From Nanobdellota archaeon (GTDB lineage Archaea; Nanobdellota; Nanobdellia; Pacearchaeales; GW2011-AR1), in contig JAGWGZ010000003.1 in NCBI GenBank assembly GCA_028867075.1, positions 1 through 43,710 of the forward strand: a stretch of DNA of 43,710 bases, in the 5' to 3' direction. The translations under genes and the position numbers were made by a program. Under the pieces are notes generated by a model. It was not told the origin of the DNA and made no database searches. It worked only from the letters and a program-made list of their open reading frames with translations. Shown here piece by piece: positions 1 to 43,710 of the stretch (positions are counted from its first letter, which is position 1; each line of letters starts with the position of its first letter).

Positions 1-12
1 TTCATATTGTTG

Positions 13-21
13 AAAGGAGGT
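13..21 (+). promoter_or_regulatory. Shine-Dalgarno sequence of the S-layer gene
   Basis: aaaggaggt directly upstream of ATG at 31; near-perfect anti-SD complement. Confidence 0.75.
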
Positions 22-30
22 TTAAATTAA

Positions 31-2730
31 ATGGGATTTAACTTTAGAAAAATCGCAGCAATCGGAACCAGCGTTTTGTTAGCAGGTATGACAATGGGCT
101 TTGCCGCAGCAGCAAACTATCCTGCACCTTTCGTGCAGAATGGAGCATCTAATGTGGCAATAGTTGTCGGAAGCAGTGCATTACCAGCAGATTCTGTTAC
201 TGCAGGAAACATTGTTACTAACCTTAATTCCTCTTTGAGCTCATCAACAAGTTCTGGAGGATCAGTTAGTACAAGTGGAGAAGTCGTTGCATTGGACAAA
301 GGAACAACTTCCAGAATATGGTTAAATACTTCCTTGGCAAATGCACAAACAGTCTTTACAAAGACAGACTTTCCAACACTTCTTGCAGACGGTTCACTGT
401 CAGGTTCAAGCACAGCTACAGTTTCACAGACCATAACTATGGGTGCTGGAACGGCTGATGGAGGAGCAAACTCAGGAAGAGTAATCTTCGCAAGTCAACC
501 AACAAGTAATAGCGACCCTTCAGTAGGAGTAAGTCTTGGAGCTCCGCAATCAAACCCAATGTATAATATGACCATTACTTTCAGCACACCTGTTAACTTT
601 ACATCCAGCCTTACACAAGGGCAGACATTTACTATGTTTGGAAAACAATTCATAGTAAGTTCTTCCAGTAGTGCTTCAAATGGAATTGTTTTGTACTCTT
701 CTGCTTCAACATTAAATATGAATCAGGGAGATACAAATACAGTTACTATAAGCGGAACAAGTTATACAGTTACACTTGGAGCAGTAAGTAGCACAAGTGC
801 GCAGGTTACGGTTAATGGTGTTCAACAAAATGTTAACACTGGAACAACTGTAAATCTTGGTGGACTTAATGTAGGTGTTACAAGCCTATATCCTAGCTCA
901 GGACAAGCAAAGGCAGCAGCTACAGTTCTTGTAGGTTCAAACCAGATTAATATTGTAAGTGGTTCTGCAGTTACTCTTGGAAGTAACAAGCAGGTACTTG
1001 CAGGAACATACGCTAATATAACTGGTGGAGTAAATGCTACGACACAGATCAACATCGCTGTAGGATACACAGATACCTCTCATGATGCAATACTCAAGGG
1101 GCAATCTTTCGTAGACCCTATATTTGGAAGTTTCCAAGTCACTAATGCCGGATTAAGTTCTGGTACTAATGATACATCTAGGGACACTATAAAGGTTGGA
1201 ACATCTGGATCTACAACTATGACTCTTACAATGACAGACCATAGTGGAAATTCTGGTACATTTGATTTTGCAACAAACAAATCTGGTTATTGGAACTTGA
1301 CAACCTCAACAGGTTATCCAATTCTTCCATATGAAATGGCCAACCTTTCCCTCAATAGTGAAACTATTGTTGGAACAGGGACAAACAATCAGAACAATGG
1401 ACATTTACTTCAGTTGCAAACAGTGTACAATGATTCCAGCTCTGCTACAAGCAGTTATGTGACATTCCTTGATGTATTAAGTGGACAAACTTATACAGCA
1501 ACAGGATCAAGCACATATGGAACAGCAACATTGCCACTTGATGGTGTTCAATACACTGTAACATATAACACCCAAGGAGCTTCAGGAAGTCCACAGGGTG
1601 CATGGGCACAGATACAACAGTCAGCAAGCGCAGGTCAATTCGTATTATATCCAGCACTCTTAGCTAAAGGCGGAGAATCAGTTGAGTTATATACAAATTT
1701 GTCGAGCTTGAACCTTGGAAAGTTTGATGGAACTAACAAAGTATCCACATTCTACATTCCAAACGGTAATGGATATACATCTGTAACTGTGGCTGCTACA
1801 GGTATCAACAACACAGATACTAACTGGACATTTAGCGGTACTGGAATAACTACAACCATCATAAATAGTGGTACAAGTTATCCAAGTTCTATACACTATG
1901 TTAATATAACAGCTGGAAAGCTGGTATATAACCTTAGTATGACTGCAGCTGCAACCAACTTGAGCTCAGTACAGTTGTATAAACCTGGAACAGGAAGCTA
2001 CATTTCAGAACCAGCAGTTGTTGTATTTGAAGGAAAAGACAATAATAACAACTATAATGCTGTTGTTATTGACAGCACTGCTGTTCCAGTCGGAACAAGT
2101 ACAAGTGGTGTTGGTGTATCTGGTGTCTATTTCACTCAGGGAACACAATACGGAAGCGGTACATCTGGTGTACAGTTGTACAGCAACTCAAACCTTCAGC
2201 AATACATGGATGGATATGGAACACTTATAACAAAGGATTCCACATCATCAAGCCAGCCAATTGTAACATTGACTTACCCTACAACAGGGCAGGCATATGA
2301 GCAGTTGTATCTTGGTTCTGTAAGCGCTAGTGTTTCATCAAGCGGAGGTTCTGCTAACATTGGAAACATCATTGTTAGTGACTCACAGGTTTCAAGTGTC
2401 AATACAAAGAACCTGATTGTACTTGGTGGAAGCTGTGTTAACAGTGCTGCGGCTACATTGCTTGGCGTTCCTATGGGAACATGCACAACTGATTGGACAA
2501 CTGCAACAAGTGTTGGATCAGGGCAATTCCTTGTTCAGAGCTTCAGCTCTTCAAGCCAGAACCTTACAAGCGGAATCGCGGTATTGGTCGCTGGATATGA
2601 TGCACCTGACACATTGGCAGCTGCTACATGGTTGACAACAAGCAAGACAAATGGCGTTGGAGTTGATTTGAGTCCTGGTAAGAAATATACCGGAACAACA
2701 ACTACAGGTCAGGCTACACTTGTAAGCTAA
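31..2730 (+). CDS. S-layer protein
   Basis: 899 aa, N-terminal signal peptide (FRKIAAIGTSVLLAGMTMGFAAAA), extreme Ser/Thr/Gly/Asn content, N-terminal 'NVAIVVGSSALPADSVTAGNI' and C-terminal 'KNLIVLGGSCVNSAAATLLG' motifs typical of archaeal S-layer N/C domains. Confidence 0.85.
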   Translation: MGFNFRKIAAIGTSVLLAGMTMGFAAAANYPAPFVQNGASNVAIVVGSSALPADSVTAGNIVTNLNSSLSSSTSSGGSVSTSGEVVALDKGTTSRIWLNTSLANAQTVFTKTDFPTLLADGSLSGSSTATVSQTITMGAGTADGGANSGRVIFASQPTSNSDPSVGVSLGAPQSNPMYNMTITFSTPVNFTSSLTQGQTFTMFGKQFIVSSSSSASNGIVLYSSASTLNMNQGDTNTVTISGTSYTVTLGAVSSTSAQVTVNGVQQNVNTGTTVNLGGLNVGVTSLYPSSGQAKAAATVLVGSNQINIVSGSAVTLGSNKQVLAGTYANITGGVNATTQINIAVGYTDTSHDAILKGQSFVDPIFGSFQVTNAGLSSGTNDTSRDTIKVGTSGSTTMTLTMTDHSGNSGTFDFATNKSGYWNLTTSTGYPILPYEMANLSLNSETIVGTGTNNQNNGHLLQLQTVYNDSSSATSSYVTFLDVLSGQTYTATGSSTYGTATLPLDGVQYTVTYNTQGASGSPQGAWAQIQQSASAGQFVLYPALLAKGGESVELYTNLSSLNLGKFDGTNKVSTFYIPNGNGYTSVTVAATGINNTDTNWTFSGTGITTTIINSGTSYPSSIHYVNITAGKLVYNLSMTAAATNLSSVQLYKPGTGSYISEPAVVVFEGKDNNNNYNAVVIDSTAVPVGTSTSGVGVSGVYFTQGTQYGSGTSGVQLYSNSNLQQYMDGYGTLITKDSTSSSQPIVTLTYPTTGQAYEQLYLGSVSASVSSSGGSANIGNIIVSDSQVSSVNTKNLIVLGGSCVNSAAATLLGVPMGTCTTDWTTATSVGSGQFLVQSFSSSSQNLTSGIAVLVAGYDAPDTLAAATWLTTSKTNGVGVDLSPGKKYTGTTTTGQATLVS

Positions 2731-2737
2731 AACTGAA

Positions 2738-2772
2738 TTTTACTTTTTCTTTTTTCTTTTTTCTTTTTTTTT
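2738..2772 (+). terminator. Poly-T transcription terminator after the S-layer gene
   Basis: ttttactttttcttttttcttttttcttttttttt, long T-tracts right after the stop codon as in archaeal intrinsic termination. Confidence 0.65.
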
Positions 2773-3042
2773 AACATCTGGCGAATGCCATCGAGGTTCA
2801 CTCTTTTGCAGATTCTATTTGCTGCTCGCTTCGCTCGCAGAATTTCTTGAAGAATTAATGATAATAGTTCTCTTATTTACAAGGAATTAGTTTTATGGGA
2901 CATAAAATTAGATTCAATTTTTTATTAACAATCTAATTAAATTGTGAGCGGAGTGAACGTATCTTTTAAGATTTTATAATATGGCATCTTGAAGGCGAGG
3001 AAAAAACAAAAAAGTTATAAATTAAACTTAATTTTAATAAAA

Positions 3043-3654
3043 ATGAGAAAAATAATCTCCAAGCAGGAGGAAGAGAGAAAAAAGAGAAGAAACCAGCTTA
3101 TAGTCGGCGGAATTCTCATCGGAGTAATGCTGCTCAGCACACTGGGTTATGCATTCCAAAGTTATCTTTATGGGGATACTTCTTCAACTGCAGGAACAAA
3201 TCAGACCGCTACATATAATGGGATAACTTTTGTGAACCAGAACGGATACTGGGTGCTCCAGTATCAAAACCAAAGGCTGGCATTTGCATACAACCCTCTC
3301 CAAATTTCATTAAAGAATCTGAGCGGAATTTCAATGAGCCTTAATTCTCTTGCAAATAAAACCCTTTATATTTATTCTGAAGATTATAATTCAGAATCAG
3401 AGCTAAGGATAAACTTACTGCACCTTACTGACAATATTCAAAATGCCTGCCCAGAAGGAATCCAATGCAATCAGTCACTTTACCAGGGACAACAACTTCC
3501 TGCTAAAGATTGCAGCAATAATTTCATAATAATACAGTCAGGCTCTCCCGGGATAAAGCAAGAGCAAAATTGCGTGTTTATATCAGGGCAGGGGCAAAAT
3601 TTAATAAGCTCAACTGACAATTTTTTATTTAAATTGTTTGGAATAGCACAATAA
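3043..3654 (+). CDS. Bitopic membrane protein with Lys/Glu/Arg-rich N-terminus and Cys-containing extracytoplasmic domain (uncharacterised)
   Basis: ORF-track start 2989 is TTG; ATG at 3043 is more likely (MRKIISKQEEERKKRRNQLIVGGILIGVMLL). One TM segment, then domain with several Cys. Confidence 0.65.
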   Translation: MRKIISKQEEERKKRRNQLIVGGILIGVMLLSTLGYAFQSYLYGDTSSTAGTNQTATYNGITFVNQNGYWVLQYQNQRLAFAYNPLQISLKNLSGISMSLNSLANKTLYIYSEDYNSESELRINLLHLTDNIQNACPEGIQCNQSLYQGQQLPAKDCSNNFIIIQSGSPGIKQEQNCVFISGQGQNLISSTDNFLFKLFGIAQ

Positions 3655-3655
3655 A

Positions 3656-4396
3656 ATGGCTGAAAAAAAGAAATCAGAAAAAGAAAGTGAAAAAAAAATA
3701 AAAAAACCTGCTGAAATTGAAAAGATAAGGGAAGAGATTATAGAAGACATAAACAAGTCAGAACAAGCCGAAGAAAAAAAAGAGGAAGAAGTCAAACCAG
3801 GGAAGACTCAAGTATTCAGGGAAAATAAGATACTGTTCAATGTCCTTCTTGTGATGGGTGTGATTGTTGTTTTCTTTATTGTCTTCCTCATAATTTCCAA
3901 TGATTCAAGCAGCTTCACACTGAATGGGGTAAAATATACTCTGATAAAACAGGGAAGTCTGTTTTTCTATAACACAAAGATTCCGGTAACACTAAATGGA
4001 AGTCCTGCAAATTATAATTTTTATCTGCAAAATGATCCAAGGAAGCTAATGTCAGAAATTCCATTCAGCGGGAACTTAAAGGTGGGGCAAGACACAATAA
4101 TTAACATCAACAATGATTTGGCATGCAATGGCGACGGTTCTGTCGGTGCATTGAATCTTGCAACGCTTTACAGAGTCATCGGCTCTAATGTTACAGCAAG
4201 CTCAAATGAAACATGCATGAACCAAACAAACTCGGTTTTCATAGATATTCAGCCTGCAAATGATACTTCAATAAGTCAGATTTCGCCTTACTGTTACAAG
4301 ATAGATGTAAGTAACTGCCAGATTTTAGCTGCAAGTGAGAGGTATATGGTGGAAACATTTTCAACCTTGGCTCCTTATTTTAATTCTTCCCAATAG
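3656..4396 (+). CDS. Bitopic membrane protein, probable paralog of the preceding gene (uncharacterised)
   Basis: 246 aa, K/E-rich cytosolic N-terminus, one TM (ILFNVLLVMGVIVVFFIVFLII), extracytoplasmic domain with FTLNGVKYTL and paired Cys; starts 1 nt after the previous stop. Confidence 0.7.
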   Translation: MAEKKKSEKESEKKIKKPAEIEKIREEIIEDINKSEQAEEKKEEEVKPGKTQVFRENKILFNVLLVMGVIVVFFIVFLIISNDSSSFTLNGVKYTLIKQGSLFFYNTKIPVTLNGSPANYNFYLQNDPRKLMSEIPFSGNLKVGQDTIININNDLACNGDGSVGALNLATLYRVIGSNVTASSNETCMNQTNSVFIDIQPANDTSISQISPYCYKIDVSNCQILAASERYMVETFSTLAPYFNSSQ

Positions 4397-5030
4397 AATC
4401 TGCAAGTTTTTTACGGCGATTTTTTATGAAGAGTATATAAGATGAAATAATCAAGAAGGAGACAGTTAGTATGAATGCTGTGATAAATACCGGATGTTGT
4501 TTGAGCCAGAACTGGTGCTTATCTGCAAGCCAGCCAGTATAAATCAAAACAAGGCTCCAAAAACCGGCTCCGATTCCGGTAAATAAACTGAATCTAAAAA
4601 GATCCATCTTTGCAAACCCGGCTGGAAGAGAGATTAGGTGCCTTATTCCCGGCAAAAGTCTGCCAATGAAAGTTGTGATTTCACCGTGTTTTAAAAAATA
4701 TTTGTCTGTACGGTCCAATTCAGTTCTGCTAATGAATAAGAATTTCCCATATCTTGAGACAAGACTTTCAATTGCCCTCCTTCCAAAGCTCAAAGCAATA
4801 AAATAATTTATAATTGCCCCAAGAATACTCCCAAGGATTGCAGCAAGAAATACGACGGCAAAATTCATTTTTCCCTGTGAAATAAGTGCGCCTGCCGGGA
4901 TGAGCATCAGTTCGCTGGGTAGAGGAAGAAATGAACTCTCTATGGTCATTCCGAGAAAGATTCCCACATAACCAAGCTTGTCTATTGCCCCCAATACAAA
5001 AGATACGATGCCTGAAACAAATCCGATCAT
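4380..5030 (-). CDS. DedA family (SNARE-associated/VTT domain) membrane protein
   Basis: GMTIESSFLPLPSELMLIPAGALISQGKMN and GRLLPGIRHLISLPAGFAKM motifs of DedA/VTT proteins. Confidence 0.9.
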   Translation of the reverse strand: MIGFVSGIVSFVLGAIDKLGYVGIFLGMTIESSFLPLPSELMLIPAGALISQGKMNFAVVFLAAILGSILGAIINYFIALSFGRRAIESLVSRYGKFLFISRTELDRTDKYFLKHGEITTFIGRLLPGIRHLISLPAGFAKMDLFRFSLFTGIGAGFWSLVLIYTGWLADKHQFWLKQHPVFITAFILTVSFLIISSYILFIKNRRKKLADSIGKN

Positions 5031-5563
5031 TTTTTAATAATCCTAATTAAATATTTTATATCAGAATAGAGCGGGATTTCTTTTATTTTATAAATCTTTA
5101 TTTCTGCAAACCATATCCCGACGACAAATATTGTGCTCAGAACATACCAGAATATTTCATGTGCCAAATTAAAGAATGAATATCCTGCCATGAATATTAA
5201 TGTTAACACAATTATCCTGATGATATTCAGCACGAGAAGCGCCAAAAATGACAAAAGTATCATCTCCGTCCTCTTTTTTATTTTTATGTCTGAAATTGAG
5301 AGATTCAAAATCAGCAATAGATAATATGCGGAGCCTGCGATGCATGCGCGGATTAATTCAATCGGGATAATATTGTTCAGAAGAAGAACATTATTTCCGA
5401 GAAGAGTGACATCAAAGAATAGTCTCAGTACAAGATAAACCGGATAAACGGTGAGTGGAGTAAACACAAAATAAAAAAGCCAAAGATTGGGCACGGCAAT
5501 AAGAATTAGCAGAAGATATCTCAAAGAGATATTAAAAATCTTCAGCCTTAATCTCTTTTTCAT
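5027..5563 (-). CDS. Exosortase/archaeosortase family protein
   Basis: 178 aa polytopic protein with ordered candidate catalytic residues Cys (ELIRACIAGSAYYLLL), Arg (LNIIRIIVLTLIF), His (NLAHEIFWYVLS); stop/start overlap with dedA. Confidence 0.7.
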   Translation of the reverse strand: MKKRLRLKIFNISLRYLLLILIAVPNLWLFYFVFTPLTVYPVYLVLRLFFDVTLLGNNVLLLNNIIPIELIRACIAGSAYYLLLILNLSISDIKIKKRTEMILLSFLALLVLNIIRIIVLTLIFMAGYSFFNLAHEIFWYVLSTIFVVGIWFAEIKIYKIKEIPLYSDIKYLIRIIKK

Positions 5564-5611
5564 GCTTTAATCTGTGGAAATCTATTTAAATAACTTTTTT
5601 TTAATGAGGTA

Positions 5612-6241
5612 ATGTCCAATAAAAAGAGAGTGATTCTTATCTTTTCTGTAATCTTTATCATACTGTTTGCTTTAAGCTTTTATTTTGACGCTCAAATTTC
5701 AAGAGGGTTTGAATCTTTAAGGGGCATGTATCTCAGCACATTCTTTCTCGGAGTGAATTTTCTTAATAACGAGATAATAATTACGGCTTTCCTTACATTA
5801 ATTCTTTTATGGGGCAGAAAAAAAAGAGAGTGGATCCTCCCCCTTTGGGTTACAATATTTTTGACTGCGGCATTATCTGTGGTTTTGAAAGTTTTGGTCC
5901 ATCGGCCGAGGCCTTTTGCAGCGGGCATTGTTTCATTGCTTCCGGGCATAGCTGCAAAAGCAAGTTACTTTACATGGGACTTTTCATTCCCATCATTTGA
6001 TTCTGCATTCATATTCTGCACAATCCCCATAATTTCAAAATTCTTCCCGAGGCTCAAATATCTGTGGATTGCATTTGCAGCACTCATTGCATTGTCAAGA
6101 GTTTTCCTTGGAGTTCATTACATGAGCGACGTGCTTGCCGGGGGCGTCCTTGGGTATGGTGTCGGATTATTCATCCTATGGATTGAAAACAGGAATAGCT
6201 TCTTTGGAAAGATATACAATAAGATTTCAGGAAAGAAATAA
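5612..6241 (+). CDS. PAP2 superfamily phosphatase (polyprenyl-PP phosphatase-like)
   Basis: KVLVHRPRP ... FPSFDSAFIF ... SRVFLGVHYMSDVLAGGVLG match the three PAP2 motifs. Confidence 0.88.
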   Translation: MSNKKRVILIFSVIFIILFALSFYFDAQISRGFESLRGMYLSTFFLGVNFLNNEIIITAFLTLILLWGRKKREWILPLWVTIFLTAALSVVLKVLVHRPRPFAAGIVSLLPGIAAKASYFTWDFSFPSFDSAFIFCTIPIISKFFPRLKYLWIAFAALIALSRVFLGVHYMSDVLAGGVLGYGVGLFILWIENRNSFFGKIYNKISGKK

Positions 6242-7966
6242 TTACTTTCTCTTGGCAACTTTCACGATGATAATGACAATTGCTACAACCAGTATCAGGT
6301 TCAATAATCCGATGCCCCACACATACCAGTTTCCGCCAGAGATTGCTCCGCCGGTTATTGAAGCCCAGAATTTTGGAGTTATTGAAATCTGAAGGGGTTG
6401 CTTTGTTATCAGATAGCTGTTTGAATATGTGTCAAGGTAAAACAGTTTGTCTCCAGATGCATCTGAATTTGGATTCAAAGTTACCGTAATTACCTGCGAT
6501 TGCCCGGGCGAGAGCGTGATGTTAAGCGGGTTTATGCTTGAAAGAGTTGCCCATGAGGAATAACCCTCCAATCCGAAATTATAGCTTACTGTTCTGTTTC
6601 CGGTATTTCCGACAGTCGCTTCTATCACTAGAGGCTCTCCTGCTTTTCCACCTGATTGAAGTTGCGCATTAACCTGCGTTGTTTCCGGAGTTGCATAAAC
6701 GCAATTTCCTTTTACAGTCAATTGGGTGGTGAAGATATTATCTGACACGTACCTATAATAATTACCATCTATATAGTATCCATTATTGGTCGTCGTATAT
6801 CCATAATAAGTCAAAAATGAAAGAGTGTATGTCTTTTCTGCTGCATTCATCGGGACTGTAAATGTGAACGGCACCTGCATGCCCTCTCCGGAATTCAAAT
6901 CCCCATATAACGTCTGGTTCAAATCCAATCCCAGTTCTGTGTTATAAAGCCTTACAAACACCTGGTTTTTATAATCGGCAGAGCCTATGTTGTACACTGT
7001 CGGGGTAAGCGTAATCTGCTGGTTGCATTGTGCGGTTGTGCTTGCCGGAAGAGAACTGCTGTCAACAATCACTGCCTTTGATGAAGTTGGCGAGGTTACA
7101 GAGACATCTGCATAATAATTTGATGAGCTGTAACTGGATAAATCATTAGAATGGTCTATACATAGATTATTCTCTCCGCTATCATAAGAATATGCTTTTA
7201 TGAAAAGCCTGTATGAGCCTGTCTTAATATCGGGATTTACTTTAAATTGAAAGTCATATTTGTAATTATCCCCTGACGCTATGTCTCCAACCTGAACCTT
7301 TTCACTATCCTGAAGCCAGTCAAGATTTCCCGCCACATTATTATTTGTTCCCCCCTTAATAAGTCCCATCACAAAGTAAACATTACTAAGGTCATTATTC
7401 TGGTTGTTATCCAATTCTACCTGAACATCAATCGAATCTAATGGCTGCCACTGCGTATCGCTCGCTCCATTTCCATTATTTGTTATTGTAACATACATGG
7501 TCAATCCAGTGTCGTTCTGGTCTCCGCTGTTACAGAATGATTTCAGATAAGTTAGAGTGACATTCGTACTATTAGTTATAGAAGGATTTGTAGAATTAAC
7601 TACATTAAATTGAATAATCTCGGGATAACTGGTACCATATGTAAAACTTCCAGAATTAATATTTGAATTTAGGGATATATTATAGATTGCTGTACCTGTT
7701 GAGAGAATATTATTAATGTTTAATGGGTTTATTGCGAAATCATAAAAATTTCCATTATTATCAGTTAAGTGATTTACAACAGAACCTGAAGAAACATTAA
7801 AGCTAGAATCATAGTTTGGGTTAGATAGGGATAGTATTTGAGAACTTCCAGAACCACTAAAAGTAGAAATTCCAGATGGAGTTAAGCTCAGAGCGCTAAT
7901 ACCTGAAAGAGCCATCGTGAGTACAAGAATGCTTAATGCAAAAATGCCAAATAATCTTGATTTCAT
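6242..7966 (-). CDS. Secreted surface protein with CARDB/NEW3-like Ig domains and C-terminal TM anchor (putative sorted surface protein)
   Basis: Signal peptide, 'GEPLVIEATVGNTGNRTVSYNFGL...LSPGQSQVITVTLNPNSDA' NEW3-like pattern, tail SITGGAISGGNWYVWGIGLLNLILVVAIVIIIVKVAKRK. Confidence 0.75.
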   Translation of the reverse strand: MKSRLFGIFALSILVLTMALSGISALSLTPSGISTFSGSGSSQILSLSNPNYDSSFNVSSGSVVNHLTDNNGNFYDFAINPLNINNILSTGTAIYNISLNSNINSGSFTYGTSYPEIIQFNVVNSTNPSITNSTNVTLTYLKSFCNSGDQNDTGLTMYVTITNNGNGASDTQWQPLDSIDVQVELDNNQNNDLSNVYFVMGLIKGGTNNNVAGNLDWLQDSEKVQVGDIASGDNYKYDFQFKVNPDIKTGSYRLFIKAYSYDSGENNLCIDHSNDLSSYSSSNYYADVSVTSPTSSKAVIVDSSSLPASTTAQCNQQITLTPTVYNIGSADYKNQVFVRLYNTELGLDLNQTLYGDLNSGEGMQVPFTFTVPMNAAEKTYTLSFLTYYGYTTTNNGYYIDGNYYRYVSDNIFTTQLTVKGNCVYATPETTQVNAQLQSGGKAGEPLVIEATVGNTGNRTVSYNFGLEGYSSWATLSSINPLNITLSPGQSQVITVTLNPNSDASGDKLFYLDTYSNSYLITKQPLQISITPKFWASITGGAISGGNWYVWGIGLLNLILVVAIVIIIVKVAKRK

Positions 7967-8105
7967 TTGTAATTATGAAGGAGTTGCTTCTTATTAAAAG
8001 CATTTCTGTGATTTAATATACGCAATGAGAATAATATGTTTGAAGACGAATAAGATTATTCCGAGAATAAACCAGAATTATCGCCGATGATTGATAAAAA
8101 TTAAT

Positions 8106-8549
8106 TTAGAAATCAGAATCAAATTTGTTTGAAGGCTTCTTGTCCTCAACAACAACTTCTGCTTCCCGGTCAACTTTTGCAAAAGAAGGTGTTGCTATCA
8201 CTATATTTTCTCTGAAACCAACAATACTTCCTTCAAGGGCATCTGTTGTTTTTTTGATTTTTGAAATGGCCCTCTTAAGTTCAATAGGGTCTTTCTGCCT
8301 TAAAATCTTTGTTTCAATAACTGCAATTGTATAACCGTCTCTAAGGGCAGCGAGTATCTTGTTTACATCATCATAGTGCTTTAGAACAAACAGCTTGATC
8401 ATCACTTTATGCTCTTCTTTTCCCTGATTCAGATCAATTTCAAGATAATCTTCGTCGGATACGCCTGAAGATTTTCCTGACAATCCTTTCCTCAATTTTT
8501 CAAACACCATAGTATCAGAATAAGGGTTATCTTTATAAAGATTTCGCAA
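8106..8549 (-). CDS. sepF: Cell division protein SepF
   Basis: DYLEIDLNQGKEEHKVMIKLFVLKHYDDVNKILAALRDGYTIAVIETK...GSIVGFRENIVIATPSFAK matches archaeal SepF (DUF552); a shorter start at 8510 is possible. Confidence 0.85.
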   Translation of the reverse strand: MRNLYKDNPYSDTMVFEKLRKGLSGKSSGVSDEDYLEIDLNQGKEEHKVMIKLFVLKHYDDVNKILAALRDGYTIAVIETKILRQKDPIELKRAISKIKKTTDALEGSIVGFRENIVIATPSFAKVDREAEVVVEDKKPSNKFDSDF

Positions 8550-8867
8550 CTATTTTGCAAGATTGGAGAATTTATTTCTTAATTCTTGAAGTCTCTTCCC
8601 GAGAGAGTCTTCCTGCTTCTCAATTGACTTTATTCTCATGTCCAAAACTTTCTCTTTCATAATCAAATCTTCTTTTGCCTTTTCTTTGTCTGTTTTGATC
8701 ATCAATTCCCCTATTAATCTGAAGATTTCTCCTGATTTATCAATTTCTTTCAAAGCAGATTTTGTTTCGGACAATTCCATCTGAAATGCCTGCTTTTGAA
8801 GAAGTAAGTTATGCAGATTCTGCTCCAAGACCTGCATCTCCTGTATTGTCTCTTCGTCGTTCCCCAT
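8550..8867 (-). CDS. Prefoldin subunit beta
   Basis: Coiled-coil 105 aa protein (MQVLEQNLHNLLLQKQAFQMELSETKSALKEI...VFRLIGELMIKTDKEKAKEDL), next to rpoP/eL43. Confidence 0.85.
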   Translation of the reverse strand: MGNDEETIQEMQVLEQNLHNLLLQKQAFQMELSETKSALKEIDKSGEIFRLIGELMIKTDKEKAKEDLIMKEKVLDMRIKSIEKQEDSLGKRLQELRNKFSNLAK

Positions 8868-8870
8868 TGA

Positions 8871-9008
8871 TTATATTGCCTTTATTTTTTTAACAAAGGT
8901 TCTTGGCTTATAGAAAATTTTGCTTCCGCATTTTGGACAGACGAATCTTTTTTCCAGCTCGCTGTCTTTTATTGCCTTTCCGCACTTGAAGCATTTGTAT
9001 GTTGACAT
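8871..9008 (-). CDS. rpoP: DNA-directed RNA polymerase subunit P
   Basis: Not in ORF track; reverse strand reads MSTYKCFKCGKAIKDSELEKRFVCPKCGSKIFYKPRTFVKKIKAI*, two CxxC Zn motifs, between prefoldin beta and eL43. Confidence 0.88.
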   Translation of the reverse strand: MSTYKCFKCGKAIKDSELEKRFVCPKCGSKIFYKPRTFVKKIKAI

Positions 9009-9038
9009 TTTTTAGATTATTCTTTTTGATTTATAAGT

Positions 9039-9257
9039 TTAACTAAGATAGTAAACATCTGATGCGAATTTCTTTCCGCATTTCTTACACTCCCATATCC
9101 CCCGCGAAGTTCTCTTTATCCCGAGTTTCCCGCAGAAAGGGCATTTTTGCTTTACTCTCTGTTTTGATTCTACTGCTGAAAGCTTGTTTCTTACACGCTT
9201 TCCATATCTTGCTCCGAATCTCCCTGCTGCACGAGCTTTTTTTGTCTTTGTTCCCAT
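9039..9257 (-). CDS. rpl37ae: Ribosomal protein eL43 (L37Ae)
   Basis: GTKTKKARAAGRFGARYGKRVR...CPFCGK...WECKKCGKKFA. Confidence 0.95.
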   Translation of the reverse strand: MGTKTKKARAAGRFGARYGKRVRNKLSAVESKQRVKQKCPFCGKLGIKRTSRGIWECKKCGKKFASDVYYLS

Positions 9258-9300
9258 TTTATTAATAGCATAAATTTGGTTTTTAAAACTTCTTATAAAT

Positions 9301-9372
9301 GGGGATACCCGGATTTGAACCGGGGTCGAGAGGTCCCAAACCTCTAAGGCTACCAGGCTACCCCATATCCCC
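9301..9372 (-). tRNA. tRNA-Pro (UGG)
   Basis: Reverse strand GGGGATATGGGGTAGCCTGGTAGCCTTAGAGGTTTGGGACCTCTCGACCCCGGTTCAAATCCGGGTATCCCC; acceptor GGGGATA/TATCCCC, anticodon loop TTTGGGA, T-arm CCCGG-TTCAAAT-CCGGG; no encoded CCA. Confidence 0.95.
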
Positions 9373-9411
9373 CAAACTTTCCTTCAAAAGATAAAAGAAA
9401 TTTAAAAGCCT

Positions 9412-10110
9412 TTACTTTTTAGCGGGTTTTGCTGCAGGTTTTGCAGGTGCTGCAGGAGCGGTTGAAGATGGTGCTGCAGTAGGTGTGGCAGCTCCCGGAG
9501 TAGCTGTTGCCGCCTGTGCTGCTGCAGCTGCTGCCTGAGCAGCTTCTTCCTGTTTCTTGAGTTTTTCCTGTGCAGATTTCAACTCTGTAAAGAATGCGTC
9601 AAGTTTTGCCTTTTTTTCAAGAGGAGTCTCTGTTATCTCATGGGAAATCTCTTTGTCATACTTTCCCTGATCAATCTCCACCTGAACTTCATTTGGGAAT
9701 TTGCTTTCAACTAAAATTCCAAGACTGACGCAGGTTCCGACAATTTCTTTTACAGCTGCTTTCATATTTTTTGCAAGAAGGCTCGGGTATTTCGCTTTTG
9801 CAATTGAGATTATCTGCTCTATTGAAAGATTTCCTACCTTATTTTTTGATGGGGCGCCGGAGCCCTTCTCAACTCCAACTTCCTTCTTCAGTAATCCTGA
9901 AGCCGGAGGCGAAGAAACATGAACAATAATATTTTTCGTCGGAATGTCTATTTCAACTTCAACAGGGACTTTCATTCCTGAGAATTTTTTTGTTGATTCA
10001 TTGACCTTTGTTATAACCTGATTGACATTTATTCCGGTAGGGCCGAGCTTCTGGCTCAAAGCAGGTCCGGGCTTCATTGCCCCGCCCTCAACTAAAAGTT
10101 TAATCTGCAT
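9412..10110 (-). CDS. rpl11: Ribosomal protein uL11 with Ala/Pro-rich C-terminal extension
   Basis: IKLLVEGGAMKPGPALSQKLGPTGINVNQVI; C-terminal AAQAAAAAAQAATATPGAATPTAAPSS tail. Confidence 0.95.
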   Translation of the reverse strand: MQIKLLVEGGAMKPGPALSQKLGPTGINVNQVITKVNESTKKFSGMKVPVEVEIDIPTKNIIVHVSSPPASGLLKKEVGVEKGSGAPSKNKVGNLSIEQIISIAKAKYPSLLAKNMKAAVKEIVGTCVSLGILVESKFPNEVQVEIDQGKYDKEISHEITETPLEKKAKLDAFFTELKSAQEKLKKQEEAAQAAAAAAQAATATPGAATPTAAPSSTAPAAPAKPAAKPAKK

Positions 10111-10561
10111 TTTCTTCCTCCTGTTCGTCTCTGCTTATTGCCCGCACATTGTCAATTTTAATCGTAACCGGTAATTGCACAAGTGCGCCAAGCAGGCTCA
10201 CAACAACATCTCCTTTTTGCTCATCAACTCTTAAAACTTTCGCTTTTTCTTTTTTGAAAGGCTCTGAAATTATCTCAACAATGTCTCCTTCTTTTATTGA
10301 AACCGGCGCTGTTGAGGTTTCAACCATGTTCTTTATTTCTTCATAAGCGAGAGTCTTTCCGATTATTCCCTTAACATAAGGCAGGTTGAAGACGGCCTCT
10401 TCTGCAGATTCCCTGTCCTCTGCTTCAAGGAGGATATATCCTCTCAAACCATGCGGCCTTATAACCGAATGCACATTAAGATTTTTCTTTTCTATTCTGT
10501 CAGTTATCAAATCAACTGCGCTTTCTTCCTTGTTTGTTGTTACTTTTATTACGAATATCAT
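10100..10561 (-). CDS. spt5: Transcription elongation factor Spt5 (NusG-like)
   Basis: NGN domain (IRPHGLRGYILLEAEDRESAEEAVFNLPYVKGIIG) plus KOW (IKEGDIVEIISEPFKKEKAKVLRVDEQKGDVVVSLL); start MIFVIKVTT. Confidence 0.93.
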   Translation of the reverse strand: MIFVIKVTTNKEESAVDLITDRIEKKNLNVHSVIRPHGLRGYILLEAEDRESAEEAVFNLPYVKGIIGKTLAYEEIKNMVETSTAPVSIKEGDIVEIISEPFKKEKAKVLRVDEQKGDVVVSLLGALVQLPVTIKIDNVRAISRDEQEEENAD

Positions 10562-10635
10562 CTTTAGCTCCATCTAGGCTCTAATGATCCCAGAAAGAGA
10601 TAATATTATTTAAAATTTGGGTTTATAAATCTTTA

Positions 10636-12630
10636 TTAATTATTTGGATAATATCTCGGTGAACTAGAGTATGTATAATCCATGGTATGGACAGCAGTCA
10701 CTTCGGAACCATCCTTATTCATTACATAGAGTTTCGGCCATCCATCCCCCCTATAAGAAATGAAGGCTACCCTTTTTCCATCTGGAGAGAAGCTTGGGTC
10801 AAAATCAACTGCGGAATTGTTAGTAAGATTAACTGGATTAGAGCCATCTGAGCTCATCATATAAACTTCGGGGTTCCCGCCTCTTCTTGAAACAAATAAT
10901 ATTTCCTTCCCGTCTGGAGAAAATGAAGGCGAGGAATCATAAGAACTTGTTCCCGGGATCTTTTGCCTGAGAGAGCTTCCCTCGGTAATATAGAGACCAT
11001 CATAAGAAGAAAAGATAATTTTCTTTCCATCAGATGACCAGCGTGGGCTATTAACCAGATTGTATGCATTAGTCACTTCTGTCTGGTTTGATCCATCGGA
11101 GTTCATTATGTAAAGTTTATAGAGATAATTTTTATCCCGGTTTGTCACAAAAGCTATTTTTGTTCCATCGGGGGATAGGTCAGAGTCAAAATCATCTGCT
11201 GGATCCGAAGTCAACTGAGTAACCTGAGTTCCATCGGAGTTCATTATGTAAATATCTAAATTCCCATTCTGTTTTGAAGTGTAGGATATCTTTTTTCCGT
11301 CTGAAGATAAAGAGGGATTAAACTCTCCAAAGAATTGGCTGAAATTAGATACTTTTGTTAGACTTGAACTGTCTGAGCTTACAGAATATATCTGAGGATA
11401 ATCCGGACTGGAAGGCGGTATAGAAGGATAACTCATAACAAACAAAATTTTTTCCAAAATTTCAGGAGGCGTTGGAGGGGTTGGTTTTTCCCAAGACGCT
11501 AATTGCATTTCTGTTCCGGGGATATTTGTTGAATAATCTGCAAATTTGAGCCCGAATATCTTTCCTTCCACCCCCAACAGAAACTCCAAACCCCCAAGAA
11601 GTTTTCCAGAATCCTGATTCGAATCCAGTTTTAAATATGCATTGATTCCCGCATACGGCCCTGCAACATTATAAAAACGAAAATGGATCATTGGACCCAG
11701 AGCGGCTTTTACAGAGTTAATGCTGGAAATAGTCGGAGGATTATAACTAAAACTATTTGTAAATTTCTGTATAGGGGACCATTTTCCAGAATCGTAGGAC
11801 AGGCCGATTCCCAAAGAAGCGCTTTGCGTTACATTTGCCCCGGCGCTGACAGAGATATTTCCACCGATACTTCCAGTAGGTGTTACGGCAGGCGTTACTA
11901 TAATCGGCAACGGAGGCGTTGTCGGAAAATATCCTAATCTAACTGATGGTAATTTATATTCTTTGAAATCTTTTTTAATATTTATATCTGGTTTTTCAAG
12001 ATTAGACGTTAATTGAAGGGAAACAGAATCATTGCTTGTGCTCTTAAAGATAAATTTATCCAGGACAGACTCCCCTATGTCAAAACTCAAATAAAGATTA
12101 GAATCAAGAGAGACATTTCCATTTAATAAAAGCGCATTATTTATGTCTTCATCCCCATTTAAGCTATAAAGAATGAAGTTGTCTATGGGTTGATTAAAAT
12201 TAAAGAGGTTCAGAATCAATCTCGGCATGTTTGAGAGACGAAAAGTTATTGACCTGCTCGTCTCAAAGGACACATTTTTTACAGCCTCCTCAAGTGTTGC
12301 GGGGACCGTGTGAACCATACCCCCTGATACGTATGACACTTTTCTGAATAATCCATCCGGGGTCTGCGGAGTTATATCTGCGACGACTATCTCATTGATG
12401 TAATATGACGATGCGTTAGAAACTGTTATTGAGTTGTCTGAAACAGAGGATATTGAAGAAGTTTCATCTGTACTTAGAACATGAGTGTTCTCTGACAGGT
12501 TATTTTGTTCTGTTGTGACCGGTTTCGGCGGGTTTATCGGGGGAGGGCATCCGAGCAAATTCAGAGCAAGCAATCCGGCTGCAGCTGTTCTTGTTATCGT
12601 CTTCCAGATAGGGCGCTTCTTAGAAGCCAT
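10636..12630 (-). CDS. TolB-like beta-propeller surface lipoprotein
   Basis: Lipobox-like LLALNLLGCPPP; repeated 'YIMNSDGTQVTQLTSDPADDFDSDLSPDGTKIAFVTNR' WD40-like (PD40) blades. Confidence 0.85.
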   Translation of the reverse strand: MASKKRPIWKTITRTAAAGLLALNLLGCPPPINPPKPVTTEQNNLSENTHVLSTDETSSISSVSDNSITVSNASSYYINEIVVADITPQTPDGLFRKVSYVSGGMVHTVPATLEEAVKNVSFETSRSITFRLSNMPRLILNLFNFNQPIDNFILYSLNGDEDINNALLLNGNVSLDSNLYLSFDIGESVLDKFIFKSTSNDSVSLQLTSNLEKPDINIKKDFKEYKLPSVRLGYFPTTPPLPIIVTPAVTPTGSIGGNISVSAGANVTQSASLGIGLSYDSGKWSPIQKFTNSFSYNPPTISSINSVKAALGPMIHFRFYNVAGPYAGINAYLKLDSNQDSGKLLGGLEFLLGVEGKIFGLKFADYSTNIPGTEMQLASWEKPTPPTPPEILEKILFVMSYPSIPPSSPDYPQIYSVSSDSSSLTKVSNFSQFFGEFNPSLSSDGKKISYTSKQNGNLDIYIMNSDGTQVTQLTSDPADDFDSDLSPDGTKIAFVTNRDKNYLYKLYIMNSDGSNQTEVTNAYNLVNSPRWSSDGKKIIFSSYDGLYITEGSSLRQKIPGTSSYDSSPSFSPDGKEILFVSRRGGNPEVYMMSSDGSNPVNLTNNSAVDFDPSFSPDGKRVAFISYRGDGWPKLYVMNKDGSEVTAVHTMDYTYSSSPRYYPNN

Positions 12631-12637
12631 ATTAGTT

Positions 12638-12820
12638 TCAGATTGCAGTTACAATCAGGGAAATGATAAATCCGACAAGTCCAAGAATTATAATACTAAT
12701 CGCGGAAATTTTTGAAGTCGCCTTGAATTCATCCTTTGTCGGCTTCCTCAAAACCTGCCAGACCCTTTTGCATTTCAGATAAAATGATTTCGCATTAACT
12801 GGGAATTCTTTAAGAGACAT
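12638..12820 (-). CDS. secE: Protein translocase subunit SecE (Sec61 gamma)
   Basis: 60 aa: KCKRVWQVLRKPTKDEFKATSKISAISIIILGLVGFIISLIV; adjacent to ftsZ. Confidence 0.92.
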   Translation of the reverse strand: MSLKEFPVNAKSFYLKCKRVWQVLRKPTKDEFKATSKISAISIIILGLVGFIISLIVTAI

Positions 12821-12850
12821 AACAGAATGATGAATTGAAAGTTTTTAAAA

Positions 12851-13930
12851 TTATTCAATGAACTCAATTCCGAGCTCCTCTTCTATCTCTCTGTGGCGCG
12901 ATTGTTCTCCGGCTTCTTCTTTTCCGACAATTTGATAGCTTCTTACACCGGTTATTATAAGAAGAACCCTGACTGCTTTATCCATGTCGTCAGAAATCTG
13001 CGCACCCCAGATTAATTTTGCATCAGGGCTCAGTTTTTGCCCTACTAAGGAGATTATGTTCTTGCATTCATCAAGGCTCATATTCGGGCCGCCGACGATG
13101 TTCACCAACGCCCCGGTTGCGTTTGAAACATCAACGTCAAGAAGCGGGTTGTTAAGTGCTCTTTCAACAGCTTCTATCGAGCGCTGTCCCGTCATGTCTG
13201 ATTCGCCCATACCTATAAGCGAGACTCCGCCATCAACCATGACTGCTTTTATATCTGCAAAATCAAGATTAACCAACCCTGTTGTTGTTACAAGTTCTGT
13301 TACACCTTTGACTGCATTTGTAAGGATCTCATCTGCAATCTTGAATGCTGTATGAAGCGGCAAATCAGGGGCAAGTTCAAGAAGCTTGTCATTTGGAATT
13401 ATGATAAGGGTATCAACAACTTCCTGCATCCTTTCCAGACCGTCCATCGCATTTTCTATTCTCTTTTTTCCCTCAATTGTAAATGGTAAAGTCACAACCC
13501 CGATTGTAAGAGCTCCCTGTTTTTTTGCAAGAGATGCGATAACCGGCGCGGCACCTGTTCCTGTTCCGCCGCCGAGACCACAGGTTATGAAGACCATGTC
13601 GCTATTGCCGAGCTTTTTCTTTATTTCTGATTCTGATTCTTTTGCAGATTCTTCCCCGATTCGCGGATTGCTTCCTGCTCCGAGCCCATGAGTTAATTCC
13701 TTGCCTATCAAAATCTTCTGGTCTGCATCCGTATAGAGCAAGTCCTGCGCGTCTGTATTGACTGCAATCAACTCACCGCCTTTTATTCCAATCTCTTTCA
13801 TCCTGTTAAGAGAATTATTTCCGCCGCCGCCTACACCGACCACCTTTATTTTGGCAGTTTGCTCTTTAATCAGCTCTTCAAGCTCCCTGTCTATATCTTT
13901 TACCTTAGAAGAACCATATACCTCTTCCAT
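12851..13930 (-). CDS. ftsZ: Cell division protein FtsZ
   Basis: VVGVGGGGNNSLNRM, GLGGGTGTGAAPVIA tubulin signature, INLDFADIKAVM-like synergy region. Confidence 0.97.
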   Translation of the reverse strand: MEEVYGSSKVKDIDRELEELIKEQTAKIKVVGVGGGGNNSLNRMKEIGIKGGELIAVNTDAQDLLYTDADQKILIGKELTHGLGAGSNPRIGEESAKESESEIKKKLGNSDMVFITCGLGGGTGTGAAPVIASLAKKQGALTIGVVTLPFTIEGKKRIENAMDGLERMQEVVDTLIIIPNDKLLELAPDLPLHTAFKIADEILTNAVKGVTELVTTTGLVNLDFADIKAVMVDGGVSLIGMGESDMTGQRSIEAVERALNNPLLDVDVSNATGALVNIVGGPNMSLDECKNIISLVGQKLSPDAKLIWGAQISDDMDKAVRVLLIITGVRSYQIVGKEEAGEQSRHREIEEELGIEFIE

Positions 13931-13969
13931 AATCAGGATAATTTAGCCCTATTTATAAGAATTATTGTT

Positions 13970-14650
13970 CTAATCATTCACTTTACCGGCATTCTCTTCA
14001 CTTTTTGCGGATTCCATTTCTCTTGCTTCCAGTTCCAAATCAAGAATATCCTTAAACTTGTCCTTGAATAAATTCACAAACCCCATCATTTGTTTCTCAA
14101 CTTCTATAATTACGGCCTTATCTCGTGTTTCAAACTTCAAATCTCTCTGAAATAAGAATCTTATGAGCGCCTTGATTTTCTCATTTAAATCATCAATCTT
14201 TCTAATGAGCTTTACAGTGTACACTACTTCCTTTCCTGAAACAGGATTATTAAAATCAACGATAACTCTTCCCCCTGATGAAGCCAGAACTTTTCCGATT
14301 CTTCCATCAAAATTGAATATGAATCCGGGCACAGGGTTTAAGCTCTGTTCCCTAAATAATTTTACAGGGATCCTTTGAATAAGATCGGGGTTTCTCTTGC
14401 CAAATGCATTTTCAGGAGAAAGGGGAATCTCGTAAGTTGCCTGTGCATCTGGCTTGCCAATCAGGAAATTGTCTATCGCGGGAAGGAACATTCCTTCTCC
14501 TAGGCAGAACACAAAAGGCTCCGCGCTAATCTCATGATCATGCCCATGGTGTAGCTTTTCAAGATCTTCCTTTATGTTTGAATCAAAGATTTCTCCGCCC
14601 TTAACTCGTGCAGTGTATTCTATCTCAATAAAATCCTTCTTCTGAAGCAT
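13970..14650 (-). CDS. FKBP-type (SlyD-like) peptidyl-prolyl cis-trans isomerase
   Basis: FIEIEYTARVKGGEIFDSN...PENAFGKRNPDLIQRIP...GRVIVDFNNPVSGKEVVYTVKL. Confidence 0.9.
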   Translation of the reverse strand: MLQKKDFIEIEYTARVKGGEIFDSNIKEDLEKLHHGHDHEISAEPFVFCLGEGMFLPAIDNFLIGKPDAQATYEIPLSPENAFGKRNPDLIQRIPVKLFREQSLNPVPGFIFNFDGRIGKVLASSGGRVIVDFNNPVSGKEVVYTVKLIRKIDDLNEKIKALIRFLFQRDLKFETRDKAVIIEVEKQMMGFVNLFKDKFKDILDLELEAREMESAKSEENAGKVND

Positions 14651-14741
14651 TTCAGAAGATAATAAGAGGCATTTTTAAGGTTTTGGTAAAATCGTGCGAG
14701 TTTATCGGAATCTTTATAAACAAATTTAATTTTTTGGTTTC

Positions 14742-15128
14742 ATGGTTTTGAAAATAATAAATGCAACAGAGGCGAAAGTCGGAACGAACATTATTCTTGA
14801 TGGGGAGCCTTATACTGTTAAAAGCATTGATATAAGCAAGACCGGAAAACACGGTGCACATAAATGCAGAATAGAAGCTGTCGGGATGATAAATGAAAAG
14901 AAAAAAGTAATTGTTGTTCCGGGCACTGACCGCTTTGAAGTCCCGCTTGTTGATAAGAGGAAGGGCCAGGTCCTTTCAATTGGAAACAGAATCGGCATCA
15001 TGGACTTGGACAATTTTGAAACAATCGAACTGGACTGCCCTGAAGAGATAAAATCACAGCTTGAAGTGAACTCAAATATTGAATATTGGGATATTGAGGG
15101 GGAAAAAATAATCAAGCGAAAGATATAA
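14742..15128 (+). CDS. eif5a: Translation initiation factor 5A
   Basis: ISKTGKHGAHKCRIEAVGM hypusine-loop motif. Confidence 0.95.
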   Translation: MVLKIINATEAKVGTNIILDGEPYTVKSIDISKTGKHGAHKCRIEAVGMINEKKKVIVVPGTDRFEVPLVDKRKGQVLSIGNRIGIMDLDNFETIELDCPEEIKSQLEVNSNIEYWDIEGEKIIKRKI

Positions 15129-15252
15129 CCATCTCCTCGTTTATTAAACAGTTTTGCGGTTATCACGGCGAGCAGAAATTATTAAGGCTCACCCGTTAAC
15201 ATCATGCAACATTAACAAGTTTTAAAAATCATCTTCATTTGTTTTAATCAAC

Positions 15253-15414
15253 ATGGCGAAAATAGCTGAAGCGATGAACAGGCAATTCAAGAATGTTTTT
15301 GTATGCAAAAACTGCAAGACTAAGATAAGAGCCGATCCTCAGAAAATTCTTAAGGGTGAGGTCAAATGCAGGAAATGCAAAAAAAGAGCATTCAGGCCCC
15401 TTAAGAGGAAATAG
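15253..15414 (+). CDS. rpl40e: Ribosomal protein eL40 (L40e)
   Basis: Not in ORF track; MAKIAEAMNRQFKNVFVCKNCKTKIRADPQKILKGEVKCRKCKKRAFRPLKRK*. Confidence 0.93.
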   Translation: MAKIAEAMNRQFKNVFVCKNCKTKIRADPQKILKGEVKCRKCKKRAFRPLKRK

Positions 15415-16872
15415 ATGAGTTTCCTAGCCTATGACCTGACGTTTCTCAGTGTATTTATCGTACTGGTTGTTACTTTTATCTACCTCAAGAAAAAAAATCT
15501 AAAACGCGAGGGAATCCTGCTTCTGTACAAGACAAAATGGGGAATTGACCTGATACATCGCACAGGAAGCAAATACAAAAGAACAATTAGGGTTCTCAGT
15601 TACATTTCTGTATTCATCGGGTATCTTCTAGCGATAGGCGCTGTCTATTTAGTGGGAAGAATTGTATGGCTTTATGTATTTCAGCCGGCATTTGTAAGGG
15701 CTGTCGGAATTCCGCCAATCACCCCGCTATTTCCATACATAGACAAATTAGCTCCGAGCTTGCATCTGCCCCCGTTTTACTTCACTTATTGGGTAATAAT
15801 CATCGCAGTGATTGCTATCTTTCATGAATTTGCGCACGGGATTTTCGCAGCGCGAAACAAGGTAAAAATAAAGAGTACGGGTTTCGGATTCTTTCCATTC
15901 TTTCTTCCGATATTTCTGGCGGCATTTGTTGAATTGGATGAAAAGAGAATGGCCAGGAAGAAGATATTTGACCAGCTCGCGGTGCTTTCCGCAGGAACCT
16001 TTGCCAATCTAATAACTGCAATCTTGTCCTTCGGAATATTGCTTGGATTCTTTGCACTGGCATTTGCTCCGGGAGGGGTTATATTCAATCCATCTGACAT
16101 TACATCACCATCAGCGTCTTCATTCTATCCATTTACCGTCATAAATGTCTCCTCTGTAACAATGGTGGGAAATAACTCGGTTATAAATCCATCATATCAG
16201 CAGATTCTCAGTCTCATGAATAATTCGGGACTGAATGAGGTTATGGCAGGTAATGAAGATTATCTCATAACAAAATCCTCAATTGAGGCGCAGAATAACA
16301 CTGAAAAAATTGCTGTTTATTATGATGCCCCTGCAATAAGGGCAGGACTTGCCGGAATAATTCTGGACATCAATGGACAAAAAATTAATGATGCGGGTCA
16401 ATTGAGCACCGAGCTCCATAAATATTCTCCAGGAGACAGTATTGTTTTAACAATGATGAACAATAGCCGGGTTTACAATCAGACAATCATCCTTGCTGAA
16501 AATCCGGGCAACAAAGGCCATGCATGGCTTGGAATAGTTCTAATCGAAAAAGAAAATAATGGAATAATGAACCAACTTTACAATGTGGTGTCTTCTTTCA
16601 GAGATAGCAATGTATATTACGCCTCAAAGATAGGTGATTTTGGAATTTTCATTTACAACCTGCTTTGGTGGCTTGCGATAATTGCGATTAGCGTGGCCCT
16701 CGTAAACATGCTTCCTGTCGGAATCTTTGATGGGGGGAGATTCTTTTATCTTACCGTGCTGGCAATAACCAAAAGGGAAAATATCGCAAAGAATGCTTTC
16801 AAGGTCATGACCTATTTCTTCCTCTTTGTTCTGGTTGTTGTTATGGCCTTCTGGATTTTTTATATAAAATAA
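15415..16872 (+). CDS. Site-2 protease family (M50) membrane metalloprotease with PDZ
   Basis: HEFAHGIFAAR (HExxH) and NMLPVGIFDGGRF (NPxxxxDG-like) motifs. Confidence 0.9.
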   Translation: MSFLAYDLTFLSVFIVLVVTFIYLKKKNLKREGILLLYKTKWGIDLIHRTGSKYKRTIRVLSYISVFIGYLLAIGAVYLVGRIVWLYVFQPAFVRAVGIPPITPLFPYIDKLAPSLHLPPFYFTYWVIIIAVIAIFHEFAHGIFAARNKVKIKSTGFGFFPFFLPIFLAAFVELDEKRMARKKIFDQLAVLSAGTFANLITAILSFGILLGFFALAFAPGGVIFNPSDITSPSASSFYPFTVINVSSVTMVGNNSVINPSYQQILSLMNNSGLNEVMAGNEDYLITKSSIEAQNNTEKIAVYYDAPAIRAGLAGIILDINGQKINDAGQLSTELHKYSPGDSIVLTMMNNSRVYNQTIILAENPGNKGHAWLGIVLIEKENNGIMNQLYNVVSSFRDSNVYYASKIGDFGIFIYNLLWWLAIIAISVALVNMLPVGIFDGGRFFYLTVLAITKRENIAKNAFKVMTYFFLFVLVVVMAFWIFYIK

Positions 16873-17223
16873 TCACAAGTCAATAACGCCTTCTTTTGTA
16901 AGAGCTGCGAATCTTATTCCTGCAGGCAGGTTAATCAGTGCAGAGATAAGAGCCATATGTTCTTTTCCGTTTCCGGATGCTATTGAAAGTGCGACCTCTG
17001 TCCCCTGAATCTTTCCTTTCAGTTTTTTCATGAATTCGTCTTTCAAATCAGAAATCTTCTTATCAAGATTGACGTTCACAAACTCAAACTCTTTTTCAGA
17101 ACTGAATTTTCTGGCAAAATCTCCACCCAGAACTATAATCTTTTCCCAGTCTCCATACTTTATCAACCCAGACACTTGAGCCCATGTTCCTTCGCCTGAT
17201 GATAAGAGAGCAATCAGTTCCAT
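16873..17223 (-). CDS. Uncharacterised Rossmann-like, CARF-reminiscent small protein
   Basis: IALLSSGEGTWAQV...KIIVLGGDFARKF...VALSIASGNGKEHMALISALINLPAGIRFAALTKEGV. Confidence 0.6.
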   Translation of the reverse strand: MELIALLSSGEGTWAQVSGLIKYGDWEKIIVLGGDFARKFSSEKEFEFVNVNLDKKISDLKDEFMKKLKGKIQGTEVALSIASGNGKEHMALISALINLPAGIRFAALTKEGVIDL

Positions 17224-17422
17224 TGCCGTAAAAAATACGGGTGATTTATAAGAATTATTGTGGTAAACACGGGGGGAAGCAGATCATATACGAACTAAGA
17301 TAAGAAAGTCCAAAGCGAATAATTTATAAACAAGAAGTTTCTGGAAATTTCAGCCGATTGAACCATATCGCAGTGAAATAAGTTCTATGTTCATTGCGCG
17401 TAATTTGGGAGGCTATAATCAA

Positions 17423-18055
17423 ATGGCAGAGTTTGGAAATGAGATAAAGAAAGCCCTCATTGAGTTAAGGAAAGAGGGAGAAAGAAAGTTCAACCAGACA
17501 GTTGATTTAATTGTAAATCTGCAGAAATTTGACCCGAAAAGAGATGCTCTCAATATATTCATACAGGTTCCCCACAAGATAAGAGACAAAAAGATTTGTG
17601 CATTTCTCACCACAAAACATGCGGAACTGGACACAATAACTGAAGCTGATTTCAGAAGATATTCTGATAAGAAAGAGCTGAAAAAACTTGAAGGGAAATA
17701 TGATTTTTTTATATCACAGGCAACGCTAATGCCGAAAGTTGCGACTGTCTTCGGAAGAGTGCTTGGACCATCGGGGAAGATGCCCTCCCCTCAATTAGGA
17801 ATTGTGCAAAGCGCCGAGGACAAGTCTATTGATGAGCTTAGAGAAAAAATAAACCACAGCATAAGAATAAGGGCGAAAGAAGCAAGCATAAAGCTCGGCA
17901 TAGGGAAGCAAAAAATGAAGGATGAAGAACTTATTGAGAATATAGAATCTGTTTATCACGCTCTTCTCAAGGCGCTCCCGAAAGGAAGTGAGAACATAAA
18001 GAATGTAGGACTGAAGTTCACTATGACTAAACCACAAAGGGTATCATTAAAATGA
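17423..18055 (+). CDS. rpl1: Ribosomal protein uL1
   Basis: MAEFGNEIKKALIELRKEG...LMPKVATVFGRVLGPSGKMPSPQ; start 17423 is preceded by GGGAGG. Confidence 0.95.
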   Translation: MAEFGNEIKKALIELRKEGERKFNQTVDLIVNLQKFDPKRDALNIFIQVPHKIRDKKICAFLTTKHAELDTITEADFRRYSDKKELKKLEGKYDFFISQATLMPKVATVFGRVLGPSGKMPSPQLGIVQSAEDKSIDELREKINHSIRIRAKEASIKLGIGKQKMKDEELIENIESVYHALLKALPKGSENIKNVGLKFTMTKPQRVSLK

Positions 18056-18933
18056 AACAGCAAAAGACCCATGTTTCAAAGAAGAAAATAGAATCGGTCA
18101 GGGAGCTTTCAAGACTACTTGAAAAAAACAGAACAACTCTTATCGCTTCCATAAAGAATATACCGGCATCTCAATTCCAGGAAATCTCAAAAAAACTGAG
18201 GGGCAAGGCAGTTATAAAAGTCCCGAAGAAGAACCTCACATTAAGAGTGTTTAACTCTTCAAAAGATGAAGATATCAAAAAGCTTGATGAAAAAGTTGAT
18301 GATAGTGTTGCAATAATCTTCTCTGAATTAGATCCCTTTGATCTTGCGCTTGAGCTCATGCAAAACCTGAGTTCTGTGAAGGCAAAAGCAGGGCAGGTTG
18401 CAACAGAAGACCTGGCAGTTCCTGCCGGGCCAACAGATCTTGTTCCGGGCCCGGCTATAAGCGAACTCGGAGAACTGGGAATCCCGATAATGATTGACAA
18501 GGGAAAGATAAGCATCAAAGAATCCAAGGTCGTTGCCAAGAAGAATGAGAAGATATCCCGGGGCGCCGCAGAGATTCTTGGAAAGCTGGACATAAAGCCA
18601 TTCAGAGTGGGATTCATTCCGCTGTCTGCATTTGATTCAAGGGATAAAAAACTGTATGCTGAGATAAAAATTGATAAAGAAGGGACACTTGCAGACCTGA
18701 AGCAGAAAGCCGGCAAGGCTCTCGCATTTGCATTAAAGATTGGATATACTTCAGAAGACACAATAAAGATACTTCTTTCAAAAGCAGCCGCAGAAGCGAA
18801 GAAGATAAACAGAATAATAACGGGTGAGTCGGAAGAGGCTCCTGTTGTACAACCTGCGGAAGAAGAAAAAGTAAAAGAAGACAAGGAGGAAAAAGTGGAG
18901 GCAACAGCGGGCCTCGCAAGCCTTTTTGGATAA
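18052..18933 (+). CDS. rpl10: Ribosomal protein uL10 (P0)
   Basis: VPAGPTDLVPGPAISELGELGIPIMIDKGKISIKESKVVAK; acidic C-terminal tail ending GLASLFG. Confidence 0.96.
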   Translation: MKQQKTHVSKKKIESVRELSRLLEKNRTTLIASIKNIPASQFQEISKKLRGKAVIKVPKKNLTLRVFNSSKDEDIKKLDEKVDDSVAIIFSELDPFDLALELMQNLSSVKAKAGQVATEDLAVPAGPTDLVPGPAISELGELGIPIMIDKGKISIKESKVVAKKNEKISRGAAEILGKLDIKPFRVGFIPLSAFDSRDKKLYAEIKIDKEGTLADLKQKAGKALAFALKIGYTSEDTIKILLSKAAAEAKKINRIITGESEEAPVVQPAEEEKVKEDKEEKVEATAGLASLFG

Positions 18934-18934
18934 A

Positions 18935-19120
18935 ATGAACGACATAGAAATAGACTACGAAACAATGAGGGAAATATTGGTTTCAGAAAGAAATTCCCTT
19001 TACAGAGAGAATTTGGAGATGAGGGATGAAAAAACCGAATCAAGGCTACAAATGCTAACCCGAGAGATAGTGATACTTACAGACTATATTCACCAAAATA
19101 AATTCGGAGAAACAGCCTAA
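18935..19120 (+). CDS. Small uncharacterised protein between uL10 and P1
   Basis: MNDIEIDYETMREILVSERNSLYRENLEMRDEKTESRLQMLTREIVILTDYIHQNKFGETA; 1-nt gap from uL10, stop overlaps P1 start. Confidence 0.6.
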   Translation: MNDIEIDYETMREILVSERNSLYRENLEMRDEKTESRLQMLTREIVILTDYIHQNKFGETA

Positions 19121-19413
19121 TGGAGTACGTATATGCGGCTCTTTTGCTGCACAAGCTTGGCAAAGAAGTTAGCGAAGAACATCTGAGAAAGGTCATAGAG
19201 TCAGCCGGCGCTGGCGCTGATGAAACTCAGATAAAATCGTTGGTAGCTAGCCTGAAAGGCGTGGACATTGACAAGGAACTTGAAAACGCAACCCTTGCAA
19301 TGAGCAGCGCACCGGCACCAGCTGGTAGCCATGAACATGCGGCCAAAAAAGAAGAGCCAAAAGAAGAGAAGCATGAAAGCGCAGCAGAAGGACTGTCTGC
19401 ATTGTTCGGTTAA
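19120..19413 (+). CDS. rpl12: Ribosomal protein P1 (L12)
   Basis: MEYVYAALLLHKLGKEVSEEHLRKVIESAGAGADE...GLSALFG. Confidence 0.96.
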   Translation: MEYVYAALLLHKLGKEVSEEHLRKVIESAGAGADETQIKSLVASLKGVDIDKELENATLAMSSAPAPAGSHEHAAKKEEPKEEKHESAAEGLSALFG

Positions 19414-19464
19414 ATTTTTATTAATAAAATGCAGAACAGCCCGCTTGGATATTTGTAAAAGCAG

Positions 19465-19608
19465 ATGAGTAAATCACAGGTATTGATGATGCTTTCCGGA
19501 GGATCGTTTCTTGCAATTTTATTTACGCCTGCCGGAACCAACTATTGGAAATATCTTTTAATACTGGGAATTCTTCTTGGAATAATCTGGCTTGGAAAAA
19601 GAGATTAA
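19465..19608 (+). CDS. Small two-TM protein (47 aa)
   Basis: Not in ORF track; MSKSQVLMMLSGGSFLAILFTPAGTNYWKYLLILGILLGIIWLGKRD*. Confidence 0.5.
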   Translation: MSKSQVLMMLSGGSFLAILFTPAGTNYWKYLLILGILLGIIWLGKRD

Positions 19609-19680
19609 ATCAGATTTTAATTATAAGGTGCAGTTTTTTAAGAGAAAGTTTGATAAATAAAGATATCTGCTTGTCTTCAT

Positions 19681-19791
19681 GCCTCAGTAGCTCAGCCGGA
19701 AGAGCGCTTGCTTCGTAGCATACCAGCAGATTGAAATTCCTGCAATTGCAGAAACAGCAAGAGGTCGGGGGTTCAATGCCCTCCTGAGGCT
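19681..19791 (+). tRNA. tRNA-Thr (CGU) with 38-nt intron at 37/38
   Basis: Acceptor GCCTCAG/CTGAGGC + U73; D-stem GCTC/GAGC; anticodon stem CTTGC/GCAAG interrupted; exon loop TTCGTA + A; intron about 19718-19755; T-arm GGGGG-TTCAATG-CCCTC; mature 73 nt. Confidence 0.88.
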
Positions 19792-19801
19792 CTATTTAAA
19801 A

Positions 19802-21727
19802 ATGTGGAACTTATACTCTGATTCAGGATTTCTTGAACCTCTTAGATTTTCAAATGAAAAGACGCAGGAGGATATTGTAAGGGAAGTTATTGAGCTGATA
19901 GAAAAAGGCGAAAAAATTATTTTTATAAGAGGCATGTGCGGAACGGGAAAGAGTGCCATTGCTCTTAACATCGCGCGAAATCTTGGGAAGACTTCAATAG
20001 TTGTTCCTGGAAAGAACCTGCAAAACCAGTATAAAAAAGATTATGAAAAAGAAAAGTATTTGCTGAAAGACGATGGGGAAAAGCTCAGGATAAGCATTAT
20101 CACAGGGAGGAATAACCATGAATGCGCATTCATAAAAGACAATGAATCTGCAATTCCCAGGATACAACAGGAGATCAATTCCAAGCTCAGCGACGTGTTC
20201 GCGCCATCCGAAAGAGATGAACAAGATATAAAAAGAGATAAATCTGCTGACAATCCGGAGCTTCCGTGCAAGATAGAAATAAAAGAGAAGAACTTCAGGA
20301 AGATAAGAGAATATCTAAGAAAAAACAAGAATATAAATCCGGGAAATATCCTGCAGATAAATGATGTAAAGAGGCTTCCACTTGCAAGTGTTTGCCCGTA
20401 TTGGTCCCCGGTGTTGCCGGAGATATACGAGCCCAAGAATCTTGATTACACCCGCAAGAGAGAGTATCTTGGTCTCAATGGAACCAAGTTTATAATTTAC
20501 CAAAGAAGGCCCGGATGCGGATTTTACGAACAGTTTAACTCTTACATTGATTCTGATGTCATAGTCTTTAACTCCCTGAAATACAAATTAGAATCAGCAC
20601 TGAACCGAAAGCCGTTCACAGAGGCGGAAATCATCGATGAGTGTGATGAATTTCTCGACGGATTTACTAATGAACGGCACATAAATCTTGACAGGCTACA
20701 GAACTCTCTCATCCATCTGGCTTCGCAGGATGAAAAGGCAATAAAAACTGCCGAAGAACTCAACAGTATAGTCTCCTATTTAAGAATAAATGAAGAAATC
20801 AGAGAAGCAATTCTCTCTGGCGATGCTCTTGCACTCAAAAAGACAGGTCTTTACGATTTGCTGAGGATCTTTATTGACTCAAAAGAATTTCTAGAAGATT
20901 TAGATGAGGAAAGTTACCTCTTTGAAATTGAAGAAACAGCAAGAATGTTTGAGGATTTCATGAATGAATCTTTTGTTATATTCTCAAAAAAAGACGGAAA
21001 CACAGTCGCGAATATTGTGACAACAAACCTTTCAAAGAAATTTCAGGAGATGGTAAATAAAAACCAGATTATCATACTGATGTCAGGGACATTACATTCC
21101 GAGAAAGTCCTTAAGGAAATTTTCGGACTGAATAAGTTCAGCATAGTTGACGCGGAAACAAAACAGCCCGGAACAATTGAGGTCCAGAGAACAGGCATGG
21201 AATTTGACTGCAAATATGAGAATTTTTCAGGAGGGAAGTTTTCTCGGGAAGATTACCTGCGTGCCCTGGATAAATGCATCGCAGTTGCAAAGAAACCTGT
21301 TCTTATACATGTAAGCGCCTTTTCAGATTTACCGACAGAATGGGAGATTTCTGAATTAAATCTGGAAAATCTGCAAAGCAAAGAGAGCCTGATTCAGGAA
21401 CAAAGCGAGGATAAAAACGGGGAGATGATCCAGAAGTTCAAAAGAGGAGAGACTAAGGTTTTATTTACAACAAAATGCGCGAGAGGCGTTGATTTCCCGG
21501 GAGAGCAGTGCAACAGCATTGTTTTCACCAAGTATCCAAACCCAAATCCATCAGAACCTTTCTGGAAGATTCTGAAGAAGACAAACCCGAACCAATACTG
21601 GGATTTCTACAAGGACAAAGCAAAACGTGAGCTGCTGCAAAAAGTTTACAGGGGCACAAGATTCATGGGCGATCATGTTTTCCTGCTGAGCCCTGATGTG
21701 CGGGTGCTGAGAGAATTTGAGGAATAA
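19802..21727 (+). CDS. XPD/Rad3-like (DEAD_2-type) superfamily 2 helicase with probable Fe-S cluster
   Basis: Walker A GMCGTGKSA, DEAH-like IIDECDEFLDG, motif VI-like LLQKVYRGTRF, ARGVDFPGE; four Cys between Walker A and B (NHECAF, LPCKIE, SVCPYW, PGCGFY). Confidence 0.82.
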   Translation: MWNLYSDSGFLEPLRFSNEKTQEDIVREVIELIEKGEKIIFIRGMCGTGKSAIALNIARNLGKTSIVVPGKNLQNQYKKDYEKEKYLLKDDGEKLRISIITGRNNHECAFIKDNESAIPRIQQEINSKLSDVFAPSERDEQDIKRDKSADNPELPCKIEIKEKNFRKIREYLRKNKNINPGNILQINDVKRLPLASVCPYWSPVLPEIYEPKNLDYTRKREYLGLNGTKFIIYQRRPGCGFYEQFNSYIDSDVIVFNSLKYKLESALNRKPFTEAEIIDECDEFLDGFTNERHINLDRLQNSLIHLASQDEKAIKTAEELNSIVSYLRINEEIREAILSGDALALKKTGLYDLLRIFIDSKEFLEDLDEESYLFEIEETARMFEDFMNESFVIFSKKDGNTVANIVTTNLSKKFQEMVNKNQIIILMSGTLHSEKVLKEIFGLNKFSIVDAETKQPGTIEVQRTGMEFDCKYENFSGGKFSREDYLRALDKCIAVAKKPVLIHVSAFSDLPTEWEISELNLENLQSKESLIQEQSEDKNGEMIQKFKRGETKVLFTTKCARGVDFPGEQCNSIVFTKYPNPNPSEPFWKILKKTNPNQYWDFYKDKAKRELLQKVYRGTRFMGDHVFLLSPDVRVLREFEE

Positions 21728-21728
21728 A

Positions 21729-21808
21729 CGCCCCCGCCAGGAATCGAACCTGGAGGCCCATAGGGCCCGGTTCTCAAGACCGGTGCAATACCATTATGCG
21801 ACGGAGGC
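21729..21808 (-). tRNA. tRNA-Ser (UGA)
   Basis: Reverse strand GCCTCCGTCGCATAATGGTATTGCACCGGTCTTGAGAACCGGGCCCTATGGGCCTCCAGGTTCGATTCCTGGCGGGGGCG; anticodon loop CTTGAGA, long variable arm, T-arm CCAGG-TTCGATT-CCTGG, G73. Confidence 0.92.
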
Positions 21809-21853
21809 TTATACCCATCTGTAAGAATTAACAGGATTAAAAAATCTTTGTGA

Positions 21854-22135
21854 TCACCTGCGGCCAAACAACTTTTTCCAAAACGATGGTTTGCTTGACT
21901 TCACAAGGCGGTTATTCTCATCATAAATCTGATAAGTTATTTTTGGTTTCTCCTTTTCCTTTTTTGCTTTCTCTTCTTCTGCGAGTTCTTTCAGTGCTTG
22001 ATCCAAAGCTCTATCAATGACAACATCTGAGTAACCCTGGTTCAAAAGAGCTGTTCTGAGAGACTGTTCTTTGTATCCCTTGGACAAAGTTCTCTTTAAA
22101 TGGTTGACAAAATCTCTTCTGTATCCTTCCCCCAT
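21854..22135 (-). CDS. Uncharacterised small helical protein
   Basis: 93 aa: GYKEQSLRTALLNQGYSDVVIDRALDQALKELAEEEKAKKEKEK, UBA-like helical repeat then charged linker. Confidence 0.55.
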   Translation of the reverse strand: MGEGYRRDFVNHLKRTLSKGYKEQSLRTALLNQGYSDVVIDRALDQALKELAEEEKAKKEKEKPKITYQIYDENNRLVKSSKPSFWKKLFGRR

Positions 22136-22173
22136 AAAAAATTAAAATACCGGCACTTTAAAAATTTAAGCAA

Positions 22174-23205
22174 TCATTCGGCTTTTATCAAAAGCCCGGA
22201 GAACCTCTTGTTTCTGTAAATTTCAAGAAGGATAAGCAGGTATGCAATTATGAGCGGCCCCAGAATAAGTCCCATGACTCCAAAGAAGATTATTCCTCCG
22301 ATAGTTCCAAGAAGTGCAAGTAGGGAATTCATCATCAATCTTCTAGATATCACAATAGGCCTGAGGAAATTGTCAACAACTATTGAAGCTATTCCGAAGA
22401 TAGTCACACCCACACCTGCGAGATTATTGCCCGTGACTACAAGATAGACAGCAACCGGCATCCATACAATCGAGGGCCCAAGTATTGGAAGCACTCCTGC
22501 AAGAATCGCAAGTATCATAAGGAGCAGTGAATTCTGAACCCCAAACAGGAAAAATCCCAACCCTGCAATCAGCCCCTGGAAGAACCCGATAACTATCTGA
22601 CCGTAGAGAACTGAAGCGGTTACGTCCTTGGTCGCCTTGAGAAGTTTTTCCTGAACATCTTTTGGAAATGGGAGGATGCTTTTGAGATACTCTATAAATT
22701 CTTCTTTATCGCGCATTACGAAAAAGAAGGTAAACAAGACCACAGTCATCTGCAGAAGTATTACTGGAATGTCAAGGAGAAAGTTGAAAGCAGAGTTAAC
22801 CATCCCAGTGGTCACATTTGTTATGAATGTGTGGAGGATGGAATCAACTTCGCTTGGGAAGACTCCTGTGCTTGAAAGTGACGGGAACAGGTTCTTGACG
22901 GGAGTTACAAAATCAATTTGCTGTGCAAAAGTGAAAATTTTTATTGTCTCGTTAATCATTATCGGGACCAGGAAGATTGACGGCACTATCAGCACTATGA
23001 GAAGTATTGCAGTGATTATTGTGGATGAGAGATTTTTTGACTTTATTTTCTTGCGAATCAGGTTGTAAAACGGCGCGAAGATAAATACCAGGACAAAACC
23101 GAGAATTATCGACATCAATATTGGTTTGAGTAAGAAAAAAGATAATACTGAAAGAGCAATTAATATTGCCGCTACAATTATCTTTTCTAAAGAAGTTTCT
23201 TCCAT
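22174..23205 (-). CDS. AI-2E family (PerM/UPF0118) transporter
   Basis: 343 aa polytopic; VLYGQIVIGFFQGLIAGLGFFLFGVQNSLLLMILAILAGVLPILGPSIVWMPVAVYLVVTG. Confidence 0.93.
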   Translation of the reverse strand: MEETSLEKIIVAAILIALSVLSFFLLKPILMSIILGFVLVFIFAPFYNLIRKKIKSKNLSSTIITAILLIVLIVPSIFLVPIMINETIKIFTFAQQIDFVTPVKNLFPSLSSTGVFPSEVDSILHTFITNVTTGMVNSAFNFLLDIPVILLQMTVVLFTFFFVMRDKEEFIEYLKSILPFPKDVQEKLLKATKDVTASVLYGQIVIGFFQGLIAGLGFFLFGVQNSLLLMILAILAGVLPILGPSIVWMPVAVYLVVTGNNLAGVGVTIFGIASIVVDNFLRPIVISRRLMMNSLLALLGTIGGIIFFGVMGLILGPLIIAYLLILLEIYRNKRFSGLLIKAE

Positions 23206-23286
23206 TTTGCCTCTTGATTATAGAGAGCTGTAAATTTATAAAGGTTTTTAGAAAAAATTTAAAAGATAGACTCTTCACTAGATATC

Positions 23287-23994
23287 ATGAATTTCATTGA
23301 AAAGATTTTTCTCGGCAAAACAGATGGCCTAGTGCATCTGCAGTTTCAGAAGTTTAGCAGGGGTGAATTTAGCAATAGGGCATTAATTAATACAAAAAAG
23401 ACAGGAAACAAGTATATGATTTCTACGAGTGCTGAATTTGCAAATGAACTTGTGAGGGATGTTGCAGGAAAACTTGGAAACAAAAAGACTAAAATCACAG
23501 GGGCAATAATCTCCACTAATGATTTCACGGGAAAGCTGGATTTCAAAGACAAAAAACAGTTTCAGGGCGTGAAAAGTTACCTCATTGAAAAGGAAATGTC
23601 TGGGGATGAAATAATAAAATTACTTGATGAATTTCCAAAGGCATTTTTTGCACTTAGTTTTGAAACGAGCGAGACAAAATTGAAAATAAAGGCTAAAGCG
23701 CCAAAATCCGGAAAACCCAAGAACAAGGAAGATGAAAAAGTAAAAGCAGATTTCTGCAAGCTCATAACAACCGATGAAAAACTCGGAGAAGGATTTGTCT
23801 TTGAGAAAAAAGACTTCAAAAAAGCAGACATCTCGCATACGTTTGTGATAGAAGAGATAGTAATTCCTGAAAATCTGAAAAAATCAGAAGACTTTCAGCT
23901 CATAAGAGAGGAATCAAAAAGGAAGGGAAAGATAATAAGAGAGGCTGAAATTGACGGGAATAAGATAAGAAAGGAAATGAATTTTGAAGCTTAG
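23287..23994 (+). CDS. Uncharacterised protein upstream of the uL3 operon
   Basis: 235 aa uninterrupted ORF with native-looking codon usage; no family recognised. Confidence 0.65.
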   Translation: MNFIEKIFLGKTDGLVHLQFQKFSRGEFSNRALINTKKTGNKYMISTSAEFANELVRDVAGKLGNKKTKITGAIISTNDFTGKLDFKDKKQFQGVKSYLIEKEMSGDEIIKLLDEFPKAFFALSFETSETKLKIKAKAPKSGKPKNKEDEKVKADFCKLITTDEKLGEGFVFEKKDFKKADISHTFVIEEIVIPENLKKSEDFQLIREESKRKGKIIREAEIDGNKIRKEMNFEA

Positions 23995-24071
23995 AAAACC
24001 TTTAAAAAGCCGCTTTTCTCAATAAATACATTCCAGGGTAAGTAAAATGTTCTTCGCTAATATATTGATAA

Positions 24072-25028
24072 ATGGCACCACCAAGAACACCAAGAAGTGG
24101 AAGTTTGCAGTTCTGGCCGAGAAAGAGGGCCAGTAAATTCCTGCCTAGTGTAAACTGGAGTGTTTTAGAAAAATCAGATACAAGTTCTACAAGGGGGCTG
24201 AGAGGATTCATCGCTTACAAGGCCGGAATGGCTTCTGGTTTTGTTCTTGATAATACGCCGGATTCAATGACCAAAGGGAAAAAGATCATAATCCCAATTA
24301 CAATTCTTGAATGTCCTAAGGCAAAGATACTCTCTGTAAGATTCTATAAGAACGGAAAAGTTATGAAAGAGATTCTCTCAAAAAATCTTGACAAAGAATT
24401 AAAGAGAAAGCTAAGGCTTCCGAAAAAAGAGCATGAAAATCTTGAGAATGTTAAAAATTATGATGACGTGAGGACTATTATCTACTCTGTTACAAAAAGC
24501 ATTGGGGTGAAAAAGACTCCTGACCTAAGCGAGATTTCATTAACAGGAAGCTTGGATGATAAGATGAATTTCATAAAGGCAAATCTTCAAAAAGAAATTT
24601 CTGTATCTGATGTCTTTGAGGCCGGAAAGCTCATTGATATTCGCGGTTTGACAAAAGGTAAGGGTCTGCAGGGGCCTGTGAAAAGATTTGGAATAACATT
24701 AAAGTCCCATAAATCAGAAAAAGGACAGAGAAGACCGGGAAGCCTGGGGCCGTGGCATCCTGCAAGAGTAACCTTCAGGGCTCCGATGGCAGGACAGATG
24801 GGAATGTTTACGCGGGTTTTGTATAATAACAAGATAATTGAAATTGGAAATGGTGAAAAAAATTCAAAATTAAAAAATATAAAGAATTTTGGAGATATCA
24901 GAGCAGATTATATTCTGGTAAGAGGCTCTGTACAGGGTCCTGCAAAAAGGCAATTGCTCCTCACCCCTTCATTCAGAGAAACTAAAAAACAGGCTAAGAA
25001 AGACTTCCAGCTTTTGGAGATAAGATGA
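24072..25028 (+). CDS. rpl3: Ribosomal protein uL3
   Basis: MAPPRTPRSGSLQFWPRKRASKFLPSVNW...KGKGLQGPVKRFGITLKSHKSEKGQRRPGSLGPWHPARV. Confidence 0.97.
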   Translation: MAPPRTPRSGSLQFWPRKRASKFLPSVNWSVLEKSDTSSTRGLRGFIAYKAGMASGFVLDNTPDSMTKGKKIIIPITILECPKAKILSVRFYKNGKVMKEILSKNLDKELKRKLRLPKKEHENLENVKNYDDVRTIIYSVTKSIGVKKTPDLSEISLTGSLDDKMNFIKANLQKEISVSDVFEAGKLIDIRGLTKGKGLQGPVKRFGITLKSHKSEKGQRRPGSLGPWHPARVTFRAPMAGQMGMFTRVLYNNKIIEIGNGEKNSKLKNIKNFGDIRADYILVRGSVQGPAKRQLLLTPSFRETKKQAKKDFQLLEIR

Positions 25029-25819
25029 AGACACAAATCTTAAACCATGACGGAAAATCGATAAAGGAAATTGAAATGCCTAGTTTCTTCTCTGCAAAAA
25101 TCCGGGAAGACATTGTCTCAAAGGTTCTTGAAGCAATGAAGAAAAAACAGCCTTATGCGCCTTCGCCCGTTGCGGGAAAACAACATGCTGCAAAGGGAAA
25201 GATTGTTCACAGGAGGCATGTGTGGAGAAGCGGTTATGGAAAGGGAATATCCCGTGTACCGAGAAAGATATTTTCAAGAAGAGGGGAGCAGTTCAACTGG
25301 GAGGCTACGGAAGTTCCAAATGCGAAAGGCGGAATCAGAGCTCACCCTCCAAAGGTTCTGTCAATGATTGAACTCCCAAAGATTAATAAAAAAGAAATGA
25401 AGATTGCGTTTACCTCTGCATTAAGTTCAACAGCAAACATCAATGAGTTAAAAAAGAGATACAAAACTCTTGGGGGAATGAAGGTTGAACCACACTTTCC
25501 GATGATCATATCCGAACTTGGTTTTAAGAAAACAAAAGATACAGTTTCTGCAGTGAAGAACATTCTCGGAAATGAACTCTTTAAGATTGCGCTTCCTAAA
25601 AAGAAGATCAGAAGCGGGAAAGGAAAAATGAGGGGAAGAAAGTACAAAACAAGTGCCGGTCTTTTAATAGTTCTCTCAGACAAAGAAAAGATTAATTCAA
25701 ATGTCTTTGATGTAAAAAAGGCAAGAGAACTCAGCTTAAATGACATAGAGCTTGGGAGGCTCACAATTTACTCTGAAGGTGCAATTAAAGAATTGGGGGA
25801 AAGAATAAATGGAAAATGA
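25025..25819 (+). CDS. rpl4: Ribosomal protein uL4
   Basis: RRHVWRSGYGKGISRVPRKIFSRRGEQFNWEATEVPNAKGGIRAHPP. Confidence 0.96.
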   Translation: MKTQILNHDGKSIKEIEMPSFFSAKIREDIVSKVLEAMKKKQPYAPSPVAGKQHAAKGKIVHRRHVWRSGYGKGISRVPRKIFSRRGEQFNWEATEVPNAKGGIRAHPPKVLSMIELPKINKKEMKIAFTSALSSTANINELKKRYKTLGGMKVEPHFPMIISELGFKKTKDTVSAVKNILGNELFKIALPKKKIRSGKGKMRGRKYKTSAGLLIVLSDKEKINSNVFDVKKARELSLNDIELGRLTIYSEGAIKELGERINGK

Positions 25820-26072
25820 AAGAGAAAAAATAAGGATGAGGCCGATAATTACGGAAAAGGCAGTTATGCTCATAGAATCTCAGAATACCCTCACATTCCA
25901 AACCGGAATAGGGACAAATAAAGAACAGATGAAGCGGGAAATTGAAGAGATGTTCAGCGTGAAAGTTGAATCTATGAGGGTGATGAATAAGAAAGGAAAG
26001 AAATATGCCTATGTTAAACTAAATGCCAAGACTCCTGCAATTGATATTGCAACGAAGCTAGGGATGATATAA
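25809..26072 (+). CDS. rpl23: Ribosomal protein uL23
   Basis: RMRPIITEKAVMLIESQNTLTFQTGIGTNKEQMKREIEEMFSVKVESMRVMN. Confidence 0.95.
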   Translation: MENEREKIRMRPIITEKAVMLIESQNTLTFQTGIGTNKEQMKREIEEMFSVKVESMRVMNKKGKKYAYVKLNAKTPAIDIATKLGMI

Positions 26073-26073
26073 A

Positions 26074-26781
26074 ATGGGTAAACGAATAATACAGCAGGCA
26101 CGGGGACATGGAAGCTTCCCTTACAGGGTAAGAAAGCAGGCATTTAAATATAAGATACAATATCCAAGCAAACTAGAGGGGGATGGAATTGTTCTGAAAC
26201 TTCTCAATTCACTTGGCCATTTTGCACCTTTGGCAAAAATAAGGTATAATGGCGGAATATTTTATATCCCTGCATTTAAGGGGATGGTTGAGGGGCAGAA
26301 GATTAATTTTTCAAAATCAGGAGAGAATGTTGAAAATGGAAATATTCTTGCACTTAAGGAAATTCCGGTAAAAACACAGATATACAGCATAGAAGCACGA
26401 CCGGGGGACGGGGGAATTTTCATAAAAACTGCCGGAACATATGGGACGGTCAGCAAAGTACTCGGAGAGAGAATATTCATTTTAATGCCGTCAAAAAAAG
26501 AAAAAGAATTCAACCCCAACTGCCGTGCTGTTGTGGGAATAATCGCCGGTTCAGGACGATTGGAAAAACCGGTAGTAAAAGCAGGAAAAAAGTATTATAT
26601 GAAAAGATCCAAGGGCGGAAGAATGTGGCCCCGAACATCTGCAGTCAAGGTGAACGCAGTAGACCATTACTTCGGCTCTGGAAGAGGAAAGAATCCAAAG
26701 AGCAAGATTGCAAAGAGAAATGCACCTGCCGGAAGGAGAGTAGGTTTATTAAGACCAAGGAGGACAGGACATAAGAGATAA
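26074..26781 (+). CDS. rpl2: Ribosomal protein uL2
   Basis: GKRIIQQARGHGSFPYRVR...WPRTSAVKVNAVDHYFGSGRGKNP. Confidence 0.96.
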   Translation: MGKRIIQQARGHGSFPYRVRKQAFKYKIQYPSKLEGDGIVLKLLNSLGHFAPLAKIRYNGGIFYIPAFKGMVEGQKINFSKSGENVENGNILALKEIPVKTQIYSIEARPGDGGIFIKTAGTYGTVSKVLGERIFILMPSKKEKEFNPNCRAVVGIIAGSGRLEKPVVKAGKKYYMKRSKGGRMWPRTSAVKVNAVDHYFGSGRGKNPKSKIAKRNAPAGRRVGLLRPRRTGHKR

Positions 26782-26782
26782 A

Positions 26783-26830
26783 ATGAAAAATAAATTTTTC
26801 AAAATACAAAAATTAGGAGATTTTGCATAA
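26783..26830 (+). CDS. Candidate leader mini-ORF upstream of uS19
   Basis: [18 protein letters not shown] 1 nt after the uL2 stop, TAA overlaps the uS19 ATG. Confidence 0.25.
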
Positions 26831-26833
26831 TGG
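26816..26833 (+). promoter_or_regulatory. Repeated SD/start element (GGAGATTTTGCATAATGG) at the uS19 start
   Basis: 17/18 nt identical to 31708-31725 at the uS8 start. Confidence 0.55.
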
Positions 26834-27231
26834 AAGCAGAAGTAAGGAAAAAAGAATTTATGTTCAGAGGAAAGACGCTAGAGGAGCTTAATGCACTTGA
26901 AGTCAGGGAATTTGCAAAATATCTAAAAGCGAGAGGAAGGCGGGCAGTCTTGAGACAGTTCAATGAAATTGAAAAGTTCATAATGAGGGCAAATAAAAAG
27001 CTCTCAAAAAACAAACCGATAAAAACACACAGTAGAGAAATCGTTGTGGTTCCGAAAATGGTTGGCATGAAGATACAAATTCACAATGGCAAAGGATTTG
27101 AGCCAGTTGAAATAACAGGAAATATGCTGGGCCATAGATTGGGAGAATTCGCACTGACAAGAACAAAAGTTAAGCATGGAAGTGCTGGTGTCGGAGCAAC
27201 TAAAGGAAGCAAATTTAAGTCGAAAAAGTAA
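26830..27231 (+). CDS. rps19: Ribosomal protein uS19
   Basis: [34 protein letters not shown]...[34 protein letters not shown]. Confidence 0.96.
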
Positions 27232-27233
27232 AA

Positions 27234-27770
27234 ATGGCAGAAGAAAAAATGGAAACAAAATTGGAAGAGAAAAAAGAAACAAAAAAGATAGCCGAAGCTC
27301 CTGAAAAAAAATCCGATGAAAAAAAGCCTGAAGCAAAGAAAGACATGAAGAAACCAAAAACAGAAGCTGTTGTCAATTCACTCAATGCCCATCTCTCGGC
27401 AAAAACAAGCGCGGCCGTATGCAAGTTTATTGTCGGAAAAACAATCAATCGGGCCATGGATGATTTGAAGGATGTCCTGTCAATGAAAAGAGCCATCCCT
27501 ATGAAGGGAGAAATCCCCCACAGGAAAGGAAAAGGCATGATGGCAGGCAGGTTCCCAAAAAATGCCTCAAAGCATTTCATCAAAATGTTAAAAACACTTG
27601 AAGGAAATGCAAATGTCAATGGGATTGAATCCCCGGTAATTGTCGAAGCAATAGCCAATATCGGAGAGAGACCATATGGGCAGTTTGGAAGAATAAGGAG
27701 AAAGAGAGCGCACATAAAGATAATTGCCAAGAATAAAATAAAGAAGGAAAGCAGGGAGAGGAAAAAGTAA
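27234..27770 (+). CDS. rpl22: Ribosomal protein uL22 with K/E-rich N-terminal extension
   Basis: HIKIIAKNKIKK, GRFPKNASKHFIKMLKTLEGNANVNG; about 40 aa Lys/Glu/Ala/Pro-rich N-terminus. Confidence 0.94.
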   Translation: MAEEKMETKLEEKKETKKIAEAPEKKSDEKKPEAKKDMKKPKTEAVVNSLNAHLSAKTSAAVCKFIVGKTINRAMDDLKDVLSMKRAIPMKGEIPHRKGKGMMAGRFPKNASKHFIKMLKTLEGNANVNGIESPVIVEAIANIGERPYGQFGRIRRKRAHIKIIAKNKIKKESRERKK

Positions 27771-27771
27771 G

Positions 27772-28440
27772 ATGGAAGAGAAAAGTGTAGTAAAGTTCAA
27801 GAAAGATGAATTTGCGATGAAAGAGTTCATAAAATATTCTCTTGGACGGGGAAAAGTCAGCAAGGTCCGAATAGAATATACTCCAGTGGGGGAGAAGATA
27901 ATAATCTCAACGCACAAAACCGGATTAGTCATCGGACGTGGCGGAGAGAGGATAGATGAACTTACAAGAATGCTCAAGACAAAATTCAAGCTTGAGAATC
28001 CGCACATAGAGATAGAAGAGATAAAACACCCTGAGTTTGATGCTCAGATAACTGCTGATGACATAGCTCTTGGCCTTGAAAAATTCGGACCTCTGAGATT
28101 CAAGGTAATTGCATACAGAATGCTCCAGAAGATAATAGACTCAAAAGCCCTCGGGGCAGAGATAAGATTGAGCGGAAAACTTCCAGGAGCACGTGCAAAG
28201 TCATGGAGATTCGCTCAAGGGTATCTGAAAAAGACGGGAGAGAGCGCAAGAGTTGTTGATCGGGCTCAGTCGCGTGCAGAAACAAGACCGGGAACCGTGG
28301 GCGTGAAAGTCGGAATCCTCCCCCCTAATGCAGTGATAAAGGACAAGATAATAATCAATGATGAACTGATCTCAAAGATGAAATCCAATTCCGAATTTGA
28401 AGAAGAGACAAAAACTAAACCAAAGAAAAACAGAAAATGA
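27772..28440 (+). CDS. rps3: Ribosomal protein uS3
   Basis: KTGLVIGRGGERIDEL KH domain; LSGKLPGARAKSWRFAQGYLKKTGE. Confidence 0.96.
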   Translation: MEEKSVVKFKKDEFAMKEFIKYSLGRGKVSKVRIEYTPVGEKIIISTHKTGLVIGRGGERIDELTRMLKTKFKLENPHIEIEEIKHPEFDAQITADDIALGLEKFGPLRFKVIAYRMLQKIIDSKALGAEIRLSGKLPGARAKSWRFAQGYLKKTGESARVVDRAQSRAETRPGTVGVKVGILPPNAVIKDKIIINDELISKMKSNSEFEEETKTKPKKNRK

Positions 28441-28604
28441 AAATAAAAGACCTTAAAGGAATGAACAAAGAAGAAAGAGAAAGCCGCCTTAAAGAGCTGA
28501 GGCTTGAACTCATAAAATCAGAGATAAATGCTTCAAAATCAGGAAGTTCAAAGATAAAAAATATAAAAAAAACAATAGCACAAATACTCACACTCAACAA
28601 ATAA
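28437..28604 (+). CDS. rpl29: Ribosomal protein uL29
   Basis: Not in ORF track; MKIKDLKGMNKEERESRLKELRLELIKSEINASKSGSSKIKNIKKTIAQILTLNK*. Confidence 0.9.
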   Translation: MKIKDLKGMNKEERESRLKELRLELIKSEINASKSGSSKIKNIKKTIAQILTLNK

Positions 28605-28605
28605 A

Positions 28606-28893
28606 ATGAATATATGTCCAAAATGCGGATTGCCTTTAGAGGCATGCGTTTGCGAACAGATCGTGAAGGCCGACCAGAGGATACGGGTGACCCTTGACAA
28701 GAAGAAATATGGGAAAGTGGTCACGATTGTTTCCGGCTTTGACAAGGGCGTAGACATAAAAAAGGTCGCAAAAGACCTGAAGAATGAGCTCGCCTGCGGA
28801 GGAACCTTTGAGGGAAACAATGTTGAACTCCAGGGAGACCACATGAAGAGGATAAAACCTATCCTTGAAAAGATGGGCTTTAACATCGAATAA
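28606..28893 (+). CDS. Translation initiation factor SUI1/eIF1-like
   Basis: KYGKVVTIVSGFDKGVDIKKVAKDLKNELACGGTFEGNNVELQGDH; N-terminal Zn-like CPKCGLPLEACVC. Confidence 0.95.
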   Translation: MNICPKCGLPLEACVCEQIVKADQRIRVTLDKKKYGKVVTIVSGFDKGVDIKKVAKDLKNELACGGTFEGNNVELQGDHMKRIKPILEKMGFNIE

Positions 28894-28909
28894 GTTCGCA
28901 CAAAATAAG

Positions 28910-29266
28910 ATGAAAACAAAAATGAAAGAAACTGAGAAGAGAAAGCCGGAAGTACCGGAAAGAACTAATTGCAATGATATTAACTGCCCAATTCATGGGG
29001 CTCTCAGCCTGCGAGGAAGAACTTTCTCCGGAAAAGTGATAAAAAAGTTCCATAAAAGAATTGTAATCGAATTCGAGAGAACAGTTTATGTAAGAAAATA
29101 TGAGAGATATGCAAAAATGAAAACAAAGATTCATGCGCGCCTTCCGGACTGCATGAGCAATGAAGTGAACCTCGGAGATTATATTACAGTGAAGGAATGC
29201 AGGCCTTTGAGCAAGCTCATCCACTTTGCAGTTACTGAAAAGATAAAGGGGGTAAATGAAAAATGA
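28910..29266 (+). CDS. rps17: Ribosomal protein uS17
   Basis: GRTFSGKVIKKFHKRIVIEFERTVYVRKYERYAKMKTKIHARLPDCMSNEVNLGDYI. Confidence 0.95.
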   Translation: MKTKMKETEKRKPEVPERTNCNDINCPIHGALSLRGRTFSGKVIKKFHKRIVIEFERTVYVRKYERYAKMKTKIHARLPDCMSNEVNLGDYITVKECRPLSKLIHFAVTEKIKGVNEK

Positions 29267-29454
29267 AGATTAAAAATATTTTATGGATATTTGCATCGGT
29301 TATCCTCTTGTTAAGTACCATTATGAATATTAATATCATCGATAAAAATTCAACAACTTATTTGTTGTTAGGTTACATTGGTGCTGGATTAGCGATTATT
29401 ATCACAATTATGATTATAGGATCATTAATCAAAAATAAGGGAGAAATCAAATGA
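29263..29454 (+). CDS. Small two-TM membrane protein inserted between uS17 and uL14
   Basis: 63 aa MKIKNILWIFASVILLLSTIMNINIIDKNSTTYLLLGYIGAGLAIIITIMIIGSLIKNKGEIK; 4-nt stop/start overlaps with both neighbours. Confidence 0.7.
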   Translation: MKIKNILWIFASVILLLSTIMNINIIDKNSTTYLLLGYIGAGLAIIITIMIIGSLIKNKGEIK

Positions 29455-29852
29455 AAGCAATAGGAGCAAGGACAACACGCGGTCTGAACATCGGAGCAGT
29501 TGTGACCTCTGCAGATAACAGCGGAGCAAGGATAGTGAGAATAGTCTCTGTTAAAAGATGGAAGGCAAAGAAAGGCAGGCAGGCAACCGCAAAGGTTGCG
29601 GATTGGGTAAAAGTGAGCGTAAGGAAAGGCGTCCCTGATGTCAGAGGAAAAGTCTTTGATGCTATCGTAATAAGGCAGAAAAAATCCTACAGAAGGCTCA
29701 ATGGGGAGAGAATAGCTTTTGAGGATAATGCGGTCGCATTGCTAAAGGATGAAAAAGGAAATCCAAAAGGAACACAAATTAAAGGACCAGTCGCACGAGA
29801 GGTCATGGAAAGGTGGCCGCAGGTCGCTAAGATTGCGCAGATGGTGTATTAA
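29451..29852 (+). CDS. rpl14: Ribosomal protein uL14
   Basis: TTRGLNIGAVVTSADNSGARIVRIVSVKRW...GERIAFEDNAVALL. Confidence 0.96.
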   Translation: MKAIGARTTRGLNIGAVVTSADNSGARIVRIVSVKRWKAKKGRQATAKVADWVKVSVRKGVPDVRGKVFDAIVIRQKKSYRRLNGERIAFEDNAVALLKDEKGNPKGTQIKGPVAREVMERWPQVAKIAQMVY

Positions 29853-29853
29853 A

Positions 29854-30273
29854 ATGAAACAAAAATTTAACAAAAACTGGAAGTCAAGCAAACAACCGAG
29901 GAAACAGAGGAAATATTCAGCGAATACTCCCCTGCATCTGAAGAATAAAGCGATAAGCGCAAACCTCTCAAAAGAACTCAGAAAGAAACATGGCAGAAGA
30001 AGCCTGCCTCTCAGAAAAGGGGACAGGGTAATGATAATGACCGGGAAATTCAGGAAGAAAGAGGGCAAAATAACAAAAGTCCTCCTTAAGACTTCAAAGA
30101 TAATTATTGAGGGTATACAGATAAAGAAGAAAGATGGTTCAAAGGTAGACATAAAAATGGAGCCTTCAAACCTCAGGATAATTGAACTTAATTCAGAAGA
30201 TAAAAAAAGACTTAAAAACAGAGAAAAGAAAATGAAACCAGAGAAGAAACAGGAGGAAAAAAATGCATCTTAA
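29854..30273 (+). CDS. rpl24: Ribosomal protein uL24
   Basis: SANTPLHLKNKAISANLSKELRKKHGRRSLPLRKGDRVMIMTGKFRKKEGKI. Confidence 0.95.
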   Translation: MKQKFNKNWKSSKQPRKQRKYSANTPLHLKNKAISANLSKELRKKHGRRSLPLRKGDRVMIMTGKFRKKEGKITKVLLKTSKIIIEGIQIKKKDGSKVDIKMEPSNLRIIELNSEDKKRLKNREKKMKPEKKQEEKNAS

Positions 30274-30928
30274 GAGAGAAGCAAGTCCTAAGAGCTGGCC
30301 AATCGAAAGAAAAGGCACGAAATATCTTGTAAGGCCAAATTACAATACTGAAAAGGGCGTGCCCATACTTATCATACTGAGAGATATGCTGAAATTTGCG
30401 GACAACAGGACGGAGGCAAAGAAAGCCCTGCATGCAAAACAGGTCCTGCTGAACAAAAAGGCCATATTTGATGACAGGGAAAATGCGCTTCTTTTTGACG
30501 TCATAACCCTCATACCTAAGAAAGAGAGCAACCTTCCCGAGAGGAATTACAGGATAACCATGAACAAAAATAAAAAATTTGACCTTGAAGAGATCAGTTC
30601 AGAAGATTCATGGCATAAGACTGCAAAAGTCATAAACAAGAAGAGCCTAAAAAAGAAGAGGGTGCAGATAAATCTCAGCGATGGAAGAAACTTCATTTCT
30701 GACATGAAATGCAATGTAAATGATTCTATGAGGATAAACCTTAAGGACAGGAAAATAGAGAAGTGCATTCCTCTTAAGGAAAATTCAGATGCATTTGTAT
30801 TTGCGGGAAAACATGCCGGAGAGAGCGGGGTAATTGAACAAATAGATAAGGGAATGAACCGGGTAAGACTTAACAGTGGGGGAAATCAGATTAACATATT
30901 AATTAAACAGCTTATGGTGCTGAAATGA
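30263..30928 (+). CDS. rps4e: Ribosomal protein eS4
   Basis: MHLKREASPKSWPIERKGTKYLVRPNYNTEKGVPILIILRDML. Confidence 0.95.
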   Translation: MHLKREASPKSWPIERKGTKYLVRPNYNTEKGVPILIILRDMLKFADNRTEAKKALHAKQVLLNKKAIFDDRENALLFDVITLIPKKESNLPERNYRITMNKNKKFDLEEISSEDSWHKTAKVINKKSLKKKRVQINLSDGRNFISDMKCNVNDSMRINLKDRKIEKCIPLKENSDAFVFAGKHAGESGVIEQIDKGMNRVRLNSGGNQINILIKQLMVLK

Positions 30929-31422
30929 GTAAAGACATGAGGGAGATAAAGATAGAAAAGGTTGTACTTAGCGTCGGCGGGACAGAGGACAAACTCGAGA
31001 AAGGAATAAAGTTGCTGGAACTGATTACGGGGGCCAAGGCTTCAAAAATGAAGACACGAAAGAGAATCCCTTCCCTTAATGTGCGCCCGAAGCTGAATGT
31101 TGGCGCGGTCATAACCCTGAGGAGAGATACAGAAGCATTGCTAAAGAGATTGCTGGCATCTGTTGAAAACCGGCTTAGGAGGAAGCAAATCAGTGAGAAT
31201 ACATTTTCATTCGGAATCAAAGAGTACATAGAAATCCCGGGAATGGAATATCAGAGAGATTTGGGAATCCTCGGACTTGATGTAACTGTCACATTCTCCC
31301 GTGCAGGAAAGAGAATACAATTAAGAAAAGTTGGAAAGAAGATTCTTCCGGTAAAACAAAGAGTAAGCAGAGAAGAAATAATAAAATACATGGAGGAAAA
31401 GTTTCAGACAAATTTCAGATGA
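30925..31422 (+). CDS. rpl5: Ribosomal protein uL5
   Basis: [59 protein letters not shown]. Confidence 0.95.
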
Positions 31423-31649
31423 CGGCAAGTGATTGGAAGAAAACATTGAAGCAGTTGAAGAGCAAGCCAACAGTCATGGAAAAGTTTATCAGGCACAATA
31501 AACCAAAGGCGAGAAAGAACGGCGTTGCATCAAAGAAGTGTGAAAGATGCGGAAGATTTGGAGCCCATATAAAATCATACGGATTAAATTTATGCAGGCA
31601 ATGCTTCAGGGAAGTCGCTGAAGACATCGGCTTTAAGAAATATTCATAA
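31419..31649 (+). CDS. rps14: Ribosomal protein uS14 (Zn-type)
   Basis: [36 protein letters not shown]. Confidence 0.94.
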
Positions 31650-31650
31650 A

Positions 31651-31722
31651 ATGGAAAAAATAAATTTTTTAATGTCCTTGAATAAGAAATCCTGCGAGTA
31701 CAGGATCGGAGGTTTTGCATAA
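31651..31722 (+). CDS. Candidate leader mini-ORF upstream of uS8
   Basis: MEKINFLMSLNKKSCEYRIGGFA*; ATG 1 nt after the uS14 stop, TAA overlaps the uS8 ATG. Confidence 0.3.
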   Translation: MEKINFLMSLNKKSCEYRIGGFA

Positions 31723-31725
31723 TGG
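31708..31725 (+). promoter_or_regulatory. Repeated SD/start element (GGAGGTTTTGCATAATGG) at the uS8 start
   Basis: 17/18 nt identical to 26816-26833 at the uS19 start. Confidence 0.55.
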
Positions 31726-32102
31726 CACAAGATACAGTAGCAGATGCACTGAATATGATAAAGAATGCCAAAAAGACTGGCAAGGAGAGCGTCAGGATAA
31801 CCAGGATTTCAAACCTCTTAATTGAGATACTCAAGATCATGAAACAGAAAGAAGCTGTAAAGAGATACAAGATAGACAGCAAAGGCAGAACTGTTGAAGT
31901 TGTCCTCGGAGATTTCATAGAATGCAGGGCAATAAAGCCAAGATTCAGCGCTGACAAAAGCCAGATAGAAAAATACAGAAGGAGATATCTGCCTGCAAGG
32001 AATCTTGGAACAATGATAATCTCAACAAACCAAGGACTAATGAGCCACGAGGAGGCAACGGAGAAAGGCGTCGGAGGAAGCCTTATCGCATATTTTTACT
32101 AA
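31722..32102 (+). CDS. rps8: Ribosomal protein uS8
   Basis: MAQDTVADALNMIKNAKKTGKESVRITRISNLLIEILKIMK...GTMIISTNQGLMSHEEA. Confidence 0.95.
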   Translation: MAQDTVADALNMIKNAKKTGKESVRITRISNLLIEILKIMKQKEAVKRYKIDSKGRTVEVVLGDFIECRAIKPRFSADKSQIEKYRRRYLPARNLGTMIISTNQGLMSHEEATEKGVGGSLIAYFY

Positions 32103-32103
32103 A

Positions 32104-32646
32104 ATGAAACGCGAGATAATTCAAAAGATAGAAGTTCCGGAAAATGTCAAGATTTCTATAGAAGGGAATATGGTCTCCGCAAGGGGCCCTGAGGGGGAGA
32201 ACAAGAAAAAGTTCAACTTCAGCGGGCTTGATGTAAGAATAGAGGGCAACAGAATAACTCTCGAATGCAAAAAAGCGACAAAGAAAGAAAAGAAAATGAT
32301 AAACACGGCGATGGCGCACCTAAGAAACATGATTGAGGGAGTTTCAAAGAAATTTGAGTATCTCCTCAAGATTTGTTATTCCCACTTCCCGATAACTGCA
32401 GAAGTAAAAGGAAATGAACTGGTGATAAAAAACTTCCTCGGTGAAAGGACAAACAGGAAATGCAGGATACCGCAGGGCGCGGAGGTTAAGGTGGACAAGG
32501 AAATAATAACAGTGATCTCCTCTGATAGGGAAATAGCAGGCCAGGCAGCAGCAAACATAGAACAGGCAACAAAAATAAGAAAAAGGGACCTCAGAGTATT
32601 CCAGGACGGAATTTTCATGATAAATAAGGCGGGCAAAGAGATATGA
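32104..32646 (+). CDS. rpl6: Ribosomal protein uL6
   Basis: IEVPENVKISIEGNMVSARGPEGENKKKF...MAHLRNMIEGVSKKFEYLLKICYSHFP. Confidence 0.95.
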   Translation: MKREIIQKIEVPENVKISIEGNMVSARGPEGENKKKFNFSGLDVRIEGNRITLECKKATKKEKKMINTAMAHLRNMIEGVSKKFEYLLKICYSHFPITAEVKGNELVIKNFLGERTNRKCRIPQGAEVKVDKEIITVISSDREIAGQAAANIEQATKIRKRDLRVFQDGIFMINKAGKEI

Positions 32647-33014
32647 CGACTAAATTTCTAAGGCGCGGATGGAGCAGATATTCAAAACTCGGGCTAAGAA
32701 GGAAGAAAAAGCAGATTTGGAGAAGGCCTCACGGAAGAGACAACAAGATGAGAGAAAAAAGAAAAGGTTATCCGTCTGTTGTAAGCATAGGGCATCGAAA
32801 AGAGAAGAATTCAAGGGGAAAAATCAATGAGCAGAAAACAATTGTTGTAAGAAACATCAATGAACTGAAAAAAACCGGAAAGGGGGAGATGGCGGTATTC
32901 GGAAAAATCGGAAAAAAGAAAAAGATTGAAATGGCAAAATTCGCTCTTGAAAACAAAATCCAGGTGCATAACCTCAACATAAATAAATTCCTTAAAGAAC
33001 AAAAGAAAAAATGA
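32643..33014 (+). CDS. rpl32e: Ribosomal protein eL32
   Basis: KFLRRGWSRYSKLGLRRKKKQIWRRPHGRDNKMREKRKGYP. Confidence 0.95.
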   Translation: MTTKFLRRGWSRYSKLGLRRKKKQIWRRPHGRDNKMREKRKGYPSVVSIGHRKEKNSRGKINEQKTIVVRNINELKKTGKGEMAVFGKIGKKKKIEMAKFALENKIQVHNLNINKFLKEQKKK

Positions 33015-33418
33015 AACTCGATAAGAAGAAGGCTTTGGCTGCGAAAATACTTAAGGTGGGAAAAGGGCGGATCATATTCGTGGAGCCAAGGCTGGAGGAG
33101 ATAAAGGAAGCAATTACAAAAGAGGACATCCGAGGGCTTAGGGATGATGGCGCGATAATAATAAAACCGATACGGGCAAGGAAATCGCGCGGGAAGAAAG
33201 CAAAGATACGAAGAAGCCCTGGAAACATAAGGAAGAATGCAAAGAAAACAAAGAGAGAGTATATAATCATGACAAGAAAGTTGAGAGAACATATTTCAAA
33301 ACTTAAAGAAAAGGACCTTATTACAAAAGAACAGATATCAGACATAAGAAAGAAAATAAAGAACAGATATTTCAAAAACAAGAACCAATTAAAGGAATAT
33401 ATCAATACCAAAAAATGA
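33011..33418 (+). CDS. rpl19e: Ribosomal protein eL19
   Basis: KKALAAKILKVGKGRIIFVEPRLEEIKEAITKEDIRGLRDDGAIIIKP. Confidence 0.95.
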   Translation: MKLDKKKALAAKILKVGKGRIIFVEPRLEEIKEAITKEDIRGLRDDGAIIIKPIRARKSRGKKAKIRRSPGNIRKNAKKTKREYIIMTRKLREHISKLKEKDLITKEQISDIRKKIKNRYFKNKNQLKEYINTKK

Positions 33419-33909
33419 AGAATATATTTAAGAGAAGGAAGGAAGGAAAAACAAATTATTCCAAAAGAAGGAAACTTCTAAGCAGCAACCTTCCCAGAAT
33501 AGCATTTAGGAGAACAAATAGATATGTCATCGCACAGTATATAACCTCCAATGAAGCGCGGGACAAGGTTGAAATAGGGGTAACCTCAAAAGAACTTCTT
33601 CAGCACGGGTGGCCAAAGGAAATGACCGGCAGCCTTAGGAGTTTGCCAGCATCATATCTGACAGGTCTTCTCATCGGGAAAAAGATAAAAACTGAAAAGA
33701 AAGCTGTCCCAATACCTGATTTTGGAGTTATCTCACCGAATCATAAAACAAGGCAATATGCATTCCTTAAAGGATTGGTTGACTCCGGGCTCGGAATAAA
33801 CCCCGGAGAAAAGGAAATCTTTCCAAGTTCGGAGAGGATTGAGGGAAAGCATTTAAAGAAAGATTTTTCAGCTATATTCAGGAAGATTAAATCAGAAATT
33901 GAAAAATAA
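33415..33909 (+). CDS. rpl18: Ribosomal protein uL18
   Basis: [36 protein letters not shown]...[11 protein letters not shown]. Confidence 0.94.
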   Translation: [164 protein letters not shown]

Positions 33910-33910
33910 A

Positions 33911-34729
33911 ATGGCAGAAAAGATAAGCAGGAAAGAGCAGATCAAGAAAGAAAGCGTTGAAACTCCGGTAGCTGATGCTGCAGAAAAAATAATCGAACAG
34001 AACATAGAATCTGGCGAGAAAGAACTGGAGGAAGAACTTGAAAAGAAACTTGAGGGCAAAGAACGCATCAAAAAGGAAAGAGAAGAACCTCGCGAGGAAT
34101 TTATTCCTTGGACACCGAAAACCAAGCTCGGAAAAGAAGTCAGGGAAGGTAAAATAAAGAATATAGATGAAATCCTTGATAAGAAGACAAAGATACTGGA
34201 AGACAAGATCGTTGACTCACTTGTAAATATGAAATCTGATTTGCTCTCGGTGGGACAGGCAAAGGGAAAATTCGGGGGCGGAAAGAGAAGAGCCTGGAGA
34301 CAGACGCAGAAAAAGACAATGGAGGGAAATATTCCGAGCTTCTCAGCATTTGCAGTTGTCGGAGATGAGAACGGGCATGTGGGGGTCGGAGATGGAAAAG
34401 CGACGGAAACTTTACCTGCACGTGACAAAGCCGTAAGAAAAGCGAAACTTAATATCATAAAAATCCGCAGAGCATGTGGGAGCTTTGACTGCTCATGTTC
34501 AGAACCACACTCAATTCCGTTCAAAGTTGAGGGCAAAGCAGGAAGCGTCAGGGTCATACTTTTGCCGGCTCCACAGGGAACAGGACTTGTTGCAGCGGAT
34601 GAACTTAAAAAAGTCCTTATGCTTGCGGGAATAAAAGACATTTACAGCCAGACGTTTGGCGTTCAGAGAACAACATTCAATCTTGTAAAAGCATGCATGA
34701 ATGCGCTTGAGAAAACAAATAGAAAATGA
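33911..34729 (+). CDS. rps5: Ribosomal protein uS5 with acidic/basic N-terminal extension
   Basis: FSAFAVVGDENGHVGVGDGKATETLPARDKAVRKAKLNIIKI; about 70 aa K/E-rich N-terminus before FIPWTPKTKLG. Confidence 0.95.
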   Translation: MAEKISRKEQIKKESVETPVADAAEKIIEQNIESGEKELEEELEKKLEGKERIKKEREEPREEFIPWTPKTKLGKEVREGKIKNIDEILDKKTKILEDKIVDSLVNMKSDLLSVGQAKGKFGGGKRRAWRQTQKKTMEGNIPSFSAFAVVGDENGHVGVGDGKATETLPARDKAVRKAKLNIIKIRRACGSFDCSCSEPHSIPFKVEGKAGSVRVILLPAPQGTGLVAADELKKVLMLAGIKDIYSQTFGVQRTTFNLVKACMNALEKTNRK

Positions 34730-35082
34730 TAGCCGTAATAAGAATTAGGGGGGAAGTCGGAGTGAAGAGGGACATAGAGGAAACTCTGAACAGACTCAGA
34801 TTGAAGAAGAAGTACTCGTGCATTGTCATCCAAAGTCCAAAAGAAGAACAGATTGGAATGATAAAGAAAGTCAAGGATTTCGTGGCTTTCGGGGAAATTG
34901 ATGATGTAATGTACAAAAAGCTTGTTGAAAAAAGAGGAAAGAAGGATTCGCAAGGAAAATTGAAACCGTTCTTCAGACTTCATCCGCCGCGGGGAGGAAT
35001 AAAAAGTAAGGAAAGTTTCCCAAAAGGTGTTCTTGGCAATCACAAAGAGAAAATAAATGAACTTTTAGAGAGGATGTTATGA
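34726..35082 (+). CDS. rpl30: Ribosomal protein uL30
   Basis: MIAVIRIRGEVGVKRDIEETLNRLRLKKKYSCIVI...FFRLHPPRGG. Confidence 0.95.
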   Translation: MIAVIRIRGEVGVKRDIEETLNRLRLKKKYSCIVIQSPKEEQIGMIKKVKDFVAFGEIDDVMYKKLVEKRGKKDSQGKLKPFFRLHPPRGGIKSKESFPKGVLGNHKEKINELLERML

Positions 35083-35552
35083 TAAAAACACACAGAAAAA
35101 GAAAAACAGGGAAATACAGAGGAAAGAGAGCAGGCACCTATGGATGGGGTGCGAGGAAGAAACACAAAAAGTCAGGGCATCGCGGAGGAAAGGGTATGGC
35201 TGGAAGCGGAAAGAGGGCAGACCAGAAAAAAACACTCCTGCTAAAACTTTACGGAAATAACTATTTCGGAAAACAAGGAATAACAAGCAGGAAGACGATG
35301 AAGGATAAATCCGATAGGATAAATCTCAGAGACATTGAGATGAATCTTGAAAGTTATATTAATAAGGGAATTGCCAAGAGAACACAAAAGGAAATTGAAA
35401 TTAACCTTAAGTCCTATAAAATTCTTGGAAGCGGGCAAGTAAAAAATAAATTTCTTATAAATGCAAAATCCGCATCACAGTCTGCAATTGAAAAAGTGAA
35501 AAAGGCAGGCGGGGAGATTATCGTCGCGAATAATCCAGAAAACCAGCAATAA
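35079..35552 (+). CDS. rpl15: Ribosomal protein uL15
   Basis: RKRKTGKYRGKRAGTYGWGARKKHKKSGHRGGKGMAGSGKRADQKK. Confidence 0.95.
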   Translation: MIKTHRKRKTGKYRGKRAGTYGWGARKKHKKSGHRGGKGMAGSGKRADQKKTLLLKLYGNNYFGKQGITSRKTMKDKSDRINLRDIEMNLESYINKGIAKRTQKEIEINLKSYKILGSGQVKNKFLINAKSASQSAIEKVKKAGGEIIVANNPENQQ

Positions 35553-35590
35553 CCCAGCAGACTTAAAAACTGATTTTTATTAAATAAAAC

Positions 35591-37027
35591 ATGGATTTCA
35601 GAGGGATACTAAAGTTCATCCCGGAGATAAAATCTCCGGAAGAGAAAAAACTCAGCTTTAAGGAAAAAGCAAAGTGGACAATTATAGTTCTTCTGGCATT
35701 TTTTGTCCTTACAAATATCCCTCTTTTCGGGCTTTCGCAGAATGCACTTTCACGGTTCCAGTATCTTGCAATAATCCTTGGAACAAATTTCGGAAGCATA
35801 ATCTCACTTGGAATAGGTCCGATTGTCATGGCTTCGGTTATCCTTCAGCTTCTTGCTGGTTCCGGAATACTCAATATAGATACCACAACTGCTGAAGGAA
35901 GAAAGTTCTTCCAGGGTCTTCAGAAGATAATGGTCTTCTTTTTCATAATATTCGAGGCTGTTGTTTACGTGATGATGCAGGGGCTTCAGGCCGCCCCAGG
36001 ATTTGCATGGCTCGTAATACTTCAACTTATCCTCGGCGGACTTGCGATTTATTACATGGACGATTTAATGACAAAATGGGGGCTTGGTTCAGGTGTCAGT
36101 TTGTTCATAGCAGCGGGAGTTTCATGGAGACTCATAACAAGCTCGTTGCAGTTTATTGATCAACAAGGAAGAAACTGCCTTCTGAATTTCTCAACAGTTC
36201 CATGCTCGGGAAAGATCCTTGTCCTGATACAATCAATTATAACAAGGCAAAATGTTGAACTTTTGTCAGCCGCTGCAGCAATTGCCGTAACAATAGGGAT
36301 TTTCCTTTTGGTTGTCTGGGCACAGAGCCTCAGAGTTGAGATTCCTCTTTCATTCGGGCGAATAAGAGGGTACACTGTAAAACAACCTTTGTCTTTCTTT
36401 TATGCCTCTGTTATTCCAGTTATTCTTACAGCAGCCCTGGTAGCAAATGTCCAGTTGTTCGGGGGAATATTTGAAAATGCTGCGACCGTGTGTGCAGCGG
36501 GGGGAGCGTGCAGCGGGCTTGCTCAGTTTGCATCTCATCTTACTTTTCTGGGGCACTTTGTGCAGGGACAGCCTGTTTCAGGATTTGCATTCTGGATCGG
36601 CTCAACGAATATTCTTGATTTGCTGATAAGGGGGGGATTCCTTCCACAATATATCCTACAGGGATTCGTACATGCTCTCTTCTTCATGTTATTCTCGACG
36701 CTGTTCGCGGTCTTCTGGGTAAAGACCTCTCAGATGGATGCAAAATCCCAGGCGCATAAGATATCCGCTTCCGGACTGCAGGTTGCGGGATTCAGGCAGG
36801 ATGAAAGAGTTTTGGAGACGATACTTGACAGGTACATAATGCCTCTCACAGTAATGGGCGGGCTTGCGATCGGATTGCTTGCGGCTATAACTGATCTTAT
36901 GGGGGCATTGGTCTCTGGAACCTCAATTCTTCTTGTAATCATGATAACAAACCAGTTCTATCAGAACATCGCTCAACAGCACCCGGAAGTTATCAATCCC
37001 TCTTTGGGGAAATTTGTAAATAAATAA
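35591..37027 (+). CDS. secY: Preprotein translocase subunit SecY
   Basis: 478 aa, about 10 TM; GPIVMASVILQLLAGSGIL, GLGSGVSLFIAAGV, PLSFFYASVIPVILTAALVANVQL. Confidence 0.97.
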   Translation: MDFRGILKFIPEIKSPEEKKLSFKEKAKWTIIVLLAFFVLTNIPLFGLSQNALSRFQYLAIILGTNFGSIISLGIGPIVMASVILQLLAGSGILNIDTTTAEGRKFFQGLQKIMVFFFIIFEAVVYVMMQGLQAAPGFAWLVILQLILGGLAIYYMDDLMTKWGLGSGVSLFIAAGVSWRLITSSLQFIDQQGRNCLLNFSTVPCSGKILVLIQSIITRQNVELLSAAAAIAVTIGIFLLVVWAQSLRVEIPLSFGRIRGYTVKQPLSFFYASVIPVILTAALVANVQLFGGIFENAATVCAAGGACSGLAQFASHLTFLGHFVQGQPVSGFAFWIGSTNILDLLIRGGFLPQYILQGFVHALFFMLFSTLFAVFWVKTSQMDAKSQAHKISASGLQVAGFRQDERVLETILDRYIMPLTVMGGLAIGLLAAITDLMGALVSGTSILLVIMITNQFYQNIAQQHPEVINPSLGKFVNK

Positions 37028-37057
37028 TAATTTAAACTATTCAAAATAGATAATAAA

Positions 37058-37603
37058 ATGAACAAAGAAGGAAGTTTTATGCCTCTCGTCCTGATAATGG
37101 GCTTATCAATTATTATTGTATCCTTCTGGGACAAAATACCCTATCTTAAATCTTCTGTGGATTTTATTCTCAATCCAAGCGCAGGATGGCTTCTCAACTG
37201 GAATGCGACTCTCGGAATGTTCCTCATTGTGTTTGTAATCTCCTTTTTGACGATTCTCGTCCAGAAATATGCAACAGATCAGAAAACGCTCAGAGAACTC
37301 AGAAATGAACAAAAGATCATGCAAGAAGAGATGAAGAAAGTGAGAAATGATCCTGAAAAATTCATGGAACTCCAGAAAAAGCAGATGGAATCTGTCCAGC
37401 ACACTTTCACAAAGACATTGAAGCTTAATACCAGGCCGCTCTTATTCACAGGAGTTCCATTCATACTTTTATTCAGGTGGTTCAATGATTACTTCATTGC
37501 CAATCCCATAAACTTCCTCGGATTTTTGCCTTGGTTCTGGTTTTATCTGATTTTCACCCTGATATTCAGCGCTATTCTCAGAAAGGCAATGAACGTGGTG
37601 TGA
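37058..37603 (+). CDS. EMC3/TMCO1 family (DUF106) membrane insertase-like protein
   Basis: MFLIVFVISFLTILVQKYATDQKTLRELRNEQKIMQEEMKKVRNDPEKFMELQKKQME; downstream of secY. Confidence 0.88.
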   Translation: MNKEGSFMPLVLIMGLSIIIVSFWDKIPYLKSSVDFILNPSAGWLLNWNATLGMFLIVFVISFLTILVQKYATDQKTLRELRNEQKIMQEEMKKVRNDPEKFMELQKKQMESVQHTFTKTLKLNTRPLLFTGVPFILLFRWFNDYFIANPINFLGFLPWFWFYLIFTLIFSAILRKAMNVV

Positions 37604-37604
37604 A

Positions 37605-37997
37605 ATGGAAAACCAGGAAGTAATATTCAGGCTTGGTATGATGGAACAACAGATGCAGCAGCTTCAGCAGCAATTTGAAGCAGTTGAAAAAGGCATAGCT
37701 GAACTCAATTCCCTCCGAGAAGGATTAAACGAGATAAATGGTTCAGAAGGCAAAGAAATTTTTGCACGAATCGGGCGGGGAATTTATGCGAAGGCAAAAA
37801 TCACATCTGAAGAATTGATGGTGAATGTCGGAGAGAATAATCTTGTAAATAAAAGCGTGGCAGATACACGGGGCCTGATTGAAGAGCAGATAAAAAGGCT
37901 GCATGATGTCCGGCAGGAACTTGAAAACAACATTGACGAGACAAATAATGAACTTCTTGCTCTAATGAAAGAATATGAAGGGCAAAAAAAAGATTAA
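37605..37997 (+). CDS. Prefoldin subunit alpha
   Basis: QQMQQLQQQFEAVEKGIAELNSLREGLNEI...IFARIGRGIYAKAKITSEELMVNVGENNLVNKSVADTRGLIEEQI. Confidence 0.88.
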   Translation: MENQEVIFRLGMMEQQMQQLQQQFEAVEKGIAELNSLREGLNEINGSEGKEIFARIGRGIYAKAKITSEELMVNVGENNLVNKSVADTRGLIEEQIKRLHDVRQELENNIDETNNELLALMKEYEGQKKD

Positions 37998-38035
37998 TTG
38001 CCAAAATTTAAAAATTCAAATAGCCTCAACACGGA

Positions 38036-38890
38036 ATGTTAGAATCCCTTATTAATCCAAAGAAAGCGGAACGAAGACCATGGGAAATGTTTTTTATCGG
38101 CCTCATTTATGCTTCTCTTTCCCTTCTTCTTGTTCATTGGTTCTTTTCAGGAGACCAGATACTCTCCCAATATTCAGGAATAATCGTGGTGACTTTTTGT
38201 GTAATGTTCTCTCTGCCGTTTATGTACTTTATAATCAAGCGCGAAGAAAGGAATGATGAGGAAGAATCAGGCAGCATATGGAGAATTCACAAAGATGCAA
38301 TTTACGCGCTGATGTGGCTGTTCCTGGGATTTATTCTTGCATTTTCATTTTGGTATATTGCCCTTCATGATAACAATCTTCTCAATGCTCAGATAGGAAC
38401 ATATTGCGCGATAAACAGCCCAGGAAATGTAAGCGGATGCATAACCGAGTACATCTCGGGAACCCAGATAGCGACCGGCGCCGCAAGCTCCGGAACAATG
38501 CAATTTCTTTCTATTTTTGAGAATAATCTGCTTGTAATGATGTTCACTTTAGTTTTCTCGCTTGTGTTTGGCGCAGGTGCGATCTTTATACTCGCGTGGA
38601 ACGCGAGCGTAATCTCTGCAAGTATTGGGGTTTTCACGAGGTATAATCTGGTGGATATCCCCCTGGGATTAGCAAGATACATGATTCACGGATTTCCCGA
38701 GATAGCCTCTTATTTTATTGCTGCACTTGCAGGGGGAATCTTTGGGGTGGGAATCGCAAGGCATGGGATAAAAAACAGGATGTTCCTCAAGGTAGCAAGA
38801 CATGTGATCCTTCTGATACTTGTTGCAATTGCGCTTCTTGTCATTGCAGGCCTCATGGAAGTTTACCTGACTCCACTTCTGTTTCATTAA
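38036..38890 (+). CDS. SpoIIM (stage II sporulation protein M) family membrane protein
   Basis: ENNLLVMMFTLVFSLVFGAGAIFILAWNASVISASIGVF...LARYMIHGFPEIASYFIAALAGGIFGVGI. Confidence 0.78.
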   Translation: MLESLINPKKAERRPWEMFFIGLIYASLSLLLVHWFFSGDQILSQYSGIIVVTFCVMFSLPFMYFIIKREERNDEEESGSIWRIHKDAIYALMWLFLGFILAFSFWYIALHDNNLLNAQIGTYCAINSPGNVSGCITEYISGTQIATGAASSGTMQFLSIFENNLLVMMFTLVFSLVFGAGAIFILAWNASVISASIGVFTRYNLVDIPLGLARYMIHGFPEIASYFIAALAGGIFGVGIARHGIKNRMFLKVARHVILLILVAIALLVIAGLMEVYLTPLLFH

Positions 38891-38920
38891 GTTTAAAAGC
38901 GAAAAAAGATTTTTTCATGG

Positions 38921-39922
38921 ATGGTAAGCGTATGGCTATTTGGAACGGTCCTTGTTAGTTTTTTTGTTACTCTCTTTATAATGCCCTTTTGGATAAGAAA
39001 GGCAAAACAGATTGGGCTAGTCTGGGAAAATATGAATAAGTTCAATAAAGAAAAGAATATGGCTGGTTCCGGAGGGACTATAGCTGTTCTTGGCACGCTT
39101 ATAGGTATTTTTGTATATATCGCAATACAGACGTTCGTCTTCAAAAGTTCAGACGGAGTTATAACAGAAATTTTTGCAATAGTTAGCTCATTATTTTTAG
39201 TCGCGGGCATCGGATTGATTGATGATTTATTCGGTTGGCAAAGGGGGGGCATGTCAATTCGCTCCAGGTTAATCCTTGTCCTTTTTGCGGCCATACCGTT
39301 GATGGTGATAAATGCGGGAAATTCGAGCATTGCCGGAATCAATCTCGGACTTTTGTATCCTCTGATAATAATACCGCTTGGGGTTGTGGGGGCCACAACA
39401 ACATATAACTTTCTAGCAGGATATAATGGACTTGAGGCAAGACAGGGAATATTGATCCTTGGGGCACTTGCGCTTGCATCTTACTTGCAGGGCAATAGCT
39501 GGCTCAGCCTTATCGCATTAATAATGGTTGCGTCCCTGGTTGCATTTTATGTATTCAATAAATATCCTGCAAAAGTCCTCCCGGGAGATGTTATGACTTA
39601 TTCAATCGGCATAATGATTGCAGCAATAGCAATTTTGGGGAATTTAGAGCTCGTCGCTGTTTTGTTCTTCATACCTTACATCATTGAAACTATTCTAAAG
39701 GCGAGGGGCGGTCTGAAAAAATACAGCTTCGGAAAACCAAATCCGGATGGGAGTTTGGATCTTTTGTATGATAAATTCTATGGGCTGGAACACATAGCAC
39801 TCTATGTTCTAAAAAAGATAAAACCGAGCCACAAAGTTTATGAGAAAGATGTTGTGAATCTGATTAATGGATTTCAAATCGTGATTATCTTACTTGTCTT
39901 ATTATTTATGCATATCATCTAA
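38921..39922 (+). CDS. UDP-GlcNAc:(poly)prenyl-phosphate GlcNAc-1-phosphate transferase (Alg7/MraY family)
   Basis: GSGGTIAVLGTLIGI, GIGLIDDLFGWQ, NFLAGYNGLEARQGILILGALAL, PAKVLPGDVMTYSIG. Confidence 0.9.
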   Translation: MVSVWLFGTVLVSFFVTLFIMPFWIRKAKQIGLVWENMNKFNKEKNMAGSGGTIAVLGTLIGIFVYIAIQTFVFKSSDGVITEIFAIVSSLFLVAGIGLIDDLFGWQRGGMSIRSRLILVLFAAIPLMVINAGNSSIAGINLGLLYPLIIIPLGVVGATTTYNFLAGYNGLEARQGILILGALALASYLQGNSWLSLIALIMVASLVAFYVFNKYPAKVLPGDVMTYSIGIMIAAIAILGNLELVAVLFFIPYIIETILKARGGLKKYSFGKPNPDGSLDLLYDKFYGLEHIALYVLKKIKPSHKVYEKDVVNLINGFQIVIILLVLLFMHII

Positions 39923-39923
39923 A

Positions 39924-41072
39924 ATGGATTCAATACCAAAGAAAATTGCCCTTTTCCACCCTTGGATAAAAAGTAAGGGCGGGGCAGAGAGAGTTATCCT
40001 TGAATTGCTCAAAAAATCCAGACATAACATTGATATATATACATGGGCTTATGACAGAGAAAATACTTTTCAGGAATTTGAGAATTACAAGATAAATGTT
40101 ATTTCACCCTTGCTTGGAAAGAAGATGTCGCGGTTTTATATTCTTCGGGGATTATTTCTTCCATTGAGCATCTTAAAAAAGATTCCATTGTCAAGATATG
40201 ACAAGTTATTAATATCCACCTCTGGAATAGCAGAATTCTTAACATTCAGAAATTACAAAAGGGGCAGAACCTATGCTTATGTCCACACCCCACTCAGAGA
40301 AGCAAGTGATAAAATAGTAAAGTGGAATCTTGAAAACCGTTATTCTCAGAAGCCCCTTAGCAAATATCTTTATTTGATAGCTGTAAAGACTTACAAAATC
40401 TTTGAAAAGATTGCCTGGAAACGGCTGGATGTTGTCATATTCAATTCTAAGTTAAGCAAATCAAGGGCAGAGGAAAGGAATCTCATTATCAATAAAGAAT
40501 CGCATGTCGTTTATCCCCCTCTGAGTTTATCCGAGTTTAAGACGGGGGAAGACAAGAAATATTTCTTGTATGTATCCCGATTAAATCCTCCGAAAAGGCA
40601 GGATGTTCTGATTGAAGCTTGGAAGATATTTTCAGAGAAACATAAAGAGTTTAAACTTGTAATTATCGGAACACCTGAAAATGAAAGATATTATCGAGAG
40701 CTCTTGAAATCTTCTGCAGGCATAAGGTCAATAGAAGTTAAACCATACGTGTCCGATAAGGATTTAAGGACGCTGTATTCACACTGTACTGCCGGACTTT
40801 TCATCGGTTATCAGGAGGATTTTGGAATTGTTCCCTTAGAGATATTATCTTCAGGGAAGCCCCTCATTGCAGTGGATGAGGGGGGATATGTTGAATTAGT
40901 GAAGAACCATCCCCATTTCCATGCAATAAAAGAGAGACATACCAGAGAAGAGATGATTCGAGAAATTGCAACTGAACTTGAATCATTTCTGAAGAAGAGA
41001 TTTCCTAAGAAAGTTGAAAAGATAAAAGTTAAGAGTTTCATAAATGAGATGGATCAAATTTTGGGAAAATGA
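39924..41072 (+). CDS. Glycosyltransferase family 4 protein
   Basis: KIALFHPWIKSKGGAERVILELLKKS...YVSRLNPPKRQDVLIEAWKIF...QEDFGIVPLEILSSGKPLIAVDEGG. Confidence 0.92.
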   Translation: MDSIPKKIALFHPWIKSKGGAERVILELLKKSRHNIDIYTWAYDRENTFQEFENYKINVISPLLGKKMSRFYILRGLFLPLSILKKIPLSRYDKLLISTSGIAEFLTFRNYKRGRTYAYVHTPLREASDKIVKWNLENRYSQKPLSKYLYLIAVKTYKIFEKIAWKRLDVVIFNSKLSKSRAEERNLIINKESHVVYPPLSLSEFKTGEDKKYFLYVSRLNPPKRQDVLIEAWKIFSEKHKEFKLVIIGTPENERYYRELLKSSAGIRSIEVKPYVSDKDLRTLYSHCTAGLFIGYQEDFGIVPLEILSSGKPLIAVDEGGYVELVKNHPHFHAIKERHTREEMIREIATELESFLKKRFPKKVEKIKVKSFINEMDQILGK

Positions 41073-41962
41073 CATCAAGAAATAAGAAATTGCCTTTGGT
41101 ATGCATCATAATCCTTAATCTTAATGGGAAAAGTTTTACTGAGAATTGTTTGAACTCCATACAAGAAAACACAGCCTATAAGCAGTATCGCACCATCGTA
41201 GTTGATAATAACTCCACGGATGGTTCGCGGGAGATGATAAAATCCAGATTTAAATGGGTGAATCTGATAGAGAATACGGAAAACAGGGGATTTTCCGGAG
41301 GAAACAATGACGGAATATCGTGGGCTATCAAGAGATATAATCCGGACTACTTTTATCTGCTTAACAATGATACTTTGGTAATGGATGGGTGGCTTAGCGA
41401 AGCGATAAAAACTGCGGAACATGATAGCAAGATAGGTATTGTCGGGAGCAAGCAGTTTAATTTTGATAAGGAACCAACAATAAGTGCTGGTTGGATTAAA
41501 ACGACAGGTGTAAAGTACTATTATGGTGATGAAGACAGGGAGGTTAGTTGGGTGTCCGGCGCAGGATTTTTAATAAAAAAAGAGGCAATAATGAAGATTG
41601 GCCTATTCGATGAGATGTATAATCCAGCATATTATGAAGAGACTGATTTTGAAAGAAGGGCCATAATGGCCGGGTTTAAGATCTTTCATTCAATTAAATC
41701 TGTTTTCCTGCATGCCGGAGGCGGCACGACAAAAAATGAGAAGCAAAAAGATTATAATGTAATCTTCTACCGGAATAGAGCCCGATTTTTCTCCAAATAC
41801 AATCCTGTAGGATTAATCTTTCGGTTTTTTACAGATATTATAAGAGCTGGGGGCCGGATAATCTGGATCGATTTAGTCAGATCTTATTTCTTGGGAATAA
41901 AAGACAGAAATAAAAATGAAATAAAATATCCTTATAACCTAGAAAAGAATGAAACCGATTAA
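41069..41962 (+). CDS. Glycosyltransferase family 2 protein
   Basis: VCIIILNLNGKSFTENCLNSI...TIVVDNNSTDGSREMIKSRF...NRGFSGGNNDGI...NNDTLV. Confidence 0.93.
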   Translation: MTSRNKKLPLVCIIILNLNGKSFTENCLNSIQENTAYKQYRTIVVDNNSTDGSREMIKSRFKWVNLIENTENRGFSGGNNDGISWAIKRYNPDYFYLLNNDTLVMDGWLSEAIKTAEHDSKIGIVGSKQFNFDKEPTISAGWIKTTGVKYYYGDEDREVSWVSGAGFLIKKEAIMKIGLFDEMYNPAYYEETDFERRAIMAGFKIFHSIKSVFLHAGGGTTKNEKQKDYNVIFYRNRARFFSKYNPVGLIFRFFTDIIRAGGRIIWIDLVRSYFLGIKDRNKNEIKYPYNLEKNETD

Positions 41963-43049
41963 AGTTTACTTGCAGTATCCCTGGAAATTCCCAGATTCCC
42001 CCTACTATAAGTCTCTTGTAGAAAATCCTCCGAAGGGAGTTGAATTCTTAAATGCAGTCAAGGGCGGCGGAGCAATAACAAATAAGCATATGTTTAAAAT
42101 TTCGGGAATAGCAAAAAGACTCATCCGGCTTGGATTTAAGATTGTTTATCCTTCAATCCCGAATGCCCATTATCCGCGTAAGGGAGATTATGATCTGATT
42201 CATTGCGCTCATTGCCTTTCCATAAGCAAAGATAAACCATGGGTTGCAGACATAGAGATGAATACTTCGATGTTTTTGACGGGTAGAATTGGCAAATTGG
42301 GCGAAAGAAAAATAAGGAATTTAGTAATGGATAGCAAGTGTAAGAAGTTATTACCTTGGACAGAATATGCAAAACAGGGGATACTGGATGTTTTTCCTGA
42401 GTTCGGGAAGAAATTGGAAGTAGTATATCCCGCAATACCTGCAAGAAAGAATCTTAAAAAAAGCAGTAATAAAAGACTAAGAATACTTTTCGTTGCAAGA
42501 TACTTTGACATAAAGGGAGGTCTTATAGCCTTGGAAATTCTTGAAAGGCTAAGGGCAAAATATGGGGTTGAGGGAATCATTGTATCTGTCGTCCCTGATG
42601 AAATAAAATTAAGATACCCTCATCTGAAGATTTATAATCTTATGCCGCAGCAAGAATTATTTCAGCTTATGGAATCTTCTGATCTTTTTCTATACCCCGG
42701 ATCCTATGATACCTTTGGGTTTGCTCTTCTTGAAGCTATGAGTTTTGGCCTTCCAATACTGACCATAATTACTCCAAATTCCGCGAGCAGAAAAGAAATT
42801 GTCTCTGCCGGAAAAACAGGAGAATATATAGAACTGGATAAAAATCTCTCCGGAACATCAATAGGAGAATATGAAGAGAGAGCAATTTCTGAGATAATGA
42901 AGAAGGCCGAATTATTTATTAAAAACAGGAAGAGAATTGAAGTGATGAAAAAACAATGCCTTAAAGAAATCTCTTCCGGAAGATTCTCACTCGTCAAAAG
43001 GAATAAACAGTTACGGAGGATATATGAAGAAGCAATCAGGCAAAGATAA
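41949..43049 (+). CDS. Glycosyltransferase family 4 protein
   Basis: LRILFVARYFDIKGGLIALEILERLRAKYG...SSDLFLYPGSYDTFGFALLEAMSFGLPILT. Confidence 0.88.
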   Translation: MKPIKVYLQYPWKFPDSPYYKSLVENPPKGVEFLNAVKGGGAITNKHMFKISGIAKRLIRLGFKIVYPSIPNAHYPRKGDYDLIHCAHCLSISKDKPWVADIEMNTSMFLTGRIGKLGERKIRNLVMDSKCKKLLPWTEYAKQGILDVFPEFGKKLEVVYPAIPARKNLKKSSNKRLRILFVARYFDIKGGLIALEILERLRAKYGVEGIIVSVVPDEIKLRYPHLKIYNLMPQQELFQLMESSDLFLYPGSYDTFGFALLEAMSFGLPILTIITPNSASRKEIVSAGKTGEYIELDKNLSGTSIGEYEERAISEIMKKAELFIKNRKRIEVMKKQCLKEISSGRFSLVKRNKQLRRIYEEAIRQR

Positions 43050-43710
43050 GGAAATAGAAGTCTCATTCATAATTGTAAATTATAATGGCGGGGAGACTCT
43101 TGAGAGAGCCATCAGATCAATAAAGGAGCAGAATTTTTCCGAAGACAAACGGGAGATAATACTTGTAGATAATAATTCCGGAGATGGAAGCGCGGATGAA
43201 TTTGCAGATGATAAAAGTATTACACTAATACGGTCGGATGAGAATCTTGGTTTTGCAGGAGGAAATAATCTGGGGATTGACAAAAGCTCCGGAAAATATC
43301 TTGCATTGATAAATAATGATGTTCTTCTGGATAGAGATTGGACAAGAAAGATAGTCTCCAAGATGAACAGTGATTACAAGATAGGTATTATTGGAAATGA
43401 GATATTTCTAAGAGACACAGGCATTGTCTGGCATGGGGGGGCAAAAATCTTCTTTCCAGGCTTTGTGAAACATCTAAATATAAAAAAAGAAAGTGAAATG
43501 AACTTCGTAAACTTTGCTTCGGTAATGATAAGAAGAGACGCAAATGTAAGATTCGATGAGAATTTCTTTATGTACTATGAAGACGTAGATTACTGCAGGC
43601 AAATAATGAAAAAGGGTCTGAAGATTGTCTACATGCCTGAAGCAAAATCTTACCACTTCATAAAACCAAGGAGGGCATCAGCTGCTGAAGAGTATTATAT
43701 CAACCGGAAT
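43024..43710 (+). CDS. Glycosyltransferase family 2 protein (partial, runs off the window)
   Basis: Not in ORF track because there is no stop; MKKQSGKDKEIEVSFIIVNYNGGETLERAIRSIKEQ...ILVDNNSGDGS...NLGFAGGNNLGI...INNDVLLD...FFMYYEDVDYCRQ. Confidence 0.9.
   Translation, partial: MKKQSGKDKEIEVSFIIVNYNGGETLERAIRSIKEQNFSEDKREIILVDNNSGDGSADEFADDKSITLIRSDENLGFAGGNNLGIDKSSGKYLALINNDVLLDRDWTRKIVSKMNSDYKIGIIGNEIFLRDTGIVWHGGAKIFFPGFVKHLNIKKESEMNFVNFASVMIRRDANVRFDENFFMYYEDVDYCRQIMKKGLKIVYMPEAKSYHFIKPRRASAAEEYYINRN

Follow-up and report, generated by a model that had tools for sequence, protein, structure and literature searches.

A pacearchaeosortase and its predicted single substrate in a conserved S-layer gene cluster of a Nanobdellota archaeon

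The 178 aa membrane protein encoded at 5027-5563(-) of the window (the whole stretch of 43,710 nucleotides analysed here) is, by its sequence, a pacearchaeosortase. Together with the neighbouring 574 aa PACE-CTERM surface protein it very probably forms a dedicated archaeosortase system, in which one enzyme processes one substrate by the mechanism proposed below. The family names and the small genome suggest a DPANN archaeon of Pacearchaeota type as the source. The enzyme-substrate pairing is already part of NCBIfam, and as both families were named there by NCBI (NCBIfam: NF033505 and NF033506), this finding is a correct rediscovery and not a new one. New is the location of the pair in a conserved S-layer gene cluster together with two lipid-carrier genes, a context which we did not find in the literature searched. 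The features of the locus are the following:

31..2730, plus strand: S-layer protein, conserved cluster member (PF05124, E=3.9e-12)
2989..3654, plus strand: small membrane-anchored protein A, first of two related genes (relatives in 73/81 loci)
3656..4396, plus strand: small membrane-anchored protein B, second of the two related genes (relatives in 73/81 loci)
4380..5030, minus strand: DedA/VTT protein, UptA-like, of the polyprenyl-phosphate flippase superfamily (PF09335, E=3e-21)
5027..5563, minus strand: pacearchaeosortase, polytopic membrane protein of 178 aa, archaeosortase/exosortase superfamily (NF033505, TIGR04178, AlphaFold2)
5159..5161, minus strand: His135, in LAHE (invariant, 81/81)
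5216..5218, minus strand: Arg116, in NIIRI (invariant, 81/81)
5342..5344, minus strand: Cys74, predicted nucleophile, in ACIAGS (invariant, 81/81)
5583..5592, no strand: palindromic TATTTAAATA, predicted shared bidirectional TATA box (exact centre of the 48-bp gap 5564-5611)
5612..6241, plus strand: PAP2 lipid phosphatase of 209 aa, between enzyme and substrate, divergent from the enzyme (PF01569, E=9e-19)
6242..7966, minus strand: PACE-CTERM surface protein of 574 aa with signal helix, Ig-like beta domains and CTERM tail, predicted sole substrate (NF033506, AlphaFold2)
6251..6328, minus strand: CTERM membrane helix, residues 547-572, bearing the W..W.IG..N.IL signature with N556 (tail alignment, AlphaFold2)
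6329..6361, minus strand: low-confidence linker SITGGAISGGN, residues 536-546 (pLDDT under 50)
8106..8549, minus strand: SepF cell-division protein, adjoining the substrate gene (PF04472)

The enzyme and its PACE-CTERM substrate

Both open reading frames, of 178 aa and 574 aa, lie where the original prediction had placed them. The enzyme matches the NCBIfam pacearchaeosortase model with 210.4 bits (NF033505, E=1.7e-62, cut-off 80, profile positions 2-166 of 167) and the superfamily model exo_archaeo with 30.2 bits (TIGR04178, curated cut-off 23). The proposed archaeosortase membership, for which an exosortase-family HMM match had been suggested as a check, is thus confirmed by two models above their cut-offs. 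The Cys-Arg-His triad of the TIGR04178 superfamily, predicted in ACIAGS, NIIRI and LAHE, is present as C74, R116 and H135 and is invariant in the alignment of all 81 orthologues (81 loci, mostly one per genus), as are R15, T38, N113, W139 and P164. The enzyme had also been described as short for its family, which is true in comparison with archaeosortases of roughly 300-500 aa but not within its own branch, where about 166-208 aa is the usual length. In one genome of the set (G048) a second, longer archaeosortase was found besides the pacearchaeosortase (724 aa open frame; L191, G048:C32:6670-6948).

The AlphaFold2 model of the enzyme is confident, compact and polytopic (pLDDT 96.1, pTM 0.88). 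Neither a sequence search of the PDB, which found no related chain, nor a fold search with the model, which returned no significant match (only DgkA, with E=0.7 or worse), detected a relative, so the superfamily is apparently without a solved structure in the PDB copy searched. No viral match to the model was found.

The substrate protein at 6242-7966(-) matches the PACE-CTERM-PROT model with 376.8 bits (NF033506, E=2e-112, cut-off 110) over profile positions 176-627 of 627, the C-terminal tail included. Its AlphaFold2 model consists of a signal helix (residues 2-21), a chain of beta domains, the linker of residues 536-546 and a terminal helix (residues 547-572) that starts at W547, and its basic C-terminal end is KVAKRK. 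A fold search gave generic multi-Ig matches alone, with low TM-score; the S-layer protein 7ptp was found at rank 33.

Judging by the tail alignment, what is conserved is not ITGG but NWxxWxIGxxNxIL, after which come an aliphatic helix and R/K; the alignment from which this consensus was derived drew on tails possessing the helix Asn. The conserved residues are positioned at the helix start and inside the helix. A lineage-specific, ITGG-like recognition motif had been proposed earlier, and its place is taken by a signal that runs into the membrane helix: ITG occurs in 23 of 71 tails and TGG in 8 of 71, and the stretch itself is part of the low-confidence linker, which rules out ITGG as the recognition motif. 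The window tail contains no PGF motif and has no match to the PGF-CTERM profile.

The in-helix Asn, preceding two small or aliphatic residues and Leu, is found in 62 of the 71 tails and a basic residue near the C-terminal end in 70 of them. This helix signature is kept across genera, though the whole substrates are only about 22-35% identical to that of the window. Nine of the 71 tails have no helix Asn despite the presence of the enzyme, and may represent a second tail type or relaxed recognition. Examined for enzyme-tail co-evolution, these tails are scattered on the enzyme tree, which is weakly supported, with 7 changes compared to a mean of 8.7 in shuffled data (16 of 500 shuffles were as low).

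A profile built from the tail has a single match in the source genome, on the substrate (E=7.5e-19), and no additional tail-bearing protein was detected there up to E=10. Across the order, strong tail matches are again essentially one per genome and on the substrate gene. Absence of the tail from other proteins of the genome, which the original prediction had listed as a refuting observation, is therefore literally what we see, but it does not refute the pairing, because here one enzyme serves one target. On these profile searches the system is one of an enzyme and a single dedicated target.

Among 180 genomes of the order, the enzyme is present in 159 and the substrate family in 174. Of these genomes, 117 have both the enzyme and a strong tail, 42 the enzyme without a strong tail (which include diverged tails), two the tail without the enzyme and 19 neither of them; this co-presence is partly confounded, since the two genes are neighbours in incomplete assemblies, so that a lost contig removes both. 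In both tail-only genomes, the substrate is located at a contig end, right where the enzyme would come next. The curated NF033505/NF033506 pair, as well as the 117 genomes with both compared with the two with the tail only, support the earlier suggestion that the neighbouring surface protein is the cognate substrate, even though the substrate does not adjoin the enzyme in several families of the order.

We propose that the PACE-CTERM protein is exported by Sec, by means of its predicted signal helix, and held in the membrane by its C-terminal helix. The pacearchaeosortase would recognise NWxxWxIGxxNxIL around the outer end of this helix, where Cys74 would attack with the assistance of Arg116 and His135. 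The helix and basic tail would then be released and the new C-terminus passed to a membrane lipid, which would result in a lipid-anchored protein. The mechanistic precedent is the cleavage and lipid anchoring by ArtA (PMC7157517), and both cleavage and lipidation of the PACE-CTERM protein are inferred by analogy with this Haloferax enzyme. Once anchored, the substrate probably contributes to the assembly of the cell surface together with the S-layer protein encoded nearby. Our literature search found no biochemical test of any pacearchaeosortase, and no paper on pacearchaeosortases or on a link between archaeosortases and PAP2.

The C-terminal helix could alternatively be a plain, permanent membrane anchor and the adjoining enzyme an unrelated or differently acting membrane protein, in line with the diverged helices of nine of the 71 tails. 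We consider this improbable, as a helix signature would then have been conserved across genera between substrates of such low identity, and as enzyme and tail co-occur, the catalytic residues are all invariant and the tail belongs to a curated CTERM family.

Gene cluster and shared intergenic region

The gene order across the 81 loci is substrate, PAP2 on the opposite strand, enzyme and DedA, followed on the opposite strand by the two small membrane proteins and the PF05124 S-layer protein. Relatives of proteins A and B sit between the S-layer gene and the enzyme in 73 of the 81 loci, and the two proteins (2989-4396) are candidate S-layer assembly factors. In the S-layer protein itself (31..2730(+)) no C-terminal membrane helix was seen. 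The orientation of the genes is close to constant: the S-layer gene is convergent with the enzyme in 67 of 67 loci, the substrate is upstream of the enzyme on the same strand in 73 of 75, and PAP2 and DedA keep their orientation in 38 of 39 and 32 of 34, respectively. SepF is found on the far side of the substrate in 56 loci, with 65 loci having room for it.

In the window, an FtsZ-like ORF (12851-13930) and SepF (8106-8549) are found beside the sortase cluster, and the proximity of SepF is conserved; in Haloferax, ArtA, PssA and PssD localise at midcell (PMC7157517). Further along, the ORF at 10636-12630 encodes 664 aa with PD40 repeats of the WD40-like kind and, close to the N-terminus, a lipobox-like LLGC; it is flanked by NusG-like (10100-10573) and SecE-like (12638-12820) ORFs, both identified by eye.

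PAP2 and DedA are optional members of the cluster. DedA adjoins the enzyme in 34 of the 81 loci, 22 loci have neither gene beside the enzyme, and some genomes of the order have no PAP2 match at all. The start of the window DedA overlaps the enzyme stop by 4 bp, and the protein (4380..5030(-)) matches NF052604 with 123 bits, below the cut-off of 250. Of the 61 sampled genomes having any PAP2, 37 have a copy no more than 1.5 kb from the enzyme; by our estimate, chance would give about 1% for a genome size of about 700 kb. PAP2 adjoins the enzyme in families f4, f6 and f7 of the same order, where in most loci no substrate is found beside the enzyme, and in several families of other orders of the class it again lies alongside minimal archaeosortases, the substrate being inverted or missing there. 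PAP2 therefore stays with the enzyme even in cases in which the substrate is elsewhere.

The palindrome TATTTAAATA marks the exact centre of the gap between enzyme and PAP2. Fourteen loci with a 48-bp gap have this box at the same central position, and in others it is near-central; the central box was seen in families f1 and f4 and in another order, with varying flanks. We infer from this that one symmetric TATA box may fire both ways onto leaderless messages, making the region a candidate bidirectional promoter, which PAP2 apparently shares with the enzyme.

Lipid-carrier genes and the anchor lipid

The PAP2 protein (5612..6241(+)) matches PF01569 with 68 bits. Its C1 and C3 motif residues are intact, whereas the His of C2 is replaced by Asp, so that motif 2 reads PSFD instead of PSGH (D130 at 5999-6001). 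In family f1, 19 of the 31 cluster PAP2s have another residue in place of the motif-2 His (16 Gln, and once each Arg, Ser and Asp, the last being the window protein), compared to none of 20 non-cluster PAP2s from f1 genomes (Fisher p=3e-6, uncorrected for relatedness). The H163A variant of E. coli PgpB keeps 27% of its activity on C55-PP and 0.09% on PGP (PMC7413402), although an earlier study cited there disagreed on the PGP activity. The lost His together with this activity pattern suggests, by analogy, a prenyl-diphosphate substrate for the cluster PAP2s. The most likely function of PAP2 would then be to remove a phosphate from a prenyl-diphosphate carrier on the outside, after which DedA, being UptA-like, would return the product across the membrane; the pathway served would be either surface glycan or anchor chemistry.

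The leading reading of PAP2 and DedA is carrier recycling for surface glycosylation, because the window encodes a GPT-type sugar-phosphate transferase (PF00953) and glycosyltransferases at 38921-43049 and the genome an STT3 homologue; STT3/AglB is found in 45 of 55 genomes, the source genome included. The two proteins may even serve glycosylation only, recycling the polyprenyl-PP released by AglB, and be clustered with the enzyme merely since this is a surface-layer locus. To this we assign a middling probability: a diphosphate substrate would be in keeping with the missing motif-2 His, but PAP2 also adjoins the enzyme in six genomes without an STT3 match (where a divergent AglB could escape the search), seems to share its promoter with the enzyme specifically, and remains next to it in loci with a relocated or inverted substrate gene.

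Many DPANN archaea have little lipid synthesis of their own. UppS is rare (13 of 55 genomes), and carriers may therefore come from a host. A profile search detected a PssD homologue (PF02666) in none of 55 genomes of the order, CDP-alcohol transferases (PF01066) are rare as well (11 of 55), and the source genome, about 89% complete, has none of these PssA/PssD-type lipid-donor genes (PF02666, PF01066). Because no PssD was found in the 55 genomes, the anchor lipid must differ from the Haloferax one or be supplied differently, the ArtA donor route being unavailable as known.

This leaves room for a direct role of PAP2 and DedA in sorting, in which they make or recycle the lipid donor, a polyprenyl or other lipid that replaces archaetidylethanolamine. 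The absence of PF02666 and the rarity of PF01066 in the 55 genomes, the divergent and apparently shared promoter, the adjacency in 37 of 61 PAP2-bearing sampled genomes and the presence of PAP2 beside the enzyme in other orders of the class are in agreement with such a role, and artA-pssA-pssD synteny did mark true lipidation partners (PMC7157517). Nevertheless we regard it as rather unlikely, since 22 of 81 loci have neither gene by the enzyme, genomes without a PAP2 match indicate that PAP2 is not essential to the reaction, and donor lipids may come from a host. Slightly more doubtful again is the wider proposal that minimal DPANN archaeosortases have a co-regulated PAP2 and an UptA-like DedA supplying or recycling an unusual anchor lipid (polyprenyl-type or host-derived) in place of the PssA/PssD archaetidylethanolamine route.

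Relation to known systems

As the enzyme-target pair is catalogued already, the value of this analysis is the cluster context. With its single target, its confident model and the lack of any solved structural relative, this small archaeosortase lends itself as a minimal case for the whole exosortase superfamily. Furthermore, because PAP2 and DedA keep company with the enzyme, a promoter is apparently shared and PssD is missing, the identity of the anchor lipid becomes a directly testable question, which bears on the attachment of surface proteins in DPANN archaea.

The closest known system is the NF033505/NF033506 pair, with which the window pair shares the lengths and the gene pairing, at scores far above the cut-offs; nothing essential differs and one member is added. 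The family lines of both models are without mention of a PAP2, DedA, S-layer or SepF neighbourhood. Haloferax volcanii ArtA is likewise a membrane Cys enzyme of the same superfamily, with a tripartite C-terminal signal and an S-layer-related target (PMC7157517). In comparison, the window enzyme is smaller, its substrate has no PGF motif, it has one target instead of several, PssD was not found in the order, and PAP2 and DedA are the neighbours in place of pssA and pssD. Bacterial exosortases (EpsH/Xrt, PEP-CTERM) resemble the enzyme in the Cys-Arg-His order and by weak XrtM, XrtX and XrtH matches, but it scores below all exosortase subfamily cut-offs and differs in the signal and in the domain of life. 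The window PAP2 shares with Escherichia coli PgpB the motifs K..RP, PS and SR.....H...D, while the motif-2 His of PgpB is Asp in the window protein and Gln in many of its relatives.
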